Shown here piece after piece: positions 1 to 64,000 of a stretch of 64,000 nt of DNA; positions within the stretch are counted from its first letter, which is position 1; the number at the start of each line of letters is the position of its first letter. Source of the DNA: Pseudovirgaria hyperparasitica (Eukaryota; Ascomycota; Dothideomycetes; Acrospermales; Acrospermaceae); assembly GCF_010093815.1 (NCBI RefSeq), contig NW_022985563.1:437446-501445 (forward strand), written 5' to 3'. Both the position numbers and the translations under genes were made by a program. Under the pieces are notes generated by a model. That model worked only from the letters and a program-made list of their open reading frames with translations. It ran no database searches and had not been told where the DNA came from.

Positions 1-141
1 ACCTACCAATATTATCCAATTTAGAACGAGCCTAAATCGAACAATATGCTAGTAAGACAATCCATTGCGACCTACTCACTATCGATCATCATAGCCTTAG
101 CTGAAGCCTTCAACTACCAACATTCAGGGGTATCACAATCA

Positions 142-1949
142 TCACTGCCGCAAATCTACCGCCACCTGCCCGAAATATTCACACATCCCCCTCTCGTCAT
201 TCGCCACTGTCCTCATCGTCGTTTTGTTCGTCTCGAACACTAATCTGCTGCCTTGTCCCCACTGCTCCCAAACTGGCGTACCCCGCGCCCTCTCACGATT
301 CGGATCCAGATGTCGCACGAAACTGGTCCAGTATCCCTGCACCACCGGAATCACACCATCATTTACACCTCCTGGCAAATAACTCTGCGGCCAAAAGCTT
401 TTCGTTCCTGCGGCCCCGGGTGACCATATAGCATTGATTTCAGCGGTGTGGAACACGCCTAGTCCACTGGCTTCACTGCGGGGATCTTTGACGGACCAGA
501 GGTAGGTGTATACAGGTATGGAGTGCGAAGCATAGATGGAGGACAGAGTGAGTCCTGGGCAGAGGTAGCGGATGGAGCCATAGGCGTTGGCGCATTGGCG
601 CCAGAAGTCTGTGGATTTTGGGAAGCGTTCAGGTGTCCGTGGGAAATACTTAGATACGGCGTCGGCGTGACTCGAGTTCAGATGAGGGAATTGATTGCTG
701 AGCCATTTCGTGGACGTTTCCATGTTGGCGATATTGCGCGGGCAGAACGTCGTGCCTTCATTGAGGACATTGCTGGGCTTGTTAGATGACACTCCGGAGA
801 AAGGTGAAAGGGTATACACACCCGTAGATAGCAGGGAGCTTCACAAAATTGCCATCCTGGAACTCCTTCATCGTCACCGCACGTACGAAATCGCTGTCGA
901 TGACTGGACTGTACATGAACAGTGGCTCCCAGTGCTTGCGTGGATAAGGGACGTTGACAGCAGCTTTCTGATATGAACCGATGTCCATACCGCGCAAGCA
1001 CGCAAGCGTGTCAGACTTGCCCTTGCACCCACTATTTGCGACCAGCGCATCGTATTGATACTGCGATTCCTCGATCGTCAGCACAGGCCCAAACGACTGC
1101 GACTCTGCAGCCGTGCCATGGAACAACCCATCATCGCGCCCACCATACGCAGCAAGGTGTAATGTGATACTCGCGGCTCCAGCGCTATCGCCACCGAGAA
1201 CGACATGCTTGGGATTGCCGCCAAACTGTACCGAGCATGTTAGCCCTGCCAAGTGTGCACGGATCGGATTCAAACAAATGTCAACACGAAACGGTGACAT
1301 GCAAAGCGTTTCGAACTTCCAGCGCACGTACCTTTGCGATGTTGTCCTGGACCCACATCATGGCCTTCCTTTGATCCTTCAGCCCATTGTTCACACTGCC
1401 ACGCATCTCCTTGCTTGCCAGAAATCCGAGCGATGCGACGCGGTAATTGAAAGTGACAACGAGCATCTGCTTGTCCGCGGCGAGTAGCAGCGCTGAGCCA
1501 TTGTAATTTGCATTGGAGTCGGTGTTGAAGCCGCCGCCTGGGATGAAGAAATAGACGGGCAGTTGAGAGTCCGCGGTCGCACCTGTGGGCGCGTAGACGT
1601 TGATGAAAAGGCAATCCTCGGAAAGCGCGGGGGTGGGTGTTTGGGACAGGCCGATGCAACGGGCGCCGTGCTATTGACATGTAAACATCAGAGCATTTCT
1701 GGAGGAGAAATAAGATGATAAAGAACATACAACAGTTGCATTCTGGACATATTGCATACGTTCCGGATCCTGGGGTGGAGCAAAACGAAGGTTACCCGTT
1801 GGAGGAGCGGCGTAGCGCATTCCGAGCCATTGTGAGATCCCGTTTGAGAGGGCGTGGCCGTGATATGTCGCGTAGTCGAGGTGAACGGTTGTGCCTACGG
1901 CGTTGACGATGCTCTGCGCCAAGAAGGCGCTTATGAGGAGAAGACGCAT
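142..1949 (-). CDS. Secreted type-B carboxylesterase/lipase
   Basis: Four exons: 1949-1731, 1670-1332, 1225-822 and 772-142, giving 530 aa with all phases closing; introns are 60, 106 and 49 nt. The first 18 or so residues (MRLLLISAFLAQSIVNAVG) form a signal peptide, so the enzyme is probably secreted and hydrolyses carboxylic esters. Family marks follow in order: SEDCLFINVYAP, the oxyanion-hole segment around FFIPGGGF, the FNYR block, the nucleophile elbow GGDSAGAAS, and a late FHTAEI segment supplying the catalytic His. Length fits the cholinesterase/lipase family (500-600 aa). Intron 3 was placed with its acceptor before NVLNEGTTF, because an earlier acceptor would leave only about 30 nt. 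The substrate cannot be read from sequence; secreted fungal members range from lipases to mycotoxin esterases. The gene stands alone, with a 1 kb upstream region. Confidence 0.9.
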
Positions 1950-2989
1950 CGCATCAAAGAGTAGTTGGGTGCAGAGCTTGACAACCGAGTGGATAGATGT
2001 GTATTCGAGGGATCATGGTGACATGGTGCGTACATTGGGTACTTATCTAGAGAGATGAAATTGTGAATGAGCTAAGGGAGGAAGTATGCTGGAAGCGGAG
2101 GAATGCTCGGTCATATAGCTATTGAGTCCCCAGAACACCGTTTCAATTGATGATAGCATAGCCAGCCCAGTGGACGGATTTAGCTTCAGAGACAGGGCGA
2201 CCGGGGTGACGACGATGGACCGGGTCTAGAATTAGTAGTACATGGACCAGGGCTGATCTTGTTCAGTTGGTCAGACTGTCCCTCACGCCGTTCTCAGGTG
2301 TTCTTGCCTTCGTGAAGAAGGTGAAGTGCGAGTCAATTAGTCTTGGATCAATCACATCTGCATCGCGTCAGACATTATGTCAAACGAGAGCATTCCTTTG
2401 CATGCTCTGGTGTTAGCTGTCGTTAAGAAATGAGCAACGGTTGGTTCGCGCTAAACAACAACCCACCAACTAAGCTGGAGCCACCCGGAATATCATTACT
2501 GTGGTCAGTATGGTGGCATCAGGGTAAAAGGCTTGAGCTGAACATCACGATTCACTGCTGCTAGCTGTCATGTTCCGTTCAACAATTGCTCTTGATCTAG
2601 CTACATGCACGCCATCGCGGCATCCTGTAGTCGCCCTTATGTTTACCATGACGGTGTTCTGAAGTCTCCACTGACTTACACCTGCTCAAGCCCCTGTATC
2701 CATGTTGTTTCCCTTCTTTTAGCAAGTCTGTGCCAAGAAAGGACGCTCCCAGATCTTCGGACATTCTCCGTGTTAATGGCTGATGTTTAAGCTCAATGAT
2801 CTGCATGGCGTCCGACGTCCTGGCTAAGCTTTGCCGCCTAATTGCTCGTACCCCAATGTCGGCCGAGGCGGAGATATGAATTTTATACGTCAACGCAATG
2901 CATGCAGCGTATGACGTGAACTTCGAAATGCGAGTGAAAGCGTGTAGTGGTACAATCCTGTGCCGTGACTGAACAGACATTTGTCGAGC
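1950..2989. other. Intergenic region, esterase promoter side
   Basis: About 1 kb between two minus-strand genes. It should hold the esterase promoter and the 3' region of the SF3A3 gene. Short ORFs around 2597-3129 have no recognisable domain and overlap the SF3A3 end. I see no repeat or RNA gene. Confidence 0.5.
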
Positions 2990-4559
2990 TCACAGCAGTC
3001 CCTGCTTTTGCAGGTCATAATACACCTTTTCGGGCATAACATTGCCATCACCATCCTCCATTTGGACCACATTCTCGACAGTAGTCTTCTCCTGCTTCTT
3101 GTCCCTCTGCAGCTTGTCCCACAGATCAAGGGCTTCCTGGATGCCTGTTATCTCGCGGAACAGAGTTGTGTTAGTGATACCCAGAGCCTTCAAGCCCCAT
3201 GTATGTCTGGCTTCGCTGAAATGCTTGTCGAAGGCTCGGCGCCCCATATAGACGAAGTTGCCGCATATCTCGCAGGGGAATTCGACTCCAAGCCCATGCA
3301 GCTTATACAGCCAGAATGGAATCGGCTTGCCATCCCACGCAAGCGGCAGCTTCAATGGGTTGTATATTTTCTCTTCGCCATCATCATCGGACCCTTCCTG
3401 GTCTTCCTGCCCGACTGGCTCTTGTGATTCAGCATACAGTGCTGCGAGCTCCTGCGCTCTCTCTCGATCTGTCATGCCTTGTTTACGCTCAACGTTTACT
3501 CGTGTATCGCCGCGCTCTGTCTGCATGGCCGCTGCGAGCTTCCTTATGCGAAACTCTCGATCGGCCACAGCGCGTTCTTTCACTTTAAGCACAGCTGCGT
3601 TGCTTTTCGATGAGCTCGTGCCGTTGGATGCACCACTCGTACCACCTTTCTTGCTCTCTGCGGCCCTTTTATGCTTTTTGCCATTCATGTGATTCTTGTA
3701 GACGTTCTCGTTCTTGAATTCGGCTTCACAATCTGCGCACCACACACCTTCACCTGTGCCTTCGGTTTTGAGTCCACGTTGGGTAGATTCAGTGGGTTCC
3801 TCTCGCCAGCCTGGCAACTCAGCCTTCTTCCACGATTCCTCGAACTCTTGATCGAAGCTCTGAAACAGCTTGCTTAGATCTTCCAGGGGCCTTGTCTTTC
3901 GCATAAACCCTTCCAAATATTGTGAGAGCGTGCCGAGATAACTGAAATACGCATCAGTCATTTTCTCTGGTCGTTTGATCGGGCATTGCGGTGGGTGGAA
4001 AGTATCAAAGATATCGAGGTATTGAAGGTAAGATGGTCGTCGGGCGCCCTTTACGCCAGGAAGGTTTAGGTACTCCTCGTGGAGCATAGTCAAGTCAAAG
4101 TAGCGACCATAACCTTCCTCGCCTGTAAACAATGATTCGACATCCACATGCATGGTCCCTGTGGCTTCATCTGGTCCACGCCGCCTGTACGAGCGTTCAA
4201 GGTTCTCTACCGGCTCATTGGGGTATTTGCGATGATACTCCTTGATAGAGTTATATTGTTTATTAAACGACTCGAAGACGTCCCCAGCAGACAGAGATTG
4301 TATCTCACGTGCCCGCGTACCCTCACTATCCTGATAGATGTCAAGTAGTCTGGTCGACTGCTCTTGTATGCGGTTCATGAAACCGTTGACTTGGTGGTCT
4401 CGTGCCAGTCTGTCTCGTATCTATCAGACGTTAGAAAATCATATCGTAAGTGCGCTTTGTTAAACAGACGTGCTTGGGTTCATCTCGCAGTCTTTCCGCT
4501 ATCGCGTTCTCCAGTCTTTCGATGTCTTCATGAGCTAGTCTTTGATCCTCGAGGAGCAT
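2990..4559 (-). CDS. prp9: Splicing factor 3A subunit 3 (SF3a60/Prp9)
   Basis: Two exons, 4559-4470 and 4420-2990, encode 506 aa; the 49-nt intron has a CTAAC branch point and a GTCTGT donor. The protein is the SF3a60/Prp9 subunit of the U2 snRNP, needed for pre-spliceosome assembly at the branch point. The N-terminal exon (MLLEDQRLAHEDIERLENAI) continues into IRDRLARDHQVNGFMNRIQ, the usual start of the family. A matrin-type C2H2 finger (WCADCEAEF...NHMNGKKHKR) lies near residues 257-282. The conserved C-terminal zinc finger (FPCEICGNF...FDKHFSEARH) lies near 410-437 and is followed by the invariant HTWGLKALGI segment. Length is typical. It faces the CID gene across a 296-bp divergent promoter. 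Confidence 0.95.
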
Positions 4560-4855
4560 TTTGAGTAGATGCTGGGTTTTTACGGATCACGAGCAAAACC
4601 TTTATTGGTGCTATAGAGGATATCGTGTGGAAGAACTCAGGCTCAGACAGGTCAATACTATAGTTGCGATTTCGAGTTTCCCTGGTTCCGCCTGGATTCG
4701 AGGTAGACCCGAGGTTTAACCGGACTCGCGTCAGTAGCGCGTTGAGCTCCACGTCCCCGGTTCGGAGCTCAAGCTCGAAAACATTCAACCTGCCAGTGAG
4801 CGACTCTACACTCAACGATCCAGCCTCACAACATTCGGTGGCAGCCGCAACCTGA
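4560..4855. promoter_or_regulatory. Divergent promoter, SF3A3 / CID gene
   Basis: This 296-bp spacer separates the start codons of two divergently transcribed genes that both concern mRNA processing. No TATA-like box or clear operator stands out. Calling it a shared promoter rests only on gene orientation. Confidence 0.5.
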
Positions 4856-6657
4856 ATGACTATGGCTGATCTACAAATTAAGGAAGCTACTTTGCGTGGC
4901 AGTCTTGGTCGCAGCTTTCCGGCTCAGCACGATCGCGCGGCCGTTGACCCTGTTCCAAACGGTAAAGAAACAGAACTCAAAACACTCATCAACAACGTAC
5001 TTGAAAAATGCTCTTCAGCAAACATAACAGTAGTGTACCTAAAACCTATTTTTGATGCCGTTGCTAAAAGAGATACTATCTACAGAAATGCAAGACTTAC
5101 GTTATCATATACGTTGTGCCGTCCGAAGAGCGCATTCAGAAGCTTGGTGCATACCTTGAGGCTTTGTCAAAATCACTACAAAGTCGCCCACAGAATCTAG
5201 CCGACAGGAGGAAGTGGATTGCAGACTACAGTGTAGGCCTCAGAAGACTGTTCATGCTATATCTGATTAGCGACATTCTTTATCACGTTCAAAAACTCAA
5301 AGGCAAGGAGGACTCGACGAATGCAATCAAAAGATTGGTCCTCAATATCGATGAAACCCTGATTCGAATACTTCAATTAGCCGCTGATCTCGATGTCTCT
5401 AAGACTGCAGATCGCCAGCTACATGCCAAACTGAAGGAAGTCATCAATCTCTGGAAAGAAAGAGCTGTCTTCACCGAAGCCTTCATTGACGACCTCTATC
5501 GCATTATCGAAGGTGGGGGCAAGCATGTCTCTTTATCTACCACAGGCAATTGTGATCGCCTGAGTTACGCTATTGCATCCAGAGAAGGACCCTACGATTT
5601 GCCAGCTTTGTACGGTGAAGCTAAAGGTCGATGGTACGACCAGCCAGTGGGTGTGATGATGTACAATCTCAGCCTTGAGCCAGGGAGATCGATTCGAAAG
5701 TCGAAGATGAAGCCCATGCCCATGACCAAAGGACGCGCATCTGCAGCTCTGGTCAGTGCCGTCGATGACTTCATAGCTGATCTCAAAGAAGATCGTAATG
5801 CCGCTGTGAACGAAGGTCGGATGCACAACATTGACCGACTTGGACAGATCATTGTCAAAGACAAAAAGAGTGGCAATCTGACTTTTGGCGATACCTATTA
5901 TGGCTTCTCACGCGACTTCCTTGAGACGCTGAATGCGATCAAAGCGTACAAGAAGCAAAAGCCCAGCAGGTCAAGTGACCTCACGGGGTCTTTGAGCCTG
6001 GATGAAGTTGTGAAGAAGCGCGGTGGATCGTCTGGAGAGGGGAATGGGGCCCAGCCTCATTGGAAGAAGCTCCAATTCTGGTCAGCACAAAGGCCCACGC
6101 GGTCTACAACTCCTTCCAGGAGCCGATCTCAGACACCCAGAAGGTCGCAAGACCGTTATGCCCGCTCGCGGTCTCCCAGAGATCGCTACTGCCATTACAA
6201 TCGCAGGTCCAGCTCGCGGGACCGCCGCAGAGACTCGCGTGAGCACGTCTCACGAAACAACCAACACCGCCCGGACCGCCGGTCCTCTCACGAACAAAGG
6301 AGCAGTCCTACAAATACTCCCCGCCGCCACCCACAATCCCAATGGCAGCAGTCTCCTTCTTCTTTCGCTCCGGGCCAGTATGGCCAACACATGCAGTTTC
6401 CCCCGCCGCCGCCCAATCTGCCCGTTGGCGCGCCCTGGCCTCCTCTCCCACCTCCACCTCCACCAATGGGCGGCTTCGTCCCGCCCGGTCATGCGCAGTT
6501 CCATGCGCAAGGCCAGCGGCCACCATTCCAGGTGCCGCAGGGGGGTGGTGGGCAGTTTGGCCGGGGTCGTGGTAACGGGTTCCATGGGAACCACAACGGC
6601 CAGTACAATACTGGCAACAGGAACTGGGGTGGGCCCAACCAGGGCAGGAGATACTAG
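4856..6657 (+). CDS. CID-domain, RS- and proline-rich RNA-processing protein
   Basis: Two exons, 4856-5029 and 5086-6657, give 581 aa; the 56-nt intron begins GTAGTG and ends TACAG. Joining them restores SSANIT-KCKTYVIIYVVPSEERIQKLGAYLEALS, a typical start of the CTD-interacting (CID/RPR) fold, which spans about residues 8-150. Family members bind the phosphorylated RNA polymerase II tail and link transcription to RNA processing. The middle (near 385-460) is rich in Arg-Ser dipeptides. The tail is proline-rich (PPPPPMGG) and then Gly/Gln/Asn-rich with RG-like stretches, as in CHERP-like splicing proteins. Start could be the first ATG or the second, two codons on. The assignment to this class is firm; the exact orthologue is not known. 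Confidence 0.88.
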
Positions 6658-6779
6658 ATTGCGTGGGTGGGAGGAGGAGTGGGGGCTCCTGGAGTCCTCA
6701 CAATTGTACAATAGCATAGGTATCAATGAGATACCCACAGCCTGCGATAAGGCAGGATAATAAATGACATGACCGTGAT

Positions 6780-7500
6780 TGCTTTAAGTAAATGCATGAT
6801 GTTTAGCACATGCGAGTTCGTGACATATACGTGATACATGCATAATCTAAGTTGCCATATATATTATGCCTACTATATTCATATATAAGTACAGGAATTC
6901 TATATTATCATTCTAGCGATAGCTATATATGCTAGTGTAATTACTATAGTATACAGGACATTAGTAACTGTTCTTCTTTATCTTTTAGTAGAGCCTTTTA
7001 CATATTCTTTACATCTAGAAAGAAAATTTACTCTATCTAAAAAATTATATACTAGATCTATCGTATAGCTAAGCTTACATCCTTATATATTAATATTATA
7101 TCTAATAGTATATATAGATTCTATAGTAATAGTCATGTTATATCTCTATAATATAAATGAAGCTTGTTACGCTTTTATGTCTTGAGTCATTTATATAAAA
7201 TAATACTTAGTAGAGATTTAAATAGACTAGAAGTATTATTATATCATAGAAAGAAGCTAATATATTAGTTCTGTACAGCAATAGAGATAGTTATATCCTT
7301 AGTATGTAGACTATTATACAGATAGTTTTATGTGTATGTCATATAATCTAGATGGAGAGGGGAGAGTATAGTGGTTCTGTTAGGATTAGAGGGACTTAGA
7401 ATTATAGATAAAGAGATATAAAGAGCACTATGTATAGATGGAAGTATAAGTAATAATCTAGAGATCATTGGATTATTTGGCTCTTTGCAGGTAGATGGGC
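6780..7500. repeat. A+T-rich, CpG-poor block, probable RIP-decayed repeat
   Basis: This stretch changes sharply in composition from its neighbours: long runs of TATA/ATAT/TAGA words, no ORF, and only about three CG dinucleotides between 6845 and 7480 by eye. Loss of C with excess TpA is the mark of repeat-induced point mutation in Pezizomycotina. I could not identify terminal repeats or a family, so it is an unassigned mobile-element relic. The remainder of the 6658-7804 gap holds only the 3' ends of the converging CID and ATPase genes. Confidence 0.55.
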
Positions 7501-7804
7501 TAGTTGGTTCTATGCATGTTGTATATATGGAGTGTTCAGGAACTCAAGAACCTGCCTTTTCTTTTATCTAATAGCACACGAATGGGTTTCACTTCAGTTA
7601 GCAACCACATATTGAGAGATATTGTAAGGCATATTCGTGTTCTACTCCCAACGATTAAAATACGAAAGAGTACAAACCTTCTACATTATGGTTCTTGTTA
7701 TGAAGTAAAACCACTCAAAGGTATCATCGCTAAAAAGCAAGAGCACATCAACATCGCTTCTATGTTCAAACAACTCCCAAAAACACCCATGTCTCGAGCT
7801 CTCT

Positions 7805-10800
7805 CTAGACCTTCTCATTCTGCTCCGCCTCCAAAACTTTCGACAATTGCCCTGTACTTCTCCGATCCAATGTCGACTCGACGCCACTCTCACTATCCGG
7901 CTTTTGCAAGCTCCTCGTGGTACCCACACTCAACGTGCGAGCAAATGAGAAGAAGCCCTGCCTCAAGCCAAGCGGTCCACCCCTGCGCAGCGTCTTACTT
8001 GCCGCAGCAGAGTCCTCGTCGTCTGTCGCACGGAACCAACCCGTCATGCGCTTGATGCCTTTCCACATCTCCATGCCCAGCACGAAAACGAAAACGGCAC
8101 CAATTGCCAGCGCCCATTCCCAGCTGATGCCCTTGTGCTTGAACACGACTGTGTTGAAGCCGGGAATGTAGATGCAGGGGAAAACGACACAAGCACCGAC
8201 AACGACTGACCAAAACAAAAAGCGGTTCTCCCACATGTCCTTGAAGAACGGGAACTTGGACTCGGAGGAGGGGTCAAGGCGGAACATGGAACGGCGCAGA
8301 CTCTTGATCTCCCATGCGCTAATCAGGATCAGCCAGGTCAGTTCGGCGAAGACGGCGGCGCGGGCGCGGAAGACAAGGTCGCAGCTGTCGTTGTAGGACT
8401 TGTTACAGTCCATGCCCAGATTGCCGTCACCGACGCCGTAGACAATGATGACGAAGGTCATAAGCGTGAGGGTGCCCATGAGCGTGCCATAGACGAGCAT
8501 GTCGGCGATGATTTGCCAGGTGAAGACACCCTTACGCAGGTCGTGTGGCGGGCGGGTCATGATATTGTATGATGCCTTTTCTTTGCCTAAGCCAAAGGCG
8601 GGGAAGCCGGATGTAACCATGTTGATCCAGAGGATCTGGAGGGGCGAGAGAGGGAAGACGGAGAAACCATTCGAATCTTGAAAGCCAAGACCACAGATAA
8701 GGAGGACGACTTCTCCGACGTTAGAAGTGACGAGGTGGAGGACGAAGCGTTGGATATTGTCGAACATACGGCGACCTTCTTCGATAGCGCTAACGATACT
8801 TGCGAAGTTATCATCGGTTAGCACGATGTCTGATGCTCCTTTCGCGACGTCTGAGCCAGCCAAGCCCATTGCGATACCGACATCGGCAGCTTGTAGGGAT
8901 GGTCCATCATTGACACCGTCTCCTGTCATAGCAGCGTAGCGACCACGACGATGGAGGGCAGCAATCATACGTGTCTTGGTATGGGGAGCGCAGCGGGCGA
9001 TAACGAGAGGGAGCTCGGGAAGTCTATCGATTTCGTCGTCGCTCATTCCATCGAATTGAGCAGCAGTCTTTACGAGCGCGTCAGAAACGTCCTTTGGTAG
9101 AACCGAAGTATCCTTTGGGATAATGCCGACTTCTTTGGCGATCGCAGCAGCAGTACCAGGATGATCACCTGTAAGCATGTGGACACGAATACCAGCAGAA
9201 GTACAATCTTTGACAGCGTCCTTGGTCTCATTGCGTGGAGGATCATACAGACCAGCAAGACCCAGCAATGTGAGGTCTTTTTCAATCTCATTGCGCGATG
9301 TGTCAGACTTTGCGGTGATTTCATTGCCTGTCCACGTTTTGCGAGCGATTGCCAGAACTCGCAGACCTTGATCGGCTAGGAGGCCCATTTGCTCGAGGAC
9401 GGATTCCTTGATGTCCTTGGTCAAGTCGTTTTCTTGCCCATCCACACCAACCTTGGTACAGAGATCAATGATGCGCTCGACGGCACCTTTCGAAAAGATT
9501 ATTGTCTCTTTACTCTGGGGGCGCTGATATGCGACTGACATCCTCTTAACATTGCTGTCGAATGGATATTCGGCGAGTTGTTTCCATCCGTTGCCTTTCT
9601 CTAGATGGGATTTACCTTGGTCAAAACGGTGAGCAAAGACCTGGAGAGCAACTTCCGTTGGGTCACCAGTAGTCTGCCATTTATCCTCGTCATCATTAAG
9701 ACGGACAGTTGCCAAGTTGCACAGAGCGGCTGATTGCAGAAAGGCCTCAAGCCCAGGTACCATTCCAGGATTCTCGGTCAACAAATCGTCTTCACTGTTA
9801 GTTGTAGTCTGTCTTGCAGGCCGCCGCTGGTCTCGATCGGTCTTTTCTGAAGGCTCTTGAAACTTGACGTTGACAATACTTCGCTGGCGGTCGAATCGCT
9901 CCTCTCGCTCGTGTCGCTCCGCCTCAAATTCAGCTTTCGTCTTGACTGGGCCCAAGCTTATATTGCCGTTCGTTGGATCGGCTGCATCTTCAGAATTGCT
10001 GACGGTGTAAATGCCTACGCCAGGAACCCATGCTTTGCGTGTCACCATTTGCCCTTGTGTGAGCGTGCCGGTCTTGTCACTGCAGATGTTCGTGATACCA
10101 CCGAGGGCTTCAAGAGCACTGAGCTTCCGGGTCAAGACCTTTTTACGTCGCATGACTGACATGCCTGTGACGAAAGTGATGGTCAAAACAGCAATCAGTG
10201 ATTCTGGAATAATAGCAATGCCTATATCATAATTAGTATATCGCTGACTGTGAGGGAAGTATAAGTATTACTGACCGGTCGATATGGCGTAGATCGCTAC
10301 CTCATTGGTGACGTCGAAACGATTCGCACCAAAGACAACAATAGCAAGTATTAATGCACAACCGAATAATAAGTATGCAAGCTTCGAAAGTTTCCGCTGA
10401 AGCGGAGTGCCTACGGTAAGACCAAGGAATGCTCCAATGCCATCCCATGTTCGGAGAACAGCACCTTTAGCTGGCTGGAGACTTCCATGCTTCTTGCGTG
10501 ACATGGATCGATTTGGCTTCCTCTTCTTGCCTTGCATCGATGCCGCAATTAAGCCGATCTCAGTGGTCATTCCAGTGAAGACGACAATACCACGAGCACG
10601 TCCTTTAGTGACAGTTGATGAAGAGTAAGCCATGTTTACACGATCACCGACGCCGACCTGAAGCTCATCTTCACCATCAAAGTCCTTGTCCGCATCCTTC
10701 GAGACTGGAATAGCCTATTTATATTAGATGATGCTAGGCCGAGGTAGATTAATCAATCGCTTACCTCTCCTGTAAGAATCTTCTCGTCGCATTCCAAGTT

Positions 10801-11361
10801 CATGACTTCAAACAGGCGAAGATCAGCTGGGACGGTATCACCAGTCTTAAGCTGTATGACATCACCAGGTACAACTTCTGCAGATGCGATAGCATCGACC
10901 TTACCATCCCTCAGAACCATTGCTGTTGGAGACGAGAGAGCTCGAAGGGAATCCATCTGCTGCTCTGCTCTGAACTCCTGAACGAAGCCGATGACTACAT
11001 TGATGATAATGACTGCTGTGATGACACCGCCTTCGACCCAGTCCTGGACACCATAGGACAAAGCCATGGCGAAAATAAGCACCTGGAGGGAATTTAGCTC
11101 GCGTATTGGACGGAAATCAACCATGACCCATACCAAAACCATTGCATTTGCACATTGTTTTAGTAGAACTGTATACCATCTGACGCCCCCTTGCCCGTCA
11201 AGTTTGTTCTCCCCGAACTTGGACCGATTATCGTTGACTTGGGATGAGTTTAAGCCAGTGTCGGTGTTTAGCCCAAACTGTGAAGTTATCTGGTCAACAG
11301 ATAGTTTGAATGGATGCTTCTCATAACAGGAGCGAGTTTCAGAGTCCTTGGAGGAGCTCAT
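7805..11361 (-). CDS. P-type Na+/K+-exporting ATPase, ENA (type IID) family
   Basis: Four exons: 11361-11134, 11082-10765, 10714-10276 and 10221-7805, giving 1133 aa; introns are 51, 50 and 54 nt. The protein is a plasma-membrane cation pump that drives Na+ (and K+) out of the cell using ATP. Landmarks in order: N-terminal cation-ATPase domain, first membrane pair (NAM.L..AMALS), LTGEAIPV actuator motif near residue 180, PESL in membrane helix 4, phosphorylation site CSDKTGTLT with Asp near 377, the MLTGDHPGTA block, the hinge MTGDGVNDGPSLQAADVGIA, then six C-terminal helices. The large loop after DKTGT and the overall length fit fungal ENA rather than SERCA or PMA. ENA genes are alkaline- and salt-induced, and the upstream DNA has a cluster of PacC-type hexamers. 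The first intron is in frame and free of stops. Confidence 0.93.
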
Positions 11362-12510
11362 CTCGGAAGTAAGTGTGTGTATCTTGTGGAATTTGAGAAT
11401 AAAATAATTTCGATATTAGATGTGGTAAAATACTGGAGATGACAGATAAGTGGTAGTCTATCATTGACCGAACCACGGTTGATCTGAGGGGTAATTTGAT
11501 AGTGTTCTAAAAGTCCAAAAGTGACAGGCATGTGCCTTTCTTATAGATGGACGTCCCCAATGGATTTTCATCTTCTCGCCCAGCGATATCCTACAATACG
11601 TCAGTGGACTCAATAGCTGCCAAGAGACCAACCAGGCTCTTGGGTGCTTGGCGATGGAGTGAAATAGTAGCCATGCCGTACTTGGTGTTGGCAAGGCGTG
11701 CTTGCCAGTAGTGGTCGAGGACATGATCAAGACACAACTCTTCGGTTCCGGACGTTTGATGGCTTGCCAGGCTTGGCTTCCAGGCTTCAGGCGGAGGTGG
11801 CGGAGGTCTTGGGAAGAGATATTGGAAGTCAATTCGCTCGGAGGCCCAGCCCTTATCCTAATCCTAGCCACTCCGCCTGTCCCGCTCACCTTTTCCTGCT
11901 CCGCCGAATGCACTATAAGTCTTAGCGACATGGAACCAAACCCGATTACCCGAGCTATCCTCGAGCGTATACGCTATTGTCTACCTGTCGTCATGAGGCG
12001 GCTTCGACCTTAAGACTAAGGGAACGTTCCGAACGCGGACGACTATGTGGCATAGCACAGCAAGCAGAATGTGGTATCACGTCTGTCATAGCGCTGGATG
12101 AGGCGAATGAAGCTTACACTGTTCACTATCAATTCGTTGTGTGGTGCGAGTGATATATCAAGATGACTTTATCAAGACGGCACGGATAAGTTGTCCCGCG
12201 ATTATGCCTGAATGCCATGCGAACGCCTAGCCCGATGCTTGCCATGCACGTCGTGTTTTCTCCCAGGATGCCGCGAGTTGTGGGGACCCCGCCTCCGACC
12301 ACTGTGGTGCCAAGGGTTTGCCAAGCCCGCGGAGCTCGTCATAAGAGCGAGTTTGCCTCGCGAAGGCATCGACAACCGGTCCGGCATATCTACTCATGAC
12401 TCTTCGGCCGATGGGTTGTTCTAGTTTCTGCGTTTTGCCAAGATTGCCACCATCAACGCAATGAACCCTAGACTCGGTATCTCAATATGGAACATTAAGG
12501 ACGGCAGAAA
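11362..12510. other. Intergenic region upstream of the ENA ATPase
   Basis: This 1.15 kb holds the promoter of the ATPase gene and the 3' flank of the Vps60 gene. Several GCCARG hexamers occur here (annotated separately for 11619-11777; two more at 12309-12314 and 12320-12325). A 156-codon minus-strand ORF at 11461-11931 has no domain and lies where the leader should be, so I do not call it a gene. Confidence 0.5.
11619..11777. promoter_or_regulatory. Cluster of PacC-type GCCARG hexamers
   Basis: Four hexamers lie 260-420 bp upstream of the ATPase start codon: GCCAAG at 11619-11624, its complement at 11647-11652, GCCAGG at 11766-11771, and the complement of GCCAAG directly abutting it at 11772-11777. 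GCCARG is the core site of the alkaline-pH activator PacC, and ENA ATPases are known alkaline-induced genes. Binding itself is inferred. Confidence 0.4.
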
Positions 12511-13204
12511 TCAGCCCGCTGCTTCCTTGATTTGACCTCCTGCCTGCGGAGCCTCATCGATGAACTGGGGTGGTCTTGCTTCGTCCATCATGAAGGCGGG
12601 CAAGCCTTCTGACTCCGCTCCCAAGCCTTCAAATTCCACCTCCTCTCCGAGGGCTTCAAGCTCGGCATCTAGTTCTGCCTCGTCAACATCCTCAGGTACA
12701 TCGTAACTTCGGCTAATGCTCTCTTGTATCTCATTCCCGATGTCCATCAGATCCGCCATCTCATCTTGAAGCTTTTCGATTTTGTCTATGTTTACCTTGC
12801 CGTACTGCTTCCGAAGCTCCTTGGTCGTGGTTTTCATGGCATCTACCGTAGTCATAGTGTTCTTGAGGTTGTCCTGCATCATGCCTGCTTGTTCCATGTT
12901 CCACGATTGTTGCTGAAGTTGGTCACGTTGTGCTTCGTACATCTTGCGCTGTTGGAGCACCTTCAAGGCCTTTTGTTTGATCGCCGTCTTGCCGGGTCCA
13001 TCTCGCATCTTTGCCAGACGTGACTGATGTGTTGAAAGCTCTGCATTCAGTTTTGCTATCTTAACATCGACGGTCTCGATCCGACTATCGACCTAAGACT
13101 TGTCAGCTCAATGTGCGTCTTGGAAACATGCGACTGACATTGGAAATGGCACCACTGAGAGTGGGCTTTGGGGTGTTGCTCTTCGCACCAAACAAGCGAT
13201 TCAT
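12511..13204 (-). CDS. vps60: ESCRT-III component Vps60/CHMP5
   Basis: Two exons, 13204-13139 and 13092-12511, encode 215 aa; the 46-nt intron starts GTCAGT and ends CTTAG. Vps60 is an SNF7-family protein of the endosomal ESCRT-III machinery that binds Vta1/LIP5 and tunes Vps4-driven disassembly. It begins MNRLFGAKS and continues with a basic helical half (VDSRIETVDVKIAKLNAEL, then RDGPGKTAIKQKALKVLQQRK). The C-terminal half is acidic (DVPEDVDEAELDAELEALGEE) and includes the family signature around LMDIGNEIQE. The length matches yeast and human members (about 220-230 aa). It diverges from the SAPS gene across 1.28 kb. Confidence 0.93.
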
Positions 13205-14483
13205 GTTTGCATTAACAACTTGTAGCGTGTCAAGCAGTTCAACGTCGATTACGGAAGTTGATCATGTATCATGGGCTTGACGTACGTAACGCCGGGGCCT
13301 GGTAGTGTTGATGTTGAATCCTCACCAAAGCCCCGCGCCGGTAGGTGGCGCTAAGAATCGCTGCAATCCCGTGATACGAATTCGGACACCTACATTCACC
13401 CTACACCTCTTGCCAATTTACTTGTAGTGCAGTCTCATGACGGTCTGATCGACTCACTTAACACTCTCTTAGATAGACAGTAAGTCCCGCTGTAGTCAAT
13501 ACGTGGTAGCAATTGAAGATTGTTCTTGCGGGGGAAGCTCAAGCTAGAAGCTGCCGAAGCGCGTGCTCAGAGATAGATGGATACCTGATCCCACTTTCAA
13601 TCGAGTTGGCCTGCCCAAATCACACGTCTGTATTCCGTGACTCGAGCTTCCGGACGACATTCCCTCTCCAACATCACAAACGTTTTCTAATTTGTCGTGT
13701 CGCTGGTTTGCATATTCGTTTCTGCTTGTAACTTGCCATTCCCTTTCTACGGAACCCCTGCATCTACAGTTTGGCGTGGGATTTGCGTTCTCCGACTGTC
13801 CCTTCTCCCGATCGGTGTACCACCATTGCAGTCACTCAACCTCGTGAACATCGGCGACTCGATCGAAGTAGCAACCGTATATACTACGCAACCCATTCAC
13901 ACAAGCTCATTTCAGAGCTTCCGGGTGCTACCACTCACGCTATACAACTGCATCTATACGAAACTAGTCGCATCGAGGGAGAGCTCGTGTGAGTTGGCCG
14001 AGACCCCCTCCATAACAGACAGCCTTGACAGAATTATGAACCATACGATCTCTCTTTCGACGAAGCCTAATCACTTGACGTGCCAGGTTCAACGTTTCCA
14101 GATTTTCTCCTGAGCCAACCCTCGATCACTGCCCCGCAATCGCCCTATCATACACCTCATCAATCGTGGCTATTTGTCTGTCTGATCTGTTTGAAAGTAT
14201 TGATTTTCTCAACATTTGTGAGTCAGAACCATGCTTCATTTTCGTATGCAGGACGGGAGCTTACTTCTCGCGACTGGTATCTGAGCTGGATCAGGGGCCT
14301 TGCCGGTTCGTGCGCTCGACACAAGCTGATATCCACTACTAGTACCAAGTCACGAATACGACCAGCCTGTTCATTTCTCAATCGCTTGCATGAAAGCCAA
14401 AATTGGGCTGAAGCTACCTCATTCCCCAACGCCTCCATCGATATCTGCGTAGCTTTAGCGCTGACTGAGCGTAACGTCTCGCG
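13205..14483. other. Long divergent spacer, Vps60 / SAPS gene
   Basis: About 1.3 kb between two divergent starts. Pyrimidine-rich stretches and several upstream ATGs suggest a long leader, possibly with an intron, for the SAPS gene. Overlapping small ORFs (13513-14553) share no frame or domain and are treated as leader noise. Confidence 0.45.
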
Positions 14484-17400
14484 ATGTTTTGGCGCTTCGG
14501 AAACTATGCGAACATATCCACCCTCGATACTATTCTGGACAAGCCAGATCTGACGGTAGAAGAACTGCTGGACGAGTCAGACTTGATACAAGAATTAAAG
14601 CAGCAAAATACAAAACTCATTGAGTACCTGCGAGACAGTAATGTTTTGGAGCGGCTGTTGCGATATGTCATTGCGCCAAAGGAATCGCTGTCCCCAGAAG
14701 AAGAGCCAGAAGAAGGAGGGAAGACGGAAAGGCGTGATTCTCGCGAGGGCTTCTTCTCAAGAGTGCGCGCTAAATCGAGGTCCATGTCGAACTCCAAGTC
14801 AGAAACACCCGATGAAGGGGATAGTAAAGAAGAGAAACAGCGCATGAAATACGCGTATGTGGCATGTGAAATTCTGTCCTGCGAAATCTATTCGATTTCG
14901 CAAGCGCTTATAGAGGATAATCGCGATGCTCTACGCACGTTCTGGCAATATGTCAAGCAACCTCCCCAACTTGATCCAGTACAAGCTGGATATTTCACGA
15001 AAGTGAACGAGGCACTTCTGGATAGAGATACTGGACAGATGCTTGCTTTCCTAAAGAGCATTGCTAGAGTTGTGCCGGACATGTTACAACATGTGGACTG
15101 TCCTATGATCATGGACCTCTTACTTAAGATAATCAGCCTGGAAAAGAATGAGGGAGGCGAGGGTATCGTTGATGTTTGTATTCCGCCCGCATCTAGACAG
15201 TTCATACTGACACTTGCAAGTGGCTCCAAACCCAGGATCTCGTCCCTATTTTGCTGTCATATTTATCGCCTGAATATACGGCCTCCATGCAGACTTCAGC
15301 TGGCGACTTCTTGAAAGCAATCATCACGATATCCGCCAATGCTACGACGCAAGATCAGTCTGTTATTGGTCCTAATGAACTCACTCGACAACTTGTTTCC
15401 GAAAACTGCGTCAAGTCCATGATTACTGATATGCTTAATGGTGGGAATCCGCTAACAGTAGGTGTTGGAATTGTAATCGAGGTCATCCGAAAGAACAATT
15501 CAGATTATGATCTTGAGAACCAGACTGGTCCCGTTCCAAAGTCATCCGACCCAATATATCTCGGTACCCTTCTCAGGGAGTTCGCGATGCATATACCCAA
15601 ATTCATGGATCTCATTAACAATTCACACAACATCACTACGACAAACAGCGACGGCACTAAAACAGTTAAGAGGCGAGAGATAAAAGCGGCCTTTGGCGAG
15701 AAAATAGAACCCCTAGGCTTTGATCGGTTCAAAACCTGTGAATTGATGGCTGAGCTGTTGCACTGTAGCAACATGGCCTTGTTGAATGAAAGAGGTGCCG
15801 AGGATGATGTTAGAAAGAGAGATTCGGAGCGTGACCTTTTGAAGGCAGAAGGCAAGCTACAACCCGCCCGAAGTCCTACTGTAAACGACTTCGGTACCAG
15901 CGTCGACAGCCATGGGTTCCATCATGCTAGGGCTCCCTCAAGCGAGTCCCCAGAAGAGATAAAAAAACTGGAAGTACAGAACAATACAGAAGAAGACGAA
16001 TTCGAAAAGGTCACGTCATCCGAGGCAGTATCGGACGAGATGAAGGATGATCTAGATGATAGAAAAGACATCGGCGAGCCCCTTGAACGATCACCAAAGA
16101 CACATCCACGTGGAACTCAACAAAATTCAGACCTACCAGAACCCAAAGACAAACTGCTTTCACTCAGAGAAGATGAGAATACAAATGCTGAGTCTCCTAC
16201 TGCGGCCGGCTTGACTGCCAAAGTCGAAGAACTAGAGATCGAGAACGAAAATAAAGACGACGGATCATCCTCAGTTAAGCCACCTGCCTCATTACTCACG
16301 AAGCATTTGAATGAGGAGAGTGGAAATGAGCACGATGCTACGCATCCTGAAGACAAGCCTGCACCTCTGTTTTCAGGGCCTCGATCGCATGGACCAGCCG
16401 ACTCCACGGATAAGCCGTCTCTCAATATCACCAGCCCAACGATACCAGAAAGTGAGGCATCCGAGATAACACCAATAGAAGATGCCAGCGAGTCTCAGTC
16501 TGTCATGCTCTCAGAGCAATGTGCTGGCCAGGCACCATTGTACGAAGTGGACATTGATGGATCTCCTGTCGTTGGAGATCTCTTGAAGATGAAATTCGTC
16601 GAGAACAAGGTAGTTCCGACCATACTCGTGAGTCGATAATATGTCTAAAGAGTACGTATGATTGCTGAATTATCCAGGATTTTTTCTTCAGGTTTCCATG
16701 GAACAATTTCTTACATAACGTTGTATACGATGTTGTACAGCAAGTTTTCAATGGTCCAATGGAACGCGGCTACAACCGTAGTCTTGCTATCGACCTGTTC
16801 GAGACTGGGCGCATCACAGAACGGATCATTGAGGGCCAGGAAGCGTCCGACAAATCTCAGACAGAAACGAATATGCGCCTCGGCTACATGGGTCATTTAA
16901 CGTTGATCGCTGAAGAGGTCCTCAAATTTACCGAGAGACACCCAGCAGAGCTCCTATCCCAAGCTGTGCTGGATAGAGTCACGAGCCAGACCTGGAACGA
17001 TTATGTGGAGAATACTTTGGCCGATACGCGGGAACGCGACAACGCTATACTTGGCGGTGTCAGGCCCGACATAAACGTAGGCCCTCGTCAAGCCGTGTTG
17101 AATGCTGTCAATGCAGCTTCAAGCTTCGGCGGAAATAACACATCACTGGCAAGTGCAGGCTTAGGCGGAAGCGGTTCAATAGGACTCGACAGCATGGACC
17201 TTGGCAATACTGGTGCAGGCGGATACTCCAGCTTTGGAGGAGGCCTTCTTAGTGGTTTCAACAACTCAAGCGATGAAGAGGACGAGGAGATGGAAGAAGG
17301 CGACACCACGGAAGGAAGAGAGCGAAATACAGTCCAACTGAGTGACTCGGACCAAGTGGGTGAACTCTCATTCGAAGACGTTGAGATGGAATACCGATGA
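14484..17400 (+). CDS. SAPS-domain protein, Sit4/PP6 phosphatase-associated
   Basis: Three exons, 14484-15173, 15221-16627 and 16678-17400, encode 939 aa; introns are 47 and 50 nt, both phase 0. SAPS proteins (yeast Sap155/185/190, S. pombe Ekc1, animal PP6R) are regulatory subunits of the Sit4/PP6 Ser/Thr phosphatase, acting in cell-cycle and nutrient control. The conserved fold begins MFWRFGNYANISTLDTILDK and runs through DWLQTQDLVPILLSYL. A long acidic, Ser-rich insertion (about residues 450-690) separates it from DFFFRFPWNNFLHNVVYD, a signature near the end of the domain. The tail is acidic (EEDEEMEEGD). The ORF ends at 17398-17400 after GELSFEDVEMEYR, but a second in-frame terminal exon at 17830-18180 may be used instead (see that entry). 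Confidence 0.92.
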
Positions 17401-17829
17401 TGCGAAAGTGTACGCTCCTGGGATTTCTTCAACTTGTCAGTCCTATTGAAGCGCTTTTGTCATTTTCACTGTGTCTCACACCTCATGTTGCTTTTGAGAC
17501 TTGCGGCACATTGCTCACGTATTCTTATGATTTCACGTACAAACTATCGCATGGAGTCTCGAGATATGGGTGCAGCAAGAGCTATGGCTCACCGCGCTTT
17601 CTCTCGGCATTGTCGAAAAGAACGCTGTGAGCGGGCGTGATAGTTTTGTTAGCAATCGAAACTATCAAGGCTACAGTCAATTGTGAGGCATGCATGGATC
17701 ATCTGAACTGCGCCATTCAACTCGGTCATATTTCTCTCTTTCCATGCGCCACCGCATGCACTACTATCGTCTTATTCTTGCTGTGCGCTTGTTTTGTCTT
17801 ACAGGTCGGCTGACAGAATTGAAAAATAG

Positions 17830-18180
17830 ATTGTCCGCTCCCCCGACCCGGCTGAACCGCTTGGGTTCGCATCAACCTCTGAGGCGCCAGAGTCTTCTGC
17901 CATTCCTGCACCACTTGCGGTACCCCCATCACGTGCTCGTCGCCAATTTGCAGCACGGCTTGCCCAGCGCAAAGCGCAGATGGAAGCCGAGAATAAAGTA
18001 GACGACGAGGATGACGAAAGGGACAATGACGATGATGATGATAGCGATGATGCGCCACTCGAGCAGAAATTCATCACTAAACCTAAGATGAGTGTGGGCT
18101 CGAGCAGAGGACCGGAGAGATTCAGCGGTTTATTCGGCAGTGACGATGACTCTAGCGATGAGGAGTACCAAAGAGGGTGA
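17830..18180 (+). other. Possible alternative 3' exon of the SAPS gene
   Basis: An open frame from 17830 to the stop at 18180 reads IVRSPDPAEPLGF..., then PPSRARRQFAARLAQRKAQ, then a strongly acidic tail ending SDDDSSDEEYQRG. It has no ATG at its head. It follows a pyrimidine-rich tract (cttgttttgtcttacag) and an in-frame TAG that doubles as an acceptor. A GTGGGT donor at 17356 inside the SAPS third exon is in the same phase, so splicing 17356-17829 would swap the last 14 codons for 116. Acidic tails of this kind suit SAPS proteins. A 474-nt intron would be long for this genome, so the use of this exon is uncertain. Confidence 0.4.
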
Positions 18181-18679
18181 TCCGGCACCTAGCACGAGAC
18201 CTGAGTGGTTTATTGTCTCTTGGGTAGCCAGTGGCATGTTGGCTGAACGAAGAGTGTATGATACACATGATGGCTTCGCATACGAGTGGTTCGGCCATGA
18301 GAGAAACAGAAACTATGGCGGAAGTTTAAGTTCCTGCTTCACATTCACATTTCTGGCACGGGAAATTCTAGATACCAATATCATAGATAGAACGAAAGTA
18401 ATGCCTACGCGAATCTATTTACTACCACGGTGAATTACCTTCGACGGAAAATTGGGCTCAGACAGGGCTGTGACTGAACCCGGAGTTAAGGTTCGGACGC
18501 TCTTCGGCAGACCAAAAGTCGAAACACCAGCAGCACAACTAATACTCCAGCTCAACGCACAACATCCCCGAAAGCTTGGCTTTTTCAAGACTACTGGATC
18601 GCACCCGCATCATAGAGTCCATAATCAGTAAACATGTAATCTGAAGGAAGTGGAGAGTACTACACTAATACGACGACAG
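18181..18679. other. Intergenic spacer before the HTH gene
   Basis: This 0.5 kb should hold the 3' end of the SAPS transcript and the leader of the next gene. A branch-point-like ACTAAT followed by GACAG lies at 18664-18679, suggesting that an intron ends here. No other feature is visible. Confidence 0.45.
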
Positions 18680-19656
18680 TGTCTGGTTCAGTGTCTTCTG
18701 AGTCTTCTGACTCGGACTCCTTCTCCACTTCAGATTCAGATTCATCCAACGACGAACCGCAAGCCGACCGACCACAAACCGAGAACAACGAAAGCCCCAA
18801 TACACTCCCAGCCCCTGAAAATGCCACTGATAATGCACCTCAAGACAGCGAAACTGTCTCGTCAGGGTCGTCGAAGAAGCCTGCAGCGCCCACGCCTCTG
18901 TTCCCAAACGCCGCAGTAGTTGACAAGCGCAACGCAAGCTTTCGCGTCCCCGACGAAACCCGTATTGAAATCGTACGCTGCTTGATAATCGGCTGGAAGC
19001 CCGTCGAAATCGCGCCTCGCCTCAACGTTAGCTTACACAGCGTCTACAATATTAAGAACAACTTGATGAAATATGGCTCCTCGCTCAAAAGCCCGGAGGG
19101 GCACCGCGCAGGCCGCAGACCAAAGATGACACGTGATGACGAGAAAGCACTTTTGTCATGGCTTGTCAAGAATGGCTGGAAAGAGCAGAGCGATATGATT
19201 GAATGGCTGACGAAGGAAAGGGGAGTGACCATGCAGAGGAGCTCTTTATCAAGAATATTGCGAAAGAAGGGCTGGAACGAGAATACTATCAAGAGGATGG
19301 GCGGAAAGGGATTGGAGGTCAAGAAGGACAGAAAGAGGAGAGGACCAGGGAAGAAGACGTTGATGCGGAACTCGTTGGCGGGAGAGGGAGTTGGTGCAGC
19401 GAACTCCCAACAACAACAACAACAGCAACAACAGCAGCAGCAGCAAACAGATCAGCCGCCTCAGCAATTGTCACCGCAAAATCAGCCCCATTCGCAGCTG
19501 TATCCCCCAAATACTGTTCCGAACGTGAATGTCCCTACGTCATCGAGTACTCCCATGGGCCTACCGATTGATCCTCAATTGAATTCACGTGTGACTCAGG
19601 GTCAATTTGGGTTGTACGACCTGAATGGGAACCAGGTTGGAACGAGTCATCGGTGA
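18680..19656 (+). CDS. Helix-turn-helix protein related to transposase DNA-binding domains
   Basis: The open frame continues to a TGA at 19654-19656 and encodes at least 325 aa. No ATG lies between the upstream in-frame stop (18637) and 18680, while a branch point and GACAG acceptor end at 18679. I therefore take 18680 as the start of a coding exon whose first exon is not located. After a Ser/Asp-rich head come two helix-turn-helix segments: VPDETRIEIVRCLIIGWKPV then EIAPRLNVSLHSVYNIKNNL, followed by GHRAGRRPKMT and a second helical block ending SRILRKKGW. This pattern resembles the paired-like N-terminal domain of Tc1/IS630-type transposases, but no DDE catalytic domain follows. Instead there is a basic patch and a polyglutamine/proline tail encoded by CAA/CAG repeats. 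It is probably a DNA-binding host protein; function unknown. Confidence 0.7.
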
Positions 19657-22600
19657 CCGTCGTATCTCGTTGCTAAATGTAGTCAATTTGACCTATCGCA
19701 ACTAGCTAGTACAGTTCGCGAGAACAAGACTCTTTCATCATGCTCAATCTCAAGAGACCTGCCAGGATGACTGCACCTATGTAAACCCTGGACCCGCCTG
19801 AAACGCTGTCTTTTCTTGGAGAAATCACAAAAATTTCTGTTTGAACATCTAGCAGCCACGAATACTGGGGCACTTGCAGCAAGATACAAGAGCAGCCACG
19901 TCCTATAGTAGCTATGCGACACCAGGCCGACGTGCAAAGTCTCGCTACATCTACACGATTGTCGGTCAGCGCCTATAACATGTCGTTACATGTGACCATG
20001 TCAACGACCTTGACAATCACAAGGCACCACACCGACCATGCTGGTACTCGAGTCAACCGTGGTCTAGAGAGTCAAACTACAAGGTAAAAGGGTCAATCTG
20101 TAATGATTACCATTATTCCTAGTGTTTAGTATACACAATAATAGTACAGGATCTCATGTATACGTAATCTACCAAACATAACGGTCGTCTACTTTCCGCT
20201 ATGAACCAGCAGAGCCCGATGAACAGACTCCGCAAGCCACTGACGCTGCACTTCCGGAAAACATCAACCGGTTTGTACATATATACAGATACTGATCATA
20301 GACTGTATCTGGGAAAGCAATGTTCTTATCAATGTACGCAGAATCCAGTACTTCCTTACTTAGATGGCATAGCTTGTGCTGCTATGTTACCACAATTCAT
20401 GCGTAAAAGAGTACCAACAATTACGGGAAACAACAGAGATCATACTGTCTGACGTCGAATATTTACGAAGACTAGGTGATAGATGCAGGTTCTGCCCCTC
20501 ACTTACCAGGGATGATCTCACATCTTAATCGTCATCATGCAAAAGAGACCGCACAAAGTGATCATGTTCATATACACAGCAGAACAGCCAAGGTTAATTG
20601 AAAAAAGGAAAAGTCCTAAGCTTTGATGTTTCTCTCGAGTCTGAAGAAACAACGATTCCGGCAGCACTGTCTTTCTTAATGCTACAAGAAGGATGTCTTG
20701 ATCTGATAGTATCGAGCAAGCCAAGAGAAGCCTTATAATGAGACACAACTTGCGTCCCCTCGATAAGGGAGTTCCTGTAATACAAGTGGGAGCTGAGAAT
20801 ATTATGATAGCGGATCGCCAGCTAGCTACAATGTTCTATTGTCGGAAGGATCGCTCATATGTCTGCCTCCTTGCTTGAGCGTCCTGAGGATATCGCGAAT
20901 GACTGTCTTGCTGCAAGGAGATTCTTTTTTACTAACACAAAATATGCCCTAATTAGGCGAGTCTCGTCGCACGAAACACAGAGTCACCTCAATTACAACT
21001 ATGCTGCACATGTAGACCTAGTACTGATCATCGGCGCCTAGGGTCTGTGGGTGGAGATTGTCATCACTGTGTGTGCCGGACAGGACATGGTACGTTTGAT
21101 TAAAGGCCAGCAAGGAAGTGGGACGAACCATGAGGTGTGCCGGATCTTGGCATTGGGTCATTCAGCTGCTCTGTACTTGAACGGTGTTTTTTGCGTATAC
21201 CTATGCTTAAGATGGAAGCAGGACATACGTGCGAAGGTATTGCTTATATGCGACTCATGTTTCAAGGATTGCCGGGTAGATCTCCTTGGCTGAATAGCTT
21301 GCCATTGGTGAATGGGTGCGGCGGCTGCCAATTTTCAGGGGGGATACATGGCTCATATACTCGCCTTTGCTGACTGTCGGGTGGACCATCTCTTCTCTAC
21401 TATATAACACACGCCGTGTTCCTCTCAATTTCCTAAGCAAAAGCAGAAAGTTGATGTCTGACAGTGGACATGGTACATTACCCAGCATGTACGTGGCCAC
21501 CGATGTGGTGCTCTTTATGAGAGGGAAAGACAATTGATACTTTGGGCAGAACACATGCGACCGTCACTTTGTGTCTGGGATTCGACACCTCTCTCAGTAT
21601 GGTCAGCATCTCATAGCAATGATGATGGTGATCGTCATTATCCACAGCAAGATGCAGGAACTACACAGAAGACTTTAAGAGGACAGCGGCGAGGCCAGAG
21701 AGCCTTGAGCGTTTGTATCGAAAAGAGCCACTATACCACTGTTTCGGGACATGACTCGCATTGCTTCCAATCCCAGAGACTTGTCGGAAGCAAAACAGGA
21801 TGGTTGCAAGCTTTCATGAGCAACCCAAGAAGTTTATACTTGCTGGATCATCAACACTTCACGAGCTGTTATCGGAGCGCTGTGAATGGTTGCGTCCAAC
21901 CCTAGACAAACCCGGCGTCATTGTGACGGGAAACGCGTACAAAGACTACAAAAGAGTTTTTTCTGGGCGTGGTTCTTACCACCGCACCACTTACCAGGAG
22001 GCATTCTTTACCTGCAAGAGCCGTCATGCCCAATGCTTTCAATGCGTGAGATGGAGTTCCAGTGAACACTATGTCATCATAAGTGATGAGTAGTCTTTAT
22101 GGAACGACGGAGGGCATCGCGATTCTCTACTGATGATGATTATCATTACTTGTTCACATATAAGAACGCATCGAGATAGATTCAGATTTGGAGCGGATAT
22201 AGGCCATATCTGTGAGCACAACGGCAGAAGCACATTGCGAATCTCCAGACTGAGCGGAACGCCTTGGTGGAAGGGGTTGAGGAAGATATCACCAGGTATC
22301 TAGATGAAGGAAGTCAAGGGAAGGTGTAAGATGGTCTATATATCCCTTTGGGTAACCTGGTGACTGGGCGTATTTGTGCCGGGTGGGTCTCAGAAGACAA
22401 GGTATGCTTGTGATATAACTCTATTCACAGATCTCTGATAAGGTCTATTCACGTGAACATTACTTTCTAAGACACACCCTCCATGTCCTCTCCGCTTACG
22501 TGTACCAAAGCATATTCAAATATATAACTTCTTCTGTCGCCTTCTAGAGTGTTAACCTTAGAAGTCTCGCACTACTGTGCTAACTTAGGCTAGCATATCG

Positions 22601-25600
22601 TGCTAGTTTCTTCGAAAGTACGATGTTACTTATTTCTGTTTTGGCTGTCGCCCGTCAAGACGCTTATTACGTATGAGGGGCCTCACATAAATACAATGCC
22701 GATCTTCATCGTCTAATGATGCTGGTAAATAGTACACGCAGCGAACAGTGAGCAGCTGTATTATCATAGCTTAATGCATGACAGGTCTTGAGCGGTGAAC
22801 GGTCACGTCGAATACTATATGGTATGAGCACAAGTGACTTAACCCCCTTTTCTTGGACCTGAAATTGCCGAGTAGAAACTACCATATGTAGTCACCAACT
22901 CACTCGTCTCGTGCGAGAGAAGCATATATCTACACATCTCCCACGAGTTCGACTCTGGCAAGTATAAATGTGTTTTAAGCTCATTCACTTAATACTTCCT
23001 TATACATACATGGTGCCCCCCACCAAACATACCTCAATGCGCGAATTCTCCTTCCAGGTAGACCCACCAGATCGAAAATGCGTACATGTCCTTATTCCTT
23101 TCGCTGTCTGGTCCAGAAAAACTTCTCCCAGGCGCTGCAGACGGAATCGTTCAAGCTTCGTGTTCGTGGTGCCTGTCCATCTTCCCTAAAGCAAGGAGAA
23201 AAGCACCGTGTAGTGGCAGGGCTGAGGAGCCTTGCGTTCACACTAAGGTATTTCCACTGAGCACGCTCACCTCCTCCTTACAATCCGTATAGTAGACAGA
23301 AGTTCATTATATAGTCGCTCTTGCATTGTATCGGCATATGGTTGGTTCATATGCTTAGTTATCCTTTGACGTACGAATGTATTGCATCGCCGAATAGTGC
23401 TAATAAGCACAGAACAACAACAACCACAAATACCCCTTACTAGCAAAACAGTTCACGATAACACCATCTTGTCTCAAACATCAGAAAACAACGTATAAGA
23501 ACTGTGCCTAGTCAAGAAAAAAGCAAGACAACGCGGTATCTGTGACTCGCGACTGCATCATCATGGCCAGCGAACTCCTGAACTACCAACAACCCATTGA
23601 CCTCTCAGACCAGTAATATACTTCCAATTGCCTAATAACATGCCGTCCCTTAGATGGTTCGCAGAATAGTATAATAGCATATTATAGCACGCAAAAAAAA
23701 GAAAAAAAAAAGACAATGAAGAGAGACCATACATGCGAAAGTCTCAAACACAGCTAGCCCTCTTCACAGAAACCTCTTGACAGCAACCCGGCAACCCCTC
23801 CACAAAACCCCTGAATACGATTCACCCACCATACCAAAGAGCGCCAGGTAATACCTATATATATATTTATATATAAGCCCCCAGACCCAAACTCCTTCCA
23901 AATCCCAAATTAGCAAAAAGCTTGACTACCAAGGTCTAGGAATATCTGTGATGGATGTGATGCCGGTTAGTCGGTCTAATATGGGGCCGTCTGGACTGGG
24001 GTTGCAGTGCTGATGATGTGTGGCGTTAGGATGGGGTGATGCTGATCGTCACTGCTCTCTCTATCATCATCACGTCTTACCCCTCCCTCGCGCGCCGCAC
24101 ACTAACTAGCTAGTATTGACTTATCTACAGTGCCCAAGTACACGAGGGTCTGTCTTCGGGTTTTCAGACGATCCAAGTTATAACAGCCGTGAAAGCGGAT
24201 ACCAATGTATAGATACGTAAGAATACAACGTTTAGCTTTCTTTCCCAAAAGCCCAAGAAAGCTTTACCATATAAACATTTAAAACAAAACCGAGTAGGGT
24301 TTGGTTAATGATTACTTTAGCATTTCAGAGTCTTAGAGTCTAGGTACAGGAGAATCATACGATGTATTCATATAGATTAAAGTTTTTCAGGCGAAAATTC
24401 ACTATCATCGAATGTGTCTTCTCTCTCTCTTTCTCCCCTGATACAATAACCCTAATGCACACCCAACCCAATCCCATCATGATTGATTTGGATGGGATGG
24501 GATGAAATGTACATAGAGGACTTGCCCTGCCTTGATGGTCCGGTGGTAACTTTATTGAACAAAACATCAAACGACAAAGCAGGTTTGTTCAAAGGTGGTG
24601 GTGCTACTCCCAGTCAGCCTTAACAGACGTGGTACCGGATGGCTGGTAGGCAGGTAGGTACGCAGGTACGCAGAACGAACGGGAAGACATTAAAGGGAGA
24701 CCACCAGACAGGCCTTGGTACAAAAGAACAGAACGAGACAGAACAGGCAGTACAGCACGGTATATAGGTAGAGTGGAGCGAATGTGAAAATACCCCTGAA
24801 GTCTGCTCTAAGGCCGACCGTCAGATGTACTCTACTCCACTGTCAAACATGACCCGAAGGGGTGGGCTGTGTTGCAGATCAGGCGGGGCTGCCGCCGAGA
24901 TTTGGGGTCTGGGACTGAACGATGTGGCCAGGTCCATAGAAGAGCAGTACAGCAGCAGGCTGGAGCTCCAGGACCGAATGTCCCGATCGGGTAACCAGAC
25001 CCGAAGATATTCTATTGTAGTTTGTAGATGACAGTCGTTTGTTGACTGAGTAGTTGCTATTCATCCGGATATGCAACAGTGGCTTTGGGGAAAATGATGA
25101 GCCGGCAACCCCCTCGGGGCCTGCCACCGAGTACTTTGTACGAAAGATGGAAGACGTCTGTTAGATGTCTTCCGGTGTGAACAAACATCAAAGAAGATGA
25201 GAAGGGTACACATGAGGTTGAAGTAAGCTTAGCTGTCATGTTATCGTACCTTGGTCGTGTGAACTGGAATTGAAGCTCCTGCGACCCTTAAATGAATCTA
25301 GATGGTTCCACATATACAACGGACGGTTGAACCGTGGTAGTCAGCCACAGCCACCTCGACACCGTTGCTGCACATAACCATAACCATTCAACAAGTAAAC
25401 GATATTATCAGGTTCCTCAGTGAATGGCAGCCGTCCCGAGTACCATGTACGCTGAACCAGTACCTTGTTGTGGCAAGTGAAGAGAGGTTGGTAATGGCTC
25501 GGGTGGTGCTGCTATCGGGATCGAGTGTCGGTCCGTTCTTGACGTGCCTCGTGTCAGACACATGTCTTAACACCTCAGACGGACGAGACTTGTGAGTTGA

Positions 25601-27909
25601 TGCAAGTCACTCAAACGTCGAAGGTCTATCGTCGAAGGTTATCGTCAAAAGTCTTCCCTTTGAGGACACGTGTCGCGACCAAGGGGAAGCCTCATAGCCC
25701 CAGGAAGCCTCCAACATCTTTGGTGTCTAAGATTGTAATGTACATCGCTGATCGATCTGCGATATGATCCGATGCGTCGCAACGAGCAAAAGTCTCGTGG
25801 AATGGCTGAGTCCAATATCTAGCACTTCTTTCACCTCCGAAGGTTTCGTTGCGCAGCGATTGCGTGGCCTCCGCCGAAAGCCGAACAAAGCTCGAGGTTG
25901 CTGCTGTGGTCGCGAGGATGTGTGAGATACACTGACGCAAGGAAAACATTATTTCCAGCCCAATATTGACCGACATCTACACCTCTACAGTCTCAACCAC
26001 AATGGAGTCGTCTTTTGTGCATCATGAGTGCTGTTTGGTTGCTGAAAGAGGTGTGACGATTTCGCCCCGTCATAGGGACCCAAATAATCTCATACAGTAG
26101 TATACGGAAAACCCCGCACTACTCTTCCATGGCGAGTCGAAGCTCTAGTAAGACCGTTCTTGAGGTAATCCCTCTCCACAAAAGAGTGTGCTGGTTTGAC
26201 GTGGCGGCCAAAGGAGTTGGTCGGCCTCGTGGTCTTGACTTTGTGGACATGTCGACAGCTGAGTGTGTTCCTTCGGTTGTAGCGATAGTGTACCAGGATT
26301 CGGCATCCCATTAACTTTGCTGACATAGCCACTGTACTGGCCATATAGAGCATGCATCGACGAGAGCACATCCACACCATGTACAGGTGATCATATCTCC
26401 CATGATTGGTGAATCAGGAAGATGGCGGATGAGGACTTGGTGTCGGGGTCGGGATACGAGGGTAGGAAGACGACAGGGTGATAAACCGCCCCAACAGCGA
26501 ACAGTACAGTATATTGAAGTGATAGGGAGGTCTAGGAGGGACTGGATCGGAGTTAGGAGTGAGAAGTGGATTGATGGCTGACGGCTTAGAGTGTTGTGGC
26601 TCAGGTGGCTCGATGCATCTTTTCCAAGAGAGGTCGATCGGGCTGTCGGCATTGACGCTAGTGGCTCTGGATTGTGAAACGTCATCGTCCAGCAGTTAAG
26701 AGGTATGTCGCTGCAAGCTGGAGGGAGTCCAGATCTAATGCTCGCCAAACTGTAGACCAGGTCTTAGGAGACGCCGAGGGTACGTCGAGTGTTAAGAGGC
26801 GTCGCGATGCTGATTCGAAGGACTCGAACGAGCTCAGTGAGTGCCTCTCACAACTGCTCTCGCAGCAGCAGTCCCATGCCAAGCTGCAGTAGAAAAGAGT
26901 ATGGATGGTGACTGAAGAGTGTGCGCGAAAGAATAAGGAATATGAGCCCGGGACGAAACGCGTTGAGAGAGGCGTGCAGACAGCAGGCTAATGAGGAGAG
27001 AGGGAGAGAGAAGAAAGGAGATACAGGAGTAAGGCGTCGCATGCATGCTTAATGCGTACGTAGAGTTTTTGATAGAAAAAGAAACAGGAGAGCCAAGATA
27101 TCAATGAGATAGAAAGAGGAAGAGAGAGAGAGAGGGCGCATGCGCGCGTTGTACAGCAAACTTTGAAAGAGCGTTGTGAACTGACGTGACGTGACAGGGC
27201 GGCGGCGACAAGAACGAGGGGGGGCAGCAACAGCAGCAGCCTGGGGCAACGCTCAGAACTTCATGCTGCAGCCAAGACCGGCTCAAAGTCGGGCCCTGGG
27301 CACACGGCACACCAACAGCCAATCAATAGCGAGTGCTGGAGCCCGCAGGTCACATGATCAACAAGCGATGCACCGGTCCGTCCCACGCACATAGCGTTGT
27401 TTAGACCTCACCTAAACACTCCGCCACACTTGAAACTGCTGAAACCTCTTATCAACCAACCTACCCTGTTCATAATAATAAAACAGCCAACTATGATCAG
27501 CTGCTTATCGTGTGGAGACTGGGGATTGAGGAGCCGATGCAAGTGACCTGCTCCTGTGCCCCCCTCTCCCCGCTGCCCTACCTTATTACTACTACGACAA
27601 TTACCTGTGCGCGCAGATCTTCTGTGCAAGGGGTTCGTTCTTTCATTCATTCATTCATTCATTCATTCATCCATTCATTCACAGTCCCAAGAGACCTCAG
27701 CTGGCAGAGCATGAAGAGCACGAAGAATGTAGCCGTGAGGCGCATGTGAGGAAACACTCGCCCGCTTTCGCGGAGAGTGACATGTGAAAGCGAAAAAAGG
27801 GCTTACGCCCACTATAATACCATACAGGAGAATAATAACACCAATAGGCGGCACCAGCTCTACCTACTTAATGGATACAAATCGCTCAGCACTGCTTGAT
27901 TGACACCTG
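19657..27909. other. Gene-poor 8.2 kb stretch
   Basis: No confident gene is visible over 8.2 kb, large for this genome. The longest open frames are about 60-145 codons, sit on both strands, and show no domain. The most protein-like are 21761-22093 (+, 110 codons) and 26674-26892 (+, 72 codons, a lysine/arginine-rich then serine/leucine-rich tail); neither has a family match by eye. A purine-rich (GA)n run lies at 27118-27136. The stretch may hold long regulatory DNA or non-coding transcripts near the velvet gene's 3' side, but I see no direct sign. Confidence 0.4.
27641..27680. repeat. (TTCA)n microsatellite
   Basis: About ten tetranucleotide units with one interruption (tcca) lie about 230 bp past the velvet stop codon, in its 3' flank. 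Confidence 0.9.
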
Positions 27910-29286
27910 TCAATAGTAACGCCACATCTGTCGTTGCAGTATGGCTTGCTGGCAGTCTCCAATATCTGTGTTTGTTTGTCGCGCTACCAGGGGGTAATTG
28001 TTCGGATTCTCGTATGCCGTCACCGTTTGTGGGACGGTGCACTGGATTGAATCCAATGTGTTGTGATACTGTTGTGTAGCAGGCTGTTGTGGCGAGGTCC
28101 ACGTATTGCTTGCGTAGATGTTGTCGTCCCTCCTCTCGTCAGACCTGGCGCGTTTCGTCTCTTGCCGTGCTCGGCGGGGCTTCTCGTCGTCGCCATCGTC
28201 ACGCTCTCTCTTGCGTCTAGACATTGTTAGTCTTATGTCGTCATATGCCATACAAGACTCTTTGACTCACGAAGTTGATCCTCTGGTCTCCTTTCGGAGC
28301 CTCAGCTTGACACCCTGGTCTGCAAATGTGCGAGACATGGCCGTCGATTCTTCAAGGCCGGAGTAATCTTTGCTCGCAACGACTGTCCCGAGTAAGCTAA
28401 TATGTCTTGCATCTTCTGTGTACAGGTAGCATACCCTTGAATGTATTGGAAACGACGTTCTTGACGAAGATGGTGGTGCCTTCGTGTCTGCCTAAGAATT
28501 AGCTACTAGTTTCTCGATGTCTAGTGTGATGACTTACGGCTTTGTCTCAAAAACGCTGAATAGCAGACGAAATCTTCCTTGTTTCCTGACAGACATGTCT
28601 GCAAAAACGAAGAATGCACTCTCTATCAAAGGTGGACAAGTCAGCTCAGACACACAGAGCTTTGCACACGTCCAAAGGCCACTGACCGTTGTCTCTGTTG
28701 TCTTTGAGGCGATTTATAGATGAAACGATGGTCCCCAGTAAGACAGTCACCCCTTTGCTATCCGTGACTGGGTTGAGTGAATGCTCTTCGACCAAGGTTG
28801 CCAGGCAATAAAGGTAGGGGCTATGAGTGTAGATCCTGAACAGTGTTAGATTAAAGTATGTGACAGAGTTGACATAACATACTGTTGAGGATCCTTGTCC
28901 GTCGGAAGAACCATTTGTACTACTGGCGGGGGATCGATCGGTTTGCGCACTGTGGAGGGAGCAGTTAGCCGGAGTACGTAAAGGGGGAACATAGGTGACC
29001 TACTCTTTTCTTTACCTAGCTGGGTTACCAGAGCTTCCCTGGGCTGTTGCACGACGGTGAGTTGGATGGAACTGTTATATTTTACCAGGTCAGTGGGAGA
29101 ACTCGGCTGGTGATGTTGTGTCTGTGAAGAATCTTGTGGTGTATACCTCTCCAGTTGGTCCATAGGCGGATTTTGAATCGTTATCGTGTCTGCCGAGTAG
29201 AGATAAGAGGGCGCGGATGGGTCACTAGGATGCGGAGGATGGATGATGGTATAAGGGGGATACTGATGCTGTGGCGGAGGATCCAT
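27910..29286 (-). CDS. Velvet-domain developmental regulator (VosA/VelC-like)
   Basis: Seven exons: 29286-29004, 28949-28883, 28835-28687, 28622-28538, 28487-28435, 28367-28271 and 28216-27910. They encode 346 aa and all phases close; introns are 47-67 nt. Velvet proteins are NF-kappaB-like DNA-binding factors that join in nuclear complexes and link light, sporulation and secondary metabolism. The domain starts near residue 75 (IQLTVVQQP), passes [12 protein letters not shown], the [12 protein letters not shown] and [20 protein letters not shown] blocks, and ends [20 protein letters not shown]. The RKPIDPPP and [11 protein letters not shown] wording fits VosA/VelC better than VelB or VeA. The C-terminal exon opens with a likely nuclear signal ([17 protein letters not shown]). 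The first donor is ambiguous: two in-phase donors lie 12 nt apart, and I chose the one leaving [13 protein letters not shown]. An upstream ATG at 29397 is less likely to start translation. Confidence 0.88.
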
Positions 29287-30431
29287 ATTGAGAGGTAGAA
29301 AATAGTGGGTAGTTATGTGATTAGAGAGATGAGACGTGTTGCTGGCTGGCGATGCCTGTTCCTTGCGATCAAGGTGTAGGAGTGTCAATATTATCAAAAG
29401 GCTACGAAGAGTTACACGGTCGAAAGTCGCAAGAGCGGGTACAGCGTCCTTTATGCTGTAATCTGACAGGAAGATCCAGAGCCACCAAACTCGCTTTCCA
29501 GTCGTCCAGTCCAGTTGTCCGGGCGTCCAGTTACGTGTCTAGCAGTCCGCGTCCTTGCTGAAATGCGATACTATCGCGTAAAATCGTGACGCATTCGCTA
29601 AGTCCCAAGTTATCAACGCCGATGCGGTGCGGTACGGTGCGGTGCGGAAGCGGTTCCACCTGCCCCTCCACTGTTTGGCACCAGCAGCGCTGCTGCCCGT
29701 GATGTGTTTGTTGGAAGAGACTGTAGAAGTCTACCACGGAGATGTACTTCCAAGCTTGCCCCTCCTCTTTGAACGAAGGTGGTTCAAAACTGCTGTGTCA
29801 TCCACAGCAGGTACATGAGTAGGAGGCTCAGGGTTCACGCCCTGGGCGTTGGCATTCTACACAAGCGGACTGTCGCGGAAGTGCGCCACCCAAATGGAGT
29901 GAATCGAGCTCGATACTCTTCTCGTAATGTGTTTGGAGCTGGTAGTGAATCTGAATAGAATGTTTGAACGGGAATGATATTACTGCGATCGTCGCAAGGT
30001 TTGAAAATGGTCAAAGGCCGTTAGACGAGTGAAACAGCGTGTTAGATGCTGAATCAGCGCTCGAGAGCTCAACGAGTCGCTGTCAGGCTCGAGCTGATTG
30101 CTATGCAGAAGTTGACACTGCACAGATGGAGCAGAGCAGAGCAGGCGCGAGAGGTGAAAATGGCAACGGCAAGAAGCTCAGAGGTCTAAAGAGCAGCCTC
30201 GAGCTTTGAGAAGTAATAGCAATGTACCCCACTAGTGAATAGGTTTTGGAGCTGACTCGACTTGGCAGCGATCCTCGCAGTAGCCAGACGTGTGGCTTGA
30301 GCACAAAGGAGAAGCCTGGATTGGATGAGTGAAGGTTCGGAAGCCGGCTAACGGTGAGGAACACGGGGCACTGTAGGAGAAGGCAGATGGTGTCGTCAGG
30401 CACTCAGGTCGAGAATGATGTAGGGCGGGAG

Positions 30432-30535
30432 TCTGTGTGTGTGTGCTTGTCTCTGTGCGTGTGCGTGTGGGTGTGTCTGTGTGTGTGCTTGTTTGCGTGT
30501 GTGTGTGTGTGTGTGTGTGGGTGTGTGTGTGTGCT
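30432..30535. repeat. Imperfect (GT)n microsatellite
   Basis: About 100 bp of GT repeats with scattered GC and GG interruptions. ORFs across it are translation of the repeat and are not genes. Confidence 0.95.
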
Positions 30536-33500
30536 CAAAGGGCGGCTAAGGTAGTGCCCCAAAAAGTGAGAGTCGCTGAAAAATGCTGCCCAGCGAAGGA
30601 GAAGTTTGGGTCGAAGTGAACCCTGGCACCCACGAATGTATAAGGAATACGAAAGCCACTCAGCTCTGTGTCTTTCGATTAAAGCTCCGGAGCGATCTGG
30701 GAAGAGCCAGAATTGATGATGAGTAGAGGTGATCGTTAAGACCCACAGCGGCACTGCAGTCAGATGAGCGTCTGGAAGGATGTCAACATTGAAGTGAACG
30801 AGCCGACCGGGAAAGGGACCGGGCGGAGCAGAGTGGAGTATACGGGCAATATCCGGTAAGAGCAAGTTCGCTATCGTAATGGCATCTGTTATAGCAGGAG
30901 TGTTTGCAGATAATAATGACCGAGACTGTTGTTAATTGAAGCTGTTACAGCGAGTACTGCTTTTTTCTGCCCCTTGAGAAGTGAACAGGGTGCAGTAAGT
31001 CAGTGCCGGCCCAGTGTTTGGGCAGCGTAGTAGGCTCACAGTGCCAGAATTGGCCAGTGGCAGCGGAGAATTTGGCCTCTGCAGCACCAACCAGCGTTCG
31101 CAGCAGACTCTGCTCTAAACACTCTCCACCAAATCTGCCAAATCTGCCAAATCGCGAGGCCTGTCTTCTTCAACTGCCCGTCGTACTATTTGTTGGTAGA
31201 TCCGGTTCGCTACCAGACTTTGAGCCACCGGCTGTCACGATTCACCACCCCTCTTCGCCCTATGGTCGGGCCTGTCAAATGAAAGCACACCTACTATCTG
31301 ACTATCACCTGTCAAACTACCCCCGAAGCAGTCGAGTAATCAGCGCTCTAATATCCCCTCTCTTCTCTCGTTCTTGCTGAGTGCTACTGCGATGCTTGGT
31401 CGATGCGCGCACTGGAAGACGGATGAATGCTATGATGTGTACCTCTCAATCACCCTTTGCAGCGACTGAATCGACTGCGCAATTGTCTTGTCTTGCTCCT
31501 GAAGATCTGCAATGAATATAAGCGCACGTCGTTGTATCCCGACCGAGCGGCGACGCGAATTCGAAATCGCCCTCTCAGCACGCTTGAAAGTAGACGAGCG
31601 CGGAGCAATAATGGAGGCAAAGATGGCCGTCAGTGTAGTAGAACTGGCTAGTCTAGCAGACTCGATTATCTCCGATATCAATAATCATTCAAAAGGAAAA
31701 GGCTAATGGATGGAATCGGAACATACGCCGGCAGCCAACGTCCGATGAGAGGATAAGAAATCTACGACAACGACCGCCTGGCTAGTGAAGTGCTGAGAAG
31801 GGAGATAGTAGAAGAGGAAGAAGACGAAGACGAAGGCGAAGCACAACCCTGCCGCACTTGAAAGCACGAGGGGTTCCCTGACAGGAAGAGGGTTAATCAG
31901 TCTTATTACGAGTGTGTGTGTGAGTGCCATGTGCAGCGATATACTGCAGCATGGATGGATGCTTGCACAAGCGTTTCTGCTCCTGGTCTTGCTCCCTCTC
32001 CCTCCTCGTCCTCCCTCTCCAACGTCCTCCCCTCACCTTTGAAACCTAAACGTTAGTATGGCGGCATGGCCGTAGGTGGATGCGCTGCGCCCAGTCACAG
32101 TACGATGAGCGTGAAGAGGCTAGCAGTAGTAACAGCAAGCAATAGACTCCACCGCGAACTGATATGCAGCACTACTTCTGACTACTGCTGCCAGCCCTGC
32201 ACGCTTCAGCACCAATCCGGCAGGGATCGCCGCCACTTTAACCTTAACTATGTACAGACGCCCCCCGAGGTTTGTGCCTCTTCAGATGCTTCATTTATCC
32301 ATCCTTCTTCCATCTTGTATAATATCGAGAGCTTTCAGTCCGCGCTCGCCTCAGCTCTCTGTCATATCCGCCCTTGTCAGAACATGATTGAGAGACGTCG
32401 CTATTGCCGACTGTTTTGCGGCCGTAAAGTCCGGCGGGCCACACAGACTCGCCTAGAATTGATCCGTGCTCGTGGCTGGCACTTATCGATTGAGCTTCAC
32501 CACCACCACCACCATCACCAGCCTCCACTCCTTTTGGTCCGCAAGTCCCGGGGCACTTAGGCCATAATTGCCCAGATACATTGAAAGCGACATCAAGTTT
32601 ATTGACCGACAATGCTCGATTCTATTCTCAACAATATCCAGAAAGGCGCCATGACGATGCCCACCTTGCCTGCAATGTCAGCCATTGAGCATATCCCAGG
32701 GCATTCGGCCAGGTTGAGAGCGAGTCAAGCTTAATTGCTCTATCACGGGAGATGGCCATGATGTTCCACAAACGGCTAGCCACATATTCATGTGTTCACA
32801 GCGTGCGCTGTGTTCCACAGACATGCGTCACGAGGGGCAATTCTCCGAGTCGTCAACATCTTCTGCTCTGTCCTCATCAAAGTGCGTGCGGCATCAACGT
32901 CTATGAATTCAGTCAGAGTCTCTGGCTTGTCTGGGTGATTCCATGTGGATGTGCAACTTTCGATTGCGAATCTCTCGCAGTTCATTGGGTACAGGACTCG
33001 ACCCAAAACGTATGACGCCACCACCATTACGACAGCCTTGCAACCACTACGTTAAGACACATCATTCCAACATGGAAAATATCATGCCGCCTTCGACAGA
33101 GTAATTGGCGTGGTGTACTTACTACAGCATAAGCCCAAGAGGTCCGGCTTTGCAGGTATTACCCATGGTCAACCATCGTAAGACCCTACGAGGATCAACC
33201 CACTCGAAAGATAAACGGATACTTGTAACATTAGAATGTCGCTTTTCGTGAGGACTGCCTCCAGATAGGGACCTGCCTAGCCTAGCCAGGCACAGGATGT
33301 ACTCGCATACAAGTCCAAATCTCGACAGGAGGAACAGCAGCTGATCTGTCCGTTACCAATTCGAGCCGATGCACATGGAATGATGAATGTATCCGAGCGC
33401 TACCAGGATCAGCTGCAGCAGTTCGCCCCTCAGTTTCCTCTGCAAGAATGCAGAATCCTGCAGCCATAAAAACTTCCACCCTCTTTTGGCAGCTTCGTCC

Positions 33501-36500
33501 CTGCGCCTCAATGGATCTACGCTGAGCCCCACTTCTTCGTTTCAACGTTCAAACACAGCAGCTAAACGTGGCTGTTCCTTTCTTGCACCAGCCACTCATC
33601 TATTCCACTCGCTGCATTCTCACGACCATCAAAGCATCAAAACTGGTCCAGTATGTACCTAAATTACTTACGACGCGTCGTCAGCCATGTGGTAGCCTTG
33701 CTCTGGTAACACCTGAATTCTGTACTGTGGCAGCATGTGAATCGGCTGCATACGTCGTCCAAGGCCCTCACGAATCATAGTATCTCTAAAGCTCTAGATG
33801 TCCCGTGCCTTCGAGACTCTGCTTCCAGGTACTGCGGTATAACCTCGTCTCTGTCCGACTGTTACGCCTCTTTGATTCAGCACCTCATACAACCGCAGTC
33901 TTGGCTCTCTTGCATCGTTCAACATTTGCAATAGAATTCGAAAACCACGATATAATTGCTACCTCATGTAGAACGCACACATATTTTAGTGTTGCTCATC
34001 CCCAATCTAGGCTAGCGCTCTGAACCCTTCAGCTTCCTCTAACCGGCGACTTCAGGCTGGCCTTGGCCTTAGTGAAAAACGTGCTGCGTCCAGTCTAGGA
34101 CAGGATACCTCCCGGCAACCCGCGGCTTCTAGAGAGACTGTCCTGGCCAGCAATAATGGCTCAGCCTCCTTAGTACGGGTCGAAAAAGTGCTGTGGCTAT
34201 CGGATTGAAAATTAAATGTTGATGCGTATTTGCTTGTGTTTGCTTGAAGTCTCCGGTCTCAGCTGCACAATGAGATTTTGTTGTGACAGACGCCATCGCC
34301 ACTTTTCTGTTGATCTTTCGAAGCTGGATACTACGAAGGCCGATTCAGTCGAATATCCATGGCTCGCCTCACTGCTAATTCGTCTCCACTTGCATAGCTT
34401 GGGAATACGAAAAATGCTCAACGCCTTATGACATAGCGCATGGAGCGACGTACCTGGACACATACTACACTAACTTCATAGGCGGACGTACTGCGTTTTC
34501 TGTCTACCTACATGAATGACCACTCAAATACCACACTGGTGCATCTGGAGAGTTCGATTGCTGTCGGAGCGGCACTCTTCGGGTCTCCGTCGCCGCTTTT
34601 TTTTTCAAATTCGCGTGTCAAAGGAGGTCAGCGCAAAGGTTGCCCAGCCAGTATTGCTCTTCACGAATGAGATTTCCCTGTAAACGAATATTCCTAACTT
34701 GCCCGGTCCCGCGCATCTGCGCAACCGTGTTGTGGGCACGTGTGGGTATTGAAAAAATTTAATAACAGCCATAGGGGGGTGCTGGAGTGTGCTGGAGTGT
34801 GCTGGTGATATAGGGGCGCTAGAGTACCAAGTCACAGACTCATATGTTGATATCAACAGACCGGGATCAGACCTCACATATCAAGCGTTGCACGACGGCG
34901 TTCCTCGAGACTATGCATATCGCGCTATTGGTTTGCATGCGAAGCTGCCGTTGGCTTGGCTAGAGCTCTGTAGCTTTCGGCATGTTCTGGCTCATCTTTT
35001 GAAGTTCTGCCGCTAGAGTTCGTGATAGCTTTGAGAGCTTCGAAACACTGGAAGACCGCAGGGCGCACAGTCACCGCGATCGCTCCAAAACCACACAGGA
35101 TATTCTTCAACGTCCAATATGACTCGCTGCAGCTTAAAGATTTACAATACTAGTGTAAAAAATGTCGCGCACGTTCCACTTCAGAGAAAGAATTCATCGT
35201 CTTCCCAGGCGTCTGAGCGCCCGACCAGCACTTTTATTGCTCAAACCCATCTAGAGCCAACCGATCTAGCTTATGAGCATTATCGTCGCCGTCGTACTGT
35301 GCGGGTGGACCTGCTCTCTCTCTTTCGCCCCACTCACACTCCACCATGATGCAACCATTTTGAGCCACGCTAGTCTTATACGCACTCTTAAATCGATTAT
35401 CTACTCCAAATCCAGCCTCGTGATGTCCTGGACCCACATTATGCATCCGAAAGAAACTGAAGTGGTGAGTTGGTCAGCTCGATCGTGAAGGGAAAATATG
35501 CATTCGGCAGGCAAGCGCGGATGTCGTGTGGAACTTGGCTCAGTCATCTATATCCATGAACGTGAGTGAGCCTGTGACACACTCATGCGATTTTGCACTG
35601 TGGACCTAAATGCCATACCAGACTGCGCGCTGTAATGCGATAGTCTCAACGTCGACACCGATGAGTCCTCGATTCCACTCCGCACCTAAACAAACAAACA
35701 CCTCACCGCACACCGATCAGCTAGCTCACTGGCCCACTCGAGATCCTTAGCCTTGATTCACCGTTGGGCAGCATTGGAATGAGCTAGCGCATCACAACAA
35801 TGAATCATCTGTCAGCGAATATTTTGATACATGTGGGAATTGGCTGGTCAGAAGTGAGGAGAAAATATGCCTGACTGTGCGGACGCGGCCGGGATATGAT
35901 CTGACCCATCTAGGAAAACTGGCTTGTGCACAATACGACTGACCCAGGCAAGACTTCCTTTGACGCTTGAACTATGTAGTACGCGCGTGTGTGGTGTTTC
36001 TGTGAGTCCGAGGCTGGTCGTATTGCTATCGCAGTCGAACACGCTCGTAATCACACATTGTCATGGTTCGTCACTGAATGACCAGCTCAAACAGTCGGAT
36101 TCGTAAATGTACCACAACAAGGAATTCTAATATCTCATCATCGTCATCTCTTCTCCGCTTCATAGTGTTATCGAAGCGTGCTCGACTAGATAACACTTTG
36201 CTGTGCTGAACGAAGCCCTTCCTCCATCTCTCCCGCCCTCTCTTACCTACTAACTATGAACTCACTCCACGCACCACGTCATCCACCACTCTCTCTACAA
36301 CCATCACACATCTGGCATGACCAGCCATCTGCATCCATGCTTTCGAAGTACTGTTATCATTCCCGTCATACATACGACGCATACCAAGTTCGTCGCTAAG
36401 TTTCACACCAATGCTCAGAATGCATAAGAAAAAAGATAATTACAATGAGAGGCATGTACGGCATATACCAACAATCCCGCACAGTGAACCTGTTTTCCCA

Positions 36501-37099
36501 TTTTTGTTGGGTCCTTTCAATCCGTACACTGGGCGGATTCTGATATTTTGTTCCTTTTGCACCAAATACCCACCCATGACCACGCCCTGACTGGCTCTAA
36601 ATCTATAGTTAGGCGGGTGGCGGAATGAGAATGCGCAAAGAAGAAAAAAAAGGTAGTTGGGAATCGTAATGGGTCGTAGCATTATCGTACGCCTTAGGTA
36701 AGCGCTGTCATAGCTGCCCTTGGCAGTATAGGGTAAGAGCTGGACTTTGTGAACAGTCTTGTAGATGTTTGGGCTGAGCGCGCTAATGAAAACACCGGTC
36801 TGAAGAGAGAGAGTGAAAGAAATCTCATACACTGCTTGTTAAGCGACTTGCCGTTCGTACTTGATACTTGGTACTTATTCAACGACAAGTCGCATATCAG
36901 AACTCTGACGTCGCACGTCCGCACCAACCTGCACCAATTTTGCTTTTCCATCGGCGCCGGGTTTGCTTGTATGCTCCCGGATCCTTCGTCTAGTGAGTAA
37001 TTAGTGGCTTGTGGACTGCTATATGCATGTTTGTATATGGAGGAGATATGGAGGAGAAATTGGCAAATTGGGTTAGTTGTTTGATCTGGGGGGTTTGGG

Positions 37100-37103
<4 letters not shown>

Positions 37104-37196
<93 letters not shown>

Positions 37197-37206
37197 NNNN
37201 NNNNNN

Positions 37207-37299
<93 letters not shown>
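37104..37299. repeat. Long (TG)n microsatellite with assembly gap
   Basis: Nearly 200 bp of pure TG dinucleotides interrupted only by ten N at 37197-37206. The true repeat length is unknown. Alternating purine-pyrimidine of this length can adopt Z-DNA. Cys/Val and Thr/His ORFs here are artefacts. Confidence 0.97.
37197..37206. other. Assembly gap (10 N)
   Basis: Ten undetermined bases within the TG repeat. A fixed count of ten usually marks a gap of unknown size. Confidence 0.99.
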
Positions 37300-37301
<2 letters not shown>

Positions 37302-38154
37302 TTCCCGTAGATTTTTTTGTTGAAAGAGAGAGATAGATGGAGAGGTAGTAATTTACGTGTGTGGTTAACGTGTGTATTAGTGATAGATTAGTGCGCAGCA
37401 GAACGATACATACGTATGCATGAAAGGTTTGAATACGTGACGTCACGCGTGACTGGCCGGGCTCACGGCTTGCTCTACTCGTGTACACACGCGTGGGAAG
37501 AAAATACTTAGTCCACTCCTGATCAGGCTATATAAACATTACTCACGAGTCCTACGTCTTGCCCTAGAGTCTCAAAAACAGAGACATGTAAATACACTTT
37601 CCCTCCTAAGGCCTAATCATCTACCATCATCAGCATAAACACGAGGTGTGAAAGAAAACACTGCTGTCCATGTCACGCACTCCCTGCTTATCTTATCCTA
37701 GCTTACCTTCCCAGCCGAGATTTGCACGACATGCATACCCGTCATTCTATCTGCACATATATATATATAGCCATATCTACCCACCCCCTCTCCCTCCTTG
37801 CCCGTCCCACACTCCTCTCATCCATCAGCACATCACGAAGCGAGGGTCTCATCATGTGTGTGCGTCCGATACCCACGACATTGAATCGCACATCACTGCG
37901 TAGATATCGTATCACATGGATGTATCACCGCCATCTACCAAACATGTGGTGCTGGGCTGCAAGTGGTTCTGGATCGTAGTATGGCGGACAGAAAGATCAA
38001 GATATCCACCATGTGGTCGTGCTGGGGAGGAAATGGTGATGGGGATCGTCGGCGGAGCGTGGTGGTGGCGTAGGTATGTGTGATGGGGTTGATGGGGAAT
38101 GGTGTTGTGGGATCATGGTGGAGGGTGACGGTGTAAATGATGATGGGTTATAGA

Positions 38155-38376
38155 GTGTTTGTGCTGCTGAGGGTTTGAGGAGTATTTAGGAAAGACATGG
38201 CTTACCCGGCATCTACGCTCATCGACTAGGTGTATATGTTCAACCGCACCTACCCATCTCCACATCTCCGTTCTCTTTTCTGTAACCTATAGACCATCAT
38301 AGAAACACATCCACCACATTCCAAAAGACACCATGCGCTCTCACCACCGCTTCAGAATACAGCCGTATCCATGCCC
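38155..38376 (+). repeat. Dispersed non-coding repeat, copy A
   Basis: This stretch matches 43520-43736 in the same orientation with interspersed mismatches and small gaps. Shared landmarks in order: gtgtttgtgct.ctgagggtt, atggcttaccc.gcatctac, ccgc.cct, attccaaaaga, ccatgcgct.tcaccaccgc, then atccatgcc or acccatgcc. There is no shared ORF, so it is an old duplication or a short dispersed element. The core ACCCGGCAT word recurs at about 44092 and, less completely, at 44897. Confidence 0.65.
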
Positions 38377-39299
38377 TTATTGGAATATTGAGGTTGTAGG
38401 AGACTCACTTGTTGTATTAGAACCCCCTTTTGACTAGCTCACTAGAAACCGACAGTGGGAGTGACAAACTGTATATGCGCGAAGTGTCCACGAAGCAGCC
38501 ACTCCGTCGATTCGTGCACAGAGTTCTGCTGCTCGGTGCTGAGATGTAGCTCTGGGTGTTCACGCGACCAGGTGCCCACAGCTGCGATACTTCTGACATT
38601 CGCCAAACTCTAGGACGCTTCACCCACGCAATCGCAGCATCTACGTTAATGAGCGACAAAGAGACCGGCCTTGATATATTATCGCTCAAAGATGACTACT
38701 GCATGACAATCTTGATCGAGCACGCCACAGCTAGAAAAGACCGGGCGGTGGAGATTTTACCGACTCCATTCATGCCCCAATTGATGAAGAGGGATTATTG
38801 TGAGAGGTTGGAGGGGAATTTTTATGAGTGGGTGGCTTGAGAGGGCGAGATTGGTTAGGGGGCCACTGGGACGAGCTGGATATGCAAAAGAGCTTAGGCG
38901 TAGTGAGACTGAGGTGGGCAGTGCACGTCGTGTATGTATGACTTGTGCCCGCATATAGCAATCCGATTCTTTTCGACAGGTGTGTTGTATCTGTGCCAAT
39001 AGTATCAAGATCTGGTGGAAAATGGACAGGGCCTCTTGAAATCTTCGCTGGATCATCCTTTCCGCCCTTAATAAAACATCAGCAATGTTTGTATTTATCG
39101 ACTAGATATCGTATGTCGGCCAAAGCCCTATCGAGGTCAGCGTGTCTTACTCGGAGAGACAGGAGGAGAAAAAAAGGAACGTACAGTTTCCTCGGACTAG
39201 GATTGTCCGGATAGTGAGCGGATGAGAGAAGATTGAACCGTCTGTAACAATCTTAGGGCGTTGAGGTCATCCTTGACTGGCTTTCAGACCAATCAGTGC

Positions 39300-40396
39300 T
39301 TTAGGGGCTCTCACATGGAGTACAAAATGTTCCTATCCTCGCAGTCCTCTTTAGGGTCTGATTTGGGGATCGATGTATGGTATTTCTCCATATAATCTGG
39401 TCCGATAGAGAATCTAGCGAGTCTCCACTTTGCTAGATCATCTATAATAACGTTAGTCCTCCCTCTTCTCCATCGAAACACTCCCTTGCGCCCAGAAAAC
39501 GAATATATAGTGTAGGTTCTACTTTCATTCGTTGTGTCCCCAGAAAGATCCAGCACCAAACAGTATCAGCCTGTTCGTCTTTTTATCTATTCGCACATTG
39601 CGAATTTGTAAGTCCACAGGGACCAGCACTGGTCAAATCTTCTTTCCCGAGGCTTCCAGAGGCCGAAGGAGTCGTAGAAATACTACTCGGAGTAGCCTCA
39701 CTGATAAGTCGTCCAGTTCTGAGGAGCGTCCTTGGGCAGCAGCTTCGTGATCGAGAATGTGCCGCATGCCTCTGGTGAAGAATATCTCCCAGGAGTCAGC
39801 CCAAGTTTTGTCTTGCGGGAAAGCGCCCATGTGTCGTCACATGAGAAATTCAAATTTTCCATGCGGATTCTGATGCATTGACTGTTTCTCGTATAGGTCA
39901 GCTGTCTACATATGCAATCGCGCCACCATAGAACAAAACGCTTCGACGTCAAGCTGCGCTTCAATGAGTTCGTGGAAGTCACTAATATAAGAAAAAGTGA
40001 TCTTTCAAAGAAGAACAAAGCCCCCAAGCGAGTAATCTCACTATATATATACTCAAGCATTATAGCATATAGTAATGCCATCGATTCGTACTCGCCACGA
40101 AGCATACTCGTGCCAAGCTCACCTTGAGCAATCTGTCAAGACATAATACTCATGATTAGAATCCAGAAAGAAAGCGGTGCAGGGGGAGAGGGGGGTGGGG
40201 CGCTCGTTTTGGCAAAGAAGTCTTCAGCTTCTGGGTGTCGTCCGGTGACCGATAAGTGAATTGGGCACGACCAGCCGCATTCTCCCAATTGTAGAGAAGT
40301 GACTCGTTCGTCTGAACTGCATACGTCTGCTGAGATTGTTAGCAATTGGAGACTATGGTAACCCTGCAGCGTACGGGACATAATCGCCTCATCGAC
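39300..40396 (-). pseudogene. Decayed fructosamine/ketosamine-kinase-like gene
   Basis: Pieces of a fungal fructosamine-kinase-family protein can be read along the minus strand in correct order. They are MSRTLQGYHSLQLLTIS at the start, HPEAEDFFAKT, IAQGELGTSMLRGEYESM, FCSMVARLHM, NPHGKFEF, then GAFPQDKTWADSWEIFFTRG with MRHILDHEAAAQGR, RLLRPLEASGKK, FGAGSFWGHNE and GPDYMEKYH...DCEDRNILYSM. The family phosphorylates sugar-protein adducts (protein repair) or related small molecules. This copy is broken: stops interrupt it after KFEFLM, after ASGKKI, after GHNE and after ILYSM; no GT donor follows FFAKT; and the catalytic LVHGDL has become LVPVDL. Several stops are TGA, where a CGA codon would be plausible. 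It lies 130 bp beyond the hydrolase gene on the same strand. Spliced expression seems unlikely. Confidence 0.75.
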
Positions 40397-40525
40397 GGAG
40401 ATGTTGTTTGAAAGATCACGAGGCAGGTCAGGCTTTGTTGACCACAGCTTGGGTTTACAGCCTAACAATTTTCATTCATCAGTGCTACCATTATTTAGTA
40501 AATGCTGTAGTGCAGGCGCTTTGTA

Positions 40526-41704
40526 CTATGAATTGGACTTACTTGCCTCCCTGGCGATCCGCTGTAGGTCAGATAGAAAGACCCATCGCCCGGAGGACTT
40601 CCATCCTTGCTCTTTCCAGCTATCTGCAGTCTCTGGATAGTAGCTTAGCGTGCCGTGGATCGACACGTCGTGCGCAAAAATCACCATAACCCTGTCGTCA
40701 GCATCGAAAGCTTCAATGCTCTTTATTGTTCTCTCCGCATCCTCGAGATGTTCTGGGAAACAGGGGTCTAGGCCTAGATATGGCAGTATTTTCGAGTTGC
40801 GAGGGTGGAATTTGACGAGTTCCTCAGCGGGACAAGGGGAGGGGTTCAGACCAGGGGCATCGACGAAGTTCGGTAGAGGGAGAGCTTCGGACGGACGAAA
40901 TTCGCCTCCCAAATGAACACTGTCTGCAGCCATGAGGATGAAAGTTGGTGGGTTGGCTGAGGTTCTTGCGAGCGCATTCAAATGCCCAAGAGCGTGCTGA
41001 ACATTTTTGTAAGCATAATCTCCCACATACCAGCTGGAGAGCGCGACATCTTACCCCAGGTGCATCAAGAAGATAGAAACTGCCGTCTCCGAAATAGTCA
41101 TGCGCCCTCAATCCACCAATGTCGATCTTGAAGCTATCTGCCTCGATACCCGTGATTTTTCGACCCGCAACGTCAGTCTCCCGGAAGTGTGCGTCCGGTA
41201 CCTTGGGCCACCCAGGCATAAAACGGTCTTTGATGCCAGGGCCAACCACGAGATCGGTGTTTGGCGGAAAGCTTGCAAGATTCCCGGTATGGTCCCAATG
41301 AATGTGACTAATGAGACCACATCAGCAACAGCAAGATTGATCCCAAATAACAAAGCTTGCCTCCAGATCGCAGCGTCCAATTTGCCCAGATCAAGTCCGC
41401 CATCGCTTAATATGTCCACGAGCTCTTTCTCCACCTGGATAATCGTCCCTGATTCCTTGAGTCGAGCTACAGTTGAAGGTATAAGCTCTTCCCAGTTTTT
41501 TTTTATCCCAAGATCGAACAAGACATGGCGATCAGTATGCGTGATGAGGAACGCGTAAGAGCATAGGTCAAAAGTGTTGAGTCCAGGAAACTTCGGACGG
41601 AATAGATCGGCACAGTCGACCTTGTAAGCCCATGATGTAGTGTCAACAATTGACACAGAGACAGTCGATTCTGAAAAGGGGATCGTAATCTCGCGTGGTG
41701 CCAT
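40526..41704 (-). CDS. Metallo-beta-lactamase-fold hydrolase
   Basis: Three exons: 41704-41361, 41307-41055 and 40996-40526, giving 355 aa. The second intron (58 nt) is GT-AG. The first (41360-41308, 53 nt) starts GCAAGC and ends TTAG, so it is a GC-AG intron; only this junction restores the metal-binding motif AIWSHIHWDHTG (HxHxDH near residues 116-121). Further family marks are the N-terminal LCSYAFLITH and HVLFDLGI, AHDYFGDGSFYLLDAPGHA, the metal Asp in AADSVHLGGEF, and a late FAHDVSIHG. Members bind two zinc ions and hydrolyse lactones or other esters and thioesters; fungal relatives of this length are often called lactonase-like, but the substrate cannot be told. It diverges from the pyroglutamyl peptidase gene. 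Confidence 0.87.
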
Positions 41705-42415
41705 TCTTCCTGAACTAGGGTACCGTCGAAAATGATGGTAGGTATATACCCTTTCAAGAGGGCTTCGCTGTTTCCGAGTTCTATTGAATACAAGATGACG
41801 TGATAACAGCCTCAAGGAGTTCGCCTTTTCATGTAGGCTCATGCTTTGCCTAGGACGTGATGTGGTGGATGCACAGGTACCAGCGCTATGTGAAAGAGGA
41901 TTGACTAGATGTTTCGTACCCGTGCCACGCACGACATGGTTGAAACCATTTCAACCATGTATTAGTGCGTGGCACGAGTAATACTCCAAACTTCTTAGTT
42001 AGTGGACGGAAGCTATTCCAGTTTCGACATAACGAAATCTTGCCCCGCTCGGGAGCGGGGGAACGGGTGTTTCGTCCGGTGCCATATAAATTGAGCTAGG
42101 TAACCTCCCGTCCTGAAATCGTAGACAAGGTGCTCGCGAGTCAGCGCCACCAGCCAGCTGTGATGCAACCGGTAAGTGTGCAGTCATGCAACGACCCTGG
42201 AAACTCTCGTCTACACTGATCAGTCCACGGGTTGATGATTTGGCAATGATCGACTTCTCCAAACCGTCTAATGATAAGCCATAAGCTGCCATCAGTTCAT
42301 AGCGCTCCACGGCCTTTTGACTTGGAGCTGGAAAGCGTACAAGAATTCTTACCCGCACGTAAGGCTTCCGCAACCTTCAGCGAACATCGCTCAATTTGAG
42401 AGTTCTCCGGCCACG
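41705..42415. promoter_or_regulatory. Divergent spacer, hydrolase / pyroglutamyl peptidase
   Basis: This 711-bp region holds both upstream regions and, near its hydrolase side, the compound foldback at 41917-41980. A 124-codon minus-strand ORF (41999-42373) has no domain and is not called. Confidence 0.45.
41917..41980. repeat. Compound inverted repeat (64-nt foldback)
   Basis: Outer arms 41917-41932 and 41965-41980 are complementary over 16 nt with one mismatch (core CGTGCCACGCAC / GTGCGTGGCACG). Inner arms 41936-41945 and 41949-41958 are perfectly complementary over 10 nt (ATGGTTGAAA / TTTCAACCAT) around a CCA loop. The bulges between them are 3 and 6 nt. Either strand would fold into a strong hairpin. 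It could be a tiny foldback element, a regulator palindrome or an RNA hairpin in the leader of the hydrolase mRNA. Confidence 0.85.
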
Positions 42416-43300
42416 ATGCAGACCCCTAGATCTACCGTTGGTCGTGTCGACAAGGCGCCCAAGGAAGTTAATGTGATTGTAAGCGGTGGTGGGGTAAGTG
42501 GTCTGTTACGTTGAAGCAAAACACTCTGAAGCAACACAGCCCTGGGGCCCCGGCACTCCATGGCCTCCAATACCCATCAATTCGTCCTGGCTCATAGCTG
42601 ATGCCCTGCCTCGAGTCATCTTTCGCAACGGCGAACGACCCAATATACGGATAGTTCTATATCCAGAGCCTGTCCCGTCTTCTTGGCACGCTATTCGTCA
42701 GGCGCTACCTCAGTTCTGGAGCGGCGACAAGCACTTCTTCCACCTGCACCACGATCCCGACACACCTTCGCATTTCCCTGTGACAGCTGTTTTGCATATG
42801 GGCATGCTTGATAAGCCCAATGAGGCTTTCCGGCTTGAACAGAATGCGTTCAAGCTGGGCTATGAACTTCCAGACGTAGATGGCAAGCGTCCTGATGAAG
42901 ACGACTTGACCGGTGGCGGCACTTGGACTGACATACCAGATCAGCTGTCTACAGAGCTAGACATAGGCTCCATCATCACAAAAGTGAAGTCAACATATAA
43001 AGTACATCGGCTCCCCCTTGTCCTGCATGTGCTGTCTTGCTTATACATGTATCTCCTGAATAGGACGCCGCCATTCGCATCTCCTACGATCCTGCTCGTT
43101 TTCTTTGCGCATATGAGTACTACACTTCGCTCGCAGCGGTATACAAGCGCAGCGAGAAGCGAAGAGTACTTTTCATGCACACTCCGATAGAGCATGAGAG
43201 CGAAAACATTCAGTACGGCGTTCAGATTGTTACGAAAGTCATTGAATCCATGGTGGAGGAATTGGAAAGCTCAGAGACAGCATCAGAACATCAAGCCTAG
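42416..43300 (+). CDS. Pyroglutamyl peptidase I (peptidase family C15)
   Basis: Three exons, 42416-42493, 42540-43001 and 43064-43300, encode 258 aa; introns of 46 and 62 nt are phase 0. The enzyme is a cytosolic cysteine peptidase that removes N-terminal pyroglutamate from peptides. The N-terminal loop, VTGFGPF in the family, here reads VSGGGPW and is split by intron 1; NSSWLIADALP follows. The catalytic triad is visible: Glu near 116 (FRLEQNAFKLGY), Cys near 195 (SYDPARFLCAYEYYTSL) and His near 219 (LFMHTPIEHE). GYELPDVDG is also typical. Length is slightly above the bacterial form and matches fungal members. The changed FGPF loop could alter substrate fit. Confidence 0.88.
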
Positions 43301-43519
43301 GTGTCTAGAATGCAAGTCCTTTTCAACTAATCCGGTCATTCGGTGCTACCTATCCGTGTAGAACCATTTCCTCGTCGCATATACCAGCTTAAGTCCGCAC
43401 GCTTAAGAAGTGAAAGTGAAAGCAGACCCTTAGTTCATGCATACCCATCGACCAACGAAGATGATGAGGTTCGTGGGGATAGCTGCAACCGGCGTGAATG
43501 ACGATCGATGAGTTGTTGA

Positions 43520-43736
43520 GTGTTTGTGCTACTGAGGGTTCCAGGAGTGTTGGTATATGGTTTTGGGAAGGTATGGCTTACCCTGCATCTACACTTATCG
43601 ATTTATATCTATATATCCAACCGCGCCTCCTCCTCTCCTTCCCTCCTCCGCAAACCATCACAAAAGCACACCTAGCATATTCCAAAAGAGCCATGCGCTG
43701 TCACCACCGCTTCCATATGCATCCGTACCCATGCCA
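43520..43736 (+). repeat. Dispersed non-coding repeat, copy B
   Basis: Diverged copy of 38155-38376, same strand, 5.4 kb away; landmarks are given under copy A. It starts 220 bp after the peptidase stop codon, and copy A starts 1.0 kb before the pseudogene, so the two copies flank the hydrolase-peptidase pair. Confidence 0.65.
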
Positions 43737-44410
43737 TGTCCCGTTCGTCGTGTGTGATATTCCCGGTACTGGGCATCGCGTCATGTGTGCCCACCAAGTG
43801 CATCATGGGCTTGGCGATGTTGTATATCAGTAGTATTGCGCGCTGATGGCGATCATCATCGCGATTGTCATGGTACGTAGTATGTGCATTGTGTCTGGCT
43901 TAGGCTCCATCGCATACAGGATCTGGCATGGAACTTCCGGCCAATTCCTTGCCGTGTGTGCCTGATCGTTTTGCGCTCCCGGGGCTTGGTGTTGAGAAAA
44001 CCGATGTGCACAGTTCTGTAGGTTGTTGGATGATGAGGTGTGGTGGGCTTTATATATGTTGGATGAGATCCATTCTTAGTATTAATCGTATTACCCGGCA
44101 TCCCATTCACAACACCCACTTACCCGCACCATTTCCCTTCACACAGTGCCAACCCGGCAGAAAGAATCCGCCAAGCAGATGCTGCGCAGTTTGGTATATA
44201 ACCTGAGCCTCTCGTCTGCCATTGCGGTTTCAAATCAGAAAACTTTCTCCGCGACAATTTAGTATAGAGAGACTCCCGAAGATATCTACACCGAATTAAC
44301 AGAGACGACTTGGTTCGTCCATGCTTCCGGTGCATTCGTCTTAGGGTTGTCATGTTGTTGGGGTGTGCCGAGTGTTAGCTGTTGGTGATGCTCTTTGTTA
44401 TCGGTTCATG

Positions 44411-44412
<2 letters not shown>

Positions 44413-44448
<36 letters not shown>
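44413..44448. repeat. (GAT)12 microsatellite
   Basis: Twelve perfect trinucleotide units in non-coding DNA. Confidence 0.97.
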
Positions 44449-44449
<1 letters not shown>

Positions 44450-46690
44450 AGGCGTGTTAAAATTCGCGCGCGTTGCGTCTGGAATGGTGACAAGTAAGGG
44501 TTAGATACGAGGAGACAGGTACGGGACGACATGGCACGGTGTTAGGATATTTGCAGAGCGGCACCCGACGGCAACATCTGCAGACTAGTACATTGTTTTT
44601 TTGCGTTTAGTTGCGAAATTCGTATCTGCTATGGATTGTATCAAGCTTTTCTTCGCACGAATGAGAACTTACTTTATGCGTTCTGCGTTCAGGGGGTTGT
44701 GAATGTGTTTCGGGGGTATGTAGGACCCGACTTATGTTGAATAGCGTTAGTGAGAGGCGAGCATCATTCACATTCATACATGATAGTAAACAAACCACTG
44801 AACAGCCACACATCTCCACCCAACTTCATACTATGTATCGCTTCCACGACCATCCCAACAACCCTCCACCCGATCCTAGCACTGTGAAAGAAACACCCTA
44901 CCCGGCACATACATCCACAACAGGAATAGCTATATAAGCACAGCTGCTCCCCAGCGTCTCCATCCCCCTGCACACTTTCTGACATTGAAATCGTATTGCA
45001 TGAAAGAATCATGGTACTCATCTCTCTCTGACGCTATATAATGCCACCTTCTATGGCTGCTCACTCTTGGACTCCAATGCTGGATAGATATGAAGACGAT
45101 GATGATGATCGTTGTGAGGTGACCTTGGTGAAGAAAATCGCTGTTGTGTACTGACGATGCTGATCTGTGTGCTGGACAGATTGTCCGCGACGGCATGTGT
45201 CCGCGGCATCATTCATTTGTGTTTTGGTAAGTGTGGCGGCGTGACATACCCTGTATGCTATTGTAGGGAATATAATAGCAGGTCACAAGGAATATACAAG
45301 GAGAGAAGGAGTGATTAGTAATGTAGGAATGATGTGAAAGCAGTTAAAAAGATAGATATGCATTGTGGACAGTCTCAATACACGTACAGGACAGTCCCAA
45401 AAGTTGTAAGGAGAGCGCTAGGGTATGATATATAAGAGGTAAATTCTATAAGAATAAACTTCTTCTATCCCTCTGCTCCCTTCCGACTACACAATTCTAC
45501 CATATCTTCGTGTAGAGTATAGACTTACCGAGGAGAGGGAATGTATCATGCTCTCTTCACCCTACTCGAATATTCGATGATGCCTCGTTGTTTGCCTCTG
45601 TAATAGTATGACTGCTCAGCATCGTGGAACGGTGACGCTCATCACCAAATTTAACCAGAAATAAGGACCATTGCTGACCAGATACGAGACAGGTACTCAC
45701 GCACTGCCCTAATCTGAAGCTGTTTTCAGGATAAGCTACTACAGCAAGAGTGTGTCTCTCAACCTTTTCGTCAGGCTAATAACCCATTAGCAAGTCCTTC
45801 ACGCAAGACCGAGGTAGAGGTGCTAAAGCATCCGGGACTTCAACAACGTAGCTGTGATATGGGGTCCTTTGAGCCGTATCCAGGCTGCCGGGTACGCCGA
45901 AATGGCGAGTTTGACTCGAGACACATTACGAAGCAGAAGACCAACGTACCCGACAAACCTACAGCCTCAGCTATTAGACACTCCAGTACTTATACAATGC
46001 CCCGTGACTCTAAATTTCTTCTTAGAGTCTACAAGGAAAGTAGAATCTATCTGCCGAGGGTCACTGCTCGTAGTATAACAACTCCAAGTACATGTTGTCG
46101 CTCCTGCTGGATAGATGTAATCAAATGATCCCGAGGAACAATGTTGGCACTATCCGCCTAAGCATTGTTCTTCATCTACGTGGGACGTTGATGATAATCG
46201 TCGCCAGGGAGTGGAGATTACGCTTAGTAGCGTCTATACAGAGGAACATCATTAAGGATGTTACAGACGACACATTGGTTGTGGCAGAAGTAGGAGTATA
46301 AGTTCCATTTCGTGAGATGGACGGCAGGTACCCACGAGGCAGTACAAAGCTCTGAAAGAAGGGTTAAGCTGATCGTATATACACAAAGGAGTGCCGGGTA
46401 GTCTGCCTGCAGTCTAAATACTACAGCACCGGGCAAGCTGGCTCTATGAAAGAGATGTCTGTTTTTACCTCTTCGAACATGACTTACCAGAGAATCATGT
46501 AGGTAAGCAAAGCCTATATATCGAAACTTTCCTAGGGAAAGACCGCGAACAAAATACTATGGCTATGTCTGCCATACTAGAACTAAATCTATGACAACAT
46601 AGCTCTAGGCTCTGGACATGTTGCTGCAAGTGCTGTTGCTTATTAGCTAAAAAAGTATCGCGAGCATAGACTGACATGACACCACCATTC

Positions 46691-47962
46691 TCACTGGCCT
46701 CCTCCAACTCCGAACATCTCCGTTCTCACTCTTTCACTGTCAACTCCATACTCCTTCAACTTCGCCTCTGCAGCACACATGAACTCCGTCGGTCCACAGA
46801 CAAAGTACCGCGTTCTCTCATCCCCTAAATGCAACAGCTCCCGCTCTCTCAAAATATCCATGTCCATCCTTCCCTGACAGTCATACTCCTCCCCCTGAGT
46901 CTCCCCCTCATCCGGACAAGTCGTAAAAAATACAACCCTCAAGCCCACATACTCCCTTTCTACATCCCTCAACCGCACACGAAACACCCTATCCACGTCC
47001 CTCCTCGCCGTATGCACCAGCGTAATCCTCCTCTTTCCCTTCTCCGCCTCCAGCATCGCCATCAACGGCGTAATACCCACCCCAGCACCCAGCAACACCA
47101 ACGGCACATTCCCATCCCCATCCCCATCCACACTCCCCTCCTTTGCCGCATCAAACCCAAAATCCCCACCCGGGCAAGAAACCTCAACCTCCCCCCCAAC
47201 CCCCATCCCATGCAAAACCCCACTCACGTACCCGCCCCTAAACCCACCCCTCCCATCCTCCCTCTTCACACTAACCCTCAAATACCCCCTTCCAGGCCCA
47301 TCACTCAAACTATACTGCCGCGCCTGCAACATACCCTCATCCCCACTCCCAGTAGCGCCCGGCACACGCACCCGCAAACTAACATACATCCCCGGCACAA
47401 ACCCCGGCACGTCCGCCCCATCCCCACGCACAAGATAAAACGACGTCACACACTCCGTCTCCATCTCCTTTCGCACAATCCGACACGTCTGCCAGCCTAC
47501 CCAATTGCTGTGCTCCACACGCGCGTAGCCAGCGCGCTCAAGCGCAATCATACTGTTCGCAAGCTCCCAATACGCAGCCGTCCACGCAGCACGTACTTCG
47601 GCACTCCACACACCCCCGGGCAGATCGCCGAGCACGCGCTGCATCGCGGCGATCAAGCCCTCGCCGACAAGCGTGTACATGGGCGGCGTGATGCCGAGGC
47701 TAACGTGCTTCGCGCATACCAGCTCTAGCATCTTCTTCAAACTGGCCTGGTCGTCGATATGCGTTGCGTATGCATGCAGAGCGGAGGCGAGGGCGCGGGC
47801 TTGGTGGGATGTGGACTGGTGGGTTGCGTTGAAGATGTTTGAGAGGTCTGGGTGGGCGGATAGGAGTGATTCGTAGAAGGAGGAGGTGATTGCTGTGCCG
47901 TGGAGGGCGAGGGCGGGGATTGTGGCTTTGATGATTGCGCGCTGGGGGGTTGTGAGGGACAT
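46691..47962 (-). CDS. Flavohaemoglobin (nitric oxide dioxygenase)
   Basis: A single exon of 423 aa. The enzyme converts nitric oxide to nitrate with O2 and NAD(P)H and protects against nitrosative stress. Residues 1-140 are the globin domain, with AIIKATIPALALHGTAITSSFY at the start and the proximal haem His in CAKHVSLGI. About 155-270 is the FAD-binding barrel (LQARQYSLSDGPG). The NAD(P)-binding domain carries VLLGAGVGITPLM and ends RYFVCGPTEFMCAAEAKL. All three domains are complete and in standard order. A (TGCG)n repeat lies directly before the start codon. The gene is intronless, unlike nearly all its neighbours, and is unusually GC-rich. Cytosolic and mitochondrial forms exist in fungi; no targeting peptide is seen, so cytosol is likely. 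Confidence 0.95.
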   Translation of the reverse strand: MSLTTPQRAIIKATIPALALHGTAITSSFYESLLSAHPDLSNIFNATHQSTSHQARALASALHAYATHIDDQASLKKMLELVCAKHVSLGITPPMYTLVGEGLIAAMQRVLGDLPGGVWSAEVRAAWTAAYWELANSMIALERAGYARVEHSNWVGWQTCRIVRKEMETECVTSFYLVRGDGADVPGFVPGMYVSLRVRVPGATGSGDEGMLQARQYSLSDGPGRGYLRVSVKREDGRGGFRGGYVSGVLHGMGVGGEVEVSCPGGDFGFDAAKEGSVDGDGDGNVPLVLLGAGVGITPLMAMLEAEKGKRRITLVHTARRDVDRVFRVRLRDVEREYVGLRVVFFTTCPDEGETQGEEYDCQGRMDMDILRERELLHLGDERTRYFVCGPTEFMCAAEAKLKEYGVDSERVRTEMFGVGGGQ

Positions 47963-47971
47963 TTTCTTGTG

Positions 47972-48007
<36 letters not shown>

Positions 48008-49240
48008 AGCGAGGGAAGGGGTCTTTGGGTTAGAGGGCTGGAAGGATGTAAGAGTGCTGCTGTATGTAGTGCGAGATATATCGGATGTAGATTTGAAAGA
48101 TATCGTAGTGGTTTTGAGGAAAGAAACATGTCCTTTATGCTCTGCCTATCCTCGTCCCTCGAGACACGGGACCCCCTGAGCCGTCTCTCGAAAGGGCTGA
48201 CAGACTTTTTCTTTTATTATTTTCTTCAAGGACTGGCTGGTGTTGTGTTCGTACTGCTGGCTCCACTGCCAGACCCTGAGTTGCATCAACCCTGGTCCCG
48301 ACGCATCGTCCTGCTCAGGCTTCTCCGGGGAGAAAAGGATCCGAGAAATGATTAATTATGCATGTGAGAGCCAAAGTTAGACTGGGCAGGTGAGATTCGA
48401 TGAGTAAGAAGATCTCGCCAGGGACATGGTGTCACAAGAACTATCATGCTGACTGATGTGGTACATCCAACTTGGGCCGTTTGCCCATGCGACGCAAGCA
48501 TTCTCTGTCAGACCCAGGGACGTGAGCGCACATGCTCTACGTTCGACACAGCATCTCCGTGGCACGTAGATATACATGGTAGGACAAACATACACCTTCG
48601 GCACAGAAGAAACAGCTCAGCATATAGATCGTCTCTGTTTGACTCTACTATTATGCTCATTACTCTTAGCTTCAATCTCCCAACAACAACATACCAGCGC
48701 AAAGCCAAAGTATGTCCCGCCATGATGCTAGTTATCTGCTATATGCAAATAATGCCCCTTTCACTTGATTGCTTTTCCTTCTAAAAGCCACCATATGAGT
48801 AAAGTATACCCATATATCATACTCTGAACTAATGCTCTGATAGGCTTTTCTTGCCTCTTAGCACTCCTGCTTGGTATCATCAAACTAATACTGTCCTGTC
48901 ACACAGGGAACAAAGGAAAACTTGGGCAAATGGGAAAATGTGGATACGGGGGCGGCGTGGAATGGGTGGGGTAAGTCTATGTTACATACGACAAGTCGTA
49001 GGTAGTGAAGAAAGGAAAGTGTGAGTATATGACCTCGTAGCCATGTTGATTGAGAAGATGCCTTCGAGTCGGCCGTTCAGTGACGGAGGATCCGACGGCT
49101 AGGTGTCAAAGAAGAGCTTTTTCCACGATGAACTTTTATGGTCCCACAATGCGCCTTCCAGAGCCGAGCGCCGATTCGCCAGAAAGTAACACGACAACGT
49201 CCACCGATGGAGAGGTGAGGAATGCTGGTGGACAAGACAA
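47963..49240. other. Intergenic region, flavohaemoglobin promoter side
   Basis: 1.28 kb between the flavohaemoglobin start and the PABP stop. Apart from the TGCG tract I see no gene; short frames on both strands have no domain. Confidence 0.5.
47970..48006. repeat. (TGCG)n microsatellite in a 5' leader
   Basis: About nine tetranucleotide units begin 8 nt upstream of the flavohaemoglobin ATG, so on the mRNA strand a CGCA repeat would lie in the leader or core promoter. Confidence 0.95.
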
Positions 49241-51661
49241 TCAAGCCTTCTCCTCACCCTCTTTTTTGCCAGCGTCATTGGGGGCCTCACCCTCGCCTTC
49301 GCCTTTAGACTTGACATATTCGTCATACACGTTCATAGCTTCATCAACCTTGGCACGAAGAGCGACCTCGTCGTTAATCCTGCACAGTGTTAGTGAAATT
49401 GTCCAAGTGTTTAGGTAGATATGGACTTGACTTACAGGTTGATGAGCTCGGTATTGTCCATCTCCAACAACATACCAGTGATCTTACCAGCCAACTCGGG
49501 CTGCTGAGTGTGGATCTTGGGGTACAGAGCCTCACCGAGCATCTGTTTCTGAGTCTGTGGTGGAGCAGCGTTCAGAGCGTTGACGTCAACACCATCAACA
49601 GGGGGCAATGGTCCGGACTGGCCAGTCTGACCAGGGGCAGGACGACCTTGGGGAAATCCAAGACCACCTTGGCCTGAGCGTCCATTTTGCTGGAAACCAC
49701 CACGGCCGCCTTGACCGGCTTGCTGACCACCACGCATGCCTGGAACCATCGGAGGCATCTGAGGCATGCCAGGAGCACCACCCATTGGACCACCACGACC
49801 ACCAGAACCACGACCGCCCATAGCAGCGGCTTGTACTTGAGCGACCTGCTGCAGGTACTGAGGGTTCATGTACGGAGGGAAGGCGCCAGGAGGCATGTTT
49901 GGTGGCATACCATACATTGGTGGCATTTGCTGGCCGTTGGGGCCGCCACGTCCACCTTGTTGAGGACCACCAGGGAAGCCAGCTCCGCGTCCTCCTTGTC
50001 CTCCGCTCGGCATTACGGGGAATGGCATCTGACCACGAGCATTCGGAGGCATGAAGCCCTGCTGACCAGGAGGGAAGAACATCTGGGGTTGAATGAATCC
50101 CTGGGTGGGCATGCCACCGGCGACAGCAGCCTGCTGTTGGAGACGAATTTGATTACGAGCTTGGATGGTGGCCTCGAGCTATGGCATCATGGTTAGCAAC
50201 AGAGACTAAAGTGCGCTTTCAGAGTTTGCAACGTACCTGACTCTTGCGCACATCCTTACGCTGAGCGAGAGCAACGTATAGAGGCTTGCTCTCAAACATC
50301 TTTTGATTCATCTCGGTAACAGCCTTGGTAGCCTCATCAGGATTGCTGAAGCACACGAAGCCGAAACCTTTGCTCTTGCCAAGAATCTTCTTCTCGCCCT
50401 TGATGGTGACCTTGTCCTTCTCCTTGGTGTCCTTTGACTCGTCGCCTGAGCCTTCCTTCTTGTCTTCGCTCTCTTCGTCTTTCTTTGCCTCATCCTTCTC
50501 AGTCTTTGCCTCGTCCTCATCCTTGTTTTCCTCAGCCTCAGCACCATCAGCGGGGAGAGTGTCACGCATGACCTTGGCGGAGGTAATGTTGCCGTATGGC
50601 GCAAACATATCGCGTAGCTTATCATCATCCACATCGTCATTGAGGTTTTTGACGTACAGATTAACGCCCTGGTACTTCGACTGCTTCTCAATACGGGCAG
50701 CCTCATATTGCTTACGGAGCTCCTCCTCACGTTCGTGCTTCTTCTGCGCACGGCCCACGTACAGCTTCTGACCCTTAAAGTCAGAATCGTTCAGTGTGTC
50801 CACTGCGACAGAAGCATCCTCGTGCTTGATGAAGTTGACGAAACCAAAGCCACGGCTCTTACCAGCATCATCAACAGCCAAAGAGGCGGAGGTGATAGGA
50901 CCGTGCTTCTCGAAAAGAGCGCGGAACTCTTCCTCAGTAGCCTCTAGATCAATGTTCTTGACGTAGATGTTGGTGAAATTGGCCTTCATCTCCTCAAACT
51001 TGCTCATGCGATCCTTCTTAGGAATATGGTGACCAACGAAAACCTTCTTCTCGTTCAACAACATACCGTTGACATGCTTGATGGCATTGGTGGCTGCCTC
51101 GGCAGTCTCGTAGTGAACGAATCCGTAACCCTTGGAGTTGCCTTGCTCATCCTGAGCGACCTTGCAACTGAGGATGTTGCCAAACGCGGCAAATGTATCG
51201 TGGAGAGCCTTGTTGTCGATAGCAACATCCAGGTTTTTGATGAAGACATTTCCTTGACCAGTCTTGCGCAGAGCTGGGTCACGCTGGGACCACATGATGC
51301 GGCAGGGCTTTCCTTTGATGACAGTGTAGTTGAGCTCCTCCAAAGCCTTCTCTCCGTCCTCGGAAGAGTTGTAGTTGACATAAGCGTATCCGAGAGAGCG
51401 ACGAGTAACGGCGTCACGGCAGACACGAATCGAAGCTACCTGGCCGATGGAGGAGAAGAGCTCGAACAACATGGCTTCGGTGACAGAAGGATCGAGCTCG
51501 CCCACGTAGAGGGAAGCAGAGTTGTGATGGGCAGAGGAAGGTGCTGCAGAGGTGGGAGTTGGCACCTCAGAGCCGGAAGGCGCACCGACATTGGTGTTGA
51601 TGCTGGCACCGTTGGGACCGGCCTCAGCGGGCGCCGGTGAAGTAGAAGCTTCAGCAGACAT
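49241..51661 (-). CDS. pab1: Poly(A)-binding protein (Pab1)
   Basis: Three exons, 51661-50237, 50178-49436 and 49379-49241, encode 768 aa; introns are 58 and 56 nt. Pab1 coats mRNA poly(A) tails and promotes translation and regulated decay. Four RRMs are visible: [60 protein letters not shown] and [20 protein letters not shown], each followed by its RNP1 octamer. RRM4 carries a highly charged insert of about 55 residues (roughly 373-428) between its second and third strands. A Gly/Pro/Gln/Met-rich linker leads to the C-terminal MLLE domain ([29 protein letters not shown]), which the last intron interrupts. The final exon is required to finish the domain. The linker and RRM4 insert fit Pezizomycotina PABPs. 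Confidence 0.96.
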
Positions 51662-52583
51662 GTTTCTTTTCTTTGTGTTGACGTCGTTAAAGACTGAGTG
51701 GGCGATAAGATCCTGCGGAGGGAGGATATTGTCAAGAACAGAGAGCGTGCGAAGGTGAAGACCGAGTGCTCGCGTTGGCGAAGACGGCGGTCAGAATCTC
51801 AACGTGAGGGATTTGGCTTTTCTGTTCTTTACGGGGGGTTTTTTTTTTGCAAGGACGGGTTTTCGACGGTTTTCTGGAGGGGATGGGGCAAAGAGAGACT
51901 TCGCAGACTCTCCGGAGGATAGGCTTGACAAAGCTTGAAGATGTGGTTTTTTTTATGATTTTGGGGGTGGAGAAAAAGTATCAGGCGGTCGCGAAGTGCG
52001 TCTTGTAAGAATTCGGGTAGTCACGGGACCTGGCGGGAATTCGCGCTAGCCGCGAAAATTCAGTGAGGGAGCCCCCGGCCGCTAGCAGAGAGGGGGTGGG
52101 GGTGCATTTAAGCGAGCGAAAACAACATCACCGTCGTCATCATCGTCAGCATTCACTTGTGTAAGGGGTGTTGAACAACAGAGTTCATTCTCTTATGATA
52201 TCCACGTCTGAAAGGACCAGGCTCAAACGAAAGAAATCAGTTTAAAGGCCCTTGTCACTGTACACTGGGATTGGCTCACGCCGCCACATGCAAACAGCTG
52301 CTCAGGGGTTTATTCACATGCACACTGGGTAAGAGCTGGTCAGTGTGACAAGTTGTTACGTGGCATCATTATGACCCATGTCTCAATGTTGATAGCTTAG
52401 AGTATCTATCATACAAGTGCCATCATGCTATCAAAGACACTATTCCGCATCTTTAAACAGTAACGCCGCGCTCGTTAACATAACGTGATACCTTATGTTC
52501 CCATATGTAAAGTATGTACCACAATGGATCTCCAAATATACAATGAGCCGGATGTGGGTATCGTGCAATCGTCTTCTTTGCCT
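51662..52583. other. Intergenic region, PABP promoter side
   Basis: 0.9 kb holding the upstream region of PABP and the 3' flank of the next minus-strand gene. Pyrimidine/purine runs and a T-tract at 51840-51848 are present; no gene is seen. Confidence 0.5.
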
Positions 52584-55500
52584 CTACTCCTGGAGGCTCT
52601 CATCCCATCCACCGCGCTCCATCAGGAAGCCTTCTACACGCTCTCGACACTCCTCCAAGCCCGTCCCTAGCGCATCTCGCCACTGTCCCTCTACCACCTC
52701 AACCTTCTCCTTCAAATCCAGTGTCAGTCTCGCCTCTTCATCTTGCCTAATGGCTTGCATCTCGGCTTCCACCGTCGCATGATCTTCCCCGGCCATATGT
52801 CTTTGCATCTCTAGCAGACGTGTACTGGCAGCCATCACGCCATTCTTGACCTCATGAAGGAGGCAGAATAGATTTGTCTGCGATTCGATGAATTGATACG
52901 CAGACTTCCTTGCATGATCGAGCAGCGAGTACAAATACTGCATAGGAAAGTCGTAGTAGGACGGATTTTCGCTGTACTCCTGAAGTGGGATCAAGATCTG
53001 AAAATCCTCAAGATCCTGCGGTACCTTTTGGACCACGGTAAGAAGTCCCGGAGCTATGTCCCAGAAGGCAGATAGCTGATCCTCCACACCGCGAGATACG
53101 TTCGCCTCTACGATCCTGAGGAATTCTTCAAAGCGTCTGAGGGTGTCTTTCTCGAATCCGACCTTGCGCTCTTGTGCATCTTTGGTAAAGAAGGCATCGA
53201 CCTCTTTGGCCTTATCTTGATTGCCTCCCATATCGTATGGGATCAGTACGTACTTCTTGTAGTATTCGTCTCGCTCTCGCTCAACTTCAAACAGATCCCG
53301 ATGAAGTTGCTCGCGCACCTCGAAAAGCCACTTTAGAAGAGTCAATTTCTCGAGTAGCTCTGGTTGCTCATCTCCTTCTTCCTGCGTTTGATTGGGATTT
53401 GACTCATGCGCTAGATCCTTCCTCAGATGATCAATTGAGGCTGTAGCCTTGGTGACTCTCTCTGAAAGCAACGCATTCAATGGGCCGTATACTTCTTTTT
53501 TATAGCCGTCGAATTCTGCCTTTGCGCATTGCTGGCTACGCTGCACTTCTTGACTGTCGAAATTGGCTTCTGCTTTGGCTGCATCGGCAAAGCTCATATG
53601 TCCCGAACGTATTTGGTCCTGTATATCGAAACGGAGATGGTTCCGTCGTTCTGCTGCTGCTGTGCGCTCTTGCTCTCGAGCTGACGCTACCCGGGATTTG
53701 AACTCATCTTTAATTGGGTTCACACTATCGAAATCGCTCAAGCTGCGTAGAACAGCACGAATAGAGGCTAAATCAGGATGGTTATTGTTGACTGCGGGGT
53801 GGTGACGAGGGTATGGCGGTGGAAGGGTGACTAGCCGAGAAACGTCAAGTTTATATGGGTCTGGAGTCGCTGGTGCAGAGTGGGTGAAGAACTGGTATGA
53901 GTGCGCAGATTGCGGGAGCTGTTGTTCGTGTAGGCCGAACTTCTCTGGCGGATACTCATTCGGACCAAGACCTGCATAGTCAATGCTAGGCCCTGGAGTA
54001 CCACTATACGGTGGTGTGCTCTCTCCATCCCACTGGAGATGTTCGCGAACTTCCTTGGGAAGACCCATATACTTTGACTCACGCTTCGATCGTTCTAGCT
54101 TCTTACCGCCTCTGCCTACTGATCCATTGGCGCTTTCTTCCCACCATCGACTGGCGGACCGTCCTCGAGAATCTTGCTCGTCTGGTACAGTGCTCACTGC
54201 CATACTTGGTATGGGTGATAGGCATGGTTGGAACCCTGTGTGATGCGGGTTCTCCCCACGGCTCTGTTGACTCGAAACACTCGCTGGTGAGTCTGGCTCA
54301 CCGCGGGCAAACGTTGTCTTCGTAACTGCTGGGCTAGGGGTTGGGAAAGGAGAGGAAGGTGTCGCAGACCGCCAATGAGATGCTGATAGAGGTGCCGTCT
54401 GGCTAGGGGTAGCGGATCGCCGTCCTGTGCCATTATATGAACGCCACATGTCCCGTGTAAGGTCGAAAATTTCGCTAGCCATGCTATCAAATGCCGCTGA
54501 ATATTGATCACGCCGTAATCGAGATTCTGCAACAATAAATTCGGCAAACATTTCAAGACGCTCTTGGTCGGTTTGAGCATTCCTTTCCCTGTCAACAAAA
54601 ATCCGATGCCTCTCGATAGCAGCTTCGGCGAAGAGGGCACCTTCTGAAGACTTAGGTCGGTTTATGGCACCAGCAATGGCCGTAGGTGTTTTCGTCATAC
54701 CAGCAGAAGGTGGACGAAATGGCGAGAGTGGAGCCTGCATCGAAATATCCTCATTGGGAACATGGAGAATGTGCGATATAGGTCGATCCAAGGCATGTAG
54801 CCTCGGTACCCCAAGTCCGGATGCGGAAGGCTCCATATGTTGCGATATGGGTGGTGTAGGAAGCGCTTTTGGAGGCACTGCCGGATTTACGGATCTTCCC
54901 TGTACCGCTTTCCCGGAGGCCTTGTCTACAGTTGGGGAGAATGGAGGAGTCGGCGCAAAAGACTCTGGCGACATCACTCTGGCCGATGGGTCTGCAGTCC
55001 GGGGCGTGGAATGAGACGATGACGGTTCGGCTTCAAGAGAGCTCTTCTTCGTCAGAAACCCTGGTGATGGCATCCCTCTGCTGCCTGCGCTCCTCGGTGT
55101 ACCCTTTGTGATGGTACGTCTCCGGCTAAGAGCGCTACCTATCGAGTCTAAAACTAAATCTGCAGGTTTGGCAGATGTGGATGGGCTGGCAGCTTGTTGC
55201 ATGTCACGAGCCCAGGGATTATTGTTTTGCTCAACGGCCGTCGGAGGCTCCCCAATGCGCTCTCTCGCAGCTCGGCTTTCATTCCTGCGTTCTCTAATTC
55301 CTCTGGCGCTTGGATCACGTTTGGCTGTATTACGGTCCAGCACACTAGGGAACACGTGTGCGGTGTGAGGCTCAGAAATTCGGCTCCCTGAAGCTGTACT
55401 TCCTTCGCCATTAGTATTGGAGTTCCAGTCCGAGCCTGTAACGGAAGTTCCAGTCTCAAGACGAAGGCCTCTTGCAGCGGGTGACTTTGAACGCCTTCGA

Positions 55501-56846
55501 GCGTCTTCCTCAACCCAATCCGCGGGCGTTGGCGGTACAGGTCCAAGCATTGTGCCTGTTTGAGGTGGTCTTCTAGTAGGGGGCCCAGGAAGAGGGATTG
55601 TGCCTCCAGCGGCGGATGAGGAGGAAGGAAAGTGATCTGGTGTCCTACTCATACTCTGTGACCGCGAATTGGTCGGTGGTGGTGGACCTGGAGGTGGTGG
55701 AGGCAGAGCCGCCCCAGGAGCTGAAGCCTGCACGGGAGACTCCGTACTACCACTTCTCCTAGACGGCCCGGCGATGCCAATTGCACCAGTGGATGCAGCC
55801 CTCCTCGCTGCAGGTGCTCGAACGTCCATGTTATAGAATTCACGCTCGTTGATGATGTGCTGGGTGCCTCGACTGGGTCCTCAATTAGTCGTCATACCTA
55901 TCAAAGAATCCAACTTCACAACGGCACTTACTGCTGCAAGTCTGGCGTCCGCATTAGGGCATCTGTAGTACCTTGCCGGAGTGATTCCATGTTGCTCGGC
56001 CCTGCTATTATCTCTGGTGCCTTATCTTTATGCCTGGACATCAGACTGAAGAAGCCTCGGTCGCCTTTGGGGCGTGACGAAGACCTATCTCGCCCGGGCG
56101 GCGGAGGGAAAGATGCACCAGCCAGTTGTGGGGTTGTATGTGCCGATATAGTTCTGTTTTGCTCCGGCGTCCTCGAACTGGATGCAACCGCTGGGCTATA
56201 TTCAGCGTGCTGCGATCCCCCAGGCGACATAATGTTCTGTACAGATGCAAAGACATTGTTCGCGTTGTGGTGGGTCGGGCTGGCAGCATGGGCCATATTG
56301 GGAGAATATGGAGGAGGAGGAGAGGGCATTGAAGCTATATTATTCACAATCAGCATTTTCCCAGCGTCTACGCATGAGGATCGGCGACATACCCTCCATT
56401 CCTGTCAGACCATCCGACCTCACAGTAGATTGAGGACTTGACCGTGGCATGAAAGTTCCACTGGTAGGGCCATGCCTCCCCCATTCTTGTGGATTGTACG
56501 ACGACACCATGGCTGTCGCGCTCCGGCAGCTCATAGGCGACTGGGAGCCTCTCGAGGAAGACGACGGCAGCGTGGTAGCAGAGGCTGGCGAGAAGACTGA
56601 CGGGGTATATGGGGAAAGCGGAGTGTTTATGGAGACGGCCGAGGCGGGTGTAGGAGGTTGTAAGAAAGTCCCGTGCTGCGCGCCTATTGTGGTAGTTATG
56701 GAAGGCGGCTGTTGTACAGCTATGCGCCGTAATGGAGACGGCTGTGCGGTACGATACAACGGCGATGAAGATATGGCAGGAGAGGTAGGATTAGGCGGGG
56801 GACCTGGAGGAGGAGGATAGACATTCCTTTGACTAGCGCCGTGCAT
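52584..56846 (-). CDS. Conserved-looking proline-rich / coiled-coil protein of unknown function
   Basis: Three exons, 56846-56393, 56334-55932 and 55872-52584, give 1381 aa; introns are 58 and 59 nt and the phases (1, 2) close. I do not recognise the family. The first 900 or so residues are low-complexity and disordered: MHGASQRNVYPPPPGPPPNP, many PPPP and Ser/Thr-Pro runs, and RS-like patches. A short ordered helical block lies inside (SEGALFAEAAIERHRIFVDR, then EMFAEFIVAESRLRRDQY and FDSMASEIFDLTRDMW). From about residue 960 the protein is long-helical and charged (FKSRVASAREQERTAAAERR; LEKLTLLKWLFEVREQLHRD; LYSLLDHARKSAYQFIESQ). This suggests coiled coils and a scaffold or cytoskeletal role, but that is inference. 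The third exon's acceptor was chosen by phase; the more obvious CCCAG 15 nt on breaks the frame. Confidence 0.75.
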
Positions 56847-58030
56847 CTGGAGAAGCCTCGAGTGGCTGTCGCGAATGCGCGAATCCGAATTCACGGTTAT
56901 ACTGTGCTGTGGGAGGGTCTGCTTGAAGGAACAATTGTGGGCGTTGAGTCGTCTGTGGGTACGGGGTTTCTGTGATGGGGGCCATCTGATGGGGCGTCTG
57001 CTTAAGCCCTCAAGGATTGTCAAACGGAGATGCTACACAGATGGTATAAGCAGGACAAGCTTCTGCCTTGTAAGCCTATACACCACACCACACTGATGGG
57101 CCGATGAGTGATAGTGACTGCAGCAGTAGAATGCAGCGATTGGATGGACAGCCTCAAGCTTCTCCTCAACCTCTGTAGTCAGTGGAAAGGCTTCAAGCCC
57201 GTTTCTATTTTGGAGGTCTACTCCATGCACTAGCATGCTCATGGCTGGGGCACGCGAATACAGTGGCTTCATTGAGCGAATCAAAATGCTTGGGCGTGCG
57301 TTCGGCATTGGCAGGGGTGCAGGGCACCATGCATATCTCCAGCGCCGGCGCTTAGCTTCTTGGTCCTCTGTCACTTTGTGCTTGAGGTGCTGATGCTGGT
57401 GCCGATATTACGGCGGCCGTTGTGTTCAACGAAGATATGCTGTGTAGCAAGATAAACGGCACACGCGTATATACGGGTCCAATGTAAGAACGTTCTGTAG
57501 TGACGCCGCATGAGGGAAAATAGGAGGGCGGACCTGAAAGACAGGTTGGGATATCGATAGTAATCAGATCCTCGGCCAGACTAGACCCGTTGGAGTCAAT
57601 TTCTGGCGGGGTGACACACGGATGCTACACGTTGATTGGTGTGTTGGGTCAGCCGTCTATATATAGATCTTCCCGCAGCTCACGTGGATGTATCCTTCAG
57701 ATCCGTAAATATACGGTCAAAGAATTAAGAGTCTACTGCGAAGTAACCATCATCACTGTCACCAAATACACAGCTTATAGCCTTCTAGACCTGCAGTTCA
57801 CACAACGTGCTAGAATCCTGCGCATGAGTGATTTCGAGAACTCAAAAGCCATTAGGTTGTATCTAAGTGTAGATTGTAGGTAGCTCTGCACGTTGATCAG
57901 GTTGTAATGATGTTGATTTAGGCTATGCTATTATGAGTGTGTATGTCGCAATGCAATCATCATGTCAACCCTCTGCAGTGTGTACCAACCACCCGTCTTA
58001 CCAGAATGCCCCACACACTTGTCCGGATTC
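56847..58030. other. Intergenic region between two minus-strand genes
   Basis: 1.2 kb. A 113-codon minus-strand frame (57033-57374) begins MTEDQEAKRRRW and could be an upstream exon or small gene, but it lacks a domain and a clear splice link. Otherwise nothing is visible. Confidence 0.4.
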
Positions 58031-59221
58031 TTATTTCTGGTACTTGTTGTAGGTGTCAATCACCTTTTGCACTTCGTCATAACTGCCCAGGAAGATGCCG
58101 GACCGATCGTGAATATGCTCGGGCGGAACCTCAAGCATGCGCTGCATCTTACTATTGACAGCCTGACCACCAGCTATACATTCGTTAGCAAGCGGCATCC
58201 TATAAGCCGAGACGGAACTCACCATTTTCAAAAACCATAGCCATAGGAGCGCATTCGTACAGAATACGAAGCTTTCCCTTGGGGCTCTTCTTGTCTGCTG
58301 GGTACGCAAAGATACCTCCGTACAATAGAGTACGGTAAGCATCTGCCACCATGGAACCGATGTATCTCGCGCTATATGGCTTGCTCGATTCAGATCCCTT
58401 GAGGCTGTTGACCCACTCCTTGATCGGCTCTTCCCAGTAAAGACTGTTACCCTCATTCACCGAATAGATCGCGCGCTGCTTCGGAACCTTCATGTCGGGA
58501 TGGGTCATGATGAACTCGCCCAGCGCATTGTCCATGGTGAAGCCAGTGACAGGACCGTCCTTTGTGGTAATGACTAATTGCGTCGAGGCTCCATACATGG
58601 TAAATCCACTAGCCACCAGCTCCGTTCCAGGTTTCAGGATCTCTTCTTTTGTCCCCTGCGCCCCTGGCTCGAGTCTATAGATGCCGAAGATTGTACCGAC
58701 CGATACACCTGCGTCTAGATTGGACGAACCGTCGATAGGATCGCAAACGACAGCATATCTGGCATCTGGAAATTCATCAAACTTGATGACCTCCTCCTCC
58801 TCCTCCGAGACCAACATGCGTACTCTTGCACAGCTGCGCATCGCGCTGATGAACAGATCATTTCCAATCACATCAAGCTTCTTCTGATCGTCGCCCGTGG
58901 TATTTGATGAGCCCGCAAGACCAGTGAGCTACAGGCACTGTTAGCATCATGTCCGCACAGCTGCAGACTGTACGACGTACGTTGATGAGGGTAGCACGTC
59001 GAATGTAATATGCTATGCTTTTGAATGCAAATTGTAGGGCGTGGCAGAGTAACCTGAGCTCAGTGGTCAGTCTGTAGAACTGACTCAAGATGAGCGTCAA
59101 CATACGTGAAGTCTCCAGTGGCTTCTTTGTGTTTGGTTTGCTCCTCGGTCAGGAAGCGCGTGAGAGTGACAATGTCGGTGTTGACCTTTTCCGTCGGAGC
59201 TCCATTTCCGTTCGTTGCCAT
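58031..59221 (-). CDS. fbp1: Fructose-1,6-bisphosphatase
   Basis: Four exons, 59221-59106, 59053-58981, 58928-58223 and 58173-58031, give 345 aa; introns are 52, 52 and 49 nt. The enzyme hydrolyses fructose-1,6-bisphosphate to fructose-6-phosphate, the committed cytosolic step of gluconeogenesis. The N-terminus carries the allosteric-site segment VTLTRFL and GLAGSSNTTGDDQKKLDV. The Mg2+ site is intact (VCDPIDGSSNLDAG), as is the signature GKLRILYECAPMAM with the following ENGGQAV. The C-terminus ends IFLGSYDEVQKVIDTYNKYQ. Length equals yeast Fbp1 within a few residues. Residue 2 is Ala rather than Pro. A CCGN7CCG motif lies 282 bp upstream of the ATG. Confidence 0.97.
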
Positions 59222-60199
59222 GATTGCGAGTTTAATGGTCGTTGGGGTCTTTCAGGGAAAAGAGAGAGAGGAGAAAGCGATGATATTAAGATTTAGTACA
59301 GATGTCAAAGTGAAGCTTCAGATGATTCAGAAGAGCCTCGGGTGTGCGGATTAATCTGCTACGGCCTTGGAGTTTCTGCAATTACTTCAAGTATGTGCGA
59401 GGTGAGTTATGGAGGTTGGTATGGACCCGATCGTGGTGTAATGAAGAAGCAGCGAGCCGATTGTCTCATGATTAAGTATCCCGAGGTCAAACTTGTACCA
59501 GGCCGTGATTTGCCGTTCTCGTGAGAGCGGAGTGTACTGCTACAGAGTGCCAGATGACGACGATAGGTGGAGCGTTCTGATTGCGGGGCAGATTAGCTCC
59601 TTGAGGTCTCTGCAGTGCTTTCTCCCGACATCTCCCGCTATTCGGCCGGCTTCATAGCGATAAATGGCGCATCGTCTTGAGACAGCGACGGTCATGTATC
59701 AATATCATAGATGAGAAGACATTGGAGTGAAAGGAGTCCGCCATTGCTACCCTAGCACCACTCAAGTTTAATCACAGACATCGGGATCAAGTGCTCGCGT
59801 GTTCATGACCTCCAGAAGCGGTAAGGTCTGATCGACTCGGCACAGCACCGTCCTGCTGGGAAAAAGACTACATGAGCGTGCCAACCATTAGCATATTCTG
59901 TGTCAGCAGGCTCATCGATTCGTGGAATGAGGTTGGCATAACGATTATTGCTGAGAAGTCATTGGGATTCAGGCTACAACAAAGCCAACGTGGGTGTTGG
60001 ATCATTTCAGGGAGAGCCCTGGCAGGGAGAAGTGTGTAAGCTAGGCTCGAAAGAGCAAGGGAGCTATGGCCCAGCTAGCCTGCGCCGGGGAACAGCCGTA
60101 GTTCAACCGTAGTAGCGAAACTTTTTCTCGGTTACCAATTCGTCTACAAAGCTCTTCTTCACCAGCCCATCTTCAATACACATCTCGCCATGCAACTAT
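59222..60199. promoter_or_regulatory. Divergent promoter region, FBP1 / snoRNA host gene
   Basis: About 1 kb separates the FBP1 start codon from the first recognisable splice donor of the plus-strand snoRNA host. The host's transcription start must lie in its right-hand part, probably after 60080, but no exact signal is seen. The left half holds the CCGN7CCG site. Confidence 0.5.
59503..59515 (+). promoter_or_regulatory. CCGN7CCG motif (AcuK/AcuM type)
   Basis: CCG, seven bases, CCG at 59503-59515. This is the spacing of the binding site described for the paired zinc-cluster activators AcuK and AcuM, which control gluconeogenic genes including fructose-1,6-bisphosphatase in Aspergillus. The match is exact, but a motif with six fixed bases turns up by chance about once in 2 kb. 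Confidence 0.45.
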
Positions 60200-60224
60200 G
60201 TAAGTACAGCTACTTCTCGTCTTT

Positions 60225-60312
60225 CCTTTCTGATGATTTGTACAACCGCAAACTAGAGTCTTTGACCTCCAAAGAGGAATGAAACTCATCGCACACGTCA
60301 GTCTGACTACTG
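60225..60312 (+). ncRNA. snR78: Box C/D snoRNA, snR78 orthologue (25S Um2421)
   Basis: C box CTGATGA at 60230-60236 and D box CTGA at 60303-60306. The guide CAAACTAGAGTC (60249-60260) pairs over 12 nt with the 25S segment GACUCUAGUUUG. With D' TTGA at 60262-60265, the fifth base upstream (A60257) faces U2421, the site of yeast snR78. No second guide target was identified before the D box. First of six in the host gene. Confidence 0.92.
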
Positions 60313-60501
60313 TCGCTTCACGAAAACATTTTTTCTATTACTGCAAAGTCGTCAACTGACAATTTCTCTAGTTCGCATCCGTGACGCGTCGACTTCCTCG
60401 CGCTGATGTGATCTGACAGATCTCTTCGCATCTATTAGGTGCGAAGAGTATGAGCTTTGTAAATGTAAGTCTCTGATACCCTGCCATGATAATATTTACC
60501 C

Positions 60502-60596
60502 TCGCGATGATGACGTGTGAGCATTGCTCGCTGGAAATTACCGACCGAGTAGACTTCGGTCTCTCTGAGGCACAACAAAGGCTGTATCTGAGCTTC
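60502..60596 (+). ncRNA. snR77: Box C/D snoRNA, snR77 orthologue (18S Um578)
   Basis: C box ATGATGA at 60507-60513. The guide AATTACCG (60536-60543) pairs with 18S CGGUAAUU in the conserved 530-loop region. D' CCGA at 60545-60548 places U578 at the fifth position. The helix is only 8 bp, then a mismatch, so this is the weakest of the six on pairing alone; order and position support it. Two D box candidates exist, 60565-60568 and 60588-60591; the second puts D 64 nt before the 3' splice site like its neighbours. Confidence 0.82.
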
Positions 60597-60707
60597 AACT
60601 ATGTCACCTACTGTTCTGCATAATTGGTTGACGGTGTACTGACAAGATGAATTAGGTCGCAACAAGGCTCGCTCTTATACGGTATGGCCATCTTCTGCTC
60701 CTCGAAT

Positions 60708-60800
60708 ACTACGTGATGAATGGCACTGGGCTCCGAACTCTAGAATGAAAAGGATATGCCATACTGCGACAGGCCTAGAAAACCTCGTCCACTGATATCT
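60708..60800 (+). ncRNA. snR76: Box C/D snoRNA, snR76 orthologue (25S Cm2197)
   Basis: C box GTGATGA at 60713-60719 and D box CTGA at 60792-60795. The guide GCACTGGGC (60723-60731) pairs with 25S GCCCAGUGC. D' CCGA at 60733-60736 sets the fifth base opposite C2197, the yeast snR76 site. The second guide region before D has no target I can name. Confidence 0.91.
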
Positions 60801-60930
60801 GCCTTGTGTCTGCGACATGTCGACGGTGTTTATTATTCATGGAACTGACGTCGCGTCAGGCATCGCGTTGAACACACCGCGCATGAAACCTCTTTACAGT
60901 GTAAGTCATGTGCACCACCTCCACTCCTCC

Positions 60931-61022
60931 TCTACGTGATGAACATCTAGATGACGAGTCTTATCTGGATTTTCCAATGCAGACACCACTTTTTTAATAA
61001 CCATTCATGCCAACTGAAATGA
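60931..61022 (+). ncRNA. snR75: Box C/D snoRNA, snR75 orthologue (25S Gm2288)
   Basis: C box GTGATGA at 60936-60942 and D box CTGA at 61014-61017. The guide TAGATGACGAG (60948-60958) pairs over 11 nt with 25S CUCGUCAUCUA. D' CTTA at 60960-60963 points to G2288, the yeast snR75 site. A second guide, CCATTCATGC just before the D box, pairs over 10 nt with 25S GCAUGAAUGG and would point to about C2308. Confidence 0.9.
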
Positions 61023-61124
61023 AACTGTTCTCCTCGGCCTTTATCGCTCTTCAAGCACTGACGCTGACATGTCGAAAGAAGTCTAGACCATTGGTGTAAA
61101 GTATCTCTCCTTCCGATTGCGCGC

Positions 61125-61210
61125 CTTCGATGATGATTCGACTTAAAAATGACAAGCATATGTCCAAGCCACCTCGGTGGTGTTGACGAGACTGTCTCAT
61201 CTGACTGTCG
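61125..61210 (+). ncRNA. snR74: Box C/D snoRNA, snR74/U27 orthologue (18S Am28)
   Basis: C box ATGATGA at 61130-61136 and D box CTGA at 61201-61204. The guide GACAAGCATATG (61151-61162) pairs over 12 nt with 18S CAUAUGCUUGUC near the 5' end. The degenerate D' CCAA at 61164-61167 places A28 fifth, the site of yeast snR74 and animal U27. Confidence 0.88.
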
Positions 61211-61354
61211 TGCGGCATGATCGGCGAGCTTGCCAGCAGGTCTGAACCTCTGACTGACTGCGCATCAGATTTGTGGTTGAACATTACGAGCTGGATGTAT
61301 TCTACCAAGGTAAGCCATCTCCGCATGACGTCCCCTTGTTCAACTTTTACACCT

Positions 61355-61448
61355 TCCCAATGATGATTTACTCTATCTCACGACGGTCAACTGAGCTACA
61401 AGTTAGCTTTGACGAAAGTGCCTGTGACAGGGCTTTGATCTGATCTTG
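61355..61448 (+). ncRNA. snR73: Box C/D snoRNA, snR73 orthologue (25S Cm2959)
   Basis: C box ATGATGA at 61360-61366, perfect D' CTGA at 61391-61394 and D box CTGA at 61440-61443. The guide TCTCACGACGGTC (61376-61388) pairs over 13 nt with 25S GACCGUCGUGAGA (one terminal wobble beyond). The fifth base faces C2959, the yeast snR73 site. Confidence 0.93.
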
Positions 61449-61509
61449 ACGCGCTTAGTCATGACTTTCATGCACTTGCTGCGATGGACTGTGCTGACAC
61501 TCTCGCTAG

Positions 61510-62445
61510 GTACGTACAGTGTGGCAGTGCATTGTGATGTTCCCTCCCTCGTCCCCGTCCTTGTCCTCGTCTTCGCCTCGTAGAGCACATGGTGCCATGA
61601 CTGGGCCGAAGTGGAAACGAGCTGTGACTGTTCTGATGAGCGAGTATTCGTATTAGTCTTAAGTTTTTAATCTAAATGTAATCTTGTTATTGCGAACCCA
61701 GCAGTGTTCAAGGTGCTTTCTCGTCAGTGGCATCGTGCAGTGAATGTGGTTGATCCTATGGCTTGTGGTGACATACCTGATACGCAGGACAGCTGGTTTA
61801 GATTTCGGAAAGGCCCGCTTATACCCAGTTTTCCAACCATACTTCCATCGTTACCTTCGAAAACCCAGCTTGCCACAGTAATGTTTCAAGCAACACGACC
61901 AGTGGTGTCAGTGGGTGTATATCTTGCTATGAGCTTTGTCTCCTACATCAGCTGAAGGTTGACTCCGCCACTTGAGGGCCGACATTGTATAGCCAGCGTA
62001 GACATTACTTCATGCGAGGAATGACGCAGTGGAGGCCCATAAGTATGCAGCGCCACAGAGCTTGATTCCTGGACCCTGACTCGATTGATCCAACGGCGGA
62101 TACGCGGATAGAAATCGAACGAGTTCCAGGCAGCTAGAGGCTCGTTGTGGACCCACAAGGCACATCAATGAACACGATCTAAAGCGTTCAGAAGGCAAGC
62201 CCGAGCGATGTTGCGCCGCGCGAGCGAGGAGAGAGCGCATAGATAAACGAAGGGTTTATCCAAAGCGGCAGTGCAATCAGGGCAGGACAGCTGAGCAAAG
62301 AAGCGAGCAAAAGAGCGCGTGCCTACCTGTGTTTCCCTCTGATATCTATATCCTATATTTTCTCGACCCTTGTTTCTGTCTACTCGTCCAGAATATCTGT
62401 CTATTCGAATTATACCCACCGTACCGCATCTGACTAAGAGCAAAC
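61510..62445. other. Intergenic region, snoRNA host 3' side / WW gene promoter
   Basis: 0.94 kb. The guide expected for yeast snR72 (25S Am876) was searched for here and not found. A CTGATGA word at 61632-61638 is not followed by a usable guide and D box. The right part should be the WW gene promoter; a pyrimidine-rich stretch precedes its ATG. Confidence 0.45.
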
Positions 62446-63162
62446 ATGCCCTTCTTCAAGCAAGTGACTGCAGGACTGAAAGACCTCAAGGCCTCCTACG
62501 ATCGCAAGAACGCGAATAAAGAAGGGAAGAAGCCTGACTATGGGACTGGCAGTGACCCTCAAGCGATAGCCCAGCAACCGTTCGGCCACGGGCAGGCCTA
62601 CGGCCAGCCATTCGGAAACCCTCCACAGCAGAACGGCGGTGACTATGCTCCACAGCCATCACAAGGACCACAACCTCAGGCCCAGGGACCGCCAGGCCAG
62701 AGCGTGCTTCCCGTAGGCTGGATCACGCAGTTCGACCAGAGCAGCCAGCGGTGGTACTTTGTCGAGCAAGCGACTGGCCGCACGCAATGGGAGGCACCGG
62801 CTTCTTCTGCGCCTTTTCCTCATCTTCAACAAGAACAACAACGACAACAACAGCAACAATTCATACCGCAACCCGCTGGTGCACATGACATTCCGCCTCC
62901 TCCTCCGGGACCAGCAGCAGCCGAACGCGGACAAGGCGGGAAGAAATACGTCAAGCAGGCCGCGCACCTGATCGTCGGCGCGCACAAGAAGAAGAAGGAG
63001 AAGAAGAAGCAGAAGAAACAGGCGCAGCAGCACGGCGGTGGTGCTGCGCATGAGCATGGTGGCCAGGAGGAAGAATACGAGGAAGGGGAGGAGTATGAGG
63101 AAGGGGAGGAGGGGGAAGAATATGAGGAAGAGGAGGCGTATGAGTATGAAGATTATGAGTAG
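62446..63162 (+). CDS. WW-domain protein with charged low-complexity tail
   Basis: A single exon of 238 aa. Residues 1-30 are a short basic helical head (MPFFKQVTAGLKDLKASYDR), followed by a Gln/Pro/Gly linker. A WW domain spans about 88-118 (LPVGWITQFDQSSQRWYFVE, with the second Trp and Pro in RTQWEAP). Such domains bind proline-rich ligands. A Gln run encoded by CAA repeats, a PPPPPGP motif, a lysine-rich patch (HKKKKEKKKQKKQ) and an acidic Glu/Tyr tail follow. The role is unknown; the domain alone implies protein-protein contact. The start ATG is the first in the frame. Confidence 0.85.
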   Translation: MPFFKQVTAGLKDLKASYDRKNANKEGKKPDYGTGSDPQAIAQQPFGHGQAYGQPFGNPPQQNGGDYAPQPSQGPQPQAQGPPGQSVLPVGWITQFDQSSQRWYFVEQATGRTQWEAPASSAPFPHLQQEQQRQQQQQFIPQPAGAHDIPPPPPGPAAAERGQGGKKYVKQAAHLIVGAHKKKKEKKKQKKQAQQHGGGAAHEHGGQEEEYEEGEEYEEGEEGEEYEEEEAYEYEDYE

Positions 63163-64000
63163 GATGATAATGTGGCGGTGTGTGAGGCGGAGAATGTGTT
63201 TTGTTGTAGATATAGATATAGATATAGATATACCATTGTAAGAGTATTTAATTTTAGAATCATATGTGCTTGCCATGGATCTCTCAGAAGATTATACAGA
63301 TGAAATCTACCACCCAGGCCAAACGCCAAGTCGGCGATGACGAGCGGAAGAGATTTGAGACTTTCAAGTTGTAAATACATACCCGTAATACGAAGGGACT
63401 CCGATAGCAGGAGAGCACGGAGCCAAACACCAAGACGACTCCCTCCTCATCCTTGATAAAATGTCTCAGTGCTGTACATTATACGTGCCGTTGCCGTGCG
63501 GTGCCGTGCCGTGTTATACTATGCTGTATGGCCAAAGTACCAAAGCCCCGCGCCCCCAGACACGCAAACAATAAACGTGCAGATCAGGGCGCGCCCGGAG
63601 TCCGCGAGTGCATGAGCGGATGGATGGATGGATGGATTGAAGGTGGGGGCCAAGAACGAGGTACCCGGGCGGCACCACCACGACCACGCGGCAGCCACGG
63701 AGCGGCAGTGGGAGTACTGAAGTCTTGTATATGCGTATACTATACATAGAGTACACGAGATCCGGACGTGTCGATCATCTATGTAGATATAACTATAGAT
63801 ATATAGGGCGACTGACAAGACGTACTAGTACGTAGCCATGCAACAAGGTAGACCATCTGGTACTATTCCAGCCCATAGCAGGAGGAGGAGGAGCCTGTGG
63901 TGCCTCAGGTCGGATTCTGAATCGCAGAACAGGAGAGAGAGACAGCAGAGGATAGGATCCTCATGCACCCAAGACCGTGGTGCAGAGCCGAGAGTGATAT
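63163..64000. other. 3' flank of the WW gene to window end
   Basis: No gene seen. It contains the TAGATA tract, a (GGAT)n run at about 63617-63636 and GTGCC-rich repeats near 63486-63514. Confidence 0.5.
63207..63232. repeat. (TAGATA)n microsatellite
   Basis: Just over four hexanucleotide units in the 3' untranslated side of the WW gene. Confidence 0.95.

Follow-up and report, generated by a model that had tools for sequence, protein, structure and literature searches.

A box C/D snoRNA cluster in the predicted introns of a probable non-coding host gene of the fungus Pseudovirgaria hyperparasitica

Introduction

The snR72-78 polycistron of Saccharomyces cerevisiae has no introns. In the ascomycete Pseudovirgaria hyperparasitica (Dothideomycetes), six box C/D snoRNAs that share order and target sites with this polycistron are arranged head to tail on the plus strand, between 60.23 and 61.45 kb of a 64,000-nucleotide stretch of contig NW_022985563.1 (positions 437,446 to 501,445; the whole of this 64-kb stretch is hereafter called the window), and here six introns are predicted where yeast has none. 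What kind of gene is this, and how does its layout relate to that of the same snoRNAs in other fungi? A preliminary description, prepared from the letters of the DNA, had proposed orthologues of snR78 to snR73, one per intron, within a host that lacks a credible ORF. We have followed up this proposal with covariance models, guide pairing against rRNA, splice signals and the literature on fungal snoRNA genes.

Results

The preliminary description had called for an Rfam model search over this region. When the whole window was scanned at gathering threshold, four matches were returned, all at the locus and all on the plus strand, each covering the very interval that is listed for the corresponding snoRNA in Table 1: the snR75 model (75.3 bits against a cutoff of 40), Afu_513, which corresponds to snR76 (68.8 bits against 48), the snR73 model (52.9 bits against 37) and, with a margin of 1.2 bits, Afu_300, which corresponds to snR77 (41.2 bits against 40). 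In a permissive scan that followed, SNORD27, the animal relative of snR74, appeared under its cutoff at 61125-61188 (E 0.055). For the snR78 model, the match in intron 1 amounts to 14.4 bits (cutoff 48; E 8.3), a score that is insignificant by itself. Within the same intron, the guide letters CAAACTAGAGT are identical to those of the Rfam snR78 consensus, and the guide letters of the Rfam snR78 model, CAAACUAGAGU, are found unchanged. For snR78 and snR74, neither of which has an Rfam match above cutoff, the assignment is drawn from the guide, the boxes and the position.

Five of the six snoRNAs have RTGATGA as box C and snR78 has CTGATGA, and in all six approximately 70-80 nt lie between box C and box D. 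The D' box, which is often degenerate in box C/D snoRNAs, is the canonical CTGA in snR73 and takes the forms TTGA, CCGA, CCGA, CTTA and CCAA in the other five. The boxes alone prove little, because the window has similar C-D pairs outside the locus: the count of RTGATGA...CTGA pairs with this spacing is nine on the plus strand (five of them at the locus) and five on the minus strand (none at the locus).

Table 1. Positions in the window of the snoRNAs, predicted introns and joined host exons.
Feature	Position	Strand	Details
Host exon 1	60080..60199	+	joined exons; 5' end chosen by analyst; first ATG at 60190 opens 14-aa frame
Predicted intron 1	60200..60371	+	GTAAGT...CTAG, branch motif CTGAC
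snR78 orthologue, box C/D	60231..60306	+	guide 60252-60260 (with L006 rRNA); site 25S U2421
Host exon 2 (93 nt)	60372..60464	+	joined exons; predicted 12-bp hairpin
Predicted intron 2	60465..60655	+	GTAAGT...TTAG
snR77 orthologue, box C/D (Rfam Afu_300)	60500..60593	+	guide 60536-60543; site 18S U578
Host exon 3 (26 nt)	60656..60681	+	joined exons
Predicted intron 3	60682..60859	+	GTATGG...TCAG
snR76 orthologue, box C/D (Rfam Afu_513)	60709..60797	+	guide 60723-60731; site 25S C2197
Host exon 4 (41 nt)	60860..60900	+	joined exons
Predicted intron 4	60901..61086	+	GTAAGT...CTAG
snR75 orthologue, box C/D	60934..61019	+	guide 60948-60958; site 25S G2288
Host exon 5 (14 nt)	61087..61100	+	joined exons
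Predicted intron 5	61101..61268	+	GTATCT...TCAG
snR74 orthologue, box C/D	61128..61204	+	guide 61151-61162 (12 nt); site 18S A28
Host exon 6 (41 nt)	61269..61309	+	joined exons
Predicted intron 6	61310..61509	+	GTAAGC...CTAG
snR73 orthologue, box C/D	61356..61445	+	guide 61376-61388 (13 nt); site 25S C2959
Host last exon	61510..61700	+	joined exons; 3' end chosen by analyst

The guides were paired with rRNA of other eukaryotes: for the large subunit, eukaryotic segments from fetched contigs (L005, L001, L006 and L007) were aligned to the Rfam LSU consensus, and for 18S we used the sequences printed in PMC8125830. Against these rRNAs, Watson-Crick pairing extends over 9, 8, 9, 11, 12 and 13 nt from snR78 to snR73, and the nucleotide at D'+5 is the target site listed in Table 1 in all six snoRNAs, as the preliminary description had predicted from the D'+5 rule. 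In a 6 x 6 cross-test the longest pairing of each snoRNA was at its own site, at 8-13 nt, versus 3-7 nt elsewhere. When length was instead scored against any segment, it was reached by 22, 57 and 11 of 100 shuffles for snR78, snR77 and snR76, respectively, and by 1, 0 and 0 of 100 for snR75, snR74 and snR73. Pairing length alone was rejected as proof of a guide, since snR78, snR77 and snR76 are not distinct from shuffles against any segment, and because the length-only test fails for these three of the six guides we used a test anchored to the site: among 5000 dinucleotide shuffles per snoRNA, the numbers that paired at the site over at least the observed length were 16, 13, 11, 1, 0 and 0 from snR78 to snR73. 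It is the combination of site, order and Rfam that makes the case for the guides. The six head-to-tail box C/D snoRNAs are borne out by Rfam, guides, boxes and position, and the identities and the order snR78-77-76-75-74-73 that had been proposed for them stand on the Rfam matches and the guide pairing at six sites.

At the snR78 site, the L006 rRNA has other letters than fungal rRNA, with which the snR78 guide would presumably pair over 12 nt. The yeast site numbers used here (Table 1) follow the preliminary description. PMC3511168 numbers the snR75, snR73 and snR78 sites Gm2286, Cm2956 and Um2414, and this offset of a few bases probably reflects another reference numbering. As a separate observation on the rRNA sources, L001 to L004 are bacterial MAG records carrying a short 28S rDNA end; as a set they had no Rfam match at gathering threshold, and the L001 end alone matched. 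Insertion of R2-type elements of eukaryotic origin may account for these 28S ends.

Around each snoRNA one can draw a GT-AG intron, six in all, with a CTGAC motif close to its 3' end, and at the level of these predicted signals the proposed layout of one snoRNA per intron is supported. The end of box D lies 65, 64, 64, 69, 64 and 66 nt from the 3' splice site in introns 1 to 6 and 53, 51, 53, 50, 49 and 54 nt from the predicted branch A, where the value of 50 for intron 4 uses the second of two possible CTGAC motifs (with the first, the value would be 44). Box C lies at a variable distance from the 5' splice site, 27 to 50 nt across the six introns. In vertebrates, intronic snoRNAs are best placed approximately 50 nt from the branch point, on its upstream side (PMC8162545). 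By analogy, the near-constant spacing between box D and branch point suggests that snoRNP assembly may be coupled to splicing in this fungus as well, and the 49-54 nt found in all six predicted introns offers a simple prediction of such coupling in filamentous fungi.

Could the locus instead be a polycistron of the S. cerevisiae kind, unspliced and cut by an RNase III-like activity, with splice-like signals that are due to chance or are relics? The snoRNA order is the same as in the yeast cluster and would fit such a polycistron, yet all six units carry complete splice signals at regular spacing, and the wholly unspliced form is reported for S. cerevisiae and yeasts closely related to it, whereas Euascomycetes are described as fully intronic by Luo et al. 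(PMC3596301). We regard an unspliced transcript as highly improbable.

On the reading of the locus as a spliced host, the joined exons offer little to translate. With the transcript ends chosen as in Table 1, the first ATG opens a frame of 14 aa only, and the longest ATG frame, which starts at the exon 2-3 junction and extends into the last exon, has 65 aa and no Pfam match up to E 1, in agreement with the earlier claim that the host has no credible ORF. This 65-aa frame is what could be said for a host that encodes a conserved protein or peptide with the snoRNAs riding in its introns; however, its start is not the first ATG of the joined exons, it lacks a Pfam match, the internal exons measure only 14-93 nt, and the hosts of the cluster in other fungi are described as having no long ORFs (PMC3596301, PMC2780460), and we give a coding host very little credence. 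The length of the frame falls within the 159-267 bp range of ORFs reported for the Neurospora crassa hosts (PMC2780460). As a side observation, exon 2 is predicted to form a hairpin of 12 bp (z -2.29; a fold as good arose in 4 of 200 shuffles), in whose 3' arm a possible alternative AG acceptor sits next to the loop. Scans for bacterial-type promoters and terminators found nothing above chance, as expected for a fungus.

The first snoRNA may depart from its described relatives in one respect. According to Luo et al. (PMC3596301), snR78 is fused with snR72 into a double guide in all Euascomycetes studied, and CD5 of N. crassa guides both the snR78 and the snR72 sites (PMC2780460). Here, comparison with a segment of yeast rRNA revealed no second guide for the snR72 site in working position within the first snoRNA. 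Its second half (60281-60306) holds an 8-nt pairing (7 Watson-Crick pairs and one G-U) with the yeast snR72-site segment, but 16 nt separate the end of this stretch from box D, more than the usual rule allows. The stretch may be a fossil snR72 guide that has been displaced, or due to chance. That the fused snR78/72 guide lost its second function in this lineage, with approximately 12 nt now lying between the old snR72 guide and box D, is a speculative and rather unlikely scenario; if true, a fossil guide remains, and one rRNA site would be unmethylated or served elsewhere.

Least probable of all, and barely worth entertaining, is a decayed, non-functional copy of the cluster, with which the degenerate D' boxes of five of the six snoRNAs and the possible displaced snR72 guide would be compatible, whereas every one of the six units retains its box C core, D box, guide and splice signals, features that would not survive neutral decay.

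Discussion

We consider it very probable (roughly 95%) that this locus represents fungal snoRNA cluster I, in the intronic form that is usual for it, carried by one spliced host without a meaningful ORF. At the sequence level, the snoRNAs, their sites, their order and their splice signals are established; for transcription, splicing, debranching, trimming and methylation at the locus we infer by analogy that they would proceed as in related fungi. In Fusarium graminearum, for example, deletion of the debranching enzyme Dbr1 led to a reduction of five intronic snoRNAs (PMC9606315). In the mechanism that we propose, the host would be transcribed as a single non-coding RNA with six introns and then spliced, with a snoRNP assembling on each intron during splicing. 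After excision, each intron would be debranched, and exonucleases would trim it back until one box C/D snoRNP is left; each snoRNP would bring the methyltransferase to one conserved 2'-O position in 18S or 25S rRNA.

Yeast reportedly lost its introns in this cluster via lost splice signals, an account said to be that of Mitrovich et al. 2010. In animals, UHG and GAS5 are spliced non-coding hosts with one C/D snoRNA per intron, and the P. hyperparasitica locus shares with them a likeness of layout only. Phaeosphaeria nodorum, a fungus named below, is now called Parastagonospora nodorum.

In contrasting the locus with yeast, the preliminary description left the impression that an intronic form is unusual, and this part of it did not hold. 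The implied novelty fails because Luo et al. 2013 (PMC3596301) describe the same cluster across fungi: their cluster I (snR78-77-76-75-74-73-72) has the same snoRNAs in the same order, likewise in introns of non-coding hosts, the exons of which are poorly conserved. According to that study, cluster I is intronic throughout in Euascomycetes, Basidiomycota and the one zygomycete, and most of the cluster snoRNAs are intronic in other Hemiascomycetes and Archiascomycetes as well, whereas in S. cerevisiae and its close relatives all of them come from unspliced transcripts through decay of splice signals. The intronic form is the usual one in fungi, and that of yeast is interpreted as a derived state. 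Over three clusters, 323 of the 460 snoRNAs analysed there were predicted to be intronic and 83 introns were verified; snR78, snR75 and snR72 moved elsewhere in some Basidiomycota, and the species list includes Phaeosphaeria nodorum, a Dothideomycete (PMC3596301). The gene reported here is therefore real but ordinary, its layout having already been described in many fungi.

Closer comparison is offered by N. crassa, for which Liu et al. 2009 (PMC2780460) confirmed cluster host transcripts by RT-PCR. There, too, cluster I is intronic, in a UHG-like host that the authors liken to the animal UHG-type genes and whose ORFs have the lengths given above, and Table 1 of that study lists guides for the equivalent sites of snR78, snR76, snR75 and snR73. 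RT-PCR in N. crassa also shows alternative transcripts that lack exon 2 or exons 2 and 3 (PMC2780460), whereas the exons of P. hyperparasitica are drawn from the genomic letters. In Exophiala dermatitidis, four members of the cluster are named, snR73, snR76, snR78 and Afu_300, which occur together and have an RNA-seq expression profile, and a circularised region of 165 nt holds Afu_300 (PMC4463862). A wider survey of the fungal snoRNAome is that of Canzler et al. 2018, as cited in PMC8476143 and PMC9606315.

The locus is a further, clean case of an ancient non-coding gene in which the introns themselves are what the gene makes, and it reminds annotators that such genes can escape ORF-based pipelines.

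Flanking genes

Several protein-coding features lie near the cluster in the window. On the minus strand, 58200-58871 holds a piece of a fructose-1,6-bisphosphatase gene (Pfam PF00316 and PF18913), and 52584-55829 encodes a protein of 1081 aa with no Pfam match at E 0.001. For the latter, 720 relatives were found among 8000 candidates scored; among the best 120 of these 720, the top named relatives come from Patellaria atrata, Aplosporella and Coniosporium, and other classes score lower. Patellaria atrata is a Dothideomycete by its lineage, and Aplosporella, Coniosporium and the other top relatives are Dothideomycetes too. These matches point to a filamentous ascomycete of this class, or one near it, as the most likely source of the window, and they led us to reject a basidiomycete origin. 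On the plus strand, downstream of the cluster, 62446-63162 encodes a WW-domain protein with Gln-rich and Glu-Tyr-rich stretches.
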